Source: Flavobacterium ardleyense
Lineage (GTDB): Bacteria; Bacteroidota; Bacteroidia; Flavobacteriales; Flavobacteriaceae
Reading direction: 5' to 3'
NCBI RefSeq assembly: GCF_033547075.1
Contig: NZ_CP137891.1
Span: 558,001 to 622,000, forward strand
DNA: 64,000 nt
Below, piece after piece: positions 1 through 64,000 of this stretch (position 1 is the stretch's first letter; the number at the start of each line of letters is the position of its first letter). The notes beneath the pieces are model-generated. The model was not told the origin of the DNA. It searched no databases and saw only the letters and a program-made list of their open reading frames with translations. The position numbers and the translations under genes are program-made.

Positions 1-783
1 ACTTATCAGGCGGTTATTGGCTACACTATTTCGCAAAAATTATCTCTAGGAATCTTTGATAATTACAATCCGCTAGAAGTTTTTGTGCCAAAGGCTGGAA
101 AGGGAACTATCGAAAATCCTGACGATGCGTTTGTCAAAGAAAACCTTTTGCCTGCTGGTATTTACGATATTAATGATGATATAAATGGCAAATATGTTTT
201 TGCAGATTTAGGTCTCGTTCAGGAATTATTGCAGTACAAAAAGAATGAATTTACAGGGCTTGAAGTCAAATTAAAATCGGCAAAAGACGAAGAAATTGTC
301 ACTTCTCAACTATCAGAAATTCTAGGATCGGGAATAATTATCAAGAATAGAGCGGCTCAAAATGATGCGTTGTACAAAATGCTGAATACTGAAAATCTTG
401 CCGTTTACCTCATCTTTACGCTCGTCTTAATCGTCGCACTTTTCAACCTAATTGGCGCTTTGATTATGATGATTTTGGATAAAAAGCAAAATCTCCATAC
501 ACTATTAAATCTAGGTGCCGAAATAAAAAATCTCCGAATGATTTTCTTATTTCAAGGCTCGCTTTTGTGCGTTGCAGGCGGATTAATCGGACTTGCTTTG
601 GGTGCAATAATTGTGCTTTTACAGCAAAAATTCGAATTAATTATGATCACTTCCACCCTCGCCTATCCCGTAGTTTTTTCGCTGGAAAATATGCTAATAG
701 TTTTCGCAACCATCATAGTTCTGGGGTTTGTGGCGTCACTTATCGCTTCTTCGAGAGTTAGCAAACGTCTGTTGGAGCAGTAA
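1..783 (+). CDS. ABC transporter permease, LolE/FtsX family (5' truncated by window edge)
   Basis: The frame is open from base 1 with no start in the window, so only the last 260 residues are present; the internal GTG at 85 is not a credible start. The visible part holds the end of a periplasmic MacB-like domain followed by three hydrophobic segments (about window-residues 130-157, 180-205 and 228-250), which is the FtsX-type layout. LolC/E-type permeases work with a LolD-like ATPase to move lipoproteins or other envelope substrates out of the inner membrane. No ATPase gene is adjacent in the window. The family is clear from the topology, but the substrate cannot be told. Confidence 0.82.
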   Translation, partial: TYQAVIGYTISQKLSLGIFDNYNPLEVFVPKAGKGTIENPDDAFVKENLLPAGIYDINDDINGKYVFADLGLVQELLQYKKNEFTGLEVKLKSAKDEEIVTSQLSEILGSGIIIKNRAAQNDALYKMLNTENLAVYLIFTLVLIVALFNLIGALIMMILDKKQNLHTLLNLGAEIKNLRMIFLFQGSLLCVAGGLIGLALGAIIVLLQQKFELIMITSTLAYPVVFSLENMLIVFATIIVLGFVASLIASSRVSKRLLEQ

Positions 784-790
784 AATAAGG

Positions 791-1120
791 ATTTTTTGGC
801 TTACGCCGAAAGAAGAAAGGTCGACATCTTTCATGAACAATTCCTGAAAAATTTCGTCTCTTCCACTTCTGAAATTTTGAAGAATACTACGATTTGGATT
901 CTTCCGAAGTTATCATTTTTAAGTCGCTTCCAAAACAAATTATCTAATTGATCGCTATGTACTTCTCGGAAATTTTTTGGCTTTCGCCGAAAGAAAAAAA
1001 ATCGACATCTTTCAAGAACAATTCCTCAAAAAAATTCGCCTCAGCCAGTTCTGAAATTTTATAGAATACTACGATTTGGACTCTTCCGAAGTTATCATTT
1101 AAGTCGATTCCAAAACTAAA
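791..1120. repeat. Two degenerate direct copies of a ~150-bp sequence, 181-bp offset
   Basis: Bases 791-940 and 972-1120 align along their whole length. Both begin ATTTTTTGGCTT(A/T)CGCCGAAAG, share ACTACGATTTGGA and CTTCCGAAGTTATCATTT, and end near CCAAAAC. This fills the gap between the permease gene and dusB. I see no ORF in it. The leading piece is a small hairpin (TTTGGC/GCCGAA) that recurs near 21847, 46459 and 49852. Confidence 0.8.
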
Positions 1121-1175
1121 TATACTAGATCAAAAAAGTTTTATTTCTAGAAAAAAAAATTACCCTTCCTCAAAA

Positions 1176-2168
1176 CTAAGAAAATTGAAATTCTTCGTAA
1201 ACCTCAGTAATCACATTAAATGTTTCGTATAATTCGTCGGCACTATCGCTAGTCACCAAAACTTGTCTATATGGTTTGAAACCTGGAATTCCTTTGAAGT
1301 AATTGGTATAATGACGGCGCATCTCGACAATTCCCACGTGAAGTCCTTTCCATTCTATTGCCCATTCTAAATGAGATTTAGCGGCAAGCACACGATCGGC
1401 AATTGTAGGCTGAGGAAGATTTTCGCCAGTTTTGAAATAGTGTTTAATTTCATTAAAAATCCAAGGATATCCAATGGCGGCGCGACCAACCATAATTCCG
1501 TCAATGCCATAGCGATTTTTGTATTCTAAAGCTTTTTCGGGTGAATTGATATCGCCATTTCCGAAGATTGGCATTGTAATTCTAGGATTGTTTTTTACTT
1601 CGGCAATAGGTCCCCAATTTGCTTCTCCTTTATAAAGTTGCGCGCGAGTTCGTCCGTGAATGGACAATGCTTGAACACCGATATCCTGCAATCTTTCGGC
1701 AACTTCGTGAATATTAATTGAGTTATCATCCCAACCAAGACGCGTCTTTACAGTAACTGGCAACTTTGTACTTTTGATCACCGCTTTTGTAAGTCGCACC
1801 ATCAGATCTACGTCTTTCAAAACAGCCGCACCTGCACCTTTGCACACAACTTTCTTTACAGGACAACCAAAGTTGATGTCGATTAAATCTGGATTTACCG
1901 TTTCGACAATTCGCGCGGACATTGCCATTGCTTCCTCATCTCCACCAAAAATCTGAATTCCCACAGGTCGCTCGTAATCAAAAATATCCAGCTTCTGTCT
2001 GCTTTTGATTGCATCACGAATTAGTCCTTCTGAAGATATAAATTCACTATACATCAAATCTGCACCGTGCTGTTTGCAAAGTCTTCTGAAAGGTGGGTCA
2101 CTTACATCCTCCATTGGAGCAAGTAATAATGGAAATTCGGGTAATTGTATGTTGCCAATTTTAATCAT
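1176..2168 (-). CDS. dusB: tRNA-dihydrouridine synthase DusB
   Basis: A 330-residue FMN-dependent TIM-barrel enzyme that reduces specific uridines in the tRNA D-loop to dihydrouridine with NADPH. The N-terminus has the family signature LLAPMEDVSDPPFR. The GCPVKKV motif near residue 100 holds the probable catalytic Cys, followed by KGAGAAVL. HGRTRAQLYKG and GNGDI bind FMN phosphate and substrate in this family. The length is normal. The gene is transcribed toward the repeat block at 791-1120 and starts 30 bases after the end of the DUF4130 gene, so it may share a transcript with the upstream repair pair. Confidence 0.96.
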   Translation of the reverse strand: MIKIGNIQLPEFPLLLAPMEDVSDPPFRRLCKQHGADLMYSEFISSEGLIRDAIKSRQKLDIFDYERPVGIQIFGGDEEAMAMSARIVETVNPDLIDINFGCPVKKVVCKGAGAAVLKDVDLMVRLTKAVIKSTKLPVTVKTRLGWDDNSINIHEVAERLQDIGVQALSIHGRTRAQLYKGEANWGPIAEVKNNPRITMPIFGNGDINSPEKALEYKNRYGIDGIMVGRAAIGYPWIFNEIKHYFKTGENLPQPTIADRVLAAKSHLEWAIEWKGLHVGIVEMRRHYTNYFKGIPGFKPYRQVLVTSDSADELYETFNVITEVYEEFQFS

Positions 2169-2198
2169 TTGGCAAAATTACGATATTAAATTTTCTTT

Positions 2199-2966
2199 CT
2201 AAAGTATTTTCTTCTCAGTCAGGTATTTCCAATAGCGCTTGGGAACGTGTTGCACGTGAAGTTTGGTGTTTTTTCGCTCCTTAATATTGGTATGATCAAA
2301 ATATTCAATCCAAAGTTTTTGATATTCTATTTCTTTGGCATCAAATAGATTGTCTTTGTTTTTTAAATTATTTTGCGCTTCTTGATCAAAAGAAATGATT
2401 TCAACATTTTCGAGATCGTAATAAACTCCGTAACCTCTCTTACCATCATAGATTAACCATTTCTGATCTTGATAGCGATTTTTAAAGTGAGTAATTATCA
2501 AAGTCAAAACATCAAAATCTGGGAAAATTTCGGCGAAGTAAATTCCGTCTTTGAGAAGTTCGAAACGGATAAAGGCCTTCATTCGGTGGCGTTCGCGATT
2601 TACAGATTTTACAAATTTTGAAATTTGCAGCACTGCAGGATTTGAATAATCTTTTAAAACATTTTTTCCAGGATTTTCGATTGCGTAGGAAATTGCTTGT
2701 AATAAAATGCTTTCGCGAGTTGAGTCTTCGGAAAGAAACGCATATAGAATATCCTGAACGCCGCTTTTTTCTAGTTGCTTTTCCAGGCGCTTTAAAACTC
2801 TTTCGGCTTTTTCCTGATTAGTGATAATCTGAATTGGTTCAGTAAAAAAAGAATTCTGAAAAGTGTCTGCGTGCACGATTTGAACGTCTTGATATTTGAA
2901 TTCGAAAACTTCAAAAACAGCAGTCAGAAAGCCATCAAAAGTACTATCGTAAAAAAGTATCGTCAT
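2199..2966 (-). CDS. TIGR03915-type putative DNA metabolism protein (DUF4130)
   Basis: 255 residues starting MTILFYDSTFDGFLTAVFE, the characteristic opening of the TIGR03915/DUF4130 family. That domain is also found fused to uracil-DNA-glycosylase-like proteins of the UdgX group. The biochemical role is unknown; membership in a DNA repair or modification pathway is inferred from those fusions and from its neighbour. It overlaps the upstream radical SAM gene by 23 bases, which implies translational coupling and a joint function. The start ATG at 2966 lies inside the neighbour's 3' end. No signal peptide or membrane segment is visible, so it should be cytosolic. Confidence 0.85.
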   Translation of the reverse strand: MTILFYDSTFDGFLTAVFEVFEFKYQDVQIVHADTFQNSFFTEPIQIITNQEKAERVLKRLEKQLEKSGVQDILYAFLSEDSTRESILLQAISYAIENPGKNVLKDYSNPAVLQISKFVKSVNRERHRMKAFIRFELLKDGIYFAEIFPDFDVLTLIITHFKNRYQDQKWLIYDGKRGYGVYYDLENVEIISFDQEAQNNLKNKDNLFDAKEIEYQKLWIEYFDHTNIKERKNTKLHVQHVPKRYWKYLTEKKIL

Positions 2967-4224
2967 TTAACAGAGAAGTTTGATTGCTAAAAGGATTTTC
3001 GAATTTGCTTTTGGTATCTCCAACAATTAGCGTTTTAAGATGAGCTGATTCAAGGTGAATCAAATCCTTATTGAAGTTGGCAACAGACACAAAATACTTT
3101 GCGCGGTTGGTCGCAACGCCCATTTTCTTAAGATGTTCGAGTGTAAGATTTTGAAATTTACGCGCATTCACAATTTTATAAGCTGATTTTACACCGATTC
3201 CAGGTACGCGCAAAATTGTTTCCAAAGCAGCAGTCTGAATATTAACTGGGAAGTCATCGATGTTTCGCAAAGCCCAACCTAATTTTGGATCTACTTCCAA
3301 ATCTAAAAATGGATTGTTTTTAGCCAAAATTTCATCAGCTTTAAATCCGTAAAATCGCATCAGCCAATCTGCCTGGTATAATCTGTTTTCTCGCACAAGC
3401 GGCACTTGACTTCCTAAACCTGGCAATCGCGCATCATTGGAAACTGGAACATATCCCGAGTAATAAACGCGTTTCATACTAAAGTTTTTGTAGAAATGAT
3501 CTGCCACTTTTATAATTTGGAAATCAGTTTCTGGACTTGCACCCACAATCATCTGAGTGCTTTGCCCTGCTGGAGCAAATTTGGGAGTAGATTTGAATTT
3601 CTTGCGCTCGTCTTTATATAAACTGATTTCGTTTTTGACAAATCCCATCGGTTTAATCATCTGCTGATGATCTTTGTCGGGAGCCAATAACTTCAAACCA
3701 GATTGAGTTGGAATTTCGAGATTCATACTCAATCTATCCGCATAAAGGCCTGCTTCCCGCATTAGTTCATCACTTGCGCCGGGAATACTTTTTAAGTGAA
3801 TATAACCATTGAATTTGTGCTCAAGACGTAATTTTTTGGCCACTCGAACTAAGCGCTCCATCGTATAATCGGCATTTTTGAAGATTCCCGAACTTAAGAA
3901 AAGTCCTTCGATAAAGTTACGGCGGTAAAAATTCATTGTCAAATCTACAACCTCATCAACCGTAAAAGCGGCTCTCTGAATATCGTTGCTTTTGCGGGTT
4001 ACGCAATACGCACAATCGTAAATACAGAAATTAGTCAAAAGAATTTTGAGTAGAGAAACACAACGTCCGTCTTCGGTATAAGTATGGCAAATACCAGATG
4101 AGGACGAATCGCCCAAACCTTTGTTTGTATTCTTGCGATTTCCACCGCTAGAAGAACAAGACACATCGTACTTTGCCGCATCGGCAAGGATTTCTAATTT
4201 CTCTTTAACTCTTTCGTAGTCCAC
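2944..4224 (-). CDS. Putative DNA modification/repair radical SAM protein (TIGR03916 type)
   Basis: 426 residues. The cluster motif CIYDCAYC (Cx3Cx2C) near residue 90 binds the [4Fe-4S]-SAM centre. A C-terminal helix-hairpin-helix (RVPGIGVKSAYKIV, about residues 341-354) suggests nonspecific DNA contact. The family is always or nearly always encoded next to the DUF4130 protein and is thought to repair or modify DNA, but the substrate is unknown. The chosen start is a GTG at 4224, which gives the conserved opening MDYERVKEKLEILADAAKYD. A -7-like TATTTTTA lies on the minus strand at 4255-4248. Confidence 0.88.
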   Translation of the reverse strand: MDYERVKEKLEILADAAKYDVSCSSSGGNRKNTNKGLGDSSSSGICHTYTEDGRCVSLLKILLTNFCIYDCAYCVTRKSNDIQRAAFTVDEVVDLTMNFYRRNFIEGLFLSSGIFKNADYTMERLVRVAKKLRLEHKFNGYIHLKSIPGASDELMREAGLYADRLSMNLEIPTQSGLKLLAPDKDHQQMIKPMGFVKNEISLYKDERKKFKSTPKFAPAGQSTQMIVGASPETDFQIIKVADHFYKNFSMKRVYYSGYVPVSNDARLPGLGSQVPLVRENRLYQADWLMRFYGFKADEILAKNNPFLDLEVDPKLGWALRNIDDFPVNIQTAALETILRVPGIGVKSAYKIVNARKFQNLTLEHLKKMGVATNRAKYFVSVANFNKDLIHLESAHLKTLIVGDTKSKFENPFSNQTSLLNDDTFLR

Positions 4225-4645
4225 GTATTAAAATAATTTTAGGAGTGTAAAAATACGAGAAATGATTGGTAAACTATTTCCAACTTTGCGAAATTAGGAG
4301 CAGTTTAATACAGCACGAAGAATAATATTACAAGAATTGAAAATGATATTTAGTTCAAGTTCTACTTTGATATATTTATTTAGGAATCTAGAAAACTGTG
4401 TGGACGGAAAATTAATCATAGTTCGTTATTTTTATTAAAACTCACATTAAATAGACGCACTACAATACTATTTAAAAGTATTCTATAATATGTGAATTAT
4501 ACACTTTTGATGCTCATTACGTCTCAGAAATTATGATGAACACTTGATTAATTCCACTTTAAATTAACATTCTCAGCAATCCTTAAACTTTATTTTAACA
4601 AGGTCAATTCCAACAAAAAGTTTGAGATTCTTTATATTTACGGTT
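4225..4645. other. Intergenic region between divergent genes
   Basis: This AT-rich gap of about 420 bases lies between the radical SAM gene and the amidohydrolase. I see no convincing ORF, hairpin or repeat in it. TATATTTA at 4633-4640 sits just before the chosen ATG of the amidohydrolase and could be its -7 element with a very short leader, but no matching -33 TTG was found. Confidence 0.4.
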
Positions 4646-5800
4646 ATGACTGCAAATACAATATCTCTCACCACCCAAGATTTTCAAGATTTTAGACGTA
4701 TACTACACAAATATCCAGAAGTTTCTGAATTTGAATTCGAAACTAAGAAACGGATTCAAGAATTTATTGCGCCATTAAAACCCGATGTTGCACTTGAGGT
4801 GGGGAAAACAGGATTATTATTTGGATTTGGAAATTCGGGCGGAAAATCTATTATGATTCGCGCCGAGCTTGATGCATTGCCAATTCAAGAAATCAATACT
4901 TTTGAACATCAGTCAGTTTTTGAAGGCGTGAGTCACAAATGTGGACACGACGGTCATAGCGTGATTTTATGTCGACTTGGCTATAATCTTTCGAAAAACA
5001 GACCCAATAATGGAATGGTTTATTTGCTCTTTCAACCTGCGGAAGAAAACGGAATGGGCGCGAAAGAAGTCAGTGCAGATCCTAAATTCAAAAATCTGAA
5101 AATTGATGCAGTAGTTTCACTTCACAATACTCCCGGTTTTCCAATGGGTCAAGTAGGAATTAGGAAAGGAGCTTTTACTCCAGCAGTGCGTTCGATGATT
5201 GTGAAATTTCACGGAAAAACCTCTCACGCGGCGGAACCTGAAAAGGGAATTAACCCTGCACTTGCGATGGCGGAATTTCTAACAGATGCGCTTGGTATGG
5301 CAACAACCAACATCAATGACGATAAATTCTTTCTTGTCACTCCTGTTTATACCACAATGGGTGAGGAATCTTACGGAATCTCGGCTGGATATGGCGAAGT
5401 GCATATTACTATCAGGTCTTGGGACAATAAAATATTAGAACAAAAATCTCTTGACCTTGAAAAAGTTGCTTTGGCTTTATGCAAGGCACACGGACTTCGC
5501 GCTGAGGTAAGTTGGACTCAAGAATTTCAAGCCAATAATAATGATTCAGAAATGGTGGATTTGATTGAGAAATCGGCTACGGAATTAAATATGGACATCA
5601 AATATCTAGCAACGCCGATGAAATGGGGAGAAGATTTTGGTCTTTTTACCGAAAACTTTAAAGGTGCAATGTTTGGACTTGGATCGGGAATTAATCAACC
5701 CGCTCTACACAATCCTGATTATGATTTTCCTGATGAACTAATCGTGATTGGAAGCGATATTTTTGAACAGATTTCCAGAAATTTTTTGAATGAGAGATAA
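4646..5800 (+). CDS. M20-family amidohydrolase / aminoacylase-like metallopeptidase
   Basis: 384 residues from the ATG at 4646; a longer reading from TTG at 4622 runs through the probable promoter and is rejected. M20D enzymes hydrolyse N-acyl amino acids or small peptides with a di-metal centre. Visible metal ligands include KCGHDGH (two His and Asp) and QPAEENGMGA (general-base Glu pair), with a dimerisation lid domain in the middle (KTSHAAEPEKGINPA) and a late LHNPDYDFPDE motif carrying the last His. No signal peptide is seen. It overlaps alr by 11 bases, so the two are translationally coupled. Confidence 0.9.
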   Translation: MTANTISLTTQDFQDFRRILHKYPEVSEFEFETKKRIQEFIAPLKPDVALEVGKTGLLFGFGNSGGKSIMIRAELDALPIQEINTFEHQSVFEGVSHKCGHDGHSVILCRLGYNLSKNRPNNGMVYLLFQPAEENGMGAKEVSADPKFKNLKIDAVVSLHNTPGFPMGQVGIRKGAFTPAVRSMIVKFHGKTSHAAEPEKGINPALAMAEFLTDALGMATTNINDDKFFLVTPVYTTMGEESYGISAGYGEVHITIRSWDNKILEQKSLDLEKVALALCKAHGLRAEVSWTQEFQANNNDSEMVDLIEKSATELNMDIKYLATPMKWGEDFGLFTENFKGAMFGLGSGINQPALHNPDYDFPDELIVIGSDIFEQISRNFLNER

Positions 5801-6953
5801 GAAGTACACTAGCGAAATAGTAATAAGTCAACAAGCACTACAATTCAATATCGATTTTCTACGCAAGGAAATGGGCAAAGAAGTCCTAATTTCTTCTGTG
5901 GTAAAAGGAAATGCTTACGGTCACGGCATCGAAACTTTTGTTCCGATGGCGGAAGATTGCGGCATCAAGCATTTTTCGGTTTTTAGTATTCAGGAGGCGA
6001 AGAGAGTAAAAAAGGTTTTGAAATCTGACATTCCGATTATGATTATGGGATATACCAGCGATTCGCAATTGGAATGGGTGATTGAGAATGATATTGAATT
6101 CTTTGTTTCGGATATTGAGAAATTGGAAATTGCTATTGAAGTTTCAAAACGATTAGAAAAAAAGGCACTGATTCATATTGAGCTTGAAACTGGAATGAAT
6201 CGAACTGGAATCTCGGAGCCGACACTTTCGGACTTGGTTTTTCCGATTTTGGAAGCTAATTCAGAACATTATATTTTGAAAGGACTTTGCACCCACTTCG
6301 CCGGAGCAGAAAGTATTTCGAATCACATTCGAGTGGATCAACAGAAAAAATTATTTCTGAAATTGAAAACGATGTTTGAACAGAGAGGCTATAACGCCGA
6401 ATATGTTCACGCATCTTGTAGTGCGGCAGCTTTGCGAATGAAGAAAATGCGTTTTAATATGGTTCGGATTGGGATTCTGCAATTTGGATTCTGGCCAAGT
6501 CAGGAAGTTAAAATGGAATATCTGATTCGGAAAAAGCTTGACCATTTTAATTTGAAAAGATTGCTGACTTGGAAAAGTCATATTATGGCAATCAAGAAAG
6601 TGAAAATGGGCGATTTTATTGGATATGGGAATGCCTATCAAGCCAGTGAGAACATGACCATTGGAGTTGTTCCGGTTGGATATTCTGATGGTTACAGCCG
6701 AATGTTGAGCAATGCTGGAACAGTTTTAATTGGCGGAATCCGCGCGGGGATTCTTGGAAGCATTAATATGAATTCACTAATTATCGATTTGCGGTATGTA
6801 GAAAATCCGAATTTGGGAGATACTGTGACATTGATTGGAAGCGACGGCGAAAGTGAAATTTCGGTTGCGTCGTTTAGTGAACTTAGTAATCAGTTGAATT
6901 ATGAATTATTGGCAAGACTTCCAGTTGATATTGAAAGAATTGCGGCGCAGTAA
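5790..6953 (+). CDS. alr: Alanine racemase
   Basis: A PLP fold-type III enzyme of 387 residues that interconverts L- and D-alanine for peptidoglycan precursors. SSVVKGNAYGHG places the PLP-binding lysine at residue 39, the position known from well-studied Alr proteins. A candidate second catalytic base is the Tyr of IGYGNAYQA near residue 279, followed by GVVPVGYSDGYSR. The ATG at 5790 lies within the end of the amidohydrolase gene. Coupling to an M20 enzyme may supply amino acids to wall synthesis, but that is inference. Confidence 0.95.
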   Translation: MRDKKYTSEIVISQQALQFNIDFLRKEMGKEVLISSVVKGNAYGHGIETFVPMAEDCGIKHFSVFSIQEAKRVKKVLKSDIPIMIMGYTSDSQLEWVIENDIEFFVSDIEKLEIAIEVSKRLEKKALIHIELETGMNRTGISEPTLSDLVFPILEANSEHYILKGLCTHFAGAESISNHIRVDQQKKLFLKLKTMFEQRGYNAEYVHASCSAAALRMKKMRFNMVRIGILQFGFWPSQEVKMEYLIRKKLDHFNLKRLLTWKSHIMAIKKVKMGDFIGYGNAYQASENMTIGVVPVGYSDGYSRMLSNAGTVLIGGIRAGILGSINMNSLIIDLRYVENPNLGDTVTLIGSDGESEISVASFSELSNQLNYELLARLPVDIERIAAQ

Positions 6954-7098
6954 AAAAATTCCAAGAAAGCATTTAGAATTTCAAAGAATTTTGAACATTC
7001 AATTATCTGCCTTATCTTTAAGAAAATGAACATTTTTAAATCTCAGATAATAACTAAAGATCTTGAAATTAGAAGTTATTTGATTATTGCACTACTGC

Positions 7099-7298
7099 CC
7101 TAGCCCCGATTGAAGCGGGCCCGAGCGAAGCGAACTGGCGAAGCAAATCCCTCAGTGGGGATTTGCCTTTTGGCAGCAGCGGCAGGCAATAGCGACCGAA
7201 GGAAGATCCTTAAATGCCGACTGATGCGGCAAATGCCGCTAAGGACTGAAGTGAAAAGCGGAACCCGAGCAACGCGAACGGGCGAAGCAAATAGCTCC
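7099..7298 (+). repeat. Dispersed palindromic intergenic repeat, CCTAGCCC...AGCTCC family (copy 1)
   Basis: This begins CCTAGCCCCGATTG and ends AAATAGCTCC, with nested inverted repeats in between (for example AAATCCC with GGGATTT, and CGGCAAATGCCG). The GC content is much higher than the surroundings. It holds a spurious 79-codon frame. Related copies lie at 17820, 23289, 27319, 28538 and 62062. The elements sit at gene ends; a role in transcription termination or mRNA stability is possible but not shown. Confidence 0.85.
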
Positions 7299-7320
7299 TT
7301 AAAAAAAAGTTATAGGACAA

Positions 7321-7348
7321 TTGTCCGCACAATTTTTCTGTATATTTG
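7321..7348 (+). promoter_or_regulatory. Bacteroidota-type promoter for the M13 peptidase gene
   Basis: TTG (7321-7323), a 17-base spacer, then TATATTTG (7341-7348) match the Flavobacterium consensus TTG-N17-23-TAnnTTTG exactly. It lies 24 bases before the ATG at 7373 and shows that the TTG at 7346 is promoter sequence rather than a start codon. Confidence 0.75.
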
Positions 7349-7372
7349 AAACCCAATAAACATACTATTATT

Positions 7373-9418
7373 ATGACGATTATTTCAACTAGAATTGCTT
7401 TGCCAATTGTTGTTTTAACTACTTTGATGCTACAATCTTGTGGCGAGAAAAAAGCCGAAGTTCCGCAGCAGCACTCGGGAATTATCCTTGCAAATATGGA
7501 TACTTTGGTAAAGCCAGGTGACGATTTTGCGGCTTACGTAAACGGTGCGTGGGATAAATTAAACGATATTCCGGCGGATAAATCTAGCTACGGAGTTGGG
7601 TCAATGCTGAACGACAAGGCTCGCGAGGATGTGAAAGCGATTATTGAAGAAGCGTCTAAAGGTGAATTTGCAGATGGTAGTGCGGAGCAGAAAATAGGTG
7701 ATTTGTATGGGTCATATCTTGATTTTAATGCGAGAGAAAAGCAGGGAATTAAACCAATTCAAGCTGATTTGGCGAAAATTGATGCATTAAAAAATCAAGC
7801 GGATCTTGCAGCATACTTTGGTTATGCGAATAAAAGTGGAATTGATATTCCATTTTCGGTAGGTGTAATTGAGGATTTTAAGGATCCAACGATTTATAAA
7901 ATTTATAGCTGGCAAAGTGGATTGGGACTTCCTGAGAAGGAATACTATATGCTTACTGACGAGAAATCTAAAACTTTACGTACAAAATACGAGCAGCATA
8001 TTGCAAAAATGCTCGGACTTGCGGGCATAAAAGATGGCACTAAAAAAGCTGCAGGGATTTTAAAATTAGAAACTGCACTTGCCACTCAGCATATGTCGAA
8101 GGAACAAACGCGTGATATGGCGGGTTTGTATAATTTGTATGAAACCACAAAATTAGATTCGATTTTACCGGCATTCGATTGGACCGCATACTTTGAAAAT
8201 GCTGAAATTCCAGCTCAGAAAGATATCATTGTAACTCAAGTAGATTATCTGAATTCACTTGCGGAAATAATGACTAAAACTTCAATGAATGTTTGGAAAG
8301 ATTACCTTAAATGGCAATTAATTCATAGCTCTGCCACTGCGCTTACTAAGAAAATGGATAATGAGAATTTTGCGTTTTATGGTAAAACATTGTACGGAAA
8401 ACCAGAGCAAGAAGCTAATTGGAAACGTGCGGTAGGGGTTGTAAATAATAATCTTGGGGAAATTGTTGGGGAAGTTTATGTAAAAAAACATTTCTCGCCT
8501 GAGGCTAAGAAAAGTATGACTGAATTGGTTCAGAATTTATTGAAAGCTTATGAATCAAGCATCAAAAATCTTGATTGGATGTCTCCAGCAACGAAGGATG
8601 AGGCTTTGAAAAAGATCAGTAAATTCACGATTAAAATTGGATATCCTGACAAATGGAGAGATTATTCGGCATTGAAAATTGCAAAAGGTGATTTGTATAC
8701 CAACTTGCAAAACGCTTCGATATTTGAATATAAAAGACAAATAAATAAACTTGGAAAGCCAGTTGATAAGACTGAATGGGGAATGACGCCTCAAACGGTA
8801 AACGCTTATTACAATCCGATGGCAAACGAAATTGTGTTTCCAGCAGCAATTTTACAACCTCCTTTCTTTGACTTGAAAGCAGAAGACGCAATTAACTACG
8901 GTGGAATTGGCGCGGTGATTGGACACGAAATCGGTCACGGTTTTGACGATCAAGGAAGTACTTTTGATGGTGATGGTGTAATGAGAAACTGGTGGACTCC
9001 AGAAGATCTTTCAGCTTTTAAAGCTAAAACAAATGCCCTTGTTGAGCAGTATAATGGTTTTTCAGTATTTCCAGACCTGAATGTAAATGGTGCTTTTACT
9101 CTTGGTGAAAATATTGGAGATCTTGGCGGATTGACGATTGCATTGAAGGCGTACAATATGAGCTTGAAAGGTAAAAAAGCTCCTGTAATGGATGGTTTTA
9201 CTGGACAACAACGTGTCTTTATTGGATGGGCTCAAGTATGGTTGGAAAAATCTCGTGACGAAGCTCTGCGTAATCAAATCGCTTCTGATCCGCACTCTCC
9301 AGCTCGTTTTAGAGTTAACGGAATCGTGCGTAATATTCCAGAATGGTACAAAGCATTTGATGTGAAACCTACAGATTCTCTATACCTTGCACCTGAAAAA
9401 CGTGTAAAAATCTGGTAG
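7373..9418 (+). CDS. M13-family (neprilysin-like) zinc metallopeptidase, lipoprotein
   Basis: 681 residues from the ATG at 7373. The N-terminus carries a lipoprotein signal ending LMLQSCG, so it is probably anchored on an envelope membrane. M13 enzymes (PepO, neprilysin) cleave short peptides. The zinc site GHEIGHGFDD (HExxH) lies near residue 520, the downstream Glu motif is GENIGDLGG, and the typical C-terminus KRVKIW is intact, so the enzyme should be active. It has its own promoter and a hairpin terminator, which suggests a single-gene transcript. A second M13 protein is at 37842. Confidence 0.95.
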   Translation: MTIISTRIALPIVVLTTLMLQSCGEKKAEVPQQHSGIILANMDTLVKPGDDFAAYVNGAWDKLNDIPADKSSYGVGSMLNDKAREDVKAIIEEASKGEFADGSAEQKIGDLYGSYLDFNAREKQGIKPIQADLAKIDALKNQADLAAYFGYANKSGIDIPFSVGVIEDFKDPTIYKIYSWQSGLGLPEKEYYMLTDEKSKTLRTKYEQHIAKMLGLAGIKDGTKKAAGILKLETALATQHMSKEQTRDMAGLYNLYETTKLDSILPAFDWTAYFENAEIPAQKDIIVTQVDYLNSLAEIMTKTSMNVWKDYLKWQLIHSSATALTKKMDNENFAFYGKTLYGKPEQEANWKRAVGVVNNNLGEIVGEVYVKKHFSPEAKKSMTELVQNLLKAYESSIKNLDWMSPATKDEALKKISKFTIKIGYPDKWRDYSALKIAKGDLYTNLQNASIFEYKRQINKLGKPVDKTEWGMTPQTVNAYYNPMANEIVFPAAILQPPFFDLKAEDAINYGGIGAVIGHEIGHGFDDQGSTFDGDGVMRNWWTPEDLSAFKAKTNALVEQYNGFSVFPDLNVNGAFTLGENIGDLGGLTIALKAYNMSLKGKKAPVMDGFTGQQRVFIGWAQVWLEKSRDEALRNQIASDPHSPARFRVNGIVRNIPEWYKAFDVKPTDSLYLAPEKRVKIW

Positions 9419-9454
9419 AATAAAAATATGCCTTTCGGCAAAATTTATAAAGTG

Positions 9455-9493
9455 AACCCATAAACGAAGGAATTTGTTTGTGGGTTTGTTTTA
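9455..9493 (+). terminator. Probable intrinsic terminator of the M13 gene
   Basis: AACCCATAAAC pairs with GTTTGTGGGTT around a 10-base loop and is followed by TGTTTT. The stem is good and the T-tract is short. Confidence 0.6.
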
Positions 9494-9784
9494 GTCTGCA
9501 AGTATGAAAACGCGACTTTCAGAATTTTTTAAATAACCTTAAATACACAAATGGCAATGCCATTGTAGCTGTTGGAGACATATTCGTATAAAAGTTCAAA
9601 TTAAATGAATTGCACTGCTCATTAATAAAATTTTCTGGTTTTTCTACTTTATTAAATTTTTCCCTAAACTTGCTATTAATACGCGTCAACCGTACATGTA
9701 TAAAGGCACTTTCTGATTTTAATAAAACTTTAGTTTTTTTAAAATGTTAATAGTCCGTAGATTAGCCTTATCAAATAAAGACCT
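9494..9784. other. Intergenic region, nothing recognised
   Basis: About 290 AT-rich bases between the M13 terminator and the small gene at 9785. I find no repeat, RNA gene or strong promoter match in it. Confidence 0.4.
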
Positions 9785-10075
9785 ATGAATAATCGATATG
9801 ATTCCATAATAGAGGCACTTAGCAACGCAGGTTTTGTCAAATCGACCGCTGATACGCCTATTCGCGAACTCGATTTTAAAATTACAGAGTATAATCTTAA
9901 TACTGATTTGAGTTTTAAATTTGAAAACGTTGCTGATTTCAAAGATTTTTTGCATTCGCAAAGCTCTACCGTGGACGAAGAGCGGGTAGACAACGCACTA
10001 AATGATCTGAATATTGATTCAAATCATTTTTTTTATGTGAACTTTTTCGAAAAAGACGCAACAAACCAGCAATAA
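9785..10075 (+). CDS. Small hypothetical protein upstream of thioredoxin
   Basis: 96 residues starting MNNRYDSIIEALSNAGFV; I do not recognise the family. It has no signal peptide, membrane segment or cysteine, and is mildly acidic. Predicted-looking helices occur at the start and around residues 50-85 (DFKDFLHSQ and VDNALNDLNID). It ends 16 bases before the thioredoxin gene, so the two are likely co-transcribed. The co-directional thioredoxin and NTF2-like genes suggest a three-gene operon, but no function can be assigned. Confidence 0.7.
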   Translation: MNNRYDSIIEALSNAGFVKSTADTPIRELDFKITEYNLNTDLSFKFENVADFKDFLHSQSSTVDEERVDNALNDLNIDSNHFFYVNFFEKDATNQQ

Positions 10076-10091
10076 TTACAAAATACAATTT

Positions 10092-10388
10092 ATGGCAAGT
10101 TTCCAAGAAATAATAAATAAAGACAATCCAGTACTAGTAGACTTCTTCGCCACTTGGTGCGGACCATGTCAAACTTTGGCTCCAATCTTAAGCGATGTAA
10201 AAGCTGAAATGGGAGAATCTCTAAACATCATTAAGATTGACGTAGATAAAAATCAAGCGGTAGCGGCAAAATTCCACGTTCGGGGAGTGCCGATGCTAAT
10301 CCTTTTTAAGAACGGAAAAGAACTTTGGAAGCAATCAGGTGTGATGTCCAAAACCGAAATAATTAATAAAATAAAACCTTACATTTAA
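10092..10388 (+). CDS. trxA: Thioredoxin
   Basis: 98 residues, a complete single thioredoxin domain. The redox centre WCGPC is at residues 22-26 and the cis-Pro loop is RGVPM. There is no signal sequence, so it acts in the cytosol as a disulfide reductant. It is slightly shorter than the roughly 105-residue norm at the N-terminus. It lies 16 bases after a small unknown gene and 5 bases before the NTF2-like lipoprotein gene. It may not be the main housekeeping thioredoxin, which cannot be judged from this window. Confidence 0.93.
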   Translation: MASFQEIINKDNPVLVDFFATWCGPCQTLAPILSDVKAEMGESLNIIKIDVDKNQAVAAKFHVRGVPMLILFKNGKELWKQSGVMSKTEIINKIKPYI

Positions 10389-10393
10389 GTACC

Positions 10394-10963
10394 ATGGCCA
10401 CTAAAAATCGACCCAGGAATGCGAAATTTTCTAACAGGAAACTGTTTGTTATGCTCGCGACACTGTTCTTAGTTATGACGATGCTCGTTTCTTGCAACGC
10501 TCAGAAATCCATTTTCCCAAATACTGCAGATTCCGCAGCAGTAGCCAAAGTTCTTGACAATTGGCATCACTATGCTGCAACCACCAACTTCGAATCTTAC
10601 TTTGATTTGATGACTCCCGAGGCGGTATTTATTGGCACAGATGCTACAGAGCACTGGTCAAAATCTGAATTCCAAAAATATGCACAACCACATTTCGCAA
10701 AAGGCAAAGCGTGGAATTTTACTAGCGTTCAAAGAACAATTTCCTTTAGCAAAGACCATCAAACTGCCTGGTTTGATGAGTTACTAGATACTCAAATGAA
10801 AATTTGCAGAGGCTCCGGCGTAATGCAAAAAGAAAATGGTCAATGGAAAATTGCACAATATGTACTTTCTATGACTGTGCCAAATGAAAATTCTGCCAAA
10901 GTAGTGGAAATAAAAACGCCTCAAGAAGAGGCGCTATTATCAAAACTTAAATCGAAAGATTAG
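10394..10963 (+). CDS. NTF2-like (SnoaL/DUF4440 type) lipoprotein
   Basis: 189 residues. A long basic N-terminus precedes a hydrophobic stretch ending LVSCNAQ, a lipobox placing the mature Cys near residue 34. The rest resembles the cone-shaped NTF2-like fold: VAKVLDNWHHYAATTNFESYFDLM, then FIGTDATEHWSKSEF and WKIAQYVLSMTVP. Such domains bind small ligands or act as small enzymes or immunity-type proteins, so no reaction can be inferred. It follows the thioredoxin gene by 5 bases. The internal ATG at 10451 would give a more compact signal peptide and is an alternative start. Confidence 0.8.
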   Translation: MATKNRPRNAKFSNRKLFVMLATLFLVMTMLVSCNAQKSIFPNTADSAAVAKVLDNWHHYAATTNFESYFDLMTPEAVFIGTDATEHWSKSEFQKYAQPHFAKGKAWNFTSVQRTISFSKDHQTAWFDELLDTQMKICRGSGVMQKENGQWKIAQYVLSMTVPNENSAKVVEIKTPQEEALLSKLKSKD

Positions 10964-10966
10964 TTT

Positions 10967-11908
10967 TTATTTCTTTAGATTTTCCAGCATAATGTTGGTC
11001 ATTTCTGCCAAATCAAAATCGTGTTTCCATCCCCAATCTTCGCGAGCGCTGCTGTCGTCTATACTCGCTGGCCAAGAGTCCGCAATTTTTTGACGGAAAT
11101 CAGGTTCGTATGTAATGGTGAAATCTGGAATGTGCTTCTTAATTTCTTCGGCAATTTCTTTTGGATCAAAGCTAATTGCCGCTAAGTTATAAGAGGAACG
11201 GATCTTAATTTTCTCTGCCGGAGCTTCCATAATTTCGATTGTTGCTCTAATAGCATCATCCATATACATCATCGGCATTGTAGTTTCCTCTTTCAAGAAA
11301 CACTCATAAGTGCCATCGCTTAAAGCTTTGTGGTAAATATCTACAGCATAATCTGTAGTTCCACCGCCAGGCAAAGTCGTGTAGCTAATAAGTCCAGGAT
11401 ATCTGATACTTCGTACGTCTACGCCAAAAATATTGTGGTAATATTCGCACCATCTTTCTCCAGATTGCTTGCTAATTCCGTAAACCGTCGTTGGCTCAGC
11501 AATTGTGAATTGTGGTGTTTGATTTTTTGGAGTAGTCGGTCCAAAAACTGCGATTGATGAAGGCCAGAATAATTTTTTAATTTTTCCCGCTTTCGCTAAA
11601 TTTAAAACGTGGAAAAGTGAATTCATATTCAAATCCCAAGCAAATGCTGGATTTTTCTCCGCAGTTGCAGATAGCAGTGCCGCCATCAGATATACATCGG
11701 TTATTTCATACTTTTCAATAAGTGATTCGATTTGATTGAAGTCTAAAGCATTTAGAACTTCAAAAGGTCCGTCGTTTACTACTGGAACATTCAGTTTTCG
11801 TATATCCGAAGCTATAACATTATCAGTTCCATGAATACTTCTCAATTTTTGAGTTAGCTCAGTACCAATCTGCCCGCAGGCGCCAATTATTAATATTTTT
11901 GTAGACAT
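10967..11908 (-). CDS. Short-chain-type L-threonine 3-dehydrogenase (NAD-dependent, epimerase-like)
   Basis: 313 residues of the extended SDR fold. GACGQIG near residue 9 is the NAD-binding glycine motif and YGISKQSGE supplies the Tyr-x3-Lys pair. The segment PGLISYTTLPGGGTTDYAVD is typical of the UDP-galactose-epimerase-like threonine dehydrogenases described from Flavobacterium. They oxidise L-threonine to 2-amino-3-ketobutyrate, the first step of threonine-to-glycine breakdown. No partner 2-amino-3-ketobutyrate ligase gene is adjacent. A perfect -7 box lies 24 bases upstream. It converges with the NTF2-like gene with only 3 bases between the stops. Confidence 0.88.
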   Translation of the reverse strand: MSTKILIIGACGQIGTELTQKLRSIHGTDNVIASDIRKLNVPVVNDGPFEVLNALDFNQIESLIEKYEITDVYLMAALLSATAEKNPAFAWDLNMNSLFHVLNLAKAGKIKKLFWPSSIAVFGPTTPKNQTPQFTIAEPTTVYGISKQSGERWCEYYHNIFGVDVRSIRYPGLISYTTLPGGGTTDYAVDIYHKALSDGTYECFLKEETTMPMMYMDDAIRATIEIMEAPAEKIKIRSSYNLAAISFDPKEIAEEIKKHIPDFTITYEPDFRQKIADSWPASIDDSSAREDWGWKHDFDLAEMTNIMLENLKK

Positions 11909-11931
11909 ATATCTTTAGGGTTTTCTGACTG

Positions 11932-11939
11932 CAAATATA
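11932..11939 (-). promoter_or_regulatory. -7 promoter element of the threonine dehydrogenase gene
   Basis: TATATTTG on the minus strand, 24 bases before the ATG, is a perfect TAnnTTTG. No clear -33 TTG was seen at the usual distance. Confidence 0.55.
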
Positions 11940-12031
11940 AGATTTTAGAATTGTTGTAATTGGCTGAAAATCATAATATCTGTTAACAAATAATTCTCAT
12001 AGCAGTTTTCAGATTACTAACTTGTACTTCG

Positions 12032-12039
12032 TAACTTTG
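12032..12039 (+). promoter_or_regulatory. -7 promoter element of the lipoprotein-mfd unit
   Basis: TAACTTTG is a perfect TAnnTTTG, 18 bases before the ATG at 12058. This argues against the TTG start at 12022. Confidence 0.55.
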
Positions 12040-12057
12040 CGTTCAAATTTTTCTTTT

Positions 12058-12627
12058 ATGTCTCAACGTTTCAATTTAGTATTTATACTCATTTTTAGCA
12101 TTTTGTCCTGTCAGGACGACACAGCAAAACGCGCTGCAGACAATGCTCGCGAGCTTAAAAAACAAGAGTTGGTTTTCAAAAATCTAAATGAGGCATGGAG
12201 TTTTAATACTCAAGCGCGCTCAGCTGCAGATAGAGAAGTTCTGGCAGTTTGGGATCAATGGCGCATTTTTGTGAATGAATTAGAACAAAAGCCCAAAAGT
12301 TCTGTAACTGCCTTTCGGCAAAAGGCAAAAACCTTGTCAACACGAGTTTTGCAATTGCAAGAAACAGTTCCGCCGGCATACAACCGGCCAGAAGTCCGAA
12401 GTAGAGTTACCGCCTTGATTACGAAAGTTAATGCTTTGAATCTTTACATGAATCTAAATGATATTCCTGAAAAAAAGGTGTTACAAAACATCAAAGAAGT
12501 CAACGATGAACTGGCTTCATTATCACGTCAACTTGAAGAAACAAAAATAAAAGATGCTATTCCTTTGGAGCAAGGCGAAGCAGATATGCTAAAATTGTTG
12601 GATACATCTCGCGCGATACCAAATTAA
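12058..12627 (+). CDS. Hypothetical lipoprotein upstream of mfd
   Basis: 189 residues from the ATG at 12058; the TTG at 12022 would read through the promoter. The signal sequence ends FSILSCQDD, so the mature Cys is near residue 17. The rest is helical and charged, with heptad-like stretches (about residues 60-170), consistent with an alpha-helical or coiled-coil bundle. I do not recognise a characterised family. It sits 18 bases before mfd on the same strand and is probably co-transcribed with it, although an envelope lipoprotein and a repair helicase need not share a role. Confidence 0.8.
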   Translation: MSQRFNLVFILIFSILSCQDDTAKRAADNARELKKQELVFKNLNEAWSFNTQARSAADREVLAVWDQWRIFVNELEQKPKSSVTAFRQKAKTLSTRVLQLQETVPPAYNRPEVRSRVTALITKVNALNLYMNLNDIPEKKVLQNIKEVNDELASLSRQLEETKIKDAIPLEQGEADMLKLLDTSRAIPN

Positions 12628-12645
12628 ACTTAATACTATTTACTC

Positions 12646-15600
12646 TTGAGCAAAACAAGACTTTTTAATAAATACGAAGGCAATACAAAGGTTTCAAAGA
12701 TCAGCGATGATTTACTAAAACCCCGACACAAGCTACATATCAAAGGTTTGATTGGCTCGTCATTGTCTTTTGTAACCCACGCACTTTACAAAAAAACGGA
12801 ACTTCCATTTCTGCTTATTTTAGAAAATAAGGAAGAAGCTGCATATTATCTAAATGATTTGGAGCAGATGGCTGGCGAAAAAGATGTTCTTTTTTACCCA
12901 GGATCATACCGCCGACCTTATCAAATTGAGGAAACCGATAATGCTAACATTTTATTAAGAGCAGAAGTTCTTAACCGAATCAATTCTCGAAAAAGGCCTG
13001 CAATAATTGTTACTTATCCCGAAGCTTTATTCGAAAAAGTTATTACTCGAAAAGAACTTGACAGCAATACACTCAAAGTGGCGGTTGAAGATAAAATTTC
13101 GATGGAATTTATAAATGAAGTTCTTTTTGAATATGAATTTAAAAGAGTTGATTTTATTACCGAACCTGGAGAATTTTCGGTTCGTGGAGGAATTGTGGAT
13201 GTGTTTTCGTTCTCGAATGAAAATCCTTACCGAATAGAATTTTTTGGAAATGAAGTTGATAGTATCAGAACTTTTGATGTAGAAACCCAACTTTCGATCG
13301 AAAAGAAGAAGAAAATTACGATTATTCCAAATGTCGAAAATAAATTCTTTAGAGATAAACGAGAATCTTTTCTAGATTATATTTCTGATAAGACTGCGAT
13401 ATTTATTCAGAACACCGAATCACTTCAAGCGCAATTAGACAAAATGTTTGAAAGAGCAATTGATGCTTTCGCTAAATTAGAAGGTGGAATTAAACACGTT
13501 TCTCCCGAAGAACTTTTCTCGGACAGCAAGTCTTTTATGCAAAAGGTTGAACTTTTCACGGTTGCTGAACTTGGTTCTAAAAGCTATTTAGAAACTAAAA
13601 GCACTTATGAATTTCTAATTCAGCCGCAGCCTTCTTTCAATAAGCAGTTTGATTTATTGCTGAACAATCTTAGCGACAATCACTTTAATGGAATTCGGAA
13701 TTACCTTTTTTGCGCAAGCGAAAGTCAGGCGAAACGTTTTCACGACATATTCGCAACCCTAGACGAAGCCAACAAAGAAGATATTTCGAAACAATACGAC
13801 ACCATCGTTTTTCCTTTATATCAAGGATTTATCGATTTAGAAAATCAAGTTGCTTGCTATACAGATCATCAAATTTTTGAAAGATATCATAAATTTAATA
13901 TTAAAAATAGCTATTCAAAAAAGCAAACGCTGACTTTAAAAGAACTGAATACGCTAGTTGTGGGCGATTATGTAACTCACATTGACCACGGAATTGGAAA
14001 ATTTGGCGGACTTCAGAAAATTCAAGTTGAAGGAAAATTACAAGAAGCGATAAAATTGGTTTACGCCGATAATGATATTGTGTATGTGAGTATTCACTCA
14101 TTGCATAAAATTGCAAAGTACAGCGGAAAAGACGGAACACCGCCAAAAATATACAAACTCGGATCGAATGCTTGGAAAGTTTTAAAACAAAAAACCAAAG
14201 CTCGAGTTCGACATATTGCCTTTAATTTGATTCAGCTTTACGCTAAAAGGAGGTTGGAAAAAGGTTTTCAATATAAACCAGATAGTTATTTACAGCTAGA
14301 ATTAGAATCTAGCTTTATTTACGAAGACACTCCAGATCAGACAAAATCTACTCTGGATGTCAAAGCCGATATGGAAAGCGATCGCCCAATGGACCGATTG
14401 GTTTGTGGCGATGTTGGATTTGGTAAAACCGAAGTTGCAATGCGTGCAGCTTTCAAAGCGGTGGACAACGGCAAGCAGGTAGCGATTTTAGTTCCAACCA
14501 CGATTTTAGCATATCAGCACTACCGTTCTTTTACCGAAAGGTTGAAAGATATGCCAGTGACAATTGGCTACGTAAACCGTTTCCGAACTGCCAAAGAAAA
14601 AGCAGAAACTCTAAAAGATCTAGCCGAAGGCAGACTTGATATTATTATTGGAACACATCAATTAGTCAGCAAGAATGTTGTCTTTAAGGACTTGGGATTG
14701 CTGATTGTGGATGAAGAACAGAAATTTGGTGTAAACGTAAAAGACAAATTAAAAACAATTGCCGCCAATGTTGATACACTCACATTAACCGCCACGCCAA
14801 TTCCGCGAACACTTCAGTTTTCATTGATGGCGGCGCGAGATTTATCGATTATTTCCACGCCTCCTCCCAATCGTGTTCCGATTGAAACTCACGTAGTTTC
14901 GTTTAGCGAAGAAATAATTCGCGATGCGGTTTCCTATGAAATTCAGCGAAATGGTCAGGTTTTCTTCGTGCATAACCGCATTGAGAATATCAAAGAAGTT
15001 GCTGGAATGATTCAGCGACTTGTGCCCGACGCCCGCGTGGGAATTGGCCACGGACAGATGGATGGTAAGAAACTTGAGGAATTGATGGTTGCGTTTATGA
15101 ATGGCGAATTTGACGTTCTTGTCGCAACTACGATCATCGAAAGTGGTTTGGACGTTCCGAATGCCAATACGATTTTTATTAATAATGCGAATAACTTCGG
15201 ACTTTCGGATTTGCATCAAATGCGTGGTCGTGTAGGTAGAAGTAATAAGAAAGCTTTCTGTTATTTTATCACACCGCCTTATTCTGCAATGACCGAAGAT
15301 GCACGGAAACGTATTCAGGCGCTAGAGCAATTTAGCGAATTGGGAAGCGGATTTAACATCGCGATGAAGGATTTGGAGATTCGTGGTGCCGGAGATTTAT
15401 TAGGTGGAGAGCAAAGTGGTTTCATTAATGAAATCGGTTTTGAAACCTACCAAAAGATTATGAATGAGGCAATCGAAGAACTTAAAGAGAATGAATTCAA
15501 GGATCTTTACGACGAAGTAGAACCTCAAAATCAGAAGGAAAAAGAATATGTCAAAGACCTTCAGATAGATTCTGATTTCGAATTGTTGTTTCCAGACGAT

Positions 15601-16014
15601 TATATAAACAACGTTTCTGAACGATTGAACCTTTACAATGAACTTAGCAATGTCAAGAACGAAGAGGAATTAATGGCTTATGAGCAGAAGCTTATCGACA
15701 GATTTGGACCTCTGCCAAAACCAGCAATTTCACTTCTTAATAGTATTCGAATCAAGTGGATTGCTACCAAAATTGGAATTGAGAAACTGGTAATGAAGCA
15801 AGGAAAAATGATTGGCTATTTTATCGCCGATCAGCAGTCGAGTTTTTATCAATCGGATAGATTCACTGAGATCCTACAATTTGTACAGCGCAATCCTACC
15901 TTGTGTAAGATGAAAGAAAAGCAGACATCGGGTGGATTGAAATTGTTGCTGACATTTGACAATGTTCGTTCTATAAGAAGAGCGCTGGAAGTGATGAATC
16001 AGCTTAAATTGTAA
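12646..16014 (+). CDS. mfd: Transcription-repair coupling factor Mfd
   Basis: 1122 residues, normal length. Mfd displaces RNA polymerase stalled at DNA lesions and recruits UvrAB. The N-terminal third is UvrB-like without helicase activity (FYPGSYRRPYQIEETD). A central RNA-polymerase-interacting domain begins about residue 440 (GDYVTHIDHGIGKFGG), followed by the RecG-like translocase with Walker A GDVGFGKTE, the DEEQ box and TATPIPRTL. The C-terminal TRCF domain is also present. The start is a TTG at 12646 (MSKTRLFNKYEG); no ATG occurs nearby. Read as complete and functional. Confidence 0.97.
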   Translation: MSKTRLFNKYEGNTKVSKISDDLLKPRHKLHIKGLIGSSLSFVTHALYKKTELPFLLILENKEEAAYYLNDLEQMAGEKDVLFYPGSYRRPYQIEETDNANILLRAEVLNRINSRKRPAIIVTYPEALFEKVITRKELDSNTLKVAVEDKISMEFINEVLFEYEFKRVDFITEPGEFSVRGGIVDVFSFSNENPYRIEFFGNEVDSIRTFDVETQLSIEKKKKITIIPNVENKFFRDKRESFLDYISDKTAIFIQNTESLQAQLDKMFERAIDAFAKLEGGIKHVSPEELFSDSKSFMQKVELFTVAELGSKSYLETKSTYEFLIQPQPSFNKQFDLLLNNLSDNHFNGIRNYLFCASESQAKRFHDIFATLDEANKEDISKQYDTIVFPLYQGFIDLENQVACYTDHQIFERYHKFNIKNSYSKKQTLTLKELNTLVVGDYVTHIDHGIGKFGGLQKIQVEGKLQEAIKLVYADNDIVYVSIHSLHKIAKYSGKDGTPPKIYKLGSNAWKVLKQKTKARVRHIAFNLIQLYAKRRLEKGFQYKPDSYLQLELESSFIYEDTPDQTKSTLDVKADMESDRPMDRLVCGDVGFGKTEVAMRAAFKAVDNGKQVAILVPTTILAYQHYRSFTERLKDMPVTIGYVNRFRTAKEKAETLKDLAEGRLDIIIGTHQLVSKNVVFKDLGLLIVDEEQKFGVNVKDKLKTIAANVDTLTLTATPIPRTLQFSLMAARDLSIISTPPPNRVPIETHVVSFSEEIIRDAVSYEIQRNGQVFFVHNRIENIKEVAGMIQRLVPDARVGIGHGQMDGKKLEELMVAFMNGEFDVLVATTIIESGLDVPNANTIFINNANNFGLSDLHQMRGRVGRSNKKAFCYFITPPYSAMTEDARKRIQALEQFSELGSGFNIAMKDLEIRGAGDLLGGEQSGFINEIGFETYQKIMNEAIEELKENEFKDLYDEVEPQNQKEKEYVKDLQIDSDFELLFPDDYINNVSERLNLYNELSNVKNEEELMAYEQKLIDRFGPLPKPAISLLNSIRIKWIATKIGIEKLVMKQGKMIGYFIADQQSSFYQSDRFTEILQFVQRNPTLCKMKEKQTSGGLKLLLTFDNVRSIRRALEVMNQLKL

Positions 16015-16034
16015 TCATATTATAACATATATTG

Positions 16035-16083
16035 AAAAGCTTCAAGGGAACTTATTAATTAAGTTGTTTTGGAGCTTTTTCTT
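16035..16083 (+). terminator. Probable terminator after mfd
   Basis: A long imperfect hairpin: AAAAGCTTC pairs with GGAGCTTTTT, with an inner ACTT/AAGT stem around ATTAATT, followed by TTTTTCTTT. Confidence 0.55.
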
Positions 16084-16428
16084 TGAACTTTTATATCAGT
16101 TTGATTCCCTTTTTGTATTAGCGTGTATACTTCAATATAGTGAATCCAGATTCGTCTAATTATTTTGATGGGCACGGACTGCAATTCCGCGATATCGTGA
16201 CGTACTTTTGCATCTATAGGAAATTATGACTACGAACTCTTTTAAAACTCTTTTCCACTTTGCTGCTTGCGGGATTTCCGCTACAATCTGGGCTAGGGAT
16301 TTTGGGGTTATTTCAAATAAAGATTTATCATAGAATAATCTCAAATTCCATTTGCTATAAATCGAGAATTATAGTTTATTTTAGTAGGCTGAGGGAAATT
16401 CTATTTTAACTCAAAAAAGGAAAAGAAC
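16084..16428. other. Intergenic region with a probably decayed repeat
   Basis: Around 16168-16200 there is GGGCACGGACTGCAATTCCG followed by CGATATCGT, a small palindrome-rich stretch reminiscent of repetitive intergenic elements common in Flavobacterium. A 62-codon minus-strand frame crosses it (16156-16344) but has no recognisable protein features. No RNA gene is seen. Confidence 0.35.
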
Positions 16429-16590
16429 ATGCAGGAAATCATATTATATCAAGACGCCAACGGCAAAGTTAAAATTGTCGAGCTGTTTGGCGTGGATAGA
16501 ATTGTGATAACAAAGCATCTTAAAAATATCTTTGTCACCAACGAATTTGAAAAGGATTCAGTATGTGCAAAAATTGCAGATACTGCTTAA
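16429..16590 (+). pseudogene. Remnant of a RhuM-family protein (N-terminal fragment)
   Basis: The 53-codon frame begins MQEIILYQDANGKVKI and jumps directly to VELFGVDRIVITKHLKNIF and SVCAKIADTA. Full-length RhuM-type proteins open with an EIILYxxxDG segment, then about 15 residues including a WLTQ motif, then AELFGVDRxxITKHxxNIF and SVCAKxAHTA. Here the WLTQ segment is missing and the frame stops right after TA, with decayed continuation (DGQNN) past the stop. It is thus an internally deleted, truncated copy just upstream of the YhcG-type nuclease gene. RhuM genes often lie in restriction or defence islands. Confidence 0.7.
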
Positions 16591-16648
16591 GATGGTCAGA
16601 ATAATATCAACTCTAAATTTATAATTCTTTCGTTAATATTTCAAAATT

Positions 16649-17758
16649 ATGGATAAAACATATATAGATTGGATTGAAACACTTAAACTAAAAATCAGAG
16701 CAGCTCAGCTCAAAGCTAGTGTTGCGGTAAATGTGGAGATGATACTTTTGTATTGGGAAATCGGAAGGAGTATTATTCAGAAGCAAGACTCATTAGAATG
16801 GGGCAGCAAAGTCGTTGAGCAAATGGCAAAAGATTTGAAAAGAGAATTACCCGACACCAACGGTTTTTCTCGTACCAATTTATTTGCTATGCGCAGATTT
16901 TACTTATTTTATTCTGGAAATGAAATAGTCCACCAAGCTGGTGAACAATTAGAAAATCGCGATTTCACACCTGCCTTTCCAGCAAAAGTGATAAACACAG
17001 AAATAGTTCACCAAGTTGGTGAACTATTATCAAGAGAAAGTCTATTAGGAAAAATCCCTTGGCGACATCATATTGCTATTATGAGTAAATGCACTAATGT
17101 AGCAGAAGCTCAATTTTATATTAAGAAGACAATCGAAAATAATTGGAGTAGAAACATTTTAGAAATTCAATTGAATTCAAATTTAATTGATAGACAAGGG
17201 AAGGCTCAAAACAATTTCAATCTTACTCTTCCAAAACCTCTAAGCGATCTTGCCTACGAAACACTAAAAGATCCTTATAAATTTGATTTCTTGACATTAG
17301 AAACAGATGTTCAAGAGTTAGAACTTGAAAAAAATCTTACAGAAAATATTACAAAATTTTTATTGGAGTTGGGAAAAGGTTTTGCTTTTGTTGGCAGACA
17401 ATATACTCTACAAATTGGGAACAAAGAGCGTAAACTCGATTTGCTTTTCTATCACATAAAAATGCATTGCTATGTTGTGATAGATTTAAAAATGGGAGAA
17501 TTTGAACCAGAATATGCTGGTAAGATGAACTACTATCTTTCGGCAATAGATAAACTTCTAAAAACCGATCAAGACAATCCTAGCATTGGTATTATATTAT
17601 GCAAATCCAAAGACAATTTGGAAGTAGAGTATGCATTACAAGACATGAAAAAACCAATGGGGATAAGTGAATTTACATTTAGTGAATTACCAAAGACTAT
17701 TCAGAATAGTTTGCCTTCTATAGAAGAATTAGAAGCTGAACTGAATAGGATTCTATAG
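16649..17758 (+). CDS. YhcG-type PDDEXK nuclease (DUF1016)
   Basis: 369 residues. The N-terminal DUF1016_N helical domain starts DWIETLKLKIRAAQLKASVAVN and contains LLYWEIGRSI. The C-terminal half is a PDDEXK nuclease-like domain with YTLQIGNKERKLDLLFYH and YVVIDLKMGEFEPEYAGKMN, giving the Asp and D-x-K catalytic residues. Related proteins are predicted to resolve or cut DNA and travel in defence or mobile regions; the exact substrate is unproven. The linker holds a doubled motif (EIVHQAGEQL and EIVHQVGELL, about residues 92-101 and 115-124). It sits 58 bases after the RhuM remnant, consistent with a partly decayed accessory locus. Confidence 0.9.
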   Translation: MDKTYIDWIETLKLKIRAAQLKASVAVNVEMILLYWEIGRSIIQKQDSLEWGSKVVEQMAKDLKRELPDTNGFSRTNLFAMRRFYLFYSGNEIVHQAGEQLENRDFTPAFPAKVINTEIVHQVGELLSRESLLGKIPWRHHIAIMSKCTNVAEAQFYIKKTIENNWSRNILEIQLNSNLIDRQGKAQNNFNLTLPKPLSDLAYETLKDPYKFDFLTLETDVQELELEKNLTENITKFLLELGKGFAFVGRQYTLQIGNKERKLDLLFYHIKMHCYVVIDLKMGEFEPEYAGKMNYYLSAIDKLLKTDQDNPSIGIILCKSKDNLEVEYALQDMKKPMGISEFTFSELPKTIQNSLPSIEELEAELNRIL

Positions 17759-17819
17759 AAAATTGGAGCATATACTACCATTTGTAATGAAAGTTATTCT
17801 TAACAATTACTTCAAAATC

Positions 17820-17931
17820 GCCCAACCCGCGCGAAGGATGGGAACGGCATCCTTTGCTGCCTAAATAAATTTGAAATTTTAGAGAATTATTTCTAGCAGC
17901 AAAGATACAGTGGACAGCCTGACACGAGCCT
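17820..17931 (+). repeat. Dispersed palindromic repeat (diverged copy 2)
   Basis: This contains GGGAACGGCATCCTTTGCTGC and, after an AT-rich insertion, GCAGCAAAGATACAGTGGACAG. These are the same two arms as in the copies at 27319 and 28538, but with a longer loop. It lies downstream of the YhcG-type gene. Confidence 0.7.
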
Positions 17932-17991
17932 ACGAAATTTTGAATGTTAAACAAAAACCTCTGGCGAGTGGCGCGCCCAAAAGAAAATCCT

Positions 17992-18046
17992 ACAACAAAA
18001 AACAGGCAGTCAATCGGAGATTTAAACTCTTCTTGACTGCCTGTTA
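17992..18046 (-). terminator. Terminator of the secreted protease gene
   Basis: AACAGGCAGTCAA (18001-18013) pairs perfectly with TTGACTGCCTGTT (18033-18045); on the minus strand the stem is followed by TTTTTGTTG. Confidence 0.75.
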
Positions 18047-18083
18047 TTTAAGTTGTTAAACTAAAAATCGAATCTATAAAATC

Positions 18084-20276
18084 TTAATTTTTAAGAATTT
18101 TGAAATTTACTTCCTTACCTTCGAAATCCACTTTAAAGAAATAAGTTCCACTTGCAAATTGTGAAATATTCACTTTCGCATTTGTCGAATCTACAGCATT
18201 TGAGTACAATAACTGCCCTTGAATATTAAAAATTTTAAGAGCACTAATTGGAGTTTTACTACTAATATTCACAATTCCATTGCTTGGATTTGGATAATAA
18301 GTGAAGTCAATATTAGCGAAATTATTAACTCCTAATTCTTGTGTACAGTCAGTTAAAATCTTGAAACCTGCACCGTTTACTGCTTGATCTGAACTAAATT
18401 GTAAGGTTAGTGATCCATCTGTAGCAGTCGATTCATAAACTCCCGGAATTGTACTTCCTGTCAATCCTTGAGCGGTAAGAATTGGCGAGGCGATACTTGC
18501 TCCGTTGTAAATATATAGGTAATCGTAATCGTCTTCTAAGTCAAATTGTGTGAAGGTAAGTTTGACTTTGCTATTTGGCATATTCGGAATTAGCACTCGA
18601 ACGTAGGATTCCATATCTCCGTAATTTGCAAATTGTCCACCGCTATCGTAGATGGTAGTTCCTTGGCAAATATTTGTAACATCTGTAACAAACATAAACG
18701 ACCTACCAGATGCTACAAGCGATCCGCTGCAAATTGGCTTTACAATCACCTTGTAAAATGTATTTGGTAATAGATCCGTTAACGCGAGTGATGTACTACT
18801 AACTGTTGTAAAAACAGGAGTCGAGGTGCTATTATTTGGCTGCACTGCAACCTGCCATGGTCCTGTCGAAACTTCATCAAGCCACGTCACTAGCACACTT
18901 CCTGTTGTTTCTTGCTCAATATTAATCGACGAGACTGTATTGATGCACGTCGTAATACAATCTGTACCTAAACAAGTTCTACTGTTTACAGTATTCAGTA
19001 TTGCGCTGGTAGGTTGTGGTCCAAAACCATTTGCGAAATTAATTCCAATACCACTCACTAAGTGGCAGTAACTCATTAAGGTTCCTTTTACAACTGTGTT
19101 GGGCAATAAAGGCGGACTTTGCAAGCAGCCATATCCTTCGGCTGTCGATCCAATAGCGTAAGGAGCACAATTGTCAATTGCCGTATTGTTGCCATTCCAA
19201 GCACAAGAATGTGTGTGACGTGAACCAAAAAGGTGGCCCATTTCGTGAGAAATTACCTGAACAGTCCATGAAAACGTTGGTACTGTCGAATAGCTAAAAT
19301 TGACATCTGAATAACAAAAATTTGTCGATTTACAAAGTCCATTGATTGTAACTGCAACACCTCCAAGTCCTCCTGGATCGATACCAACAAGTTGTCCAAG
19401 ATCACCATCAAAAACTGGTCGAACTTCATTAAATTGATATAAATAATCCGAAGAGCCGTCGCCTTCGTAAGGGTCTTGCTCTGTCCAAATAAAAATTGAT
19501 TTTAGAGAAGTGGTGATTCCATCGTTTTCATATAACGTCTGTACATTATTAAAAACTCCAGTCATCCAATTTGCAGTTTCTTGAATGCTACTATTATTTG
19601 CTAAGTACAAATCATAGTCTATTTCAAAATACATTGTTACACACTTTGTACTTTGAATTCCTTTTGATTGCGGAATTTCTTGAGAGTCGTTGTGAGTATC
19701 TTCATCTTTCACAGCGCAGCTAAATTCATTCAAAACCTTTAATTTGCTATCAGAATACACGATATAATCTTCGGTATTTCCTTTGACATCAATTTTCGCA
19801 ACCACAAGATTGTTGATCTCATCCGCAGAAACAATTCCCTGCATTTGATCTTTGAAAAAACTAAAAGCCGCTACTGCTGTGTTGTTTCCACGAATTGTTC
19901 CGCGGTAATGAACACCTGCTTCAAAAGCTACATTCACCGATTTGTCTGTGTCAACGTGAAAATTGTCCGCAAGTATTTCTTGTTTGTACAAGAGAACTTT
20001 GATTGATTTTCCGTTGTAAGGAATTTCAATTTCGATTGCAGGATATTTATTAGCTACAATTTGGTTAATTGAGTGCTTATTGATTTTTGCCATTGTCGCG
20101 CCATCTACAGCTTTTAAAATTGCACCTGTCGCGGGAGCCGGACTTGGAATAAGTACTTGAACATTTGTGAATTCGACATTGTTCCGCAGCATAGTGCTCA
20201 CATTGTCGGCAATTTTATGTTGAGCAGAAACTACAAGCGCAGCAAACATCAACATAAGAGTAAAGATAAATCTCAT
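18084..20276 (-). CDS. Secreted reprolysin-like (M12B) metalloprotease with T9SS sorting domain
   Basis: 730 residues. An N-terminal Sec signal (MRFIFTLMLMFAALVVSAQ) is followed by a pro-region. The metzincin site HEMGHLFGSRHTH (HExxHxxGxxH) lies near residue 343, with several cysteines around it. Downstream come a fibronectin type III-like domain (about residues 455-540) and a CUB-like region (about 545-640, CQGTTIYDSGGQF). The last 75 residues form a type A T9SS domain (YYPNPSNGIVNISS ... KILKN). It should be exported through T9SS and either released or surface-attached to digest external protein. It has a -7-like TACTTTTA at 20304-20297 and a strong terminator. Confidence 0.93.
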   Translation of the reverse strand: MRFIFTLMLMFAALVVSAQHKIADNVSTMLRNNVEFTNVQVLIPSPAPATGAILKAVDGATMAKINKHSINQIVANKYPAIEIEIPYNGKSIKVLLYKQEILADNFHVDTDKSVNVAFEAGVHYRGTIRGNNTAVAAFSFFKDQMQGIVSADEINNLVVAKIDVKGNTEDYIVYSDSKLKVLNEFSCAVKDEDTHNDSQEIPQSKGIQSTKCVTMYFEIDYDLYLANNSSIQETANWMTGVFNNVQTLYENDGITTSLKSIFIWTEQDPYEGDGSSDYLYQFNEVRPVFDGDLGQLVGIDPGGLGGVAVTINGLCKSTNFCYSDVNFSYSTVPTFSWTVQVISHEMGHLFGSRHTHSCAWNGNNTAIDNCAPYAIGSTAEGYGCLQSPPLLPNTVVKGTLMSYCHLVSGIGINFANGFGPQPTSAILNTVNSRTCLGTDCITTCINTVSSINIEQETTGSVLVTWLDEVSTGPWQVAVQPNNSTSTPVFTTVSSTSLALTDLLPNTFYKVIVKPICSGSLVASGRSFMFVTDVTNICQGTTIYDSGGQFANYGDMESYVRVLIPNMPNSKVKLTFTQFDLEDDYDYLYIYNGASIASPILTAQGLTGSTIPGVYESTATDGSLTLQFSSDQAVNGAGFKILTDCTQELGVNNFANIDFTYYPNPSNGIVNISSKTPISALKIFNIQGQLLYSNAVDSTNAKVNISQFASGTYFFKVDFEGKEVNFKILKN

Positions 20277-20360
20277 AAAATATTTTATTAGGATTGTAAA
20301 AGTAATTCTAAATCATTCAGCATAAGCTAAAAGAATCTTTGATTTTTAGCATTTTAACTG

Positions 20361-20720
20361 TTAAAAATGATAGAAAGCATTCTCAAGATGCTCTAAATCA
20401 TATTTTCCTCGATTTTTGTGCACCGCAATAATATCAAAACGCACTTCAAGTTCGAGTTCATTGCTGACTACATATTCATTTACGGCAGAAACTAGTAATT
20501 GGATTTTTTTTTGCTTCACAGCTTCTTGCGGAAGTCCAAAATCTATAGAAGATCGAGTTTTTACTTCAACAGCAACGAGCAGATCGCCAATTTGTGCAAT
20601 AATATCAACCTCAGCCTTGCCAAAAGTATAATTCTTAGCAAGGATTTTGTATCCCTTTTTTTCGAGATGTTCGACCGCCAAAGCTTCGCCTATTTCGCCA
20701 AGTTCATTGTGCTCTGCCAT
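20361..20720 (-). CDS. YraN family (UPF0102) endonuclease-fold protein
   Basis: 119 residues, the usual length. The family core is visible: GEIGEALAVEHLEKKGYKILAKNYTFGKAEVDIIAQ then LLVAVEVKTR, giving the E-D-ExK residues of a Holliday-junction-resolvase-like nuclease fold. Family members are widely conserved, but their role is undetermined. It follows the LD-carboxypeptidase gene by 41 bases on the same strand, as is common in Bacteroidota, so co-transcription is likely. Cytosolic. Confidence 0.92.
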   Translation of the reverse strand: MAEHNELGEIGEALAVEHLEKKGYKILAKNYTFGKAEVDIIAQIGDLLVAVEVKTRSSIDFGLPQEAVKQKKIQLLVSAVNEYVVSNELELEVRFDIIAVHKNRGKYDLEHLENAFYHF

Positions 20721-20761
20721 ATTTTTATAAAATTAAAAACCAGCATTATTATCGAAGAAAT

Positions 20762-21745
20762 CTATTCAAAAACCACTGTACTTCCAGTTTCTGTAACTTT
20801 CATCGTAGCAGTTCGGCCCATTATTATCGCGCGATTGTCTTTAGTATGTCCAGCTGGAAAGTTATAGATAATCGGGAATTTATAATCCTTTAATACATCT
20901 TGAATAATGTGCAAAGCATCTTTTCCCCACGGAATATCGTTGTCATTCATACTGGTCATTCCGCCCACTAGTACTCCTTTAACATTTGCAAAATAGCCAT
21001 TTCGTTTCATATTCATCAACATTCGGTCGATGTGGTAGAGATATTCGTCCAAATCTTCAATAAATAGAATTTTGTCTTTGCAATCAACTGCCGATTCCGA
21101 TCCGAGAACGCTATAAATTACAGATAGATTTCCACCAACGATTTCAGCTTTTGCTGTGCCAAGTCTGTTTAATTCATCTTTAGGCATTTTATAAGAAAGT
21201 TTCTGTCCAAAGAGTGCATCGTGCAAAGTTCTTTTCGCTTCGTCTGTTGCACTTCGACTGCTTATCGCCATCATAGCATGGATAGTTTCGATATTCATAT
21301 TGTTGATATGACTGTGCACCACGGTCACATCACTAAAACCAATAATCCATTTTGGATTCTTTTTGAAGTTTGCAAAATTGATTCTATCTACAATTCGCAC
21401 CGTTCCATAGCCACCTTTTGCGGCCCAAATTGCTTTAATATTTGGATTATCAATCATTTCCTGAAAGTCAGTTGCGCGTTGCCAATCCGCTCCAGCAAGT
21501 TGATTTTCTTCTTTTCCGATGGTTTTTCCCAAAACTACTTTCAGACCCCAACTTTCCAAAAGCTGGATTGCTGGTTTTAGAGTTGCTTGATCTATTTTTC
21601 TGGCGGTTGCCAAAATTCCAACGGTGTCGCCCTTTTTTAGGTATGGTGGTGTTATCATTTTTTCCTGTGCTTGTATGCTTGTTGCAAATAAAAATACGAA
21701 TGCGCCGATTAAAGCGCCGATTTTTATCGATCCAAAATTTCTCAT
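20762..21745 (-). CDS. LD-carboxypeptidase (S66 family), exported
   Basis: 327 residues from the ATG at 21745, which directly opens a signal peptide (MRNFGSIKIGALIGAFVFLF ... IQAQ); the longer reading from 21814 adds 23 residues ahead of it. S66 enzymes remove the terminal D-alanine from tetrapeptide stems in peptidoglycan recycling. Family motifs are DTVGILATARK, AIWAAKGGYGTVRIVDRI, the nucleophile Ser of GFSDVT, and a late His in NFPAGHTKDNRA. The signal peptide indicates a periplasmic enzyme, unlike the cytosolic E. coli LdcA. Confidence 0.92.
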   Translation of the reverse strand: MRNFGSIKIGALIGAFVFLFATSIQAQEKMITPPYLKKGDTVGILATARKIDQATLKPAIQLLESWGLKVVLGKTIGKEENQLAGADWQRATDFQEMIDNPNIKAIWAAKGGYGTVRIVDRINFANFKKNPKWIIGFSDVTVVHSHINNMNIETIHAMMAISSRSATDEAKRTLHDALFGQKLSYKMPKDELNRLGTAKAEIVGGNLSVIYSVLGSESAVDCKDKILFIEDLDEYLYHIDRMLMNMKRNGYFANVKGVLVGGMTSMNDNDIPWGKDALHIIQDVLKDYKFPIIYNFPAGHTKDNRAIIMGRTATMKVTETGSTVVFE

Positions 21746-21814
21746 TCTCAAAAGTAGCAATTCTCTAAATGACAAGATTGCAATTTTTGATAAAAGTTGA
21801 GTTTTGGGTGGCAT

Positions 21815-22181
21815 TGCGAACTTTTTGTATTAAAAGTGAGAGAATTTTTTGGCTTTCGCCGAATATATTCTGGGTGAGTAAGAGTTTGAGGGCGCGGGGT
21901 TTTAATTTGTCTTCGGTTGAAGTACACCGCAAAAGTTGAAGCAATTAGTAAATGAAGTTTGTCACCACGTTATCTGGCGCTTGCCTGTGGCGAGTGCCTA
22001 CTTACAATTGAAAATTATTCAAAGCGTCTGTGACGCGGGTGCTCCAAAAAAATTCGTTGATACAATCCGCGTAGCAAACGCTCTGTTTTCGACTTAGAAG
22101 AAAGTAGGTACTCGTTGCAACCGAGCAGCAGAAGACCTTGGCGTCCATTACGAAATTAATTAGTAACATTGAATTAGCACA
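21815..22181. other. Intergenic region with a small hairpin and a distant inverted repeat
   Basis: TTTTTTGGCTTTCGCCGAA near 21847 is a copy of the hairpin seen at 791 and 972. CGAGTGCCTACTT (21991-22003) and AAGTAGGTACTCG (22102-22114) are inverted repeats with one mismatch enclosing 98 bases. No ORF is convincing, so this may be a decayed mobile or repetitive element. Confidence 0.5.
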
Positions 22182-23141
22182 TTATAACAATCTTCTTTTA
22201 TAAACTGTCGTCTTCTTATCACCAAATTTCTCGATAATTCCAATATTAACAGCTTTCTTTAAATCCCTACTCGCAGTTGCTGAGGACAAATCTTTGAAAT
22301 AATTCATATAATCTTTTCTAGTAAAATCATTTCCACAATTTTCAGCGAAGATTTTAATTCTGTCGTCACTTGTGAGTTTTTTGGTAGAATTTTCTAGAAG
22401 TTCACTCAACGAACTATCAATAATACTCAACATATATTCTATAAACTTTGTTGATTTCCCCTCTTTATCTGAATCGGATAATGCTTTATAGTATGCTGAT
22501 TGATTTTGTGAAATCAAAGTTTCAAAAGGCAAAAACTCAAATAGTGGATATTCATTCATTAAAATTAACGTTTGCCACAGCCTTCCCATTCGTCCGTTGC
22601 CATCCATAAAAGGATGGATAAATTCCATTTCGTAATGAAACACACAACTTTTGATTAAAGAGATTTCAGATTTATCTTTAAGATATTCAAATAAATCTTG
22701 CATTAAATAAGGAAGATTAGAATGTGGCGGTGCGATATGTTCAACTTCCAATCCTTTGATTATACCCACGCCTTTATTTCGATATTTACCAGCATTCTCA
22801 ACAAGGCCTTTCATTAAAATTTTATGCGCTTTCAGAAAATCTTTTTCAGAATGATATTTAAAACGGTTCAAATTCTTGTAAACTTCCAATGCATTCAATA
22901 CTTCTGCAATATCTTTTTGCGGCCCAATAATTCTTTTGTTTTCAAGAATTGCGGTAATTTGTTCTTCGGACAAAGAATTCCCTTCAATACTCAACGACGA
23001 TTGAATTGTTTTAATTTGGTTTTGCTTTCTTAAACTAGGATTTGTCTTGACAAGATATGTTGCATTAACTTCTCCAATCTTTTCAGAGATTGAAGAAATA
23101 TACTTAAGAATTGAAGTCGTGATTTCGTAAGGTGGTTTCAT
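22182..23141 (-). CDS. Fic-domain protein with N-terminal inhibitory helix and C-terminal winged helix
   Basis: 319 residues from the ATG at 23141; the ORF can be read 9 codons further to 23168, but that ATG lies inside the operator-like palindrome. Fic proteins transfer AMP (or another nucleotide moiety) onto hydroxyl groups of target proteins. The Fic motif HPFMDGNGRMGR is complete, and the class II autoinhibitory motif SLSIEG (SxxxEG) sits near the N-terminus, so the enzyme looks active and self-inhibited. The last 70 residues (DDRIKIFAENCGNDFTRKDY ... VNIGIIEKFGDKK) resemble a winged-helix DNA-binding domain. That domain plus the upstream half-sites suggests autoregulation. The target is unknown. 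Confidence 0.92.
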   Translation of the reverse strand: MKPPYEITTSILKYISSISEKIGEVNATYLVKTNPSLRKQNQIKTIQSSLSIEGNSLSEEQITAILENKRIIGPQKDIAEVLNALEVYKNLNRFKYHSEKDFLKAHKILMKGLVENAGKYRNKGVGIIKGLEVEHIAPPHSNLPYLMQDLFEYLKDKSEISLIKSCVFHYEMEFIHPFMDGNGRMGRLWQTLILMNEYPLFEFLPFETLISQNQSAYYKALSDSDKEGKSTKFIEYMLSIIDSSLSELLENSTKKLTSDDRIKIFAENCGNDFTRKDYMNYFKDLSSATASRDLKKAVNIGIIEKFGDKKTTVYKRRLL

Positions 23142-23144
23142 TTT

Positions 23145-23179
23145 GATAGTATCACGTGATAGTATCATATGATACTATC
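23145..23179 (-). promoter_or_regulatory. Operator-like site: three 10-bp half-sites, two in a perfect palindrome
   Basis: GATAGTATCA occurs at 23145-23154 and again at 23158-23167, and its inverted copy TGATACTATC at 23170-23179. The last two form a perfect 22-base palindrome (GATAGTATCAT and its complement, 23158-23179). The direct copies are spaced 13 bases apart. The block ends 4 bases before the ATG of the Fic gene. A dimer plus an extra monomer or dimer could bind here; the winged-helix end of the Fic protein is the obvious candidate. Confidence 0.75.
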
Positions 23180-23288
23180 AAAAGTAAATAATTTATTGAT
23201 TCGGTCAAATTTTCTCTCTCTTTTTCGGAAAGCATCTGCAAAAACCTTTATTCCAATCCCACTCAAAATCGTCTTTGTTCCCAACTCC

Positions 23289-23497
23289 CCTAGCCCGGAA
23301 TGCAGCGAACCCGAGCGAAGCGAACTGGCGAAGCAAATCCCGGAGGCCCAAAAACTATTTTTTTGCTGACACAGAAGAGCGACCAACGGTCCCGATAGTA
23401 ATCGGGACTGTAGGCATTCCAAAAAAAGTTTTGTGCCGAGGAATTGTAGAGCACCCGAGCGAAGCGAGCTGGCGAAGCAAATGCCGGATAAAGCTCC
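23289..23497 (+). repeat. Dispersed palindromic repeat, CCTAGCCC...AGCTCC family (copy 3)
   Basis: It opens CCTAGCCCGGAATGCAGCG and closes GGATAAAGCTCC. Inside, CCCGAGCGAAGCGA(A/G)CTGGCG occurs twice (near 23309 and 23453), and GTCCCGAT is followed by ATCGGGAC. Spurious frames run through it on both strands. Confidence 0.85.
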
Positions 23498-23531
23498 AAA
23501 ACAAAAAATATAATGTCTGCTAACTAATGCT

Positions 23532-23539
23532 TATTTTTG
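23532..23539 (+). promoter_or_regulatory. -7 promoter element of metG
   Basis: TATTTTTG is a perfect TAnnTTTG, 44 bases before the ATG at 23584. Confidence 0.5.
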
Positions 23540-23583
23540 CAAATCGCGAAAGAAATTTGAGCGACTTTAAAAAAATTGAAACG

Positions 23584-25644
23584 ATGTTAGAGAATCCAAA
23601 AAGATATACGATTACGGCTGCTTTGCCTTATACAAACGGGCCGATTCACATTGGTCACCTTGCTGGAGTGTACGTTCCTGCCGATATTTATTCACGCTAT
23701 TTACGACTGCAAGGGCGCGATGTTGCCTTTATTTGCGGGAGTGACGAGCACGGGGTTGCGATATCGATGAAGGCGAAAAAAGAAGGTGTGAGTCCGCAAG
23801 AAATTATCGATAAATATGACGCAATTATTCGTCAGTCGTTTCAGGATTTTGGAATTTCGTTTGACAATTATTCTCGAACTTCTGCGAAAATTCACCACGA
23901 TACGGCTCAGGAATTTTTCAAAAAATTATACGATCAAGGCGATTTTATCGAGGAAGTGACCGAGCAACTTTATGATGCAAAAGCGGAGCAGTTTCTTGCT
24001 GACCGATTTGTAACCGGAACTTGTCCAAAATGTGGTAATGAGGAAGCGTACGGCGATCAATGTGAAAAATGTGGTTCGACGCTAAATGCAACCGATTTAA
24101 TAAACCCAAAATCTACAATTACCGGAGATATTCCTGTGATGAAAGAGACAAAACATTGGTTTTTGCCTTTGGATCGTTACCAAGATTTCTTGACAAAATG
24201 GATTCTGGAAGGACACGCAAAAGATTGGAAAACCAATGTTCTGGGCCAAGTAAAATCGTGGCTTGACGATGGACTAAAACCGCGCGCTGTAACCCGCGAT
24301 CTTGACTGGGGAATAGATGTACCGGTGGATGGCGCCGAAGGAAAAAAACTTTATGTTTGGTTTGATGCGCCAATTGGATATATTTCGAGCACCAAAGAAT
24401 GGGCAGCGAGAGAAGGTAAAAATTGGGAAGATTACTGGAAAAAAGACGATACAAAACTGGTTCATTTTATCGGGAAAGACAATATTGTTTTTCATTGTAT
24501 TATTTTTCCAGCGATGCTAAAAGCGGAAGGAACTTTTATTATGCCTGACAACGTACCGGCGAACGAATTTTTGAATCTTGAAGGAAATAAACTTTCGACT
24601 TCCAAAAATTGGGCGGTTTGGTTGCCTGAATATTTGAAAGATTTTCCTGAAAAACAAGACGTTTTGCGCTATGCTTTGACGGCAAATGCTCCAGAAACAA
24701 AGGATAATGATTTTACTTGGAAAGATTTTCAAGCACGCAACAACAATGAACTTGCGGCGGTTTATGGAAACTTCATCAATCGTGTGATTGTTCTAACTAA
24801 TAAATATTATGATGGAATTGTTCCGGAACCTCAAGAATTTCACGAAATAGATGAGCAAACACTTGCCGAACTTCGTGCTTATCCTGCAGTAATTAGCAGC
24901 AGTATTGAGCGTTACCGTTTCCGCGAAGCCTTGGGCGAAGTGATGAATGTGGCTCGACTTGGAAATAAATATCTTGCGGACGAAGAGCCTTGGAAAATGG
25001 TAAAAACTGATCCGGAGAGAGTGAAAACTCAAATGTATGTTGCATTGCAAATTGCGACTGCGCTTAGTGTTCTTTGCGAACCGTTCTTACCTTTTACAGC
25101 TACAAAACTTAGAAAAATATTAAATCTTGAAACTCCAATTTCTTGGAATTCAGTTTCGGAGGAAGATGCTTTATTGAAATCCGGACATCAGATTGGTCAA
25201 GCAGAAATCTTGTTTGCACAAATTGAAGATTCGGAAATCGAAAAACAAGTTCAGAAATTAGAAGATAGCAAAGCAGCGAATATTGCTGCTGCAAAAACCA
25301 TCGAACCTGAAAAAGACGCAATCACTTTTGAAGATTTTTCGAAAATGGATTTACGAGTTGGAACAATTTTGGAGGCGACAAAAATGCCAAAAGCCAACAA
25401 ACTTCTGGTGATGAAAATTGATACCGGAATTGACGTTCGCACAATTGTTTCGGGAATTGCCGAAAGTTTTACGCCCGAAGAAGTGGTTGGAAAAAGAGTT
25501 ACAGTTCTTGTAAATCTTGCGCCCCGAACTTTAAGAGGTGTAGAAAGTCAAGGAATGGTTTTGATGACTACAGATGCAGCTGGGAATCTTGCTTTTGTAA
25601 ATCCTGAAGGAGAAAATATCTCAAACGGAGCTACAATAAACTAA
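23584..25644 (+). CDS. metG: Methionine--tRNA ligase
   Basis: 686 residues from the ATG at 23584 ([16 protein letters not shown]); the reading from 23527 starts at the promoter and adds 19 unrelated residues. It charges initiator and elongator tRNA-Met. The class I signature is PIHIGHLAG, the KMSKS-equivalent is NKLSTSKN, and a zinc knuckle has CPKC and CEKC near residues 146-163. The C-terminal 110 residues are a Trbp111-like tRNA-binding/dimerisation domain ([20 protein letters not shown]). All catalytic motifs are present and the length is normal for this form. Confidence 0.97.
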
Positions 25645-25658
25645 ATAGATTTTTAGAA

Positions 25659-26564
25659 TTGGAAAATAAAAAAGCAAAAGGCGCACTCTTAATCGGAATT
25701 TTGGCTATTTCCATTTTTCCGATATTGGTGCGCCTTTCTTTGAATTCTGGATTGATTTCGGCATTTTACAGAATGGCGATTGCTTTGCTTTTTCTGTTGC
25801 CCTATGTTTTGATTAGCAAAAAACTACAGGTGCCAAAAGGTAAAATTCTTTGGTTGAGTTTATTATCGGGAGTTGTATTTGCTTCGGATGTGGCAGTTTG
25901 GAATATTGCAATTCAGCATTCTTCCGCGACTCAAGCCACTTTATTGACCAACTTATCTCCGGTTTGGGTCGGAATTGGATCTTTTGTTTTTTTGAAAATT
26001 CGACCGGCAACAAATTTCTGGATTGGCACCGTAGTGGCGATTTTCGGAATGATTATGTTGGTAGGTTTCCACTTCTTTTTGGACCTCAGTTTTGATATGG
26101 CATTTGGCCTTGCCGTACTTTCGGGAATTTTATACGCACTCTACATTTTGCTTAGCAAAAGCATTTTGGACAAAGTTGAAATTTTGAGTTTTATGACTTT
26201 GACATTATTTGCTTCGACCATCTTTCTTGGAATAATCTGCCTTTTTGCAGGCGAAGCATTCTTCGGATTTTCCAATAAAGCCTGGACTGTTCTCTTTATT
26301 CAAGGAATTGTTTGCCAACTACTCGCTTGGATTTGCATCAGTTATGCGACGCAACATATGCGAGCGACCAGAGTTTCGCTAAGTTTACTTTCGCAAGCCG
26401 TCCTTGCCGCGATTTTGGCCTATATTTTTCTTGATGAAGAAATCACAATGCAGATGATTATCGGCGGACTAATTATGTTGCTGGGAATTAGAATCACCTT
26501 CTATTCTCAAAATTTATTCTCTATGAAACTGTTTCAGAAACAGAAAATTAAAAATTATGATTAA
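25659..26564 (+). CDS. EamA/DMT-family transporter
   Basis: 301 residues with about ten hydrophobic segments arranged as two EamA repeats (roughly residues 5-140 and 145-280). DMT proteins export or import small metabolites such as amino acids or nucleotide sugars, but the substrate here cannot be predicted. The start must be the TTG at 25659 (MENKKAKGALLIG), because the next ATG would delete the first helix. It begins 14 bases after metG and overlaps the next gene by 8 bases, so it is likely read through from metG. Confidence 0.9.
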   Translation: MENKKAKGALLIGILAISIFPILVRLSLNSGLISAFYRMAIALLFLLPYVLISKKLQVPKGKILWLSLLSGVVFASDVAVWNIAIQHSSATQATLLTNLSPVWVGIGSFVFLKIRPATNFWIGTVVAIFGMIMLVGFHFFLDLSFDMAFGLAVLSGILYALYILLSKSILDKVEILSFMTLTLFASTIFLGIICLFAGEAFFGFSNKAWTVLFIQGIVCQLLAWICISYATQHMRATRVSLSLLSQAVLAAILAYIFLDEEITMQMIIGGLIMLLGIRITFYSQNLFSMKLFQKQKIKNYD

Positions 26565-27264
26565 TTCTACTATAATTTCGAGTGTTGAAGTAATTGCTTT
26601 TGACGCTGACGATACACTTTTTATCAACGAACCATATTTTGAAGAAGCAGAGCGCAAATTCTGCGTTTTGTTTCAAGATTATCTGTCGCATCAAAGTTTG
26701 TCAAATATGCTTTTTAAAACTCAGGTTGACAATCTTCCATTGTACGGATACGGCATTAAAGGCTATGTGCTGTCAATGATTGAAGCTGCTATAAAAATCA
26801 CTAACGGTACAGGAAGCACCAAAATGATGAGTAAAATTCTAGAAATTGGAAAAGAACTAGCCCAACAACCTATCGTTTTATTGGACGGTGTTGAAGATAC
26901 CTTAGCACAGTTACACGGAAAATACAAGTTAATTGTTGCCACCAAAGGCGATCTTAAAGATCAACAGCGAAAATTGCACGATTCAGGATTAGGACACTAT
27001 TTTCACCATATCGAAGTGATGTCAGAAAAGGCGGAGCTAAATTACGAGAAACTTTTTAATCGTTTGGACATCAATTCTGCTAATTTCCTGATGATTGGAA
27101 ACTCACTAAAATCTGATGTTCTCCCGGTGCTGAACAGCGGCGGTTGGGCGATTCACGTGCCTTTTCACACTACTTGGGAGCACGAAAGAATTGATCACGA
27201 GATTGTGCATAATAATTTTAGAAGTTGTAAAAAGATTTCGGATATTTTGCCGCTGTTGCTGTAA
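26557..27264 (+). CDS. HAD-superfamily hydrolase
   Basis: 235 residues. Motif I is AFDADDTLF (nucleophile and acid Asp near residues 16 and 18), motif II is the Thr of VATKGD, and motif IV is NSLKSDVLPVLNSGG; a helical cap lies between them. HAD enzymes of this form are phosphatases of small metabolites, and no substrate is evident. It overlaps the EamA transporter gene by 8 bases, so the two are coupled. A copy of the dispersed palindrome follows the stop by about 55 bases and may end the transcript. Confidence 0.9.
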   Translation: MINSTIISSVEVIAFDADDTLFINEPYFEEAERKFCVLFQDYLSHQSLSNMLFKTQVDNLPLYGYGIKGYVLSMIEAAIKITNGTGSTKMMSKILEIGKELAQQPIVLLDGVEDTLAQLHGKYKLIVATKGDLKDQQRKLHDSGLGHYFHHIEVMSEKAELNYEKLFNRLDINSANFLMIGNSLKSDVLPVLNSGGWAIHVPFHTTWEHERIDHEIVHNNFRSCKKISDILPLLL

Positions 27265-27318
27265 AGTCAGCGTAAATTCTTTTATCCAAAACTTAATTTA
27301 GAGTTCATAATTTTTATT

Positions 27319-27400
27319 TGGAGCTTTATCCTGTTGTCCACTGTATCTTTCCTGCCCAAAACAAAGGGCAGGAAAGGATGCCGTTCCCATCAGGGCTAGG
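27319..27400 (-). repeat. Dispersed palindromic repeat (compact copy 4, inverted)
   Basis: Read on the minus strand it runs CCTAGCCCTGATGGGAACGG, then the arm CATCCTTTCCTGCCC, a short loop, GGGCAGGAAAGATACAG, and ends AGCTCCA. The central stem is 11-13 pairs. It lies downstream of the HAD gene and upstream of parD. Confidence 0.88.
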
Positions 27401-27508
27401 CGATTGACCATTTACGACATTACTGCCTTGAGAGAATTTCACCTTTAGCAAGTTGAGAAATATGTTTTGGTGCGTTTTTGGTGTACATTTACAGCAAACA
27501 ATAATATT

Positions 27509-27748
27509 ATGGCAAGGCAAAGTATTTCATTAACAGAACCTAATGACGATTGGTTAAAGGATCAAGTAGAAAAAGAAGAGTACTCGAGTAAAAGCGAACT
27601 CGTAAATGACTTGATAAGACAAGCTAGAAGTCAACAAGTACAAGTGGATTGGATTAGAGCTAAATTAGAAAGAGCTGAAAAAAGCGGTTTTACGACTGAT
27701 ACGAAAGAACAAATTTTAGCTCAAGCCAAATTATCACTAAATGGCTAG
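27509..27748 (+). CDS. parD: ParD-type antitoxin (ribbon-helix-helix)
   Basis: 79 residues from the ATG at 27509 (MARQSISLTEPNDDWLKDQV); the longer frame from 27467 only adds promoter-like sequence. The N-terminus is a ribbon-helix-helix DNA-binding domain (SISL strand, then SSKSELVNDLIRQAR). The C-terminal tail should wrap and neutralise the toxin. ParD proteins also repress their own operon. It overlaps the ParE gene by 8 bases, the standard coupled arrangement. The module sits directly after a dispersed palindrome. Confidence 0.92.
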   Translation: MARQSISLTEPNDDWLKDQVEKEEYSSKSELVNDLIRQARSQQVQVDWIRAKLERAEKSGFTTDTKEQILAQAKLSLNG

Positions 27749-28028
27749 ATACAAAATAACTATCGAAGCAAAAGAGGATTTGATCAGAATATATCATTAC
27801 GGCGTGCAGAGATTTGGAGAAAAGCAAGCTGATAAGTATTATGAATCATTTTTCAAATATTTTGAAATGATTGCAGAAAGACCATATTCTTTTGAATCAG
27901 TAAATTCAATTAAAACCGGCTACAGACGTTGCGTTTGTGGTTCGGATAGTATATTTTTTAAAATAAATGAGGATACAGTAGATATTATGGCAATTATTGG
28001 CAAGCAAGATTTAGAAAAAATATTATAA
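27741..28028 (+). CDS. parE: RelE/ParE-superfamily toxin
   Basis: 95 residues, the usual length. The fold is recognisable from YKITIEAKEDLIRIYHYGVQRFGEKQADKYYESFF and the late strands GYRRCVCGSDSIFFKINEDTVDIMAIIGKQD. ParE toxins poison DNA gyrase, whereas other members of the superfamily cut mRNA; the ParD partner favours the ParE group. It is intact, so the pair should be functional. Plasmid stabilisation is the classical role, while on a chromosome it can stabilise a segment or act in phage defence. Confidence 0.92.
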   Translation: MARYKITIEAKEDLIRIYHYGVQRFGEKQADKYYESFFKYFEMIAERPYSFESVNSIKTGYRRCVCGSDSIFFKINEDTVDIMAIIGKQDLEKIL

Positions 28029-28075
28029 CTATCAAACTGCAAAAATGAAATAGCCTCATTTCAATAAAAATCTAA

Positions 28076-28153
28076 AGAGGTGAAAATTCAGATTTACAGC
28101 AATTAGATACCATTTTAGAACGAATTGATTCCACATTTTTAGATAAAAATTAA
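28076..28153 (+). pseudogene. Possible 3' remnant of a gene related to the one at 28780
   Basis: An open stretch ending in TAA at 28151 reads ...ENSDLQQLDTILERIDSTFLDKN. It resembles the C-terminus of the membrane protein at 28780 (GLEQLDAILESIPADRHLE), and about 25 of 30 bases match in the core (28101-28130 against 29145-29174). It has no start or upstream coding sequence. It could be the leftover end of a tandem paralogue; evidence is limited to this short stretch. Confidence 0.35.
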
Positions 28154-28164
28154 ACCATATTAGT

Positions 28165-28527
28165 ATGAATCTAGAATCTATTTTTCAAAATGAAATTACC
28201 TCAATAACGGTATTAAGCGGAGTAATCTTTATTCTCGCAGGGATAATTCTTTACTTTTTCCCTCCCAAAAAAATTAATGGATTATACGGCTACCGCACCG
28301 CTGCCTCGATGAAATCTCAGGAAAATTGGGATTTTGCACAAATTTACGCCGCGCAGAAAGCAATACTATCTGGGATAATTTTAAGCTTAGTCGGAATTCT
28401 AGTAGGTTTTGTGAGTATGTCAGAAAATCTTCAATTGGTAATCGGATTATCTATGTTAATTTCATCTTGCATCTATTTATTTGTAAGCACCGAAAAGGCT
28501 TTAAAAGAAAAATTTTACAACAATTAA
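28165..28527 (+). CDS. SdpI-family membrane protein
   Basis: 120 residues with three hydrophobic segments (about 16-34, 68-86 and 90-108). The hallmark loop is GLYGYRTAASMKSQENWDFAQ between the first and second. The family is named after the Bacillus SdpI immunity protein; in Bacteroidota most members are uncharacterised small membrane proteins, and no toxin gene is visible beside this one. The gene is followed directly by a dispersed palindrome. Confidence 0.85.
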   Translation: MNLESIFQNEITSITVLSGVIFILAGIILYFFPPKKINGLYGYRTAASMKSQENWDFAQIYAAQKAILSGIILSLVGILVGFVSMSENLQLVIGLSMLISSCIYLFVSTEKALKEKFYNN

Positions 28528-28537
28528 TTTTTTTATT

Positions 28538-28618
28538 TGGAGCTATTTCCTGCTGTCCACTATATCTTTCCTGCCCAAAAAAAGGGCAGGAAAGGATGCC
28601 GTTCCCATCAGGGCTAGG
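28538..28618 (-). repeat. Dispersed palindromic repeat (compact copy 5, inverted)
   Basis: Nearly identical to the copy at 27319: TGGAGCTATTTCCTGCTGTCC, then the stem CTTTCCTGCCC/GGGCAGGAAAG, then GGGCTAGG. It begins 11 bases after the SdpI-like stop codon. Confidence 0.88.
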
Positions 28619-28779
28619 CACTCGGCCGAAGAAGTTTGTTTTCGTCAATTAAAATTTCTTATTTGAAAATAGATAAATCTTTTTGAATAAAGTTTCACCC
28701 TACTACTTACTTATATCAGCTTTTATTTCTTTTAATTATAACGGCAAAATTTGTATATTTAAAATTCAATAAGCTGATT

Positions 28780-29214
28780 ATGACTTCACAATTACTCTCA
28801 TCAGACAAAATCATAATTCCTTACAATTACAAAGGAATTAAATTCAACCGCTTTCTCGCCATTGCATTTATAGTGGTCTCAGCAATTGGATTTTTCAATA
28901 CGCCTGATAATTATATTTTTAATTATGGCTATCTACTATTTGGCATAGGATATATATATCTTTACTTTTTTATGTATTCTAAAGCAGGTTTATTGATCAG
29001 AGATGGCGTTCTAAATGTTCAGCCACTTGGCAAATCGATTATTCTTGCCGACGTAATCGAATTCAAAAAGTTTGCTGGAGATTACACCTTAATAACTGAA
29101 AATTCAAAATTAGTGATTAACACACAACTTCTTGATCCAGAAGGTTTAGAACAATTAGATGCTATTTTAGAATCCATTCCTGCCGATCGTCATTTAGAAA
29201 TTTTACCATCATAA
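28780..29214 (+). CDS. Small membrane protein with PH-like C-terminal part, hypothetical
   Basis: 144 residues with two hydrophobic segments (about 25-42 and 48-66) followed by a soluble beta-rich part: LLIRDGVLNVQPLGKSIILADVIEFKKFAGDYTLITENSKLVINTQ. This two-helix plus PH-like layout is seen in many uncharacterised membrane proteins. No function can be assigned. It ends one base before the next gene starts, so the two form an operon. Confidence 0.75.
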   Translation: MTSQLLSSDKIIIPYNYKGIKFNRFLAIAFIVVSAIGFFNTPDNYIFNYGYLLFGIGYIYLYFFMYSKAGLLIRDGVLNVQPLGKSIILADVIEFKKFAGDYTLITENSKLVINTQLLDPEGLEQLDAILESIPADRHLEILPS

Positions 29215-29215
29215 A

Positions 29216-29794
29216 ATGAAGCAACTTTTTATTATCACGCTGGTATTGTTCTATTCAATTCAATCTTTTGCTCAGTCAAAATTATCAAAAGACAACAAAG
29301 GTTTGCCAGATATGAAGCAGGAGATTAATAACCATCAACAAACACCAAAATGGAATTCTCTGCCGCAGCCTGTTTTTTATATAGTGAACGACTTGGTTTT
29401 TAATTCAGAAATGTTAGTTACTATAGATCACGATAAAATTGAGACCGTTAGGGTTAGAAAAGATCCCTTTGAAAACGATGGTATTCATTATCATGGAACT
29501 ATATCAATAAAATTGAAGTCCAATTATGAACCAAATTTCATCACATTAAAGGATTTAGCAATAAAACAATTCAAAATAGATCCCGAAAATCTAATTTTCA
29601 AAATTAATGGGAATATAGTTAATTCCGACTATTCACAATTTTATGTCGATGAAAATTTCCTTCTAAAAATCACTACAGACAACCTGGATACTTCCGAATT
29701 TGATTCAAAATTTCAAATAATTTCACTACAGACAAAGCCTCCAAAGCAATTTGAAAAGAAAAAGGACATTTCGACTAAAGGAATGCAGAATTAG
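29216..29794 (+). CDS. Hypothetical exported protein
   Basis: 192 residues. A Sec signal peptide (MKQLFIITLVLFYSIQSFAQ) is followed by a soluble domain with FYIVNDLVFNSEMLVTIDHDKIETVRVRK, which faintly recalls the plug-like segments of TonB-associated proteins but is not enough for a call. The C-terminal 20 residues are basic and no T9SS domain is seen. It is coupled to the membrane protein gene one base upstream. Confidence 0.72.
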   Translation: MKQLFIITLVLFYSIQSFAQSKLSKDNKGLPDMKQEINNHQQTPKWNSLPQPVFYIVNDLVFNSEMLVTIDHDKIETVRVRKDPFENDGIHYHGTISIKLKSNYEPNFITLKDLAIKQFKIDPENLIFKINGNIVNSDYSQFYVDENFLLKITTDNLDTSEFDSKFQIISLQTKPPKQFEKKKDISTKGMQN

Positions 29795-30147
29795 ATTTCA
29801 AAACATTATTATATTTAGCTTTATTACTTCGCCCGTTAGCTCCTCTTGGGCGGACTAAACATTCCACCTTTCATACCGAAAATAATGGTTAGAAAAGGAT
29901 TTACTGCGCTAATTACCTTTAATACTGTCGACTACTTCAGGAGTAATCTGAAATCCAAGATTATGGAAATCATAATTCACTAAGACTAATTTAAAGTTTG
30001 ATTTTTTAAAAAACATATCAGAAATAAACTGCAAATTTTGTAACAACCGTGCGCAACTGCGGCAGTATCTTACTAACTTTAGTGGAAGTTTGAAATAGAA
30101 GGATTATTCAAAATTTCAAAAGCTCACAAACTCAAAATTTCTGATTT
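29795..30147. other. Intergenic region
   Basis: CGCCC (29830-29834) and GGGCG (29848-29852) can form a small hairpin around GTTAGCTCCTCTT, without a T-tract. Nothing else is recognised in this stretch. Confidence 0.35.
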
Positions 30148-31566
30148 ATGAAAATATTACTTACCGGAGCAACTGGATATATTGCGCAACGACTTTTGCC
30201 AGTTTTATTAGAGCAAGGACATCACATAGTGTGTACCGCTCGAGATGCAAGACGTTTCAGAAATCAATATAATTCTCCCAATATTGAAGTTGCCGAAGTG
30301 GATTTTCTTGATAAAAAAACATTGAAAAATATTCCCCAAGATATTGATATCGCTTATTATCTGATACATTCTATGTCTACTAACTCTGGTTCTTTTGAAG
30401 ATATGGAGCAGATTTGTGCAGAAAATTTTATCGACAGAATTCAAGAAACCAATGCACAGCAAATAATCTATTTGAGCGGAATTGTAAACGATCAAGAACT
30501 TTCCAAACATCTAAGTTCACGAATGAATGTAGAAACGATAATTTCGCGCTCCACTATTCCGTTGACAACTTTAAGAGCGGGCATAATTGTAGGTTCTGGA
30601 AGTGCTTCTTTTGAAATCATACGAGATCTTGTAGAAAAACTGCCAGTAATGATTACTCCCATTTGGTTAAAAACCAAATGCCAACCAATTGCCATCAGAA
30701 ATGTGGTGGAGTTTCTGGTAGGAGTAATTGGCCACAAAAAAGCTTATGATGCTAGCTTTGATATTGGTGGACCTGATATTCTTACCTATAAAGAGATGTT
30801 ACTAAAATTTGCAGAGATTCGTGGCCTGAAGCGATATATCTACGTTGTGCCGATAATGACTCCACGCCTGTCGTCGTATTGGTTGTATTTTGTAACATCA
30901 ACGTCTTACGCACTGGCGAAAAATCTTGTTGATAGTATGAAAATTGAGGTAATTGCTGAACCAAATGACTTGGCTACGGATTTACATATTAAACTCCTAA
31001 CCTATTCAAAAGCCATCAACCTTGCCTTCGACAAAATTGAACAAAATCAAGTTTTATCTAGTTGGAAAGATGCTCAGACTTCAAATATTTTCCGCCGTGG
31101 TATGCAACAGTATATGGAAGTTCCAACCTATGGTTGCTTTAAGGATGTTCGCACTCGCAAAACTGAAAACCCTGAACAAACATTAAATAGAATTTGGGCA
31201 ATAGGTGGAGAAACTGGTTGGTATTATGGAGACTGGCTCTGGAAGATTCGCGGATTTATGGATCAGATTGTAGGTGGGGTTGGACTTCGCCGCGGACGTA
31301 GAAGCCCTACTGACATTCGTGTAGGCGAAACATTGGATTTCTGGCGAGTTCTAATTTCTGACAAGGAAGATCAACGTTTACTACTATTCGCCGAAATGAA
31401 GCTTCCTGGTGAGGCTTGGCTAGAATTCAAATTGGATGAAGACAATACTTTGACCCAAACTGCCACCTTCCGCCCACTTGGATTGTGGGGTCGAGTTTAT
31501 TGGTATTCTGTATTGCCATTTCACGGAGTGCTGTTTAAGAAGATGATTAATAATATTGTGAAGTAA
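30148..31566 (+). CDS. SDR-family NAD(P)-binding protein with C-terminal DUF2867 domain
   Basis: 472 residues. The N-terminal Rossmann fold opens MKILLTGATGYIAQRLLPVL with the TGATGYI dinucleotide motif and lacks a clear Tyr-x3-Lys pair, as in atypical SDRs. The last 150 residues match the DUF2867 pattern (WAIGGETGWYYGDWLWKIRGF ... GGVGLRRGRR ... VGETLDFWRV). The two-domain form is widespread, but its reaction is unknown. It is cytosolic with no signal peptide. It stands alone between an intergenic gap and the RAYT-linked repeat array. Confidence 0.88.
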   Translation: MKILLTGATGYIAQRLLPVLLEQGHHIVCTARDARRFRNQYNSPNIEVAEVDFLDKKTLKNIPQDIDIAYYLIHSMSTNSGSFEDMEQICAENFIDRIQETNAQQIIYLSGIVNDQELSKHLSSRMNVETIISRSTIPLTTLRAGIIVGSGSASFEIIRDLVEKLPVMITPIWLKTKCQPIAIRNVVEFLVGVIGHKKAYDASFDIGGPDILTYKEMLLKFAEIRGLKRYIYVVPIMTPRLSSYWLYFVTSTSYALAKNLVDSMKIEVIAEPNDLATDLHIKLLTYSKAINLAFDKIEQNQVLSSWKDAQTSNIFRRGMQQYMEVPTYGCFKDVRTRKTENPEQTLNRIWAIGGETGWYYGDWLWKIRGFMDQIVGGVGLRRGRRSPTDIRVGETLDFWRVLISDKEDQRLLLFAEMKLPGEAWLEFKLDEDNTLTQTATFRPLGLWGRVYWYSVLPFHGVLFKKMINNIVK

Positions 31567-31753
31567 GATGTATTTACAATGACGGTGGTTGAGCTTGTTG
31601 ATAGCAAGACAGTGACTGTCAATTTGAAATAGTTGGGTGATCGAGACTGTTGACATTAATTGATATAAATGTTTTATTGGCTGTCTTTTCTAAACCCATT
31701 CTTATTTTTATATTTAATAACCTCTCTTGGACACTTTCTCTTCGATGGCTGCT

Positions 31754-31925
31754 CTTCTATGGTCTCTGACCTTGAAGCCGCACATATTCATATTTAAACT
31801 TTAAACTATCCTAATCGCTCTTCGACACTTGCTCTTCGATGGTCTCTGACCTCGAAGTAGCGTATATTCCTATTATACACAATCGCTCTTCGAAGGCTGC
31901 TCTTCGATGGTCTCTGACCTCGAAG
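31754..31925 (-). repeat. Left REP-like hairpin array of the RAYT locus (three units)
   Basis: Three 24-base hairpin cores at 31754-31777, 31834-31857 and 31902-31925 read CTTCGATGGTC, a short loop, GACCTCGAAG on the plus strand (the first with two changes). They are the exact reverse complement of the cores in the right array. Each is preceded 16 bases earlier by an extra TCTTCGA half-copy, and the cores are followed by CG(C/T)A(C/T)ATATTC. The array ends 116 bases before the transposase gene. Confidence 0.88.
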
Positions 31926-32041
31926 CAGCGTATATTCCTATTTAAACTCTAAGCTACTATTGCCATCGATTGTTTTAATTTTCAAAATATCTAAAGCAAG
32001 GAAACTAGATTATTTTTTTCTACATTTATATAAAAACAGAA

Positions 32042-32641
32042 ATGAATGATGGTTATAAAATTAGAAATCAAGCACTTCCACATTTTGTAACAATGACGGT
32101 TGTAGATTGGATTGACGTATTCTCTCGGAAAATATATCGTGATGTGCTAATTGAAAGTCTAATTTATTGCATAAATAATAAAGCAATGATGGTATATGGC
32201 TATGTAATTATGAGTAATCATATCCATTTAATAATTCAGTCAAAAGAGGATAAGCTATCTGATTTAATTCGAGACTATAAAAAATTTACAGCTGCCAGTA
32301 TTTTGGATAAAATTCAAACAGAGCCCGAAAGTCGAAGAGAATGGATGTTAGAAAGATTTAAATTATCAACCGAAAGTCATTCTAGAAATAAATACTATCA
32401 GTTTTGGCAATATGGTAATCATCCTGAGGAAATATATTCAAATAATTTTATGTGGTCAAAACTTGATTATATTCATCTTAATCCTGTACGTGCTGGTTTA
32501 GTAGAAAAAGCTTCGCATTACGTTTATTCAAGTGCTAGTAATTATATTAATAACTCAGGCTTAATAGCTATTCTAAAAGCAGATAATCCTATTATAGACA
32601 CTTCAAATTTAAAAAATGTTCAAAGATTTGATTTATATTAA
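32042..32641 (+). CDS. REP-associated tyrosine transposase (RAYT, Y1/IS200-like)
   Basis: 199 residues. The HUH motif is HIH at residues 60-62 (MSNHIHLI), the candidate catalytic Tyr is residue 79 in RDYKKFTA, and the family motif YIHLNPVRAGLVEKA is present near residue 140. RAYTs are single-copy relatives of IS200/IS605 transposases that bind and nick hairpin REP sequences. Here the gene lies between two arrays of one hairpin in opposite orientations (31754-31925 and 32700-33387). The frame is intact, so the protein may be active. TACATTTA at 32021-32028 is a possible -7 box. Confidence 0.93.
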   Translation: MNDGYKIRNQALPHFVTMTVVDWIDVFSRKIYRDVLIESLIYCINNKAMMVYGYVIMSNHIHLIIQSKEDKLSDLIRDYKKFTAASILDKIQTEPESRREWMLERFKLSTESHSRNKYYQFWQYGNHPEEIYSNNFMWSKLDYIHLNPVRAGLVEKASHYVYSSASNYINNSGLIAILKADNPIIDTSNLKNVQRFDLY

Positions 32642-32699
32642 AATTGACGAATTTTAAGTTAATACAAGAATTATTTAATTCAACTGCAACGAGAAGTTC

Positions 32700-33387
32700 C
32701 TTCGAGGTCAGAGACCATCGAAGAGTATCATCAGCACGGCATCAAAACGAAAAACTTATCAAAGTAAAAAAGACAAAAAGTTCCTTCGAGGTCATAGACC
32801 ATCGAAGAGCATCATCAGCACGGCATCAGAATGAAAAACTTATCAAAGTAAAAAAGACAAAAATCTGCTTCGATGTCAGAGACCATCGAAGAGCTGCATA
32901 AGTGCTACACTAGAATGAAAAAATTGTCAAAGCAAATAAGTCCAAAAGTTCTTTCGAGGTCAGAGACCATCGAAGAGCATCATCAGCACGGCATCAAAAA
33001 TGAAAAACTTATCGAATAAAAAAAGCAAAAAGTTGCTTCGATGTCAGAGACCATCGAAGAGCTGCAACAATACAGCAACAGAACGAAAACTTATCGAAGT
33101 AAAAAAAACTAAAAGTTACTTCAATTTATAATTCTGTATTTTCGCTTTATGGATTCTATTACACAGATTATTTTGGGTGCGGCGGTCGCCGGAAAGATAA
33201 GCGGGACCATCGAAGAGCTGCGCGTCAGCAGCATGGCATCAGAATGAAGAACTTATCAAAGTAAAAAAGACAAAAATCTGCTTCGAGGTCAGAGACCATC
33301 AAAGAGCATCATCAGCACGGCATCAAAACGAAAAACTTATCGAATAAAAAAAGCAAAAAATTGCTTCGAGGTCAGAGACCATCAAAG
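32700..33387 (+). repeat. Right REP-like hairpin array of the RAYT locus (seven full units and one half)
   Basis: Cores (CTTCGAGGTC, 3-base loop, GACCATCGAAG) start at 32700, 32784, 32868, 32952, 33036, 33281 and 33364; a right half-core is at 33205-33215. The first five are spaced exactly 84 bases apart. Two spacer types follow the cores: one with ATCATCAGCACGGCATC and one with CTGCAACAATAC, both continuing into GAAAAACTTATC. An 85-codon frame (32644-32901) reads through the first units because 84 is a multiple of three; it is not considered a gene. Confidence 0.92.
33149..33247 (+). pseudogene. Duplicated 5' end of the downstream hydrolase gene, trapped in the REP array
   Basis: It starts MDSITQIILGAAVAGKISG, matching the first 19 residues of the real gene at 33476 with two changes. 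At 33204/33205 the sequence switches into the right arm of a REP core and the frame ends 14 codons later. About 55 upstream bases, including the promoter region, are duplicated too (33093-33204 against 33421-33531, fewer than ten differences). The preceding two REP units belong to the same duplicated block. Confidence 0.88.
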
Positions 33388-33475
33388 AGCTGCAACAATA
33401 CGGCATTAGAATGAAAAATTATCGAAGTAAAAAAACTTAAAGTTACTTCAATTTATAAATCTGTATTTTCGCTTT

Positions 33476-34480
33476 ATGGATTCTATTACACAAATTGTTT
33501 TGGGTGCGGCGGTGGCCGAAAAGATAAGCGGAAAGACTTTGGGAAATAAAGCATTGATTTATGGAGCAATTTTCGGGACTTTGCCAGATCTTGACGTGCT
33601 TTCAGGATTCTTTTTTGACGATGTAGATGCCGTTGCTTTCCATCGCGGAATCAGTCATTCGATTTTGCTGTTTTTAATAGTTTCGCCAATCTTCGGATGG
33701 TTGATTTATAAACTTGAAAAACAGAAATTCATTACATTTACTAATGCCACTTCGATGGTGTTTTGGGTTTTACTTACGCATTCTCTACTCGACAGTTGTA
33801 CTTCATGGGGTGTTCAACTCTTCTGGCCATCGGAAGTTCGTGTCGCATTTAAATCAGTCGCTGTAGTAGATTTTCTTTATACTTTGCCATTGCTATTTTG
33901 TCTGATTATGGCGGTTAGATTGCCAAAACTGTCTCCAATACGCAGAAAATGGAATAGTTGGGGATTAATTATTAGCAGTAGCTACCTTATTTTGGGAATG
34001 GCTTTGAAAATGTTCGCTTACGCTAAATTTGAAAAAGCCACTGCTCGGCAGAACATTCCGTATACTGAAATGTCGGTAAAACCGGGATTGCTAAGTTTGA
34101 TTTTGTGGAATGCTCACGGGCAAAATGAACAAGAATATTTTATTGGAACATATTCGTTTTTCGATTCACAGCCAATTCAGTTTGATGCATATCCTAAAAG
34201 TCACGAACTGAACGCGAAATTTAAAGACCAAGTAGTGGTTCAGAAGTTAATCGATATTTCTGAAGGTTGGTATATTATTAGCGAAAACGATAATAAATAT
34301 TTTTTTAACGACCTTAGATTTGGACTTATTTCGACCTTGGATAATCAGCAACAATTTGCTTTTAGCTACGAACTTATTCCAAACGAAAGTGGAGAATATA
34401 CCGCAAAGGAAGTTAAGAAAAGCCGTCAACAAGGAATGGCGACTTTAAAAACTTTATTGAAAAGGATTGGTGGAAATTAA
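33476..34480 (+). CDS. Membrane-bound metal-dependent hydrolase (YdjM/DUF457 family)
   Basis: 334 residues. The N-terminal half has four to five membrane segments and the family metal-site motifs: MDSITQIVLGAAVAEKI, GTLPDLDVL, FHRGISHSILL, and HSLLDSCTSWGVQLFWP. Members are predicted inner-membrane hydrolases; the E. coli YdjM protein is an SOS-regulated relative. The C-terminal 140 residues are soluble and strand-rich. TATTTTCG at 33464-33471 is close to the -7 consensus. Its first codons and promoter are also present as a broken copy 327 bases upstream. Confidence 0.9.
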   Translation: MDSITQIVLGAAVAEKISGKTLGNKALIYGAIFGTLPDLDVLSGFFFDDVDAVAFHRGISHSILLFLIVSPIFGWLIYKLEKQKFITFTNATSMVFWVLLTHSLLDSCTSWGVQLFWPSEVRVAFKSVAVVDFLYTLPLLFCLIMAVRLPKLSPIRRKWNSWGLIISSSYLILGMALKMFAYAKFEKATARQNIPYTEMSVKPGLLSLILWNAHGQNEQEYFIGTYSFFDSQPIQFDAYPKSHELNAKFKDQVVVQKLIDISEGWYIISENDNKYFFNDLRFGLISTLDNQQQFAFSYELIPNESGEYTAKEVKKSRQQGMATLKTLLKRIGGN

Positions 34481-34493
34481 GAATTAGCAGAAT

Positions 34494-34619
34494 TTAATGA
34501 CCTGCACAATTGCCGCAATCACTAGATTCCTGCTTTCTCTTTCTCTTAAAAAAGAATTTTCTCACTAAAAACCCAACAGCTATAACGAGCGCTGCACCTG
34601 CTAAAATTTCTTGGATCAT
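34494..34619 (-). CDS. FeoB-associated Cys-rich small membrane protein
   Basis: 41 residues starting MIQEILAGAALVIAVGFLVRKFF: one membrane helix, then a basic stretch (KRKRK) and a Cys-x2-Cys tail (DCGNCAGH). This is the layout of the short Cys-rich proteins encoded directly after feoB in many Bacteroidota and Firmicutes. It starts 6 bases after the feoB stop on the same strand, so it should be the third gene of a feoAB operon and may aid ferrous iron handling at the membrane. It is short but well supported by position and composition. Confidence 0.85.
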   Translation of the reverse strand: MIQEILAGAALVIAVGFLVRKFFFKRKRKQESSDCGNCAGH

Positions 34620-34625
34620 AATCAA

Positions 34626-36731
34626 TTATTTTAAAAGTTGGTAGGCGATGAATGCTAGAATGTAGGCAAATCCGGTCATCCCGAAAAGCTGTATCATCGG
34701 CCATTTCCAACCATTGGTTTCTTTTTTGGTAATCGCTATCGTACTTGCACACTGCATTGCAAAAGCATAAAATAGTAACAACGATATACCTGTGGCAAAG
34801 TTAAATACTTTTTTTCCTGTATATGGATCAATTTCTTCAGACATTTTCTTTTTTATGGTTGTGTCATTTCCACTATCGCCAACGCTGTAAATTGTTGCTA
34901 GAGTCCCCACAAAAACTTCTCTCGCCGCAAATGATGTGATAACCGCAATTCCGATTTTCCAATCGTACCCCAAAGGTTTAATTACAGGCTCGATTGCTTT
35001 ACCCATTATCCCAATATATGAATGTCTCAATTTAAATGATGCTACTTCATGATCTAGATCGTCTTGAGTATAATCAAGACCTTGAGATTGTGCGTTTTCT
35101 GAAACTACTTGTTCGGCATTATTGAAGTTGTTTCCAGGGCCATAAGAAGCCAGAAACCACAATACTACTGAGATTGCGAGAATGATTTTACCTGCACCAA
35201 AGACGAAAGCTTTGGTTTTTTCGATGACATTTAGTCCAACATTCTTTAATAGTGGCATTTTATAATTTGGCATTTCTACCACAAAAAATGTTTTGCCTTT
35301 TACTTTCAAAACCATATTAAGAATCCAAGCGGATATAATTGCCATTCCAAATCCCATCAGGTATAATGCCATTAAGACAAGTCCTTGAAGGTTCAAAAAT
35401 CCAAATAAACTCTTGTCTGGAATAACCAAAGAAATAATTATGGCATAAACAGGAAGTCTTGCTGAACAGGTTGTAAAAGGTACAACCAGAATAGTTATTA
35501 GTCGTTCTTTCCAATTTTCAATATTTCGAGTTGCCATAATCGCCGGAATAGCACAGGCAGTACCAGAAATTAGTGGTACGACGCTTTTTCCGCTAAGACC
35601 AAATTTCCGCATTAATTTGTCCATCAAAAACACTACTCTACTCATATAACCACTTTCTTCGAGCAGCGAAATGAACAGAAATAAAAATGCAATCTGTGGT
35701 ATAAATATGATAATTCCTCCAATACCCGGAATAATTCCCTGTGCTAGTAGATTTGTAAATACACCAGCAGGCAAGTTATTTTCGGTGTATGCACTTAACG
35801 AAGCAAAAGACTCATCGATAAAGTCCATTGGAATTTCTGACCAATTGAAAATTGCTTGGAAAATCACAAATAGTATTGCGAAGAAAATAGCATAGCCCCA
35901 GACTCTATGGGTCAAAACTTTGTCAAGTTTTATACGGAAGTCTTTTGCCGTTTCAAGGTTTATGGTCTGACCCACTTTAAGAACATCATTGATAAATTGA
36001 TATCTTTTGATAGTCTCTTTCTGTTGGAGTCGTTTTAAATCAGAATGTGTTTTGGTAAATGTATTTCGAATTTCATTTCGTTCTAGATTTAAGAAATTGA
36101 CATCTTGTGTAATTACAAGCCATAATTTGTACAAAAGCTGGTTTGGGAAAGCTTTCGCTAATTTGCTAAAATACTCAGGATCGATACTGGAGGCATTCAA
36201 GCATGGCTCAGTAGATAATTCTTCGTATTCTAAAATTAATTTTTTTAATTTATCAATTCCGTAGCCTTTTCTGGAACTTATAAGTGCAATTCTAGTATTT
36301 AATTCTTTTTCTAAATGAGGAATATCTAGTGAAATTCCTTTATACTCCATTCTATCTGCCATATTGATGGCAAGAATCGTCGGAATTTCTAAATCCTTAA
36401 TTTGGGTAAATAATAGTAAATTTCGTTTAAGATTTTCAACATCCGAAACTACAACCGCGACATCAGGAAAATTTGGATCATTTCTATTTAGCAACAGCTC
36501 AATAACCACATTCTCATCAATCGAACTAGCATTTAGACTGTAGGTACCTGGCAAATCTAAAATGTCTGCTTTGATATGAGAGGCAAGTTTGCAATGACCC
36601 ATCTTTTTTTCGACGGTAATGCCCGGATAATTCCCCACTTGTTGATTGAGGCCAGTAAGTTGATTAAAAACGGAAGTTTTTCCGGTATTTGGATTACCGA
36701 TTAAGGCAATTTTAATATGATGATCGCTCAT
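34626..36731 (-). CDS. feoB: Ferrous iron transport protein FeoB
   Basis: 701 residues. The N-terminal GTPase domain has G1 GNPNTGKT, G3 DLPGTYSL and G4 NMAD, followed by a helical regulatory domain. The membrane part, from about residue 280, has the two Gate repeats, with GTACAIPAIMATR and FTTCSARLPVY holding the conserved Cys, and a late AMQCAST. FeoB is the inner-membrane Fe(II) importer. It is 8 bases after feoA and 6 bases before the Cys-rich small gene. Length and motifs indicate a complete transporter. Confidence 0.97.
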   Translation of the reverse strand: MSDHHIKIALIGNPNTGKTSVFNQLTGLNQQVGNYPGITVEKKMGHCKLASHIKADILDLPGTYSLNASSIDENVVIELLLNRNDPNFPDVAVVVSDVENLKRNLLLFTQIKDLEIPTILAINMADRMEYKGISLDIPHLEKELNTRIALISSRKGYGIDKLKKLILEYEELSTEPCLNASSIDPEYFSKLAKAFPNQLLYKLWLVITQDVNFLNLERNEIRNTFTKTHSDLKRLQQKETIKRYQFINDVLKVGQTINLETAKDFRIKLDKVLTHRVWGYAIFFAILFVIFQAIFNWSEIPMDFIDESFASLSAYTENNLPAGVFTNLLAQGIIPGIGGIIIFIPQIAFLFLFISLLEESGYMSRVVFLMDKLMRKFGLSGKSVVPLISGTACAIPAIMATRNIENWKERLITILVVPFTTCSARLPVYAIIISLVIPDKSLFGFLNLQGLVLMALYLMGFGMAIISAWILNMVLKVKGKTFFVVEMPNYKMPLLKNVGLNVIEKTKAFVFGAGKIILAISVVLWFLASYGPGNNFNNAEQVVSENAQSQGLDYTQDDLDHEVASFKLRHSYIGIMGKAIEPVIKPLGYDWKIGIAVITSFAAREVFVGTLATIYSVGDSGNDTTIKKKMSEEIDPYTGKKVFNFATGISLLLFYAFAMQCASTIAITKKETNGWKWPMIQLFGMTGFAYILAFIAYQLLK

Positions 36732-36739
36732 TATAAAGT

Positions 36740-36973
36740 CTATTTGGGATGCACATCAACAACAATCTGTGATGCTGTCTCGATTCGGATGGCTAGGTGT
36801 GAGCCATTAATGTTCAAGTATAAAGGATCTCCAAAAGGAGCAATTTGAATTAATTCGACCAAATTCCCTGGCAAGCAACCCATTTCCAATAATTTGAGAG
36901 GAATGCTGTCAACATCAAATTCCATGATTGTGGCATGATCACCAATTTTAAGATTACTTATTGTAGTTTTCAA
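36740..36973 (-). CDS. feoA: Ferrous iron transport protein FeoA
   Basis: 77 residues, a single SH3-like FeoA domain: LKIGDHATIMEFD, PLKLLEMGCLPGNLVELIQIAPFGDPLYLNINGSHLAIR. It is a small cytosolic partner that regulates FeoB. The start is a TTG at 36973, as no ATG fits the conserved N-terminus. It is first in the feoA-feoB-small protein operon. A perfect -7 box and an ATTCAATCTAAATAA motif lie immediately upstream. Confidence 0.95.
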   Translation of the reverse strand: MKTTISNLKIGDHATIMEFDVDSIPLKLLEMGCLPGNLVELIQIAPFGDPLYLNINGSHLAIRIETASQIVVDVHPK

Positions 36974-36976
36974 TGT

Positions 36977-37004
36977 TTATTTAGATTGAATAAGCGCAAA
37001 AGTA
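36977..37004 (-). promoter_or_regulatory. feoA promoter with a possible metal-regulator half-site
   Basis: On the minus strand TACTTTTG (37004-36997) is a perfect -7 box. ATTCAATCTAAATAA follows at 36991-36977, 3 bases before the TTG start. The same 15 bases with one change (ATTCAGTCTAAATAA) lie before the siderophore receptor at 54450-54464. Part of it (TAAATAA) may simply be the A-rich initiation region. Confidence 0.55.
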
Positions 37005-37038
37005 CGGATTATTGTTGACAAAGGATAGCGAAAGATTC

Positions 37039-37713
37039 TTAATTTTTCTTTCGTGTAGAAAGCCATTTTATATCTTCAATTAATCTATCAACATCTTCTG
37101 TTTTAGTACCATCATAAAAACCGCGAACTCTTTTTTTACGATCTACAAGCACGAAATTTTCGGTATGAACCATATCGTATAATTCCTCTGGCTTTCCTTC
37201 TTTGACCACAAGATATGACTTTCGCGCAAGCGTATAAATCTCTTTCTTATCGCCCGTCAGTAAATTCCATTTCGAATCTATAACTCCTTTTTCTAAGGCG
37301 TACGCTTTTAATACAGGAACACTATCAATTTCGGGGGTTACAGAGAATGATAGTAGCTTAACGTTCTTATCATCTTTGAGTGCTTCCTGAATCCGAACCA
37401 TATTATCTGTCATTGCAATACAAATCGTGGGACAAGTGGTAAAAAAGAAGTCGGCCACATACACTTTATTGTCGTAGTCTGCTTGGGTTATTTTTTCGCC
37501 ATTTTGATTTAGAAAAGAAAAATCCCCAATTGTATGATTTCTGGCAATATATTGAATGGTCGTATCTACAAGTTCAGGATTTACCATCGACGGATTGTAG
37601 ATTGGGAGGGATTTTTGGGGCGTTAATGCGTTAAAAAAAAGTGTTAATGTTACAATCGAAACTATTAACATTGTCCCGAAATAAATTTTATACTTTTTGA
37701 AAATTTCCCACAT
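37039..37713 (-). CDS. SCO1/SenC-family protein
   Basis: 224 residues from the ATG at 37713; the frame reads 17 residues further, but those cover the promoter. An N-terminal membrane anchor (YFGTMLIVSIVTLTLFF) is followed by a thioredoxin-like domain with the copper/thiol motif CPTIC at residues 94-98 and a later His in MVHTENF. SCO proteins deliver copper to cytochrome oxidase or act as thiol reductants in the periplasm. No oxidase genes are adjacent. A perfect -7 box lies 17 bases upstream. Confidence 0.93.
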   Translation of the reverse strand: MWEIFKKYKIYFGTMLIVSIVTLTLFFNALTPQKSLPIYNPSMVNPELVDTTIQYIARNHTIGDFSFLNQNGEKITQADYDNKVYVADFFFTTCPTICIAMTDNMVRIQEALKDDKNVKLLSFSVTPEIDSVPVLKAYALEKGVIDSKWNLLTGDKKEIYTLARKSYLVVKEGKPEELYDMVHTENFVLVDRKKRVRGFYDGTKTEDVDRLIEDIKWLSTRKKN

Positions 37714-37729
37714 AGTAAAATATTTTTGG

Positions 37730-37737
37730 CAAAAGTA
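37730..37737 (-). promoter_or_regulatory. -7 promoter element of the SCO1-like gene
   Basis: TACTTTTG on the minus strand, 16 bases before the ATG at 37713, supports that start over the one at 37764. Confidence 0.55.
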
Positions 37738-37806
37738 CAAAATAGCTTGCGCAACGCGAGACATTTAACCCAAAGTTAAACTATTAGATTAAGTGAGATT
37801 AAAACG

Positions 37807-37814
37807 TATTTTTG
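37807..37814 (+). promoter_or_regulatory. -7 promoter element of the second M13 gene
   Basis: TATTTTTG, 27 bases before the ATG at 37842, matches TAnnTTTG. Confidence 0.5.
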
Positions 37815-37841
37815 TAAAACTAATAATAATCTAAAATAAGA

Positions 37842-39902
37842 ATGAGTATATCTATAAAAAGAAATTTACTTTTCGCCCTGCCAATTTTAGTTGGTATTTC
37901 GACTGTAACTGCACAGGAAAAAGCGAAGGAAGAGCCTGGAATCAATATTTCTTACATGGATAAGTCGAGCAAAGCCTCAAATGACTTTTTCAGATATGTA
38001 AATGGTGCTTGGCTAGACAAAACAGAAATTCCTGCCGATAGAACGCGTTGGGGAAGTTTTGACGAACTAAGACAACGTACAGACGAAGATGCACTTGCAA
38101 TTTTGAAAGAAGCAGCCTCAAATCACGCCTATTCTGCAACTACTGATCAAGGGAAAGCAGTAATCGTATTTGAATCTGTAATGGATGTTGCAAAAAGAAA
38201 TAAACTTGGAATCTCTCCATTAAAACCTTATTTAAAGAAAATTGATGCTGTCAAGAATGCAAAAGACCTACAGGCTTTATTAATTGAAATGGAGCCAATT
38301 GGTGGAGTTGGATTTATGGGCGTTTATGTTGGTCCAGACGCAAAAGACAGCAACACAAATGTTTTATACATTGGCCCTGGTTCTTTAGGATTGCCTGACC
38401 GCGATTATTATATGTCTGACGATGCTGATTCAAAAGAAAAGCGCGCAAAGTATGAAACCCATGTTGCAAAGATGCTGGCTTTTGTAGGCGATAATCCTGC
38501 TACAGCAAAAAAGAATGCCGAAAGAATTTTGGCCATTGAGACAGCAATGTCTGCACCTCGCCTTGACCGCGTGGAGAGAAGAGACCGCAGAAAATCATAC
38601 AACCCAATGACGGTGGCTGACTTGCAAAAATTGACTCCTGCGATAAATTGGAACACTTATTTAACCGGAGTTGGAGTTGCAAAAGTGGATACACTTATCG
38701 TCTCTCAACCTAAATATATGACTGCATTTCAAGACATCGTTGCAAAAGGTGATGTTGCAGCCTGGAAAGCATATATGAAATGGACACTATTAAATGGGTC
38801 TGCAAGCCTACTCTCTACAGAAATTGAAGATACTAATTTTGATTTTTACGGAAAAACATTAACTGGAGCGATGAAACAACGACCTCGTGAAGAGCGAGCG
38901 TTGCAAGTTGTAAACGGAACGGTAGGTGAAGCTTTGGGTAAACTTTATGTTGAGAAAAAATTTCCAGCTGAAGCTAAAGTAAAAGCGGAAAAGATGATTA
39001 AGAATGTTTTTAAAGCTTTCGAAAACAGAATTAACAATCTTACTTGGATGAGTCCTGAAACAAGAGTGAGTGCAATTGAAAAACTACAGAAATCGCGCGT
39101 AAAAATTGGCTATCCTGATAAGTGGAAAGACTATTCAAAACTTGTCCTTTTAAGTACTGACAAAGACGGAAACTATTTTGATAATATGAAACGTTATTCA
39201 CAGTGGCGATTTGAAGAAAATATTGCTGATTTGCAAAAACCTGTTGATAAAGACCGTTGGGGAATGTCGCCACAAACTGTAAATGCTTATTTTAATCCGT
39301 CATTTAATGAGATTGTATTTCCAGCAGCAATCTTACAACCACCTTTCTACAATTATAAAGCTGATGAAGCTGTAAACTACGGTGGAATTGGTGCTGTAAT
39401 TGGACACGAAATTTCTCACGGATTTGATGATTCCGGTTCAAGATATAACGCCGATGGTAATCTAGTAAACTGGTGGACTGAAAAAGATTTAACTGAATTT
39501 ACTGCATTAGGAAAAGCTTTAGCTGACCAATATTCTGCACTTGAGCCACTACCTGGAATATTTGTAGATGGTAAATTTACCCTTGGAGAAAACATTGGCG
39601 ATCTTGGTGGCGTGAATTCTGCTTACGATGGACTGCAGATTTTCTTAAAGGAAAATGGACCAGCACCACTTATAGATGGATTGACAGCTGAACAACGTTT
39701 CTTTATTTCGTGGGCTACAATCTGGCGTACAAAAATGAGAGATGAAGCAATTAAATCTCAAGTAAAAACTGATCCACACTCTCCTGGAATGTTTAGAGCA
39801 TTTGTGCCACTTCAAAATGTGGATGCTTTTTACGAAGCATTTAATATTAAAGAAGGAGACGGAATGTATTTAAAACCATCAGATAGAGTTAAAATCTGGT
39901 AG
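37842..39902 (+). CDS. M13-family zinc metallopeptidase, exported (second paralogue)
   Basis: 686 residues with a Sec signal peptide (LLFALPILVGISTVTAQ) rather than a lipobox, so it is probably periplasmic or secreted, in contrast to the lipoprotein paralogue at 7373. The zinc motif GHEISHGFDDSG, the downstream GENIGDLGG and the C-terminus DRVKIW are intact. Internal stretches such as WGMSPQTVNAYFNP are nearly shared with the paralogue, but overall divergence is large, so the duplication is old. It has its own promoter and a strong bidirectional terminator. Confidence 0.95.
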   Translation: MSISIKRNLLFALPILVGISTVTAQEKAKEEPGINISYMDKSSKASNDFFRYVNGAWLDKTEIPADRTRWGSFDELRQRTDEDALAILKEAASNHAYSATTDQGKAVIVFESVMDVAKRNKLGISPLKPYLKKIDAVKNAKDLQALLIEMEPIGGVGFMGVYVGPDAKDSNTNVLYIGPGSLGLPDRDYYMSDDADSKEKRAKYETHVAKMLAFVGDNPATAKKNAERILAIETAMSAPRLDRVERRDRRKSYNPMTVADLQKLTPAINWNTYLTGVGVAKVDTLIVSQPKYMTAFQDIVAKGDVAAWKAYMKWTLLNGSASLLSTEIEDTNFDFYGKTLTGAMKQRPREERALQVVNGTVGEALGKLYVEKKFPAEAKVKAEKMIKNVFKAFENRINNLTWMSPETRVSAIEKLQKSRVKIGYPDKWKDYSKLVLLSTDKDGNYFDNMKRYSQWRFEENIADLQKPVDKDRWGMSPQTVNAYFNPSFNEIVFPAAILQPPFYNYKADEAVNYGGIGAVIGHEISHGFDDSGSRYNADGNLVNWWTEKDLTEFTALGKALADQYSALEPLPGIFVDGKFTLGENIGDLGGVNSAYDGLQIFLKENGPAPLIDGLTAEQRFFISWATIWRTKMRDEAIKSQVKTDPHSPGMFRAFVPLQNVDAFYEAFNIKEGDGMYLKPSDRVKIW

Positions 39903-39921
39903 TAATTTCCAGTTATAATTA

Positions 39922-39956
39922 TAAAAAAAATCCCGGCTTATACTGGGATTTTTTGT
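39922..39956. terminator. Bidirectional terminator between convergent genes
   Basis: AAAAAAATCCC and GGGATTTTTT form a stem around GGCTTATACT, with A- and T-tracts on both sides, serving the M13 gene (+) and the SDR gene (-). Confidence 0.8.
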
Positions 39957-40757
39957 TTATAGCTTCGAGGTTTTAAAATGATAATCGAGTTCTTTGATTA
40001 GCTTTTCTGAAGAGATTATTTTCCCAGTTCCAAGATTTGAGTAATCAAAAGAAGGTGGCTCTAAATTAGCTTCTAAAGTTTTTCTAGTATAGTAATCTTC
40101 CTTTGTAGGATGATCTGGAGTCGCAGCATTAAATGAGGTTCCCCAAGCCTCCTTATCGATAATTGCGTGAATAATTGCAATACAATCTTGCTGATCTATT
40201 AGGTTTACTGCAGCATTCGGACTATCCACTCCTTTACGTCCAGCTAAATATTTTGCGGGATTTCTGTCTGCTCCAATTAATCCGCCGAAACGTACGATAG
40301 TGGTCTGCAAGAAATCTAAATTTTCCAGATATTTTTCTGTTTCGATCAACTGCGTTCCTGATTCTGTGGATCCATCGCGATTTGATTTTTCGGTAACTAC
40401 TCCGTCTTTATCAGAGTAGACAGAAGTTGAACTAACGAAAAGCAATTTTGAAATTGTAGATCCTTTAATGATTGGCATCAATAGTTTCATCTTTTCGACA
40501 AAAGGACCTTTTGCAGTTTTTATTTGAGGTGGAATATTAATAATAAGTATGTCAGAACCTTTTAAAAATTCTTTAAACTCGCCTGAAACGTCGTCGACCG
40601 AAAGCTCAATCTGATAGGGAATAATCTTGGCTTGTTTTAAAACTTCCATCTTATCTAATGAGGTTGTTGAACCTTTTACGATCCAGTCTTTTTGGATGAA
40701 TGATTTTGCCAATGGAAACCCCAGCCAACCGCAGCCTAAAATACTTACTTGTTTCAT
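39957..40757 (-). CDS. NAD(P)-binding Rossmann-fold protein (YeeZ-like SDR)
   Basis: 266 residues. It opens MKQVSILGCGWLGFPLAKSF with a GCGWLG dinucleotide motif; later LLFVSSTSVYSD gives the Ser and VYSD region typical of atypical SDR epimerase-like proteins, and GGLIGADRNPAKYLAGRK follows. The reaction is unknown. It begins 9 bases after the M28 peptidase gene stop, so the two form an operon, with the terminator at 39922 immediately after the stop. Confidence 0.85.
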   Translation of the reverse strand: MKQVSILGCGWLGFPLAKSFIQKDWIVKGSTTSLDKMEVLKQAKIIPYQIELSVDDVSGEFKEFLKGSDILIINIPPQIKTAKGPFVEKMKLLMPIIKGSTISKLLFVSSTSVYSDKDGVVTEKSNRDGSTESGTQLIETEKYLENLDFLQTTIVRFGGLIGADRNPAKYLAGRKGVDSPNAAVNLIDQQDCIAIIHAIIDKEAWGTSFNAATPDHPTKEDYYTRKTLEANLEPPSFDYSNLGTGKIISSEKLIKELDYHFKTSKL

Positions 40758-40766
40758 ATTTTTTTT

Positions 40767-43178
40767 TTAAAGGTCAGAAGATGTTGGCAACGGAATATTG
40801 TCCATATCTCGAATCGTATCGTTTCTATCTTCGGCTCTCAGCCTTAATTCTGGACTCAATTGCGGAATATATAATCTCGGAATTGGATTTATCTTTTTGA
40901 TTTGAACAACTGCATCATTGAGAATAAACGGTTTTGGCATCATCCAAGTATTTCTTTTTCGCATGCCAAATAAAGGATTTGTCATCAAATCAAACGACGA
41001 TTCCATCATACTCATATCAAGAACAGTCTCATTGTTTACTGTGAATTCAAGAAGCAGTGGATCATTATCAACAACATAATAACTGATTATTTTTTTGCCA
41101 TTTCTAGGATAGATTGGACCTTTCTGACCTAATGCAGAAGCATTATTTGCTTTGAAATCTCTAAATTCAATATTCTCATTTGCAAAAATATCAATTCTAT
41201 TCACCCGACGATTTGGAGTAATTCGGATTTTTACAAATCGATTTTTTCCAACAACTGAATCTTTTTCAAAATAAATGGTCGGTTCGGGAATATTTCTAAC
41301 TAATGCGGGAGAAGTATAAACTACATCCGAATTGTATTTGCTGAAAAGCGGATAGTCATTTAAGAATCTTGAATTTGCAACGGTATCTGTAATATAAATT
41401 TTAGTCCAGTCATCGAGGATTTTATCGTAAGATGCCCAGACTGCTTTATCCATTTCTACATTATAAACATACAACATACTATTTGGCTTGGCAGTGGTAT
41501 CTCCAAAACCAGATTTCATATGAGCGTGCATCAAGGATCCAAATGCAACTAGAAACATTCCTGCAGACCAAAACCACTTATGAGAAAATGACCCTACTAA
41601 TGGCAAAATTAAACTGAAAATTAATAGTGCTAATAGTGAAGAGCCAAAAAGAATTTTGAGTCCTAAACCTATTGGAAATAAAACAATAAATGGCACCAGA
41701 ATTATAAGTGCGGGAACTGCCGCTAGCAAATTAATAGCGAGATTTGATTTTTGTGTTATTACAAAAAAGCCAAACATAATAAGCACAGACAAAACAGGAA
41801 TTATAAAAAATCCTGCTCCAGGCAGAAAAATTGCTATTCCAAGATTAATAAGAATCCAAAATGAAATTGGCGCTACAGAGTAATTTATAATTGTAGCTTC
41901 AGACTTGGCGTGGCCATAAAATAAGAAACCAATAGCAATACTCAAAGCAATAAAAGCGACTATATAGCTATGTCCATTATAGGTAAATCCTTGAAGAATT
42001 TCAGTATATTCTGGATAGATTACCACAATAAATTTCCATAATAAAAATGATGACAACCCTACTACAAGCAAAGTTGCAATTAGGACTATAAATCCTTTTC
42101 CAATTTCTGACGGAGTTAAAACTCTCTTTCCAAGTCCTATAAATAGAAGAAAAAGAAATATAATGCTTGTAATTCCAACCAAAATATAATTCCACGAAAA
42201 AGAATAATGAAAAAAGAAGAAAGGTGTATTAAAATATACATCGTCGTCGGCCGAATTCTGTGCTTTGAGATCGGCATTTCCAAAGTGATTTAGCAATGGC
42301 ATCAAATATGATCCTTGATGAGCAAGTGAATTATGGCTTAAATGTTTGGAGTCATCCTGGGCTGTATGGTAGTTGAAATGATCATCAATAAAGGCAAAAT
42401 TAAATCCTGGAATCTTGCCCTGCTCTCTAAAAACGGTGAGATCGGTATCGTTGGGAAGCATTTTGTAGATACTGTACATTAACGAATTGCTAGCTGGATA
42501 TCTTGTTTTTGCAGCAGCAAATTCCTTAATCATCGCAGCATTACCATCATTTACTTCCATTAGCATATAGCTTGGGCCAGCGGTACCACGAGCTTCAAAA
42601 TTTAGAACTAAACCAATTTCCTTGGCCCAATTATTATTGGTTGCAAAAAGTGCGGCACCATTTAATCCCAACTCTTCAGCATCTGAAAACAGAATAATAA
42701 TATCATTTTTATGAGAAGTTTTATTGTGCAAATAAGCGCGCACACCTTCCAATATCGTAGCAACTCCAGTTGCATTATCGGCTGCACCGTGAGAATAGGA
42801 ATGTGGCGCACTATCGTAATGCGATAGTAACATTAAAGCCTTGCTATTGTTAGTACCTTTAATCTTGGCAATAATATTTCGAGATTTTACCAAATTTCCC
42901 CAGTCAGACAGTGTAGTTCCTTCCTGAATTTCAGGTGAAAGACCAAGCTCACGTAATTCTTTCTGGAGGTAAATTGCAACATCCGAATGTGCTTCAGATC
43001 CTACATAATGAGGTTTCTCGGCAATGACATCGATGTGTTCTACTGCTCGTTTTACCGAGAAATCTGAGAGCGGCGCCAATTCTTCTGAATAGAAATGTGG
43101 CATCATTGAGAAATAGACGGTCGTGAGTACTATTATAAAGACAATCAGAGTGATAATCGAGGCAAATCTATTTTTCAT
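40767..43178 (-). CDS. M28-family zinc aminopeptidase with C-terminal membrane domain
   Basis: 803 residues. After an N-terminal membrane anchor comes an M28 domain (about residues 45-300) with metal ligands in LSHYDSAPH, GAADNATGVA and FSDAEELGLNGA. A block of about eight or nine membrane helices follows (about 330-560), and then a soluble tail of 240 residues facing the periplasm. This resembles the large membrane M28 proteins related to yeast vacuolar Pff1. The substrate is unknown; aminopeptidase activity in the envelope is the likely role. It is 21 bases after the stop of the zinc-ribbon gene at 43200. Confidence 0.92.
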   Translation of the reverse strand: MKNRFASIITLIVFIIVLTTVYFSMMPHFYSEELAPLSDFSVKRAVEHIDVIAEKPHYVGSEAHSDVAIYLQKELRELGLSPEIQEGTTLSDWGNLVKSRNIIAKIKGTNNSKALMLLSHYDSAPHSYSHGAADNATGVATILEGVRAYLHNKTSHKNDIIILFSDAEELGLNGAALFATNNNWAKEIGLVLNFEARGTAGPSYMLMEVNDGNAAMIKEFAAAKTRYPASNSLMYSIYKMLPNDTDLTVFREQGKIPGFNFAFIDDHFNYHTAQDDSKHLSHNSLAHQGSYLMPLLNHFGNADLKAQNSADDDVYFNTPFFFFHYSFSWNYILVGITSIIFLFLLFIGLGKRVLTPSEIGKGFIVLIATLLVVGLSSFLLWKFIVVIYPEYTEILQGFTYNGHSYIVAFIALSIAIGFLFYGHAKSEATIINYSVAPISFWILINLGIAIFLPGAGFFIIPVLSVLIMFGFFVITQKSNLAINLLAAVPALIILVPFIVLFPIGLGLKILFGSSLLALLIFSLILPLVGSFSHKWFWSAGMFLVAFGSLMHAHMKSGFGDTTAKPNSMLYVYNVEMDKAVWASYDKILDDWTKIYITDTVANSRFLNDYPLFSKYNSDVVYTSPALVRNIPEPTIYFEKDSVVGKNRFVKIRITPNRRVNRIDIFANENIEFRDFKANNASALGQKGPIYPRNGKKIISYYVVDNDPLLLEFTVNNETVLDMSMMESSFDLMTNPLFGMRKRNTWMMPKPFILNDAVVQIKKINPIPRLYIPQLSPELRLRAEDRNDTIRDMDNIPLPTSSDL

Positions 43179-43199
43179 AAGGAAGATTTTAAGTAGATT

Positions 43200-43550
43200 C
43201 TAATGTAATTCTTTTTTGACAATTATTAGAAAGTCATTGTCCAAAAGCATATAACCCTGATCATACAAAAAATAATATGTATTCCCTGTATTTGTACGCA
43301 AGATATTAGTAAAGTAGTCAAAATCAAAACCTTTACTTAAAAGTTTTGATCTGGAAGTTTTGATTTTTTGATCGGTATTGATAGACAGCAAAATGCGATA
43401 ATTTTTGCGCAACTTATTGTTTATGTTGCGCATATAATTATTACTGTCCTTGTTGATTTTGTTATTGTAAGAATTGCGACAGCCATCGCTACAAAATTTT
43501 TTGTCTTCCCTACCAATTATCTTCTCATCGCATTCCAGACATGTTTTCAT
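43200..43550 (-). CDS. Small protein with N-terminal zinc-ribbon-like motif
   Basis: 116 residues. The first 25 hold CLECDEK and FCSDGCRNSYN, a Cx2C...Cx3C pattern like MYM/FCS zinc fingers. The remainder is basic and helical (INDK/NKLRKNY type), ending in strands YYFLYDQGYMLLDNDFLIIVKKE. I do not know a characterised homologue. It sits 3 bases after the GNAT-nitrilase gene and before the M28 gene, all on the minus strand. Zinc binding and nucleic-acid contact are plausible but inferred. Confidence 0.78.
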   Translation of the reverse strand: MKTCLECDEKIIGREDKKFCSDGCRNSYNNKINKDSNNYMRNINNKLRKNYRILLSINTDQKIKTSRSKLLSKGFDFDYFTNILRTNTGNTYYFLYDQGYMLLDNDFLIIVKKELH

Positions 43551-43553
43551 AAT

Positions 43554-45080
43554 TTACTTCTTTTTTATTTGATATAAATCGGTGCGACGATCTTTCAAGA
43601 TTCGTACACTTCCATATTCATGCAATTCCTTTAATAGTCGTAAATCCACATCAACAATTAAGGTCATTTCAGTATTTGGAGTAGTTTCTGCTTTAATTCC
43701 GTTGCTTGGGAATGCAAAATCAGAAGGTGTAAAAACTGCTGTTTGAGCATATTGAATATCCATATTATTCACCTTTGGAAGATTTCCAACACATCCTGCA
43801 ATTGCGACATAACACTCATTTTCTACAGCTCTTGCTTGTGCACAGATTTTTACTCGAGTAAATCCATTTTGAGTGTCGGTTAGAAATGGAACAAAGAGAA
43901 TATTCATCCCTTCGTCGGCCATAATTCGCGCCATTTCTGGAAATTCAACATCATAACAAATCATAATTCCAATCTTACCACAATCTGTATCAAATGTTCT
44001 AATGTTGGAGCCACCTTGCATTCCCCAATGGCTCACTTCATTAGGAGTTATATGAATTTTGGTATACATTTCTGATGTACCGTCTCTTTTGCAAAGAAAT
44101 CCCACATTATATAAGTGCCCATCTTCATCAAGAAATGGCATACTTCCGGTAATGATATTTATATTGTAGGAAATTGCAAACTCTTGAAAGCGTTTGCGAA
44201 TTGCAGTGGTGTGTTTGGCGATTTCACGTATGGCATCTGCTTCTTGCATATGATTGTAATCGGCCATCAATGGTGCAATAAATAATTCTGGAAAAAGCGC
44301 GAAATCACAGCCGTACCCCGAAACTACATCAACAAAAAATTCAGATTGTTCGAAAAATTCTTCAAGATTGTTGAGAGATCTCATTTGCCATTGAACCAAT
44401 CCAAGGCGAATAATATCTTTTTCTACATTAATTATCTTTGGACTTTCGTCATAGTATATATTATTCCACTCCAGCAATACCGCAAATTCTTTGGAACTTT
44501 TATCACCCTCTAAATAGTTTTTCATAATTCGCACCACGTGAAAATCATTGCTTAACTGAAAAGAGAGTACAGGATCGTAAAGTTCCTTTTGTTTCACTTT
44601 TTCAATATAAACCTTGGGTGTAAATTCATCCGCGTATTGCAAGTAACTAGGTATACGCCCTGCAAATACCACCGCTTTGAGATTTAAATTCTCACAAATT
44701 TCTTTTCGAGCATCATACAATCTTCGTCCCAAACGAAGTCCTCTGTACTTGGGATGAATAAAAACATCAATTCCGTACAAAATTTCTGCATTTTCGTTGT
44801 GAGTAGAGAAGGTGCAGTTTCCTGTAATGGTATTATAATTATGAGGTTTGTAAACTATTCTTTCATTAACTATTAAAGATAAAGCCGATCCTACTACAAC
44901 ATCATCAACCAAAATTACCAATTGACCTTCCGGAAAAATTTTTAAAAGCTTTTCAATATCTTCCTCACGCCAGTAATTTTCGGCCATTTCGGCATACGAC
45001 TCCATCATCGAAGTCTTCAATTCTTTGTAATCTTCTATTTGTAAGTTTCGAAGTTCTACTTTATTAATCTTAGTCTGCAT
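43554..45080 (-). CDS. GNAT acetyltransferase fused to a nitrilase-family amidohydrolase
   Basis: 508 residues in two domains. Residues 1-200 are GNAT-like, with the acetyl-CoA loop YRGLRLGRRLYDARK near residue 115. Residues about 225-500 form a carbon-nitrogen hydrolase with the Glu-Lys-Cys triad: LFPELF, YTKIHITPNE and MICYDVEFPE. The fusion is known across Bacteroidota and is thought to acylate and hydrolyse amide metabolites, but the substrate is not settled. It is first in a three-gene minus-strand run with the zinc-ribbon and M28 genes. Confidence 0.92.
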   Translation of the reverse strand: MQTKINKVELRNLQIEDYKELKTSMMESYAEMAENYWREEDIEKLLKIFPEGQLVILVDDVVVGSALSLIVNERIVYKPHNYNTITGNCTFSTHNENAEILYGIDVFIHPKYRGLRLGRRLYDARKEICENLNLKAVVFAGRIPSYLQYADEFTPKVYIEKVKQKELYDPVLSFQLSNDFHVVRIMKNYLEGDKSSKEFAVLLEWNNIYYDESPKIINVEKDIIRLGLVQWQMRSLNNLEEFFEQSEFFVDVVSGYGCDFALFPELFIAPLMADYNHMQEADAIREIAKHTTAIRKRFQEFAISYNINIITGSMPFLDEDGHLYNVGFLCKRDGTSEMYTKIHITPNEVSHWGMQGGSNIRTFDTDCGKIGIMICYDVEFPEMARIMADEGMNILFVPFLTDTQNGFTRVKICAQARAVENECYVAIAGCVGNLPKVNNMDIQYAQTAVFTPSDFAFPSNGIKAETTPNTEMTLIVDVDLRLLKELHEYGSVRILKDRRTDLYQIKKK

Positions 45081-45257
45081 CTATCTTTTTTGACAAATAT
45101 AAATAATCTCATTCCATTTACAAACGTTTACAAACAATAATAAACGAAATCAATTGTTTTTCAACCGATTAAGTTTTGAAAGCCGTCACATCTTTGCAAT
45201 GTTGATTTGAAACAACAATCATCACGTAGAAATAATAACAAATAAATAGTACAAGCC

Positions 45258-45596
45258 ATGAACAATTTAAGAAACAGAGTACAGTTGATTGGACACGTAG
45301 GAAACGATCCAGAAATCAAAACATTAGAAGGAGGTAGAAAATTGGCCAACATCACTTTAGCCACCAATGACTACTATACCAATGCCAAAGGTGAAAGAGT
45401 AGAGCAAACCGAGTGGCATCGTTTAACTGCTTGGGGACCAACCGCCGAAATCATTGAGCAGTTTGTAAAGAAAGGGAAGGAAATAGCCATTGAAGGCAAA
45501 CTTTCACACCGTAGTTACGATGATAAAAATGGAGAAAAACGATTTGTAACAGATGTAATAATCAATGAGCTAGTTTTGCTCGGTAAACAATCATAA
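45258..45596 (+). CDS. ssb: Single-stranded DNA-binding protein, copy 1 (no acidic tail)
   Basis: 112 residues, a single OB-fold: NRVQLIGHVGNDPEIKTLEGG, then EQTEWHRLTAWG, and KKGKEIAIEGKLSHRSYDD. It ends LLGKQS with no linker and no DDDIPF-like acidic tip, so it cannot recruit repair partners the way housekeeping SSB does. It is the first of three tandem paralogues. Such short SSBs in Bacteroidota coat single strands, possibly during DNA uptake or recombination; that is inference. Confidence 0.93.
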   Translation: MNNLRNRVQLIGHVGNDPEIKTLEGGRKLANITLATNDYYTNAKGERVEQTEWHRLTAWGPTAEIIEQFVKKGKEIAIEGKLSHRSYDDKNGEKRFVTDVIINELVLLGKQS

Positions 45597-46110
45597 ATCT
45601 AGAACGAAAAAAAATATAAAAGCCTTACTAATACTAAAATTTAAACGCCATGAATAATTTAAGAAACAGAGTACAGTTGATTGGACACGTAGGAAACGAT
45701 CCAGAAATCAAAACATTTGAAGGTGGAAATAAACTTGCCACAATTACACTTGCCACCAATGATCATTATAAAAATGCCAAAGGCGAAAGAGTAGAACAAA
45801 CCGAGTGGCATCGGTTGACAGCCTGGGGAGCAACCGCCGACATTATCGAGAAATATGTAAAAAAAGGGAAGGAAATCGCAGTAAGCGGCAAATTGACTCA
45901 CCGTAGTTACGAAGACAAAAGTGGAGAAAAAAAGTTTATTACCGAAGTAACCGTTGCTGAAGTTGTAATGCTCGGTAAACAATCCTAAATCTAGAACGAA
46001 AAAATATAAAAGCCTTACTAATACAAAATTTAAACGCCATGAATAATTTAAGAAACAGAGTACAGTTGATTGGACACGTAGGAAACGATCCAGAAATCAA
46101 AACATTTGAA
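45590..46110 (+). repeat. Homogenised repeat module spanning ssb gaps and 5' ends
   Basis: The segment from the end of one ssb (AAACAATC) through the gap to about base 70 of the next gene is nearly identical in the two junctions (45585-45720 and 45977-46109). The repeat offset is 389-392 bases. The downstream coding parts are far more divergent. Confidence 0.75.
45650..45988 (+). CDS. ssb: Single-stranded DNA-binding protein, copy 2 (no acidic tail)
   Basis: 112 residues, the second tandem OB-fold SSB, ending MLGKQS without an acidic tail. Its first 70 bases are almost identical to copy 1 and identical to copy 3, whereas the rest differs at many synonymous and some replacement sites (for example ATADIIEKYV against PTAEIIEQFV). 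The 53-base gap before it (TAAATCTAGAACG ... AAATTTAAACGCC) is nearly the same as the gap before copy 3. Confidence 0.93.
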   Translation: MNNLRNRVQLIGHVGNDPEIKTFEGGNKLATITLATNDHYKNAKGERVEQTEWHRLTAWGATADIIEKYVKKGKEIAVSGKLTHRSYEDKSGEKKFITEVTVAEVVMLGKQS

Positions 46111-46371
46111 GGTGGACGAAAATTAGCCACAATTACGCTAGCTACCAATGATCACTACAAAAATGCAAAAGGCGAAAAAGTGGAACAAACGGAGTGGCAT
46201 CGTCTCACTGCTTGGGGAAATACCGCCGAAATTATTGAGCAATTTGTAAAAAAAGGCAAAGAAATCGCCGTCGATGGTAAGTTGACTCACCGCACGTACG
46301 ATGATAAAAATGGAGAAAAGAAATTCATCACAGAGGTGACTATTAACGAGGTCGTGCTGCTAGGAAAGTAA
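46039..46371 (+). CDS. ssb: Single-stranded DNA-binding protein, copy 3 (no acidic tail)
   Basis: 110 residues, the third tandem OB-fold SSB. It stops at VVLLGK, two residues before the other copies. The DNA-contact aromatic positions (EWHRLTAWG) are kept, so it should be functional. The triplet is likely one transcript: gaps are short and a strong terminator follows 41 bases downstream. Having three near-copies allows mixed tetramers. Confidence 0.93.
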   Translation: MNNLRNRVQLIGHVGNDPEIKTFEGGRKLATITLATNDHYKNAKGEKVEQTEWHRLTAWGNTAEIIEQFVKKGKEIAVDGKLTHRTYDDKNGEKKFITEVTINEVVLLGK

Positions 46372-46412
46372 TATGAGGATAAGCCGTTGCAAGATTTGCC
46401 AATTAAGATCAC

Positions 46413-46464
46413 AGATCAATGAAAGGTTTTGAAGTTTTTCAATCCACTTCATTGATCTTTTTTT
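46413..46464 (+). terminator. Terminator of the ssb triplet
   Basis: AGATCAATGAA pairs perfectly with TTCATTGATCT around a 24-base loop, followed by a run of T. The small hairpin TTGGCTTTCG follows directly. Confidence 0.8.
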
Positions 46465-46653
46465 GGCTTTCGTCCAAAGAATTTTGCTTACTTAATAGTT
46501 GATATTGCACCTTCTAGAGCGAAATACTTTTTTTTAATTGTTCTAATAAAGTAGGTATTAATCCAACAACAATGGGTTATAACTTCCGAAGATGTACCTT
46601 AATTTATTATTCTGCTTTCAGCGCAAGGGGAATCTCACTAATTTCAGTAAATA

Positions 46654-47307
46654 CTACTTCTTCTTTACAAAAAGATTATTGGCAATCTTGTTCGAAATGG
46701 TAATTTCGTGATTACCAACTTTTAATACCATTGACCCGTCAAATTCTTCTTTAGACAAAATCTTCAAATCTTCGCCTAATGCTATTCCGTTTTTGTTTAA
46801 GTATTTCAAAAAAGCCGTAGATGTATCTTTAACTCCAACGCAAACCGCGTCTTTGCCGACCTCAATTTCAGATAGTAACTTTTTTTCAACGGTGGGAATT
46901 TCTCCTTTTGAATTTGGAATAGGATCTCCGTGAGGGTCTAAAGTTGGGTGATTTAAGAATGCCGACAGTTTTTCGATTAATTTCTCAGATTTAATATGCT
47001 CCAATTCTTCTGCAATTTCATGCACTTCATCCCAGGAGAAATCTAATATTTCTACCAAAAAGACTTCCCACAATCGATGCTTGCGCACAATCATTTTCGC
47101 TGCCATCTTTCCTCCTTCGGTCAACACAACTCCTTGATATTTTTGATAAAGAATCAAATCTCTTTCTGCTAACTTCTTTATCATATCTGTAACCGAAGAA
47201 GCCTTCGTGTCAAGCATAGCAGCAATCGCATTGGTCGAAACGCCATCAGGACTTGCCTGCGATAAGTGATAAATCGTCTTTAGATAATTTTCTGCAGAAT
47301 GTGTCAT
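46654..47307 (-). CDS. DtxR/MntR-family metal-dependent transcriptional regulator
   Basis: 217 residues. The N-terminal winged helix is typical: SAENYLKTIYHLSQ, VSTNAIAAMLDTKASSVTDMIKKLAERDL, VVLTEGGKMAAKMIVRKHRLWEVFL. The metal-binding dimerisation domain includes HEIAEELEHIKSEKL and HGDPIPNSKGEIP, and the C-terminal 70 residues are an SH3/FeoA-like domain. These proteins repress uptake genes when loaded with Fe(II) or Mn(II). It is divergent from a TonB receptor with three palindromic boxes between them, so it probably controls both. A -7-like TACTTTTA is at 47333-47326. Confidence 0.93.
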   Translation of the reverse strand: MTHSAENYLKTIYHLSQASPDGVSTNAIAAMLDTKASSVTDMIKKLAERDLILYQKYQGVVLTEGGKMAAKMIVRKHRLWEVFLVEILDFSWDEVHEIAEELEHIKSEKLIEKLSAFLNHPTLDPHGDPIPNSKGEIPTVEKKLLSEIEVGKDAVCVGVKDTSTAFLKYLNKNGIALGEDLKILSKEEFDGSMVLKVGNHEITISNKIANNLFVKKK

Positions 47308-47360
47308 TGAATTGTTTTAAGAAAGTAAAAGTACAAAAATTTAATAGGAAGACAGTACTA

Positions 47361-47378
47361 TTTTAGACAACTCTAAAA
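47361..47378. promoter_or_regulatory. DtxR/MntR-like box 1
   Basis: TTTAGACAACTCTAAA is a 7-2-7 inverted repeat with one mismatch, lying upstream of the regulator's own -7 element. Confidence 0.65.
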
Positions 47379-47464
47379 GCGAAAATTAGGAGTTAGCATT
47401 TTACGATATCGGAATCCCAACTATTCCCCTACCCTTACAAATAGTAAAAATTCTATTCAGTTTT

Positions 47465-47480
47465 TTTAGACTTGTCTAAA
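47465..47480. promoter_or_regulatory. DtxR/MntR-like box 2 (perfect palindrome)
   Basis: TTTAGACTTGTCTAAA has perfect 7-base arms around TT, about 40 bases before the receptor's -7 box. Confidence 0.72.
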
Positions 47481-47517
47481 TCTTATTTTACATATAGCTA
47501 ATATAATAAAATTATAT

Positions 47518-47533
47518 GTTAGATTTGCCTAAA
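47518..47533 (+). promoter_or_regulatory. DtxR/MntR-like box 3 overlapping the receptor promoter
   Basis: GTTAGATTTGCCTAAA matches box 2 at 13 of 16 positions. It contains TAGATTTG (47520-47527), a perfect TAnnTTTG -7 element 29 bases before the ATG. A bound regulator would block the promoter. Confidence 0.68.
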
Positions 47534-47556
47534 TAATATTTAATACATATCTAAAA

Positions 47557-49812
47557 ATGAAAATAAGTTTATTCATACTACTATTACTTTTAATCACTAG
47601 TATTGCTTGGTCGCAGAATAAAATAAGCGGAACCATAACCGCAGAGTTTGATAGATTTGGAGGTGTCAATGTGGCTTTGGCAAATGCAAACATCACTACC
47701 ACCACCAATGAGCAAGGGCAATACAGCTTTGAAAACATTCCAAATGGCGATTACGAAATAATTGTCTCCTACATCAATTACAGAACTCAAAAAAAGAAAA
47801 TCAGACTCACCGACGGAGAAATTTTGAATTTAAATTTTAATCTTAAAGAAGACATTAGTCTCGACGAAGTGGTAATCACAGGAACTATGAAAGCCGTGAG
47901 CCGAATGGAAAGCTTGGTACCCGTGGAAGTTTATAGTGCAAGTTTCTTCAAAAAAAATCCCACCGCTAATATATTTGAAGGGTTGCAAAACGTCAACGGC
48001 GTCCGGCCACAGCTCAATTGCAACATTTGTAATACTGGAGATATTCACATCAATGGTCTGGAAGGTCCATACACTTTGGTACTCATTGACGGAATGCCCA
48101 TTGTTAGTGGACTTTCATCTGTATACGGCCTATCTGGGATTCCCAATTCGTTACTAGATCGGATCGAAATTGTAAAGGGGCCCGCATCTTCTCTCTATGG
48201 AAGTGAAGCCGTGGGCGGATTAATAAATATTATAACCAAGAATCCATTGAAGGCACCACTGTTTTCTGCAGATATTTTTGGAACGAGTTGGGGAGAAGTC
48301 AACACCGATTTAGGATTTAAAGCAAATTTAGCCGACAATATTTCTAGTTTAACAGGCGTGAATTACTTCAATTACAGCAATCCAATTGATAATAATCACG
48401 ATAATTTTACCGATGTCACCTTGCAAGACAGGATATCAGTTTTTCAGAAATTTAATTTTCAGCGGGACGATTACAAATTATTTTCGCTCGCGGGACGATT
48501 TTTCTATGAAGATCGGTGGGGCGGCGAAATGCACTTTAATCGCGGATATCGAGGTGGCGACGAAGTGTACGGCGAAAGTATTTTTACCAAACGCTGGGAA
48601 GCAATTGGTGCTTACGAATTACCAATGGCCGAAAAAATGCTGCTATCATTTTCTTATACCAATCACGATCAGAACTCCTTTTATGGCGATACTCCCTATA
48701 TGGCGCAGCAGAAAATAGGATTCACTCAACTTACTTGGGACAAAAAACTCAGCAACCACGACCTACTATTTGGCGCCGCAGTTCGCTATCAATATTATAA
48801 TGACAATACACCCGCAACCGAAGTTGCCGAGCAAAATTGGATTCCGGGAATATTTATTCAGGATGAAATGAAATTTAGCGAGAAACACAGCATACTTTTA
48901 GGCGCCCGTTACGATTACAATGACAATCACGGTTCAATTTTTACTCCTAGATTTGCTTACAAATGGAAAATTAATGAGCACGATATTTTTCGCTTAAATG
49001 CTGGAACTGGTTTTAGAATCGTGAATATTTTTACTGAAGAACATGCCGCATTATCGGGCGCTAGGGATGTGGTTATTCTCGAAAACTTAAAGCCTGAGCA
49101 GTCCTACAATGTCAATATCAATTTCTTAAAAAAAATATATTCGGACAATGGCACTTTTGTAAGTTTTGAGGCCGCCGCTTGGTTTACTTATTTCACCAAT
49201 CAAATTACGCCGGATTACGATAGCGATCCAAACAAAATCATCTACAAAAACCTTAACGGTCACGCCAATACCTTAGGAATGTCAGCCAACGCCGATTTAG
49301 TTTTGACCAGCGGCCTAAAATTCATTCTAGGAGCAACATATATGAATGTCGAAAAAACCGAAAATCAAATAACAACCAATCAAATTTTAACTGAAAAATT
49401 CTCCGGAACCTGGGCTATTTCTTACAAAATAAGACCTTGGAATCTCGAAGTCGATTATACCGGAAATGTTTACGGCAAGATGCGACTCCCGCTTTTGGGA
49501 CCACTTGATCCTCGAAATGAGTATTCAGAAACTTTTAGCATCCAGAATATTCAATTTACATACGATAAATTTAAAAATTTCGAAATTTACGGAGGTGTCA
49601 AGAATCTACTTAATTGGACACCTAATAAGGGAAATCCATTTATTATTGCCCGCGCCAACGATCCATTCGATAAGAATGTTAGTTACAACAATGACGGGTC
49701 GATAATGGCAACATCCGAAAATCCGTATGCTTTGACCTTCGATCCTAGCTATGTTTATGGACCCAATCAAGGCATCAGAAGCTTTATTGGCATACGATAT
49801 ACGCTTGAATAA
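47557..49812 (+). CDS. TonB-dependent receptor (metal-regulated)
   Basis: 751 residues. A signal peptide (LLITSIAWSQ) is followed by a carboxypeptidase-like beta-sandwich (about 20-100), a plug domain (GLEGPYTLVLIDGMPIVSGLSSVYGLSGIP, about 165-195) and the 22-strand barrel to the C-terminal GIRYTLE. The plug holds an unusual LNCNICNTGDIHINGLEG Cys-rich motif shared by a receptor type often found beside DtxR-type regulators. Iron- or manganese-complex uptake is likely from context, but the ligand is unknown. It is a single-gene transcript with its own promoter and terminator. Confidence 0.93.
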   Translation: MKISLFILLLLLITSIAWSQNKISGTITAEFDRFGGVNVALANANITTTTNEQGQYSFENIPNGDYEIIVSYINYRTQKKKIRLTDGEILNLNFNLKEDISLDEVVITGTMKAVSRMESLVPVEVYSASFFKKNPTANIFEGLQNVNGVRPQLNCNICNTGDIHINGLEGPYTLVLIDGMPIVSGLSSVYGLSGIPNSLLDRIEIVKGPASSLYGSEAVGGLINIITKNPLKAPLFSADIFGTSWGEVNTDLGFKANLADNISSLTGVNYFNYSNPIDNNHDNFTDVTLQDRISVFQKFNFQRDDYKLFSLAGRFFYEDRWGGEMHFNRGYRGGDEVYGESIFTKRWEAIGAYELPMAEKMLLSFSYTNHDQNSFYGDTPYMAQQKIGFTQLTWDKKLSNHDLLFGAAVRYQYYNDNTPATEVAEQNWIPGIFIQDEMKFSEKHSILLGARYDYNDNHGSIFTPRFAYKWKINEHDIFRLNAGTGFRIVNIFTEEHAALSGARDVVILENLKPEQSYNVNINFLKKIYSDNGTFVSFEAAAWFTYFTNQITPDYDSDPNKIIYKNLNGHANTLGMSANADLVLTSGLKFILGATYMNVEKTENQITTNQILTEKFSGTWAISYKIRPWNLEVDYTGNVYGKMRLPLLGPLDPRNEYSETFSIQNIQFTYDKFKNFEIYGGVKNLLNWTPNKGNPFIIARANDPFDKNVSYNNDGSIMATSENPYALTFDPSYVYGPNQGIRSFIGIRYTLE

Positions 49813-49818
49813 ATTTAT

Positions 49819-49856
49819 AAAAGAGTGCAAATTTTTACGTCTGCACTCTTTTTTTT
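49819..49856 (+). terminator. Terminator of the TonB receptor gene
   Basis: AAGAGTGCA pairs with TGCACTCTT around a 12-base loop, followed by eight T. Confidence 0.85.
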
Positions 49857-49928
49857 AAGGCTTTCGCCAAATATATTCAGGCTACTTAAAAATCTGCCGG
49901 CTTTGAATAGATCACTTATTAAGCTTGT

Positions 49929-50678
49929 TTATTTGCGAGTATTAAGAATTGGAGAAAGTGTTTCCCAAACTGTTGAAGCCAGAATTTCATGACCTTCTTC
50001 TGTGGGGTGAATGCCATCTCGTTGATTTAATGCAGCAATTCCACCCACATCTTTTAAAATAAATGGAATAAAGAAGATTTTATTTTCTTTGGCCAAATCA
50101 TAAAAAATAGCTTTGAATCCAGAAGCATAATCTTGTCCCATGTTTGGAGGCATTTGCATTCCAGCTAAGACAATTTTAGTTTCGGGGTTCTTTGACTTTA
50201 CAGCATTAATAATGGCTTGCAAATTTGATTTGGTTTCCGTCAGCGGTACTCCACGAAGTCCATCATTAGCGCCAAGCTCCAAAACAAAAACGTCGATATC
50301 TTGATTTAGAATCCAGTCTATTCTACCTTTTCCTCCCGCTGAAGTCTCGCCGCTCACACCCGAATTGATTACTTGATAATCTAAACTGAGAGAATCTATT
50401 TTAGATTGAATCAGCCACGGAAAAGCATTCTTAGTATCTTCCAGACCATAGCCAGCGGTGATACTATCTCCGAAAAATAAAATGGTTTTTTTGCCCGCGC
50501 CTTCGGCAGTATTTTCCTCAGCTGCTTCGTTTTTCTCGTCTGCGGCGCTGTTGCTTTTTGTTTTATCACCACAGGAAAGCAACACGAGCATAGTAGCGAA
50601 ATAACAAAACTTTATGAGCTTCTGATTTATAAATCGAAAGCTATCTGATAAAGTTTGAGTAGTTTTAGGCTTCAGCAT
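49929..50678 (-). CDS. SGNH/GDSL arylesterase, TesA-like lipoprotein
   Basis: 249 residues. The lipobox is MLVLLSCGDK, with the mature Cys near residue 36, then an acidic linker and the SGNH domain: block I FFGDSITAGYG, block III GANDG, and block V DGIHPTEEGH with the catalytic Asp-x2-His. TesA-type enzymes hydrolyse acyl thioesters, phospholipids or arylesters in the periplasm. It is divergent by 27 bases from the ABC ATPase gene, the same neighbourhood as E. coli tesA with ybbA-ybbP. A later ATG (50597) would shorten the basic N-terminus. Confidence 0.9.
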   Translation of the reverse strand: MLKPKTTQTLSDSFRFINQKLIKFCYFATMLVLLSCGDKTKSNSAADEKNEAAEENTAEGAGKKTILFFGDSITAGYGLEDTKNAFPWLIQSKIDSLSLDYQVINSGVSGETSAGGKGRIDWILNQDIDVFVLELGANDGLRGVPLTETKSNLQAIINAVKSKNPETKIVLAGMQMPPNMGQDYASGFKAIFYDLAKENKIFFIPFILKDVGGIAALNQRDGIHPTEEGHEILASTVWETLSPILNTRK

Positions 50679-50705
50679 ATTATTAAATGATTATATATTT
50701 TTTGA

Positions 50706-51395
50706 ATGACAAATATACTAAAGATTAGCGGGCTTGAAAAAAGTTACATCAGTGGTTCGAACCAATTAACGGTACTTCAAGGTGTAACTTTTGAAATACA
50801 AAAAGGACAGACATTTTCTATCGTAGGTCCTTCCGGCAGCGGTAAGACCACCTTGCTGGGTTTGTGTGCCGGCTTAGACCAACCCACTTCGGGAACGGTT
50901 GAACTTTGCGGTTATTCCTTAACTTCTCTGAGCGAGGATGAACGTGCGCAGCTTCGAAACAAAGAAGTAGGATTTATTTTTCAAAATTTCCAACTGCTGC
51001 CAACATTAACTGCACTCGAAAATGTGAGTGTCCCTTTAGAATTGCAAGGCGCGAAAGATGCAGTGGCTAGGTCAAAAGAATTATTAGAAAAAGTAGGATT
51101 GGGAAATAGAATGCAACATTATCCATCACAATTATCTGGAGGTGAACAGCAACGAGTTGCTTTGGCAAGAGCCTTTGCTAATAGACCTTCTATTCTCTTT
51201 GCTGATGAACCGACAGGAAATTTAGATGAAGAAACGGGCGAAAAGGTAATTCAGTTGCTCTTTGACCTTAATAAAGATGCCGGAACCACGCTGGTTATTA
51301 TTACGCACGACTTGGAATTAGCTTCGAGAACACAGCAGATTTTACGGCTTAAAGGCGGACATATTTTGAGCAACCAAAAAACGCAACATGTCTAA
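50706..51395 (+). CDS. ABC transporter ATP-binding protein (YbbA/LolD-like)
   Basis: 229 residues. Walker [11 protein letters not shown]-loop FQNFQLLP, signature [14 protein letters not shown], Walker [13 protein letters not shown] and the H-loop ITHD are all present. The 'DEPTGNLD' form places it in the MacB/LolD class that powers FtsX-type mechanotransmission permeases. It overlaps its permease gene by 8 bases. Together with the TesA-like lipoprotein it probably serves envelope lipid or lipoprotein handling; that role is inferred from the conserved neighbourhood. Confidence 0.95.
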
Positions 51396-53937
51396 AATGA
51401 GCAATTTAAAATCTAAAAATAATACAGCCTGGCTTTTCAAAATGGCATGGCGCGATGCCAAAGCAAGCAGAGTGCGTTTGCTGCTATTTATGGCATCTAT
51501 TGTATTAGGAATTGCTGCAGTTGTTTCTATTCAGCTATTCAGTCAAAATTTAAGCGATACTATAAAGGGGCAATCTAAATCGCTACTCGGTGCCGATTTT
51601 GTGATTGAAAGTCGACAACTTCCAAATGATCGTGCGCAGAAAATTATCGATTCATTAAAACCTGATGCTCAGGAAGTCCGGTTTGTGTCGATGATAAATT
51701 TTCCAAAAAATAACGGAACAAAACTTGTTCGAGTTCGCGCTATAGATGGTAATTTTCCATTTTATGGCGAAATTGAAACTACGCCAACAATGGCAGCTGA
51801 TATTTACCAAAGAGACGGAGGTGCATTGGTAGACGCCACTTTACTCTTACAATACGGCATCAAACCAGGAGATTCAATAAAAGTAGGACTCGTAAAACTT
51901 CCCATTTCCGGAACTTTAAAGGCCATTCCTGGCGATAATGCGATTTCGAGTTCGGTGGCGCCATTAGTGATTATTCCGTATCGATTTGTAAAGAAAACCG
52001 AGCTACTTCAGCAAGGCAGTAGAAAGGAATATCAATATTTCTTTAATCAACCAAATACTGATTTAGTAGCCTTAGAAAAACGCTTAGAACCAATTCTCGA
52101 TGCCCAAGACATAAGTTTGAAAACACACCTAAGTTCCAGCGAAAGATTGGGTCGAAATTACCAAAATGTGGGTTCTTTTTTAAATCTCACGGCATTTATC
52201 GCACTGCTATTAGGATGCGTTGGAATTGCAAGCTCGGTAAATATTTACATCAAAGAAAAAATAAGTGCCATTGCAGTATTAAAATGTTTGGGAGCAAGCC
52301 GAAAACAAAGCTTTTTGATTTTCCTAATCCAAATTGCGGGCATAGGAATTCTAGGAGGAATTATAGGAACTGGGATTGGCGTAGTCTTGCAGCAAATTTT
52401 CCCGCTAATCTTAAAAGAATTTTTACCTTTTGATTTAGACATCAGTATAAGCGTGCAACCATTGATTATGGGCGTTTTTTTAGGTTTAATAATGTCAGTA
52501 TTATTTGCATTGCTTCCATTATTACGCACTTGGTATGTGTCGCCTTTGGAAGTTTTGAGAACTCAAGAACCCGTTGATAACAAAGATTCAAACAAAGCTC
52601 AATACATCTCAATCGCGGTAATTATTTTGTTTCTCTACGCTTTTTCATTTTGGTTACTAAAAGATTGGCTATTTGCTCTCGCCTTTATTGTGGCTGTTTT
52701 TATAACTTTTGCGATTCTTGCAGGAATTGCCATTGGAACAATGAAATTGGTTAAAAAATACTTTCCAAAAGATGCTCAATTTACTTCAAGGCAAGCATTG
52801 CTTAATTTGTATCGACCCAATAATCAAACCTTGGTTTTGTTGGTAGCGATTGGATTGGGAACCTTTTTAGTTAGCACACTTTTTTTTACAAAAGATATTC
52901 TACTTGAGAAAACTGCCTTAAATCAGTCTAGCAAACAAGCAAATTTAATTGCTTTGGACGTTCAAAAAGATCAATTGATTTCGGTTCAGAAATTATTTAC
53001 TTCCAACGATTTTCCGGTGTTGGATTCTATTCCAATCGTGACAATGCAAATTCATAGTATAAACGATAAACTGGCAAATACTTTAAGAGCAGATACTACA
53101 TCGCAAATAAAAAGTTGGGTTCTAAATCACGAATTCAGAACCACCTATCGCAGTGCGCTCACAAAATCTGAAGAAGTTATAGAAGGCAAATGGAATGGAA
53201 CACAAAAAAGTAATAAAGAAGTGGCAATTTCTATTTCTGATAATCTAGCCAAAGATGCCAATGTAACCGTCGGAGATTATATTGTTTTTAATATACAAGG
53301 AGTACTTAAAAAAGTAGTTGTTGGTAGTATTAGGAAAGTGGATTGGGCAAACCTTCAACTAAATTTCACCATCGTTTTTCCGGCAGGAGTTTTGGAAGAT
53401 GCCCCTCAATTTAATGTTTTAACAACCTACGCCGCAACTGAGAAAGAGTCGGCAAATTTGCAAGCAAAATTGGTAACAAAGTTTCCGAATGTTACTGTAA
53501 TTGATTTACGGCAGGTCTACACTATTGTGGAAGGAATTTTGAACAAGGTTTCTTGGGTAATAAATTTTATGGCAATTTTCAGCATTTTTACTGGAATCAT
53601 CGTTTTGATTGGATCGGTCCGTACGAGTAAATATCAACGTATTAAAGAAAGCGTCTTGCTTCGAACTTTGGGCGCTACCAATAAACAAATCTTGAAAATT
53701 ACCGCATTAGAATATTTGCTTTTGGGAGTACTGGGCAGTGCATTGGGAATATTGTTAGCCTTACTAAGTAGTTTTCTACTGGCATTTTTCGTTTTCCAAG
53801 AGCCCTTTGTGCCATCTTGGATTCCATTTTTAGTATTTATACCGGGAATTTCTATTTTGGTAGTAGCAATTGGTTTAAGCAATATTCGAGAAGTTTTAAA
53901 TAGTTCTCCTTTAGAAATTCTAAGGAAGACAGTTTAG
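51388..53937 (+). CDS. ABC transporter permease (YbbP-like, two FtsX domains)
   Basis: 849 residues with about ten membrane helices: one near the N-terminus (about 25-50), two FtsX triplets (about 265-400 and 720-835), and an extra set in the middle (about 410-505). Large extracytoplasmic domains lie between them. Length and layout match YbbP-type permeases rather than LolC/E. It is coupled to the ATPase gene upstream and followed by a strong terminator, so ybbA-ybbP form a two-gene operon. The transported molecule is unknown. Confidence 0.93.
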   Translation: MSKMSNLKSKNNTAWLFKMAWRDAKASRVRLLLFMASIVLGIAAVVSIQLFSQNLSDTIKGQSKSLLGADFVIESRQLPNDRAQKIIDSLKPDAQEVRFVSMINFPKNNGTKLVRVRAIDGNFPFYGEIETTPTMAADIYQRDGGALVDATLLLQYGIKPGDSIKVGLVKLPISGTLKAIPGDNAISSSVAPLVIIPYRFVKKTELLQQGSRKEYQYFFNQPNTDLVALEKRLEPILDAQDISLKTHLSSSERLGRNYQNVGSFLNLTAFIALLLGCVGIASSVNIYIKEKISAIAVLKCLGASRKQSFLIFLIQIAGIGILGGIIGTGIGVVLQQIFPLILKEFLPFDLDISISVQPLIMGVFLGLIMSVLFALLPLLRTWYVSPLEVLRTQEPVDNKDSNKAQYISIAVIILFLYAFSFWLLKDWLFALAFIVAVFITFAILAGIAIGTMKLVKKYFPKDAQFTSRQALLNLYRPNNQTLVLLVAIGLGTFLVSTLFFTKDILLEKTALNQSSKQANLIALDVQKDQLISVQKLFTSNDFPVLDSIPIVTMQIHSINDKLANTLRADTTSQIKSWVLNHEFRTTYRSALTKSEEVIEGKWNGTQKSNKEVAISISDNLAKDANVTVGDYIVFNIQGVLKKVVVGSIRKVDWANLQLNFTIVFPAGVLEDAPQFNVLTTYAATEKESANLQAKLVTKFPNVTVIDLRQVYTIVEGILNKVSWVINFMAIFSIFTGIIVLIGSVRTSKYQRIKESVLLRTLGATNKQILKITALEYLLLGVLGSALGILLALLSSFLLAFFVFQEPFVPSWIPFLVFIPGISILVVAIGLSNIREVLNSSPLEILRKTV

Positions 53938-53959
53938 ATATATATATAATAAATTTAGA

Positions 53960-53998
53960 GGAGCAAAATTGAATTAGAAGTTCGATTTTGCTCCTTTT
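53960..53998 (+). terminator. Terminator of the ABC transporter operon
   Basis: GGAGCAAAAT pairs perfectly with ATTTTGCTCC around a 15-base loop, then TTTT. Confidence 0.82.
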
Positions 53999-54431
53999 GA
54001 TTACTACGCAAAGTTATTTTTCCTGTTCATATGATTACTTCTACAGTTATTAAATCTGAGAAAATTTTTAATTAGGTCAAGGCGGCCAAAACAAAATATC
54101 TCTTCCCAAGTATTCTATGATTTGGATCGTAAGACTTCAAAAATTTGCAATTCCAGCCGTTTTTCTGAGAAATTTTTCAATTATTGAAGTAAATATCATT
54201 GACACTTACTATTTTTTCTGAATTTATACAATTCACTCCTTTTTTACTTAGAAATTATATTTAATACTTTTTATTAATTAATTTTTAATAAAAACATAGA
54301 TTTAAAACTGAATATTATGACTATCCCTATTTATTTTTTAAAAAATTAAAAAATATAAAACGCTGTTCAATAGTCTTTTAAAATTTTATTATTTATTATT
54401 TAGAATTCTTTTAAATAGCATTTATTGCTTC
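53999..54431. other. Long AT-rich upstream region of the siderophore receptor
   Basis: About 430 bases without a convincing ORF or hairpin. The last 200 bases are extremely AT-rich, which may act as an upstream promoter element or a binding region for a nucleoid protein. No repeat family was recognised here. Confidence 0.4.
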
Positions 54432-54464
54432 TATATTTGCGTTGTTTTAATTCAGTCTAAATAA
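54432..54464 (+). promoter_or_regulatory. Promoter and possible metal-regulator site of the siderophore receptor
   Basis: TATATTTG (54432-54439) is a perfect -7 box. ATTCAGTCTAAATAA (54450-54464) follows and differs by one base from the motif before feoA. Its GTCTAAA is also the right arm of the DtxR-like palindrome at 47465. Confidence 0.6.
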
Positions 54465-54472
54465 CAATTTAT

Positions 54473-56851
54473 ATGAAATACTTAGCAACAGCAATATTTG
54501 CTCTAGCCACCACCGCAGTTGCGGTAGCCCAACAAGGAACTCTAAAAGGTCACATCTTCGACTCAAAAAATGAACCTATCTCATTAGCAAAAGTCAAAAT
54601 AGAAAAACTTACCAATATTCTGCTTACCGACAAAGCGGGTGAATTTACCGCAATAAATCTCCCATACGGTATGTATACTGTTATGATCGATCACGCAGGT
54701 TTTGAATCAAAAGTTTTTACTGTAAATATTAATCGGAATATTACAACCCTCAACATAACTCTTTCCTTAGAAAACAGTGAACTCAAAGAAGTTGAGGTTT
54801 TTGGGCGCAGCAATATTGCTCCAGAAAAATTGGAAACATTGACAAGATTGCCACTTCAAGCAAGAGATCAAATTCAGAGTATTTCTGTAATTTCAAGTTC
54901 ATTGATCCAAAAACAAGGGGCGCTTACTATTAATGATGCCACTCGAAATGTTCCTGGGGTTTACGCCTTTGCAACTTATGGTAACAAGCGTGAAAGCATG
55001 GCGTCAAGAGGATATAGAGGTATTCCGATCCTGAAAAATGGCGTACGTGTGAACTCTGATTTTAGAGGTACGGGAATTCTCACTGATGCTGCTGGTATTG
55101 ATAATATACAAGTTTTGAAAGGAGTTTCGGCAATTACTCAAGGCGTTGCCACCGATATTGGAAGCCCTGGAGGAGTAATAAACATCGTAACAAAAACGCC
55201 AAATTTTTATTCGGGTGGAGAAGTTTCGCTTCGTTCTGGAAGTTGGGGACAGGTCCGTCCACAATTTGACTTCTACGGTCCGATGGACAAAGAAGAGAAA
55301 GTAGCTTTTAGAATAGCAGGAGCTTACGAAACGAAAGATAGTTACAGAAGCCACGTGAACAGTGACAAGATTTATGTAAATCCATCTATTGCTTGGAAAG
55401 CGAATGATAAAACCACGCTAACTTTTGAAATGGATTATCTAGATGACAATAGAACTCCGGATTTGGGTACAATTAATATCGGCGAATCTGATGTAAACGG
55501 AATCTACGATCTTCCTCACAACAAATTCTTGGGTTATACAAATGACAAGACCAATACGATTAATACAAACTACACAGTTCGCTTTGACAGAGAAATTAAT
55601 GAAAAACTGTCAGTAAGAGCGGCTTATTTCAAATCTGACTTGGCAACCGATGATGTTGGCGCAGCTTTGGCAAGTAAAAATAACTTGACCCTTTCGCAAA
55701 GAAATAGATCTTTAAGTCATAGCACCAGAAAAGATATTAATCAAGTTCTTCAATTAGACCTTGTTGCAAAAGATATTTATACAGGAAGCATTAAACATTT
55801 ATTCCAAGTAGGTTTTGATTATAACAGAAACACTACCTCAACTCTTAGCGAAAAAACAAGCGTTCTTGATGTAATTGACGTTTACCAACCAATCAACAAT
55901 TATTTGCCAGAAACAGTAACTTACGGAGCTGCAACTACAAACAATGAAAGTTCAAAAGGATTTGGAGTTTTGGCGCAAGGCGTTACAGAATGGACAAAAT
56001 GGTTCAGAACATTTGTAGGTCTTCGTTACAGCAAAGTTGAATCAATCGCTAATATCAATATCGGAGTAAAATCTAGTAATGCCGTAAATCCGCTAGCTGG
56101 AGTAATGTTTATACCAACCAAAAACGTTAACCTTTTTGCTTCTTACACCAATAGTTCCAACCCTCGCTCAGCAACAAGAGAGGATATAAACGGAAATGCT
56201 CTAGGAAATGAAAGATGGGATCAGTGGGAAGCAGGATGGAAAACATCTTGGCTTGACGATCGATTGAGATTTAATACGACCTTCTTCAAAATCAACAACC
56301 GCGATATGAATCTGCCAGTTTATGACAACACTTGGACAGAAACTGGATATTATCAAAAAGGTGGAAATGACCAACGTCAAGGAATCGAGACTGAACTTTC
56401 TGGTCGTGTCTTAAAAAATCTTGAAGTTATTTTTGGATACTCATTTATCGATGCAAAATACAAAGAACATACTTCTTACGTGTATAATTCGGCACCATTA
56501 AATACCCCAAAACATACAGCGAATGCGTGGGCAAACTACAAATTCTTAAACAACAGTCTTGAAGGACTTTCGGTTGGAGTTGGAGTTTATTACCTAGGAG
56601 ATCGACCTGTAAATGACTGGTCAAAAGGTCCAATAACTCATGAGGGAATTGTTCCGAATGTAAAACCATTTGACTTGGCTGCCTATACAACTGTGAATTT
56701 TCAAGTTGGCTATAAATTCAACGAAAATTGGAAAGTTTTGGGATATGTAAATAATGCCTTCAATGAATTTGGCTATAATGCCTACAGAACCTCTTACATA
56801 AATCCAATCGATCCTATCAATTTTTCAGGAATGTTGATTTATCATTTTTAA
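54473..56851 (+). CDS. TonB-dependent siderophore receptor
   Basis: 792 residues. The signal peptide (MKYLATAIFALATTAVAVAQ) precedes a carboxypeptidase-like domain (about 20-105), the plug (QIQSISVISSSLIQKQGALTINDATRNVPGV, about 135-165; VLKGVSAITQG) and a barrel ending GMLIYHF with the terminal aromatic. The plug pattern fits FhuE/FhuA-like receptors for hydroxamate or similar siderophores; the ligand is not certain. The PepSY membrane protein 91 bases downstream is a usual partner for releasing iron from imported siderophore. Confidence 0.93.
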   Translation: MKYLATAIFALATTAVAVAQQGTLKGHIFDSKNEPISLAKVKIEKLTNILLTDKAGEFTAINLPYGMYTVMIDHAGFESKVFTVNINRNITTLNITLSLENSELKEVEVFGRSNIAPEKLETLTRLPLQARDQIQSISVISSSLIQKQGALTINDATRNVPGVYAFATYGNKRESMASRGYRGIPILKNGVRVNSDFRGTGILTDAAGIDNIQVLKGVSAITQGVATDIGSPGGVINIVTKTPNFYSGGEVSLRSGSWGQVRPQFDFYGPMDKEEKVAFRIAGAYETKDSYRSHVNSDKIYVNPSIAWKANDKTTLTFEMDYLDDNRTPDLGTINIGESDVNGIYDLPHNKFLGYTNDKTNTINTNYTVRFDREINEKLSVRAAYFKSDLATDDVGAALASKNNLTLSQRNRSLSHSTRKDINQVLQLDLVAKDIYTGSIKHLFQVGFDYNRNTTSTLSEKTSVLDVIDVYQPINNYLPETVTYGAATTNNESSKGFGVLAQGVTEWTKWFRTFVGLRYSKVESIANINIGVKSSNAVNPLAGVMFIPTKNVNLFASYTNSSNPRSATREDINGNALGNERWDQWEAGWKTSWLDDRLRFNTTFFKINNRDMNLPVYDNTWTETGYYQKGGNDQRQGIETELSGRVLKNLEVIFGYSFIDAKYKEHTSYVYNSAPLNTPKHTANAWANYKFLNNSLEGLSVGVGVYYLGDRPVNDWSKGPITHEGIVPNVKPFDLAAYTTVNFQVGYKFNENWKVLGYVNNAFNEFGYNAYRTSYINPIDPINFSGMLIYHF

Positions 56852-56942
56852 AAAAATAATTTATTTATTGTTAGTTATTGTAGAGAACGGTTTGATTTGA
56901 AATAGCTTCCAACCGTTTTATATTAAAATTTAGAAGATTCAG

Positions 56943-58100
56943 ATGATGAAAGAAAAGAAATATACGTTTCGAAAATTTATTGGAGACATCCACCTTTGGT
57001 TGGGAATTGCGAGCGCCATACCACTGTTTATAATTTGCCTCAGCGGCACTCTCTATACCTTTAATAAAGAAATTGCCCAACTCTTAGAACCCGAAAAATA
57101 CCAAATTGAAACTGGCAAAAATCCACTAGCATTGGAGCAAATTATTACGAATACCAAAAGTAAAACCAAAGGACAAGTAAGTCGAATTACGTATTCAGAT
57201 GATCGAGAAAAGCCTTACGAATTGCAAGTTTTGATGGGAAAAGAAGACAAACGAGGCAAAACTTTCTACGTTAATCAGTATAACAATGCAATCTTAGGAA
57301 ACAGCGATGGTCCATCTTCTAAATTTATGATGACGATGTTCAAAATGCACCGATGGATGTTGCTCGATCAAGAAATAGGTCGTCCCATCGTTGGAGTTGC
57401 GACTTTAATTTTTGTTATTCTCTCCTTTTCGGGATTGATAATTTGGTTGCCAAAAAAATTTAAAGGTCGGAAAAGTTTCAAAGGCGGACTTAATATCAAG
57501 TTCTCCGCAAACTGGAAACGCATCAATCATGATTTGCACAATGTTCTGGGTTTCTATTCATTAATTTTTCTATTAATAGTATCACTAACAGGATTAAATT
57601 GGTCTTTTGAATGGTATAAAAATGGTTTAAGCACGGTTTTAAATGCTGAGGTTTTTGCAGGAAGAAATGAGATAAAGCCAACTGTCCAAATTCCAAAGCA
57701 GAGCAAGATTCTTACAATGGATCAAGTAGCTTCTATTAGTTCTAAAGTATTTATTTATAAAGGAATCACTACTATTTCGGTACCAAAAAAAGCGGATGAT
57801 GCATTTGAAGTAACGAAAAGGAATGCTCTAAATCTAAATAAGGTTAGTACCGATCGCACTTTTATAAATCCATATACTTCAGAGATTCTTAAAACCGAAA
57901 TCTTTGCAGATAAGAGTTTTGGCGAAAAAATTGCGGCGCAGATAAAACCAATTCATACAGGTGAGATTTATGGATTATTTTCGAAAATTATTTACTTCAT
58001 TGTTTGTCTAATTGCAACAAGTCTTCCCATAACCGGAATGATAATTTGGATTAATAAACTCAATAAGAAGCCTAAGAATAAAAAGCGTCTTGTAGAATAA
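56943..58100 (+). CDS. PepSY-associated membrane protein (putative siderophore-iron reductase)
   Basis: 385 residues with four main membrane helices (about 15-37, 150-172, 198-220 and 345-368) and PepSY-like loops. FIGDIHLWLGIASAIPLFIICLSGTLYTF, MFKMHRWMLL and RINHDLHNVLGFYSLIF carry conserved His residues that could bind haem, and the C-terminal HTGEIYGL is typical. Proteins of this type beside TonB siderophore receptors are thought to reduce ferric siderophores at the inner membrane. It begins 91 bases after the receptor and has no separate promoter that I could see, so an operon is likely. Confidence 0.9.
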   Translation: MMKEKKYTFRKFIGDIHLWLGIASAIPLFIICLSGTLYTFNKEIAQLLEPEKYQIETGKNPLALEQIITNTKSKTKGQVSRITYSDDREKPYELQVLMGKEDKRGKTFYVNQYNNAILGNSDGPSSKFMMTMFKMHRWMLLDQEIGRPIVGVATLIFVILSFSGLIIWLPKKFKGRKSFKGGLNIKFSANWKRINHDLHNVLGFYSLIFLLIVSLTGLNWSFEWYKNGLSTVLNAEVFAGRNEIKPTVQIPKQSKILTMDQVASISSKVFIYKGITTISVPKKADDAFEVTKRNALNLNKVSTDRTFINPYTSEILKTEIFADKSFGEKIAAQIKPIHTGEIYGLFSKIIYFIVCLIATSLPITGMIIWINKLNKKPKNKKRLVE

Positions 58101-58173
58101 CAAAACTTTAGCGGTTGTGTACAAATGGTCATCTGAAATCTTTGTAACTTTACAAAAATTAAAAACACACGAT

Positions 58174-58584
58174 ATGTATCCAGAAGAAATGGTTAACCCA
58201 ATGCGTGCTGAACTTTCAGATGCAGGTTTTGAAGATTTATATACAGCAGGTTCAGTAGAAAACGCAATTAACAAAGAGGGAACAACTTTACTAATTATCA
58301 ATTCTGTTTGTGGATGTGCTGCACGTAATGCACGCCCAGGAGCAAAAATGAGTTTAGAAGGAGCAAAAAGACCAGACCAAACAGTTGCAGTTTTTGCAGG
58401 TGTAGATAAAGATGCAGTTGATAAAGCACGTGAGTTCATGCTGCCTTTTCCTCCATCATCACCATGTATGGCATTGTTTAAAGACGGTGAATTAGTTCAC
58501 ATGTTAGAGCGTCATCATATTGAAGGTCGCCCAGCAGAATTAATTGCTGAAAACCTACAAAACGCTTACAACGAATACTGCTAA
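58174..58584 (+). CDS. Bacilliredoxin, BrxA/BrxB (YphP/YqiW) family
   Basis: 136 residues from the ATG at 58174 (MYPEEMVNPMRAELSDAGF); the frame reading from 58117 adds leader sequence. The thioredoxin-like domain has the CGC redox motif in NSVCGCAARNARPGA near residue 50. Bacilliredoxins remove bacillithiol from protein cysteines in Firmicutes; in Bacteroidota, which include bacillithiol producers, the same role is plausible. TAACTTTA at 58145-58152 is a possible -7 box. A strong terminator follows. Confidence 0.93.
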   Translation: MYPEEMVNPMRAELSDAGFEDLYTAGSVENAINKEGTTLLIINSVCGCAARNARPGAKMSLEGAKRPDQTVAVFAGVDKDAVDKAREFMLPFPPSSPCMALFKDGELVHMLERHHIEGRPAELIAENLQNAYNEYC

Positions 58585-58601
58585 TCAAGCAAAATAGTAT
58601 T

Positions 58602-58637
58602 TAAAGGCTTTCCGGAAATTCTGGAAAGCCTTTTTTT
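58602..58637 (+). terminator. Terminator of the bacilliredoxin gene
   Basis: AAAGGCTTTCC pairs with GGAAAGCCTTT around a 9-base loop, then a run of T. Confidence 0.85.
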
Positions 58638-58653
58638 ATGCTCCTATTTTATT

Positions 58654-58661
58654 TACCTTTG
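58654..58661 (+). promoter_or_regulatory. -7 promoter element of trhO
   Basis: TACCTTTG matches TAnnTTTG, 55 bases before the ATG at 58717. Confidence 0.5.
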
Positions 58662-58716
58662 CACAGCATTTTGGAAAATAAAAATGCATAATTTCTTAAC
58701 TTAAACCGTTTATAGC

Positions 58717-60069
58717 ATGCAACTGTATAACACCTTAAGCGCAGAAGAAAGAGCCGTCCTTATTGATGACGCCGGAAAGCAAAGACTTACTTTGTCCTTC
58801 TATGCTTATGCGCAAATTTCAGATCCCACAACTTTTCGAAACGAACTATTTCTAGCTTGGAATCCTCTTGAGGTTCTTGGTCGAATCTACGTCGCAAAAG
58901 AAGGAATTAACGCACAATTATCATTGCCCGCGGACAATTTCTACCTTTTTAAGGATACCATAGAAAAGTACGATTTTATGAAAGGTATCAGGCTGAATGT
59001 TGCCGTGGAACAGGACGATTTTTCATTTTTAAAACTTACCATCAAGGTTCGTGATAAGATTGTCGCCGATGGCCTTGTTGATGAAACTTTTGATGTAACT
59101 AATATTGGGACGCACCTTAAAGCTCAGCAGTTTAACGCCATGCTTGACGATCCAAATACAGTTGTGGTAGATATGCGAAATCACTACGAAAGTGAGATTG
59201 GACATTTTACCAAAGCAATCAAACCAGACGTTGACACTTTTAGAGAGTCATTGCCAATTATCGAGGAACAACTTTCTGCTCATAAAGAAGACAAAAATTT
59301 ATTGATGTATTGCACCGGCGGAATTCGTTGCGAGAAAGCAAGTGCGTATTTTAAGCATAAAGGTTTTGCCAACGTCTATCAGCTTGAAGGTGGAATTATC
59401 GAATATACACGTCAGGTAAAAGCCGAAGGTCTGGAAAGTAAATTCATCGGAAAAAACTTCGTGTTCGATCACCGGTTGGGCGAGCGAATTACAGATGATG
59501 TAGTTGCAAAATGCCATCAATGCGGAACACCTTGCGACGTTCATACCAATTGCGAAAACGAAGGTTGCCACTTATTATTTATTCAATGCGATGCTTGTGC
59601 GGTTGCAATGGAAGGCTGTTGTTCTGTAGAATGTCAGGAAGTAATTCATTTGCCAGAAGACGAGCAAAAGAAACTTCGTAGCGGAATTAAGAATGGAAAT
59701 ATGATTTTCAAAAAAGGAAAGTCGGACAAATTGTTGTTCAAAGCCAATTTGGCTGCCGCTTCCGCGAATAGTACAATAGTTGAAAGACCAAAGCGAATCA
59801 AGAAGGAAACTAAGATTGCTCGATCCTTTGTAGGAGACGTTATGCACTACTTTGTAAAAGCGGGAATTGGACAGTTTGAAATTTTAGAAAATGATCTAGC
59901 AATTGGTGATAAAATTCAGATCATTGGATCAACTACTGGCGAACAAACGGTAATCGTTGAAGAATTATTTGTTGACAAAATCTCCACTGACAGGGCAAAA
60001 GTAGGCGACATTGTTACGATGAAACTTCCTTTTAGAATCAGACTTTCAGATAAGCTCTACAAATTGTAA
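58717..60069 (+). CDS. trhO: tRNA uridine(34) hydroxylase TrhO (rhodanese-like) with an added C-terminal barrel
   Basis: 450 residues against about 350 for E. coli TrhO (YceA). Residues 1-115 are the acylphosphatase-like N-domain (GRIYVAKEGINAQLSLP), 145-245 the rhodanese domain with the active loop CTGGIRCEKA, and about 265-320 a Cys-rich region (CHQCGTPC ... CDACAVAMEGCCS). TrhO adds oxygen to U34 of tRNA to form ho5U. The extra last 80 residues (GDVMHYFVKAGIGQFEILENDLAIGDKIQIIG ... SDKLYKL) resemble the C-terminal beta-barrel of U32-family proteins, the family of the alternative enzyme TrhP. Confidence 0.93.
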   Translation: MQLYNTLSAEERAVLIDDAGKQRLTLSFYAYAQISDPTTFRNELFLAWNPLEVLGRIYVAKEGINAQLSLPADNFYLFKDTIEKYDFMKGIRLNVAVEQDDFSFLKLTIKVRDKIVADGLVDETFDVTNIGTHLKAQQFNAMLDDPNTVVVDMRNHYESEIGHFTKAIKPDVDTFRESLPIIEEQLSAHKEDKNLLMYCTGGIRCEKASAYFKHKGFANVYQLEGGIIEYTRQVKAEGLESKFIGKNFVFDHRLGERITDDVVAKCHQCGTPCDVHTNCENEGCHLLFIQCDACAVAMEGCCSVECQEVIHLPEDEQKKLRSGIKNGNMIFKKGKSDKLLFKANLAAASANSTIVERPKRIKKETKIARSFVGDVMHYFVKAGIGQFEILENDLAIGDKIQIIGSTTGEQTVIVEELFVDKISTDRAKVGDIVTMKLPFRIRLSDKLYKL

Positions 60070-60090
60070 AATATGTTTATATAATAAATG

Positions 60091-60116
60091 AAGCGTCTGT
60101 GAGGGCGCTTTTTTTG
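60091..60116 (+). terminator. Weak terminator after trhO
   Basis: AAGCG and CGCTT form a short stem around TCTGTGAGGG, followed by TTTTTG. Confidence 0.5.
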
Positions 60117-60612
60117 TTCTGTATGTTATTGCTCGAGTAGTAAATTTAGATTTGAATTTCTATGAGTGAAATTTAATCGCTATCGAGGATTCTATAATGA
60201 GAAATTTAAGACCATATTGCATTGTGAAAACTCCTCCTTAAAATTTCGATTTTGGTTACTATACTGTTTTTAAGGTGCCGAATCCTTTTTTAGTAGCCTT
60301 TTCATGCTTATTTCCTGAATTTACAGTCACCGTTGCCCAACTCTATTTCTTCAATTTCTACCACGGTGCAAAACACGTAGATGAAAACCAATTTTAATCT
60401 TGTCAATCGAGTCAGTAGTATGAAAAGAAGTCACACTTATCATCTTTGGTGAATTTTAAATTTTTCCATCGTACTTCCTTATAGTTTTTGATCTATAATT
60501 GTGTCCGAATTTTTTTAGGGTGTTTATATGGGGTAAAGCATATTGAAACTTTCAACCTTTAATGAGCATTAAATATGGGTGAAAAAGCGTAACATTCTGC
60601 ATGTGACTTTCT
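60117..60612. other. Intergenic region between convergent genes
   Basis: About 500 bases with no convincing ORF, repeat or RNA gene. Short scattered open stretches in several frames could be a decayed gene, but none matches a family I know. Confidence 0.35.
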
Positions 60613-61803
60613 CTACTTCGCCATTGTCACAGTGAAGGCACTTCCACGACCCATCTCAGATTTAACACTTATTGAGCCCTGAAGTTTTGTAACAAGCGTT
60701 TTTACGGTGTTTAATCCAATGCCTGTGCTAGGTTTTATATTTTCATGAGGAATAGTGGCAAATAATTGAAATATCTTTTCTTGTTGATCTTCTTTAATCC
60801 CGATGCCATTATCTACAACGACAAACTTGTGATATTCTGCATCATCAACATATTCGATGCTAACTCTACGCTGAGGAGCTGTATTGTATTTCAAAGCATT
60901 ATCAACTAAATTTAAAAGAATTTGAGTGATTGCAGCCCTATTGATGTTTACTATTTCTGTATCATTTTTGCAAAGTAAAATATCGTTTTTTGATAAAAGA
61001 AGCTTCTGAATTTCCGAGCATAAATCTGAAAGTTTAAGCGTTTCATTTTGATAATTTAATAATTCGTCTGCTTGATAATGCTTCAAGATTCCATCGATAT
61101 AATCTTTAAGTATCAAAGCTGATTCTTCTATATAACCCAAGTATTCTTCGGCAGAAGCTGTAATTGCTCCCGCAAGATCGTCCTTAAGAAAATTGGTTAG
61201 CGAAATAATATTTGCCAAGGGTGACTTTAAATCGTGTGAGATATGACTGGCAAATTTCTGAAGTTCACGATTATGTTGCTTTAGTTGCTCCTGCGCTACT
61301 TCAAGCTTTAAATTTTGTCGACGAAGTTCCATCAAATTCACCACTTGCTTTCCTAGTATTAATAAGGCGTCTTTCTGTGTCTCTGTTAATATTCTAGGCT
61401 CATAATCAAAAACACACAATGTCCCTAGTGCATATCCTTCGGGATTTATAAGGTTTACACCTGCATAAAACACTGCTCCCATATCAAGTACGAGCGGATT
61501 TGATTTAAACCGATTATCAATTCTGGCATCCTCAATTATAAATATAGGTTCGTCAGAAAGTATGGCATGTCCACAGAAAGAAATATCTCGCGGTGATTCG
61601 CGGAAAGGTATTCCACGATTGGATTTAAAAAAATTTCGATTTTGATCAAGAAGTGTTATTAATGTAATCGGAACATTACAAATCGTAGAGACGAGTTTAG
61701 TAATATTATCGTAATCTATTTCGGGCAATGTATCTAATAAACAGTATTCTGAAACAGCAAGTAGGCGTTGTTGCTCATTTGCCGGTAATTCGGGACTTTG
61801 CAT
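60613..61803 (-). CDS. GAF-domain sensor histidine kinase
   Basis: 396 residues, no membrane segments, so cytosolic. A GAF domain (about 25-160: ISFCGHAIL, FKSNPLVLDMGAVFYAGVNLINPEGYALGTLCVFD) is followed by a short coiled coil (MELRRQNLKLEVAQEQLKQHN), the H-box HISHDLKSPLANI with the phospho-His near residue 190, and the ATPase with N-box NLVDNALKYN, G1 DNGIGI and G2 GIGLNTV. It resembles phytochrome-class kinases of Bacteroidota with free GAF sensors. No response regulator is adjacent, so the pathway is unknown. Confidence 0.93.
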   Translation of the reverse strand: MQSPELPANEQQRLLAVSEYCLLDTLPEIDYDNITKLVSTICNVPITLITLLDQNRNFFKSNRGIPFRESPRDISFCGHAILSDEPIFIIEDARIDNRFKSNPLVLDMGAVFYAGVNLINPEGYALGTLCVFDYEPRILTETQKDALLILGKQVVNLMELRRQNLKLEVAQEQLKQHNRELQKFASHISHDLKSPLANIISLTNFLKDDLAGAITASAEEYLGYIEESALILKDYIDGILKHYQADELLNYQNETLKLSDLCSEIQKLLLSKNDILLCKNDTEIVNINRAAITQILLNLVDNALKYNTAPQRRVSIEYVDDAEYHKFVVVDNGIGIKEDQQEKIFQLFATIPHENIKPSTGIGLNTVKTLVTKLQGSISVKSEMGRGSAFTVTMAK

Positions 61804-62061
61804 ACGGGCGTATTTTGAGTTAAGATACTATAATTATTGCAATTTGGATTTTAGAACTGCTGACATCAAAATAATTTTTTTAGAATTTCAACGCAAAAGC
61901 TTTTAGAAATTTTTCGAAAAAATTCCAGTAGTACAGAATTACTACCATCTTAAAACCTAGCTACGACGATCTTTTGAAGAATATTTAAATTTTCTTAGGA
62001 ATTTTACTTTGAAAAATAGTTCGTCCTTAATTATACTGACAATTGTGGTAACAACAAGTTT
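61804..62061. other. Upstream region of the histidine kinase gene
   Basis: AT-rich, with no clear -7 TAnnTTTG in the 50 bases before the kinase start on the minus strand and no ORF. It joins the dispersed repeat at 62062. Confidence 0.35.
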
Positions 62062-62210
62062 CCTAGCCCCGATTGCAGCGAAAATCCCTTAGCCATCATT
62101 TGCCTTTTTGCAACAGCGGCAGGTAAGAGCGACCAACGGAAGCTCCTTAACTGCCCACTGTTGCGGCAAATGCTGGCTAAGGATTGTAGAGAAAAGCGGG
62201 ATAAAGCTTC
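62062..62210 (+). repeat. Dispersed palindromic repeat, CCTAGCCC...AGCTTC family (copy 6)
   Basis: It opens CCTAGCCCCGATTGCAGCG and ends GGGATAAAGCTTC. Inside, TTTGCCTTTTTGCAACAGCGG and CACTGTTGCGGCAAATG form a long imperfect stem, and CTTAGCCA pairs with TGGCTAAG. It is closest to copy 1 at 7099. Confidence 0.82.
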
Positions 62211-62349
62211 AAAAAATAATTTTAATAGATATAAATTCAATTTTGGCGGCGGTGTTGATTCTAGTATGTTTAATTCAAAATATACTATCTTTACCCTCAA
62301 AACGTTTTAAGAACTTAAGTCGTGTTTATCGCGACACTACCTATATATT

Positions 62350-63678
62350 ATGGCATGTACAAGTTGTTCAACCTCTGATGGCGGTGCGCCAAAGGGTTGC
62401 AAAAATAATGGGACTTGCGGCACCGATGGCTGCAATAAACTCACAGTCTTTGACTGGTTGGCAAATATGAGCTTACCTGATGGTCAGGAACCTTTTGATT
62501 GTGCGGAAGTTAGATTTAAAAATGGTCGAAAAGAATTTTATAGAAATACCGAAAAATTAACACTCAGCATTGGCGATATTGTTGCTACAGAAGCTTCGCC
62601 AGGCCATGATATCGGAATTGTAACTCTTACTGGTGAATTGGTAAAAATCCAAATGAAAAAGAAAGGAGTTGACCACAAATCCAATGCTGTTGCGAAGATT
62701 TATAGAAAAGCTTCTCAGAAAGATATTGATATTTGGTCGGTTGCTCGTGATCGAGAAGACGGCATGAAGGTACGTGCGCGTGAACTTGCGATTGAGCAGA
62801 AATTGGAAATGAAAATTTCTGACATTGAATTTCAAGGAGATGGTAGCAAGGCAACTTTCTATTACACAGCCAACGATCGTATCGATTTCCGAACGTTAAT
62901 CAAAGATTATGCAAAGGAATTCAGCACTCGAATTGAGATGAAGCAAGTAGGCTTTAGACAAGAAGCAGCTCGCTTGGGCGGAATTGGTTCTTGTGGACGT
63001 GAACTTTGCTGTAGTACTTGGCTTACAGATTTTAGAAGTGTAAATACTTCGGCTGCACGCTATCAGCAATTGTCTTTAAATCCGCAAAAACTTGCGGGAC
63101 AATGTGGAAAATTAAAATGTTGCCTGAACTATGAGCTTGATACTTATATGGATGCGCTAAAAGGTTTTCCAGATTTCGACACTAGATTGATGACCGAAAA
63201 GGGAGAAGCAGTTTGCCAAAAGCAAGACATCTTCAAAGGTTTGATGTGGTTTGCCTATACCGATAATTACTCTAATTGGCATGTGCTTAAAATTGAGCAA
63301 GTGCGTGAAATTGTTGCAGAAAATAAAGAGAAAAGACGTGTTTCTGCTCTAGAGGATTTTGCGGTAGAAATTGCTGCGGAACCAGAACAGAACTATAATA
63401 ATGCAATGGGACAAGAAAGTCTGACTCGCTTTGATCAGCCTAAGAAAAAGAAACGTCCTACCAAGAAGAAAAAACCAGCCGGCGAGAAAGAAGGTGCGGC
63501 CGTGGCGAGAGAGCCAGGAACTCCCGCTATTGTTGCTAAGAAAAATGCTGTAAAAGCTGACGGTCAGCCTAAAAAAGGGAATAATCCTTCAAACAATAAG
63601 GATAACCTTAGAGAACCAAAAACTCCAAAAGCTAGAATAAAAATAACTCCTAATAAGAAAGATGATTCTAAAGAGTAA
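62350..63678 (+). CDS. ricT: PSP1-domain protein RicT
   Basis: 442 residues. The N-terminus is Cys-rich (Cys 3, 6, 17, 23 and 28), followed by the PSP1 domain: FDCAEVRFKNGRKEFYRN, IGDIVATEASPGHDIGIVTLTGE, RLGGIGSCGRELCCSTWL and AGQCGKLKCCLNYE. In Bacillus, RicT binds a [4Fe-4S] cluster with RicA and RicF and regulates RNase Y; that partner set is not in this window. The last 90 residues are Lys/Pro-rich and low complexity. It overlaps gldH by 17 bases, the usual Flavobacterium order. Confidence 0.94.
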   Translation: MACTSCSTSDGGAPKGCKNNGTCGTDGCNKLTVFDWLANMSLPDGQEPFDCAEVRFKNGRKEFYRNTEKLTLSIGDIVATEASPGHDIGIVTLTGELVKIQMKKKGVDHKSNAVAKIYRKASQKDIDIWSVARDREDGMKVRARELAIEQKLEMKISDIEFQGDGSKATFYYTANDRIDFRTLIKDYAKEFSTRIEMKQVGFRQEAARLGGIGSCGRELCCSTWLTDFRSVNTSAARYQQLSLNPQKLAGQCGKLKCCLNYELDTYMDALKGFPDFDTRLMTEKGEAVCQKQDIFKGLMWFAYTDNYSNWHVLKIEQVREIVAENKEKRRVSALEDFAVEIAAEPEQNYNNAMGQESLTRFDQPKKKKRPTKKKKPAGEKEGAAVAREPGTPAIVAKKNAVKADGQPKKGNNPSNNKDNLREPKTPKARIKITPNKKDDSKE

Positions 63679-64000
63679 GCATATCGTGATACTTATCGCA
63701 GCAGTCACACTAGTGTCCTGCGATAAGAGCCGCGTATTTGACGACTTCCATTCGGTGGGCAGCGCTTGGCACCGTGATTCTATTGTGAGTTACAATCTGC
63801 CAAAGCTTGATACAACTAAGTCTTATGACTTATTTGTCAATCTCAGAACATCAAATAAGTATCCTTTTTCCAATCTATTTTTGATTGTTGCTCTTGAGCA
63901 ACCAGATGGAATGACCAAAGTTGATACATTAGAATACCAGATGGCTGAACCTGATGGCACTATGCTGGGCAATGGTTTCTCAGATATTAAAGAGAGTAAG
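63662..64000 (+). CDS. gldH: Gliding motility lipoprotein GldH (3' truncated by window edge)
   Basis: The ATG at 63662 opens MILKSKHIVILIAAVTLVSC, a lipoprotein signal with the mature Cys at residue 20, and the frame stays open for 113 codons to the last base of the window. The following DKSRVFDDFHSVGSAWHRDSI and YDLFVNLRTSNKYPFSNLFL are recognisable GldH sequence. GldH is needed for gliding and for assembly of the Gld/T9SS machinery in Flavobacterium. It starts inside the end of ricT, so the two are coupled. Confidence 0.92.
   Translation, partial: MILKSKHIVILIAAVTLVSCDKSRVFDDFHSVGSAWHRDSIVSYNLPKLDTTKSYDLFVNLRTSNKYPFSNLFLIVALEQPDGMTKVDTLEYQMAEPDGTMLGNGFSDIKESK

Follow-up and report, generated by a model that had tools for sequence, protein, structure and literature searches.

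A Flavobacterium RAYT gene flanked by inverted arrays of a GCT-footed hairpin, a probable RAYT-REP pair

Does the RAYT gene that lies between two arrays of one hairpin in Flavobacterium ardleyense belong with that hairpin, or does it stand among local tandem repeats by chance? We consider it highly likely that the locus is a REPtron, consisting of an intact TnpAREP/RAYT gene, of subclass 2.6 by its motifs, and outward cognate REP-like hairpins that are also dispersed in the genome, with binding, cutting and mobility that we infer.

In the window (the whole stretch of DNA analysed, 64,000 nt, bases 558001-622000 of a 3.185-Mb contig), the 24-base core TTCGANGTCAGAGACCATCGAAGA has ten matches with up to 3 mismatches, spanning 31753-33388; the maximum count in 100 shuffles of the window was 0. 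The RAYT ORF lies between inverted copies of one hairpin, as the first-pass annotation had described, with three minus-strand copies of the core to its left and seven plus-strand copies to its right (Table 1). The left cores had also been called the exact reverse complement of the right ones, which holds for two copies per side (31833 and 31901 on the left are identical to 32701 and 32953 on the right); the remaining flanking cores are 1-2 bases off. Units are spaced by 84 nt in the right array, except for one gap of 245 nt and one of 83 nt, and by 80 and 68 nt in the left array. The downstream neighbour is a ydjM-like gene, whose start lies at 33429-33531. Elsewhere in the window there is a ParD/ParE-like toxin-antitoxin pair (PF03693, PF05016; 27467-28028).

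Table 1. Features of the RAYT locus and its flanking hairpins, in window coordinates.
Feature	Position	Strand	Remark
Half-hairpin box	31737..31748	+	14 nt before the foot of left hairpin 1
Left hairpin 1	31751..31778	+ (GCT foot on + strand)	2 mismatches to core
Left hairpin 2	31831..31858	+	exact core
Half-hairpin box (GCTCTTCGAAGG)	31885..31896	+	14 nt before the foot of left hairpin 3
Left hairpin 3	31899..31926	+	exact core
RAYT / TnpAREP gene	32042..32641	+	199 aa, open ORF
Right hairpin 1	32699..32726	-	exact core; minus-strand foot is ACT, not GCT
Right hairpin 2	32783..32810	-	single loop change
Right hairpin 3	32867..32894	-	GATGTC variant; bulge able to shift
Right hairpin 4	32951..32978	-	exact core
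Right hairpin 5	33035..33062	-	GATGTC variant
103-nt duplicate of ydjM-like gene start, inside right array	33102..33204	+	94% to 33429-33531
Half hairpin, foot arm only, joined to duplicated gene start	33205..33218	-	
Right hairpin 6	33280..33307	-	single stem change
Right hairpin 7	33363..33390	-	single stem change

The encoded protein matches PF01797 (E 1.4e-5; 25.7 bits, cut-off 23) and the REP_Tyr_transpos model NF047646 (92.6 bits, cut-off 80), and contains the HUH motif NHIH (residues 59-62), WQ (122-123), YIHLNP and YSS. H60, H62, W122 and Y143 were invariant in 20 aligned sequences, Q123 varied, and Tyr143, within YIHLNP, is the candidate catalytic residue. By these motifs, and not by the profiles of the paper that defined it, the intact gene appears to be a TnpAREP/RAYT of subclass 2.6 (Quentin 2018, PMC6006769), which according to Quentin is RAYT group 5 of Bertels 2017. 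In the passages on this subclass, its members come from Bacteroidetes, carry NH[LIV]H, WQ, YIH[QN]NP and SS, lack GT[AG]G, and have beside them 'atypical secondary structures' that recur at other genomic sites (PMC6006769). The window system resembles them in NHIH, WQ, YIHLNP, YSS and its non-GTAG hairpins, and differs in having L for the Q/N of YIH[QN]NP. Those passages contain no hairpin consensus, foot, covariation or second box, although the supplementary tables may list hairpins (PMC6006769). An AlphaFold model of the protein was poor (mean pLDDT 58.7), and its fold search gave no match below E 0.001; the top Foldseek match was E. coli TnpAREP (4er8, E 5.5e-3), and ISDra2 (2xm3, E 9.5e-3) and IS608 (2vjv, E 3.2e-2) also matched. 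A sequence search of the PDB up to E 0.1 gave a single match, again 4er8 (E 0.072), a TnpAREP-REP hairpin complex with 16% identity over the aligned part; any comparison with it is limited by the weak window model. Among the guide contacts named in the relevant passages of Quentin (PMC6006769), W and Q are present in the window RAYT, and a spacing count did not line up the others.

The hairpin is about 28 nt long. On the strand beginning GCT the unit is GCTCTTCGATGGTCTCTGACCTCGAAGC, whose fold, read from the sequence, comprises six outer pairs, one bulged base, a GGTC/GACC inner stem and a 3-nt loop; in relatives the plan is a G[C/T]T foot, a stem and GTC-N3/4-GAC, and the bulged base of the window's genome is absent in many of them. 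Across the genome, 40 copies (up to 4 mismatches) share about 28-30 nt, beyond which their flanks are locus-specific. The GT[AG]G tetranucleotide of canonical REPs is absent at the foot, where GCT stands instead, in keeping with the first-pass annotation of a repeat unlike the classical REP/BIME in a probable Flavobacterium. This foot reads GCT(C) in almost every own-genome copy and GCT(C/G/A) across the close clade. Counts made with a foot-demanding pattern are circular for the foot; with that demand dropped, GCT stood outward in 58 of 77 nearest hairpins and inward in 18 of 77. The excess of G.T over A.C in the folding-strand count (16 vs. 5, not independent evidence) is suggestive as a pointer to the strand that folds. 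CRISPR, integron and terminator readings were set aside by eye: spacers within an array are near-copies of each other, and no T-run follows the hairpin. An Rfam search of 31500-33600 gave no match up to E 1.

The first-pass annotation regarded the locus as self-contained. It is not, since 29 of the 39 copies in the 3.185-Mb genome (up to 3 mismatches; backward control 0) lie outside the window, in six other clusters at which no Y1 transposase match was found. The seven clusters hold 10 copies in the window, 2 at ~664.1 kb, 9 at 667-668 kb, 2 at 884-887 kb, 12 at 1510 kb, 3 at 1565 kb and 1 at 1645 kb. The genome has six Y1 transposase matches, and the window gene is the only one at a hairpin cluster. 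If scattered copies mark true REPs, as had been suggested, these are REP-like in their dispersal (29 of 39 in other clusters) but not in their low copy number or in their mostly direct tandem arrays. The arrays have locus-specific spacers, and the alternating inverted pairs of the REP/BIME type are not the arrangement in this genome. In four arrays, all units included, cores differ by 0.052, 0.014, 0.028 and 0.056 substitutions per site and the 40 nt on either side by 0.14-0.33, a contrast somewhat inflated because units were picked by core similarity (up to 3/24 mismatches), which caps core divergence. The local flank shared within arrays implies local duplication, and the constant core implies constraint or conversion.

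Such arrays could also be local tandem repeats and nothing else, products of slippage or recombination with the RAYT among them by chance. Direct tandem arrays with locus-specific spacers would be expected on that account, as would the duplicated gene start inside the right array and the six clusters that have no RAYT; cores several-fold less diverged than their flanks would not. The relatives of the window gene also speak against it, and we rate it as improbable.

The window RAYT has matches in 160 of 299 genus genomes (E ≤ 1e-5). Fifty loci were taken from the 55 best RAYT matches (five were left out, two for lying at a contig end and three for an internal stop) and scanned within 700 nt of the gene for the pattern G[C/T]T-arm-GTC-N3/4-GAC-arm. 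An outward hairpin of this plan was present downstream in 48 of the 50 and upstream in 43 (on both sides in 42), so the link between gene and hairpin is not chance. The nearest downstream hairpin pointed outward in 44 loci and inward in 4, and was absent in 2; upstream the corresponding numbers were 35, 10 and 5. Some of the inward hairpins are palindromic and match in both directions, or belong to an inverted pair. At one locus (L116) the pattern scan found a hairpin on neither side. Two locus pairs among the 50 overlap (G290, G132), and the number and spacing of flanking hairpins vary between loci. Plan hairpins also accompany three close RAYTs (E ≤ 7.6e-87) that belong to a different family within the order (L196, L197 and L199), by pattern downstream only in L196. 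In some relatives (L085, L181, L182) there are inverted hairpin pairs, REPIN-like and 77-88 nt apart.

The stems carry compensating changes and follow the RAYT tree. Covariation was measured in 32 hairpins over the outer six pairs only, because MAFFT misaligned the bulge against the loop. Paired cells (96.3% vs. 79.2 shuffled), cells changed on both sides (44 vs. 16.4) and the covariation score (0.582 vs. 0.263; best slid structure 0.291) were each reached in 0 of 500 shuffles; the other two of the five measures fell within the shuffles (159 of 500 for pairs changed on both sides and 59 of 500 for further pair types). A maximum-likelihood tree was built from 53 RAYTs, of which 48 had a typed hairpin and 5 were distant. 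On it, the first five stem bases required 13 changes, where shuffles averaged 33.5 and 0 of 200 came as low; near-copies add to this clustering. The window gene grouped with three CTGCG-stem genes (support 99/83), and its own CTTCG stem is one exchanged pair away from CTGCG; its place is less sure because its branch is long (0.32) and two further CTGCG genes lie elsewhere on the tree. For the link between gene and hairpin, the tandem-repeat reading is thus contradicted, both by the hairpins downstream of close RAYTs and by stems that compensate and track the protein. For the lengthening of arrays after seeding it may be right: ordinary tandem duplication explains array growth more simply, and in one such event the beginning of the ydjM-like gene was copied as well.

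Does the hairpin also go with the gene from genome to genome? A degenerate pattern, blind to bulged hairpins with a 4-nt loop, found 898 hairpins in 173 of the 299 genus genomes, against 13 for the backward pattern. Of 57 genomes with a close RAYT (E ≤ 1e-55; own genome counted), 53 contained hairpins, as did 66 of 103 with only distant RAYTs and 54 of 139 without any RAYT match; the medians were 4, 1 and 0 hairpins per genome, respectively. Rank tests, ignoring relatedness, gave p 9e-15 (close vs. none) and 2e-6 (close vs. distant). The 54 RAYT-free genomes with hairpins count against a strict link, and they also fit relics of lost genes, which is how we read them. The core itself (up to 2 mismatches) was absent from all 59 other genomes searched, of which 36 belong to the same genus. 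In a one-genome-per-species collection, searched in a way that may omit records near the window's own genome, the exact degenerate core occurred only in Flavobacterium tegetincola and, once, in a Labilithrix MAG. We judged the Labilithrix match to be chance; viral matches were likewise judged chance by eye, and the stretches inspected look like coding sequence. The first-pass annotation expected the core to keep to genomes with this RAYT type, and F. tegetincola departs in part from this, with two isolated exact cores on one contig (L143, L145; one without the GCT foot) and RAYT matches from distant clades only (best E 4.8e-46); we read these cores, too, as relics. One of them lies upstream of what look by eye like a toxin-antitoxin pair and recA.

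Distant RAYTs mostly have hairpins of other kinds. A second RAYT in the window's genome (L035; G000:C1:1240247, ~1240.2 kb, open frame of 104 aa) has a different inverted repeat on either side, with an exact arm of 56 nt and the hairpin GATAGCGCGGATT-NNN-AATCCGTGCCCGC, which has 28 genomic copies (up to 3 mismatches; backward control 0). The 1645-kb array (L072, ~3289-3660) mixes copies of both hairpin families, several of them degenerate. Of 20 distant RAYT loci, judged by eye, nine had TAGCGCGGATT-like inverted matches (some of only 11-14 nt), four had CTGGTGCTCG-like ones and one had another kind, with none clear at the remaining six; among these, L132 carries a close-plan hairpin 19 nt downstream. 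Different RAYT clades therefore mostly pair with different hairpins, as passages of Quentin 2018 (PMC6006769) and Nunvar 2010 (PMC2817692) state for other groups.

This pairing bears on a reading in which the hairpins act mainly in RNA or regulation, as terminators, controls of RAYT mRNA or protein-binding sites, and take no part in DNA cutting by the RAYT. Such roles would suit the conserved stem-loop and its mostly intergenic placement: of 40 copies, 34 fall in no mechanical ORF of at least 150 aa, and the other six fall in two ORFs, both in the 667-668-kb array, that translate largely into repeats. The empty Rfam search speaks against them, as do the inverted placement around the gene and the clade-specific hairpins, the last two of which indicate recognition by the protein. 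We therefore hold a mainly regulatory role to be unlikely, while a regulatory side role is still compatible with recognition. Finally, a composite IS200/IS605-like element moving as a whole, with the hairpins as subterminal ends, could be imagined from an HUH/Tyr1 enzyme with hairpins on both sides and from the several close homologues in some genomes (e.g. the neighbouring pairs in G132 and G290), but is highly improbable given the single close copy in the window's genome, flanking hairpins that differ in number and spacing between loci, the lack of an adjacent gene at most genomic hairpins, and an NF047646 score above cut-off.

The preferred reading, a REPtron, raises the matter of what marks the end that the RAYT would recognise. 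Many hairpins have beside them a box that resembles GCTC-NN-CRAAG and often continues into WGTTC; the box shares the strand of the hairpin and lies upstream of it, by 14-28 nt in the window's genome and mostly by 24-50 nt in relatives. Six own-genome stretches contained 18 isolated copies of the foot plus 5' arm (shuffle mean 1.6) and 2 of the 3' arm (shuffle mean 1.9), and 13 of those 18 precede the foot of a full copy by 14-28 nt. At first these half hairpins looked like slippage products; a conserved box is likelier because the box recurs in other species. In the 50 close loci, 178 hairpins were scanned for GCT(C/G)NNC(A/G)AAG; it occurred within 110 nt 5' in 52 and 3' in 11, far above a background of 0.0066 per 110 nt. 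It was seen in 23 of the 50 loci, and copies are not independent where arrays were duplicated. In 40 stretches among the matches listed it lay 5' of 14 of 54 hairpins (nine of these boxes at 25-26 nt) and 3' of 3 of 54. By the strict pattern, most hairpins are without a box. A looser search for half copies (39 five-prime vs. 32 three-prime) took in many degenerate full hairpins and is not relied on. We propose that the box is part of the recognised end. More tentatively, the end may be two-part, a GCT-footed hairpin plus the half-hairpin box, unlike that of GTAG REPs; the box could then be a site of cutting or guide pairing as in IS608, and, because RAYT and hairpin co-vary across dozens of species, the code by which one recognises the other could perhaps be read from this natural series.

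How might such a pair work? Single-strand binding, cutting near the foot and rejoining elsewhere are carried over here from E. coli TnpAREP and IS608. By that analogy, the HUH/Tyr protein would recognise the single-stranded hairpin together with its GCT foot, in place of GTAG, and would cut near the foot via Tyr143; rejoining would make the hairpin mobile and seed copies elsewhere. Local arrays would then lengthen by tandem duplication along with their local flank, and the hairpin would be held constant by selection or conversion.

Much of this arrangement is familiar. In the gammaproteobacterial REPtron, as described in passages of Nunvar 2010 (PMC2817692), a RAYT is flanked by two inverted REPs with scattered copies and compensating stems, and REP clusters have unrelated inter-REP segments. 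The window system shares the inverted flanking, the scattered copies, the compensating stems and the clusters with unrelated spacers (PMC2817692). It differs in its foot (GCT vs. GT(A/G)G), its direct tandem arrays and its separate RAYT clade, and its copy number is below the 'usually >100' of that paper's abstract, yet within the range of its Table 1 (PMC2817692). The IS200/IS605 TnpA proteins (IS608, ISDra2) are similar in fold matches and as hairpin-binding HUH/Tyr1 enzymes; in contrast to them, the window RAYT fits the REP-associated model and its hairpins are dispersed without the gene. Passages of PMC3733652 and PMC12306157 contain no Flavobacterium RAYT, a full-text search for RAYT with Flavobacterium returned no paper, and broader searches returned none by title among the matches listed. 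Thus, the kind of pair seen in Flavobacterium is known, and its hairpin design and matching changes look new in the main texts and titles that the search covered.

We conclude that this is a genuine RAYT-REP pair from a known but little-described branch of the RAYTs, in which GCT takes the place of GTAG at the foot. The best-studied RAYT-REP pairs are those of gammaproteobacteria, whose REPs have a GTAG foot; the Bacteroidetes branch now gains a defined hairpin plan, a different foot and a candidate second box. With a natural series of matched protein-hairpin pairs at hand, it becomes testable how a RAYT chooses its hairpin, and also how REPs spread and outlive their enzyme.
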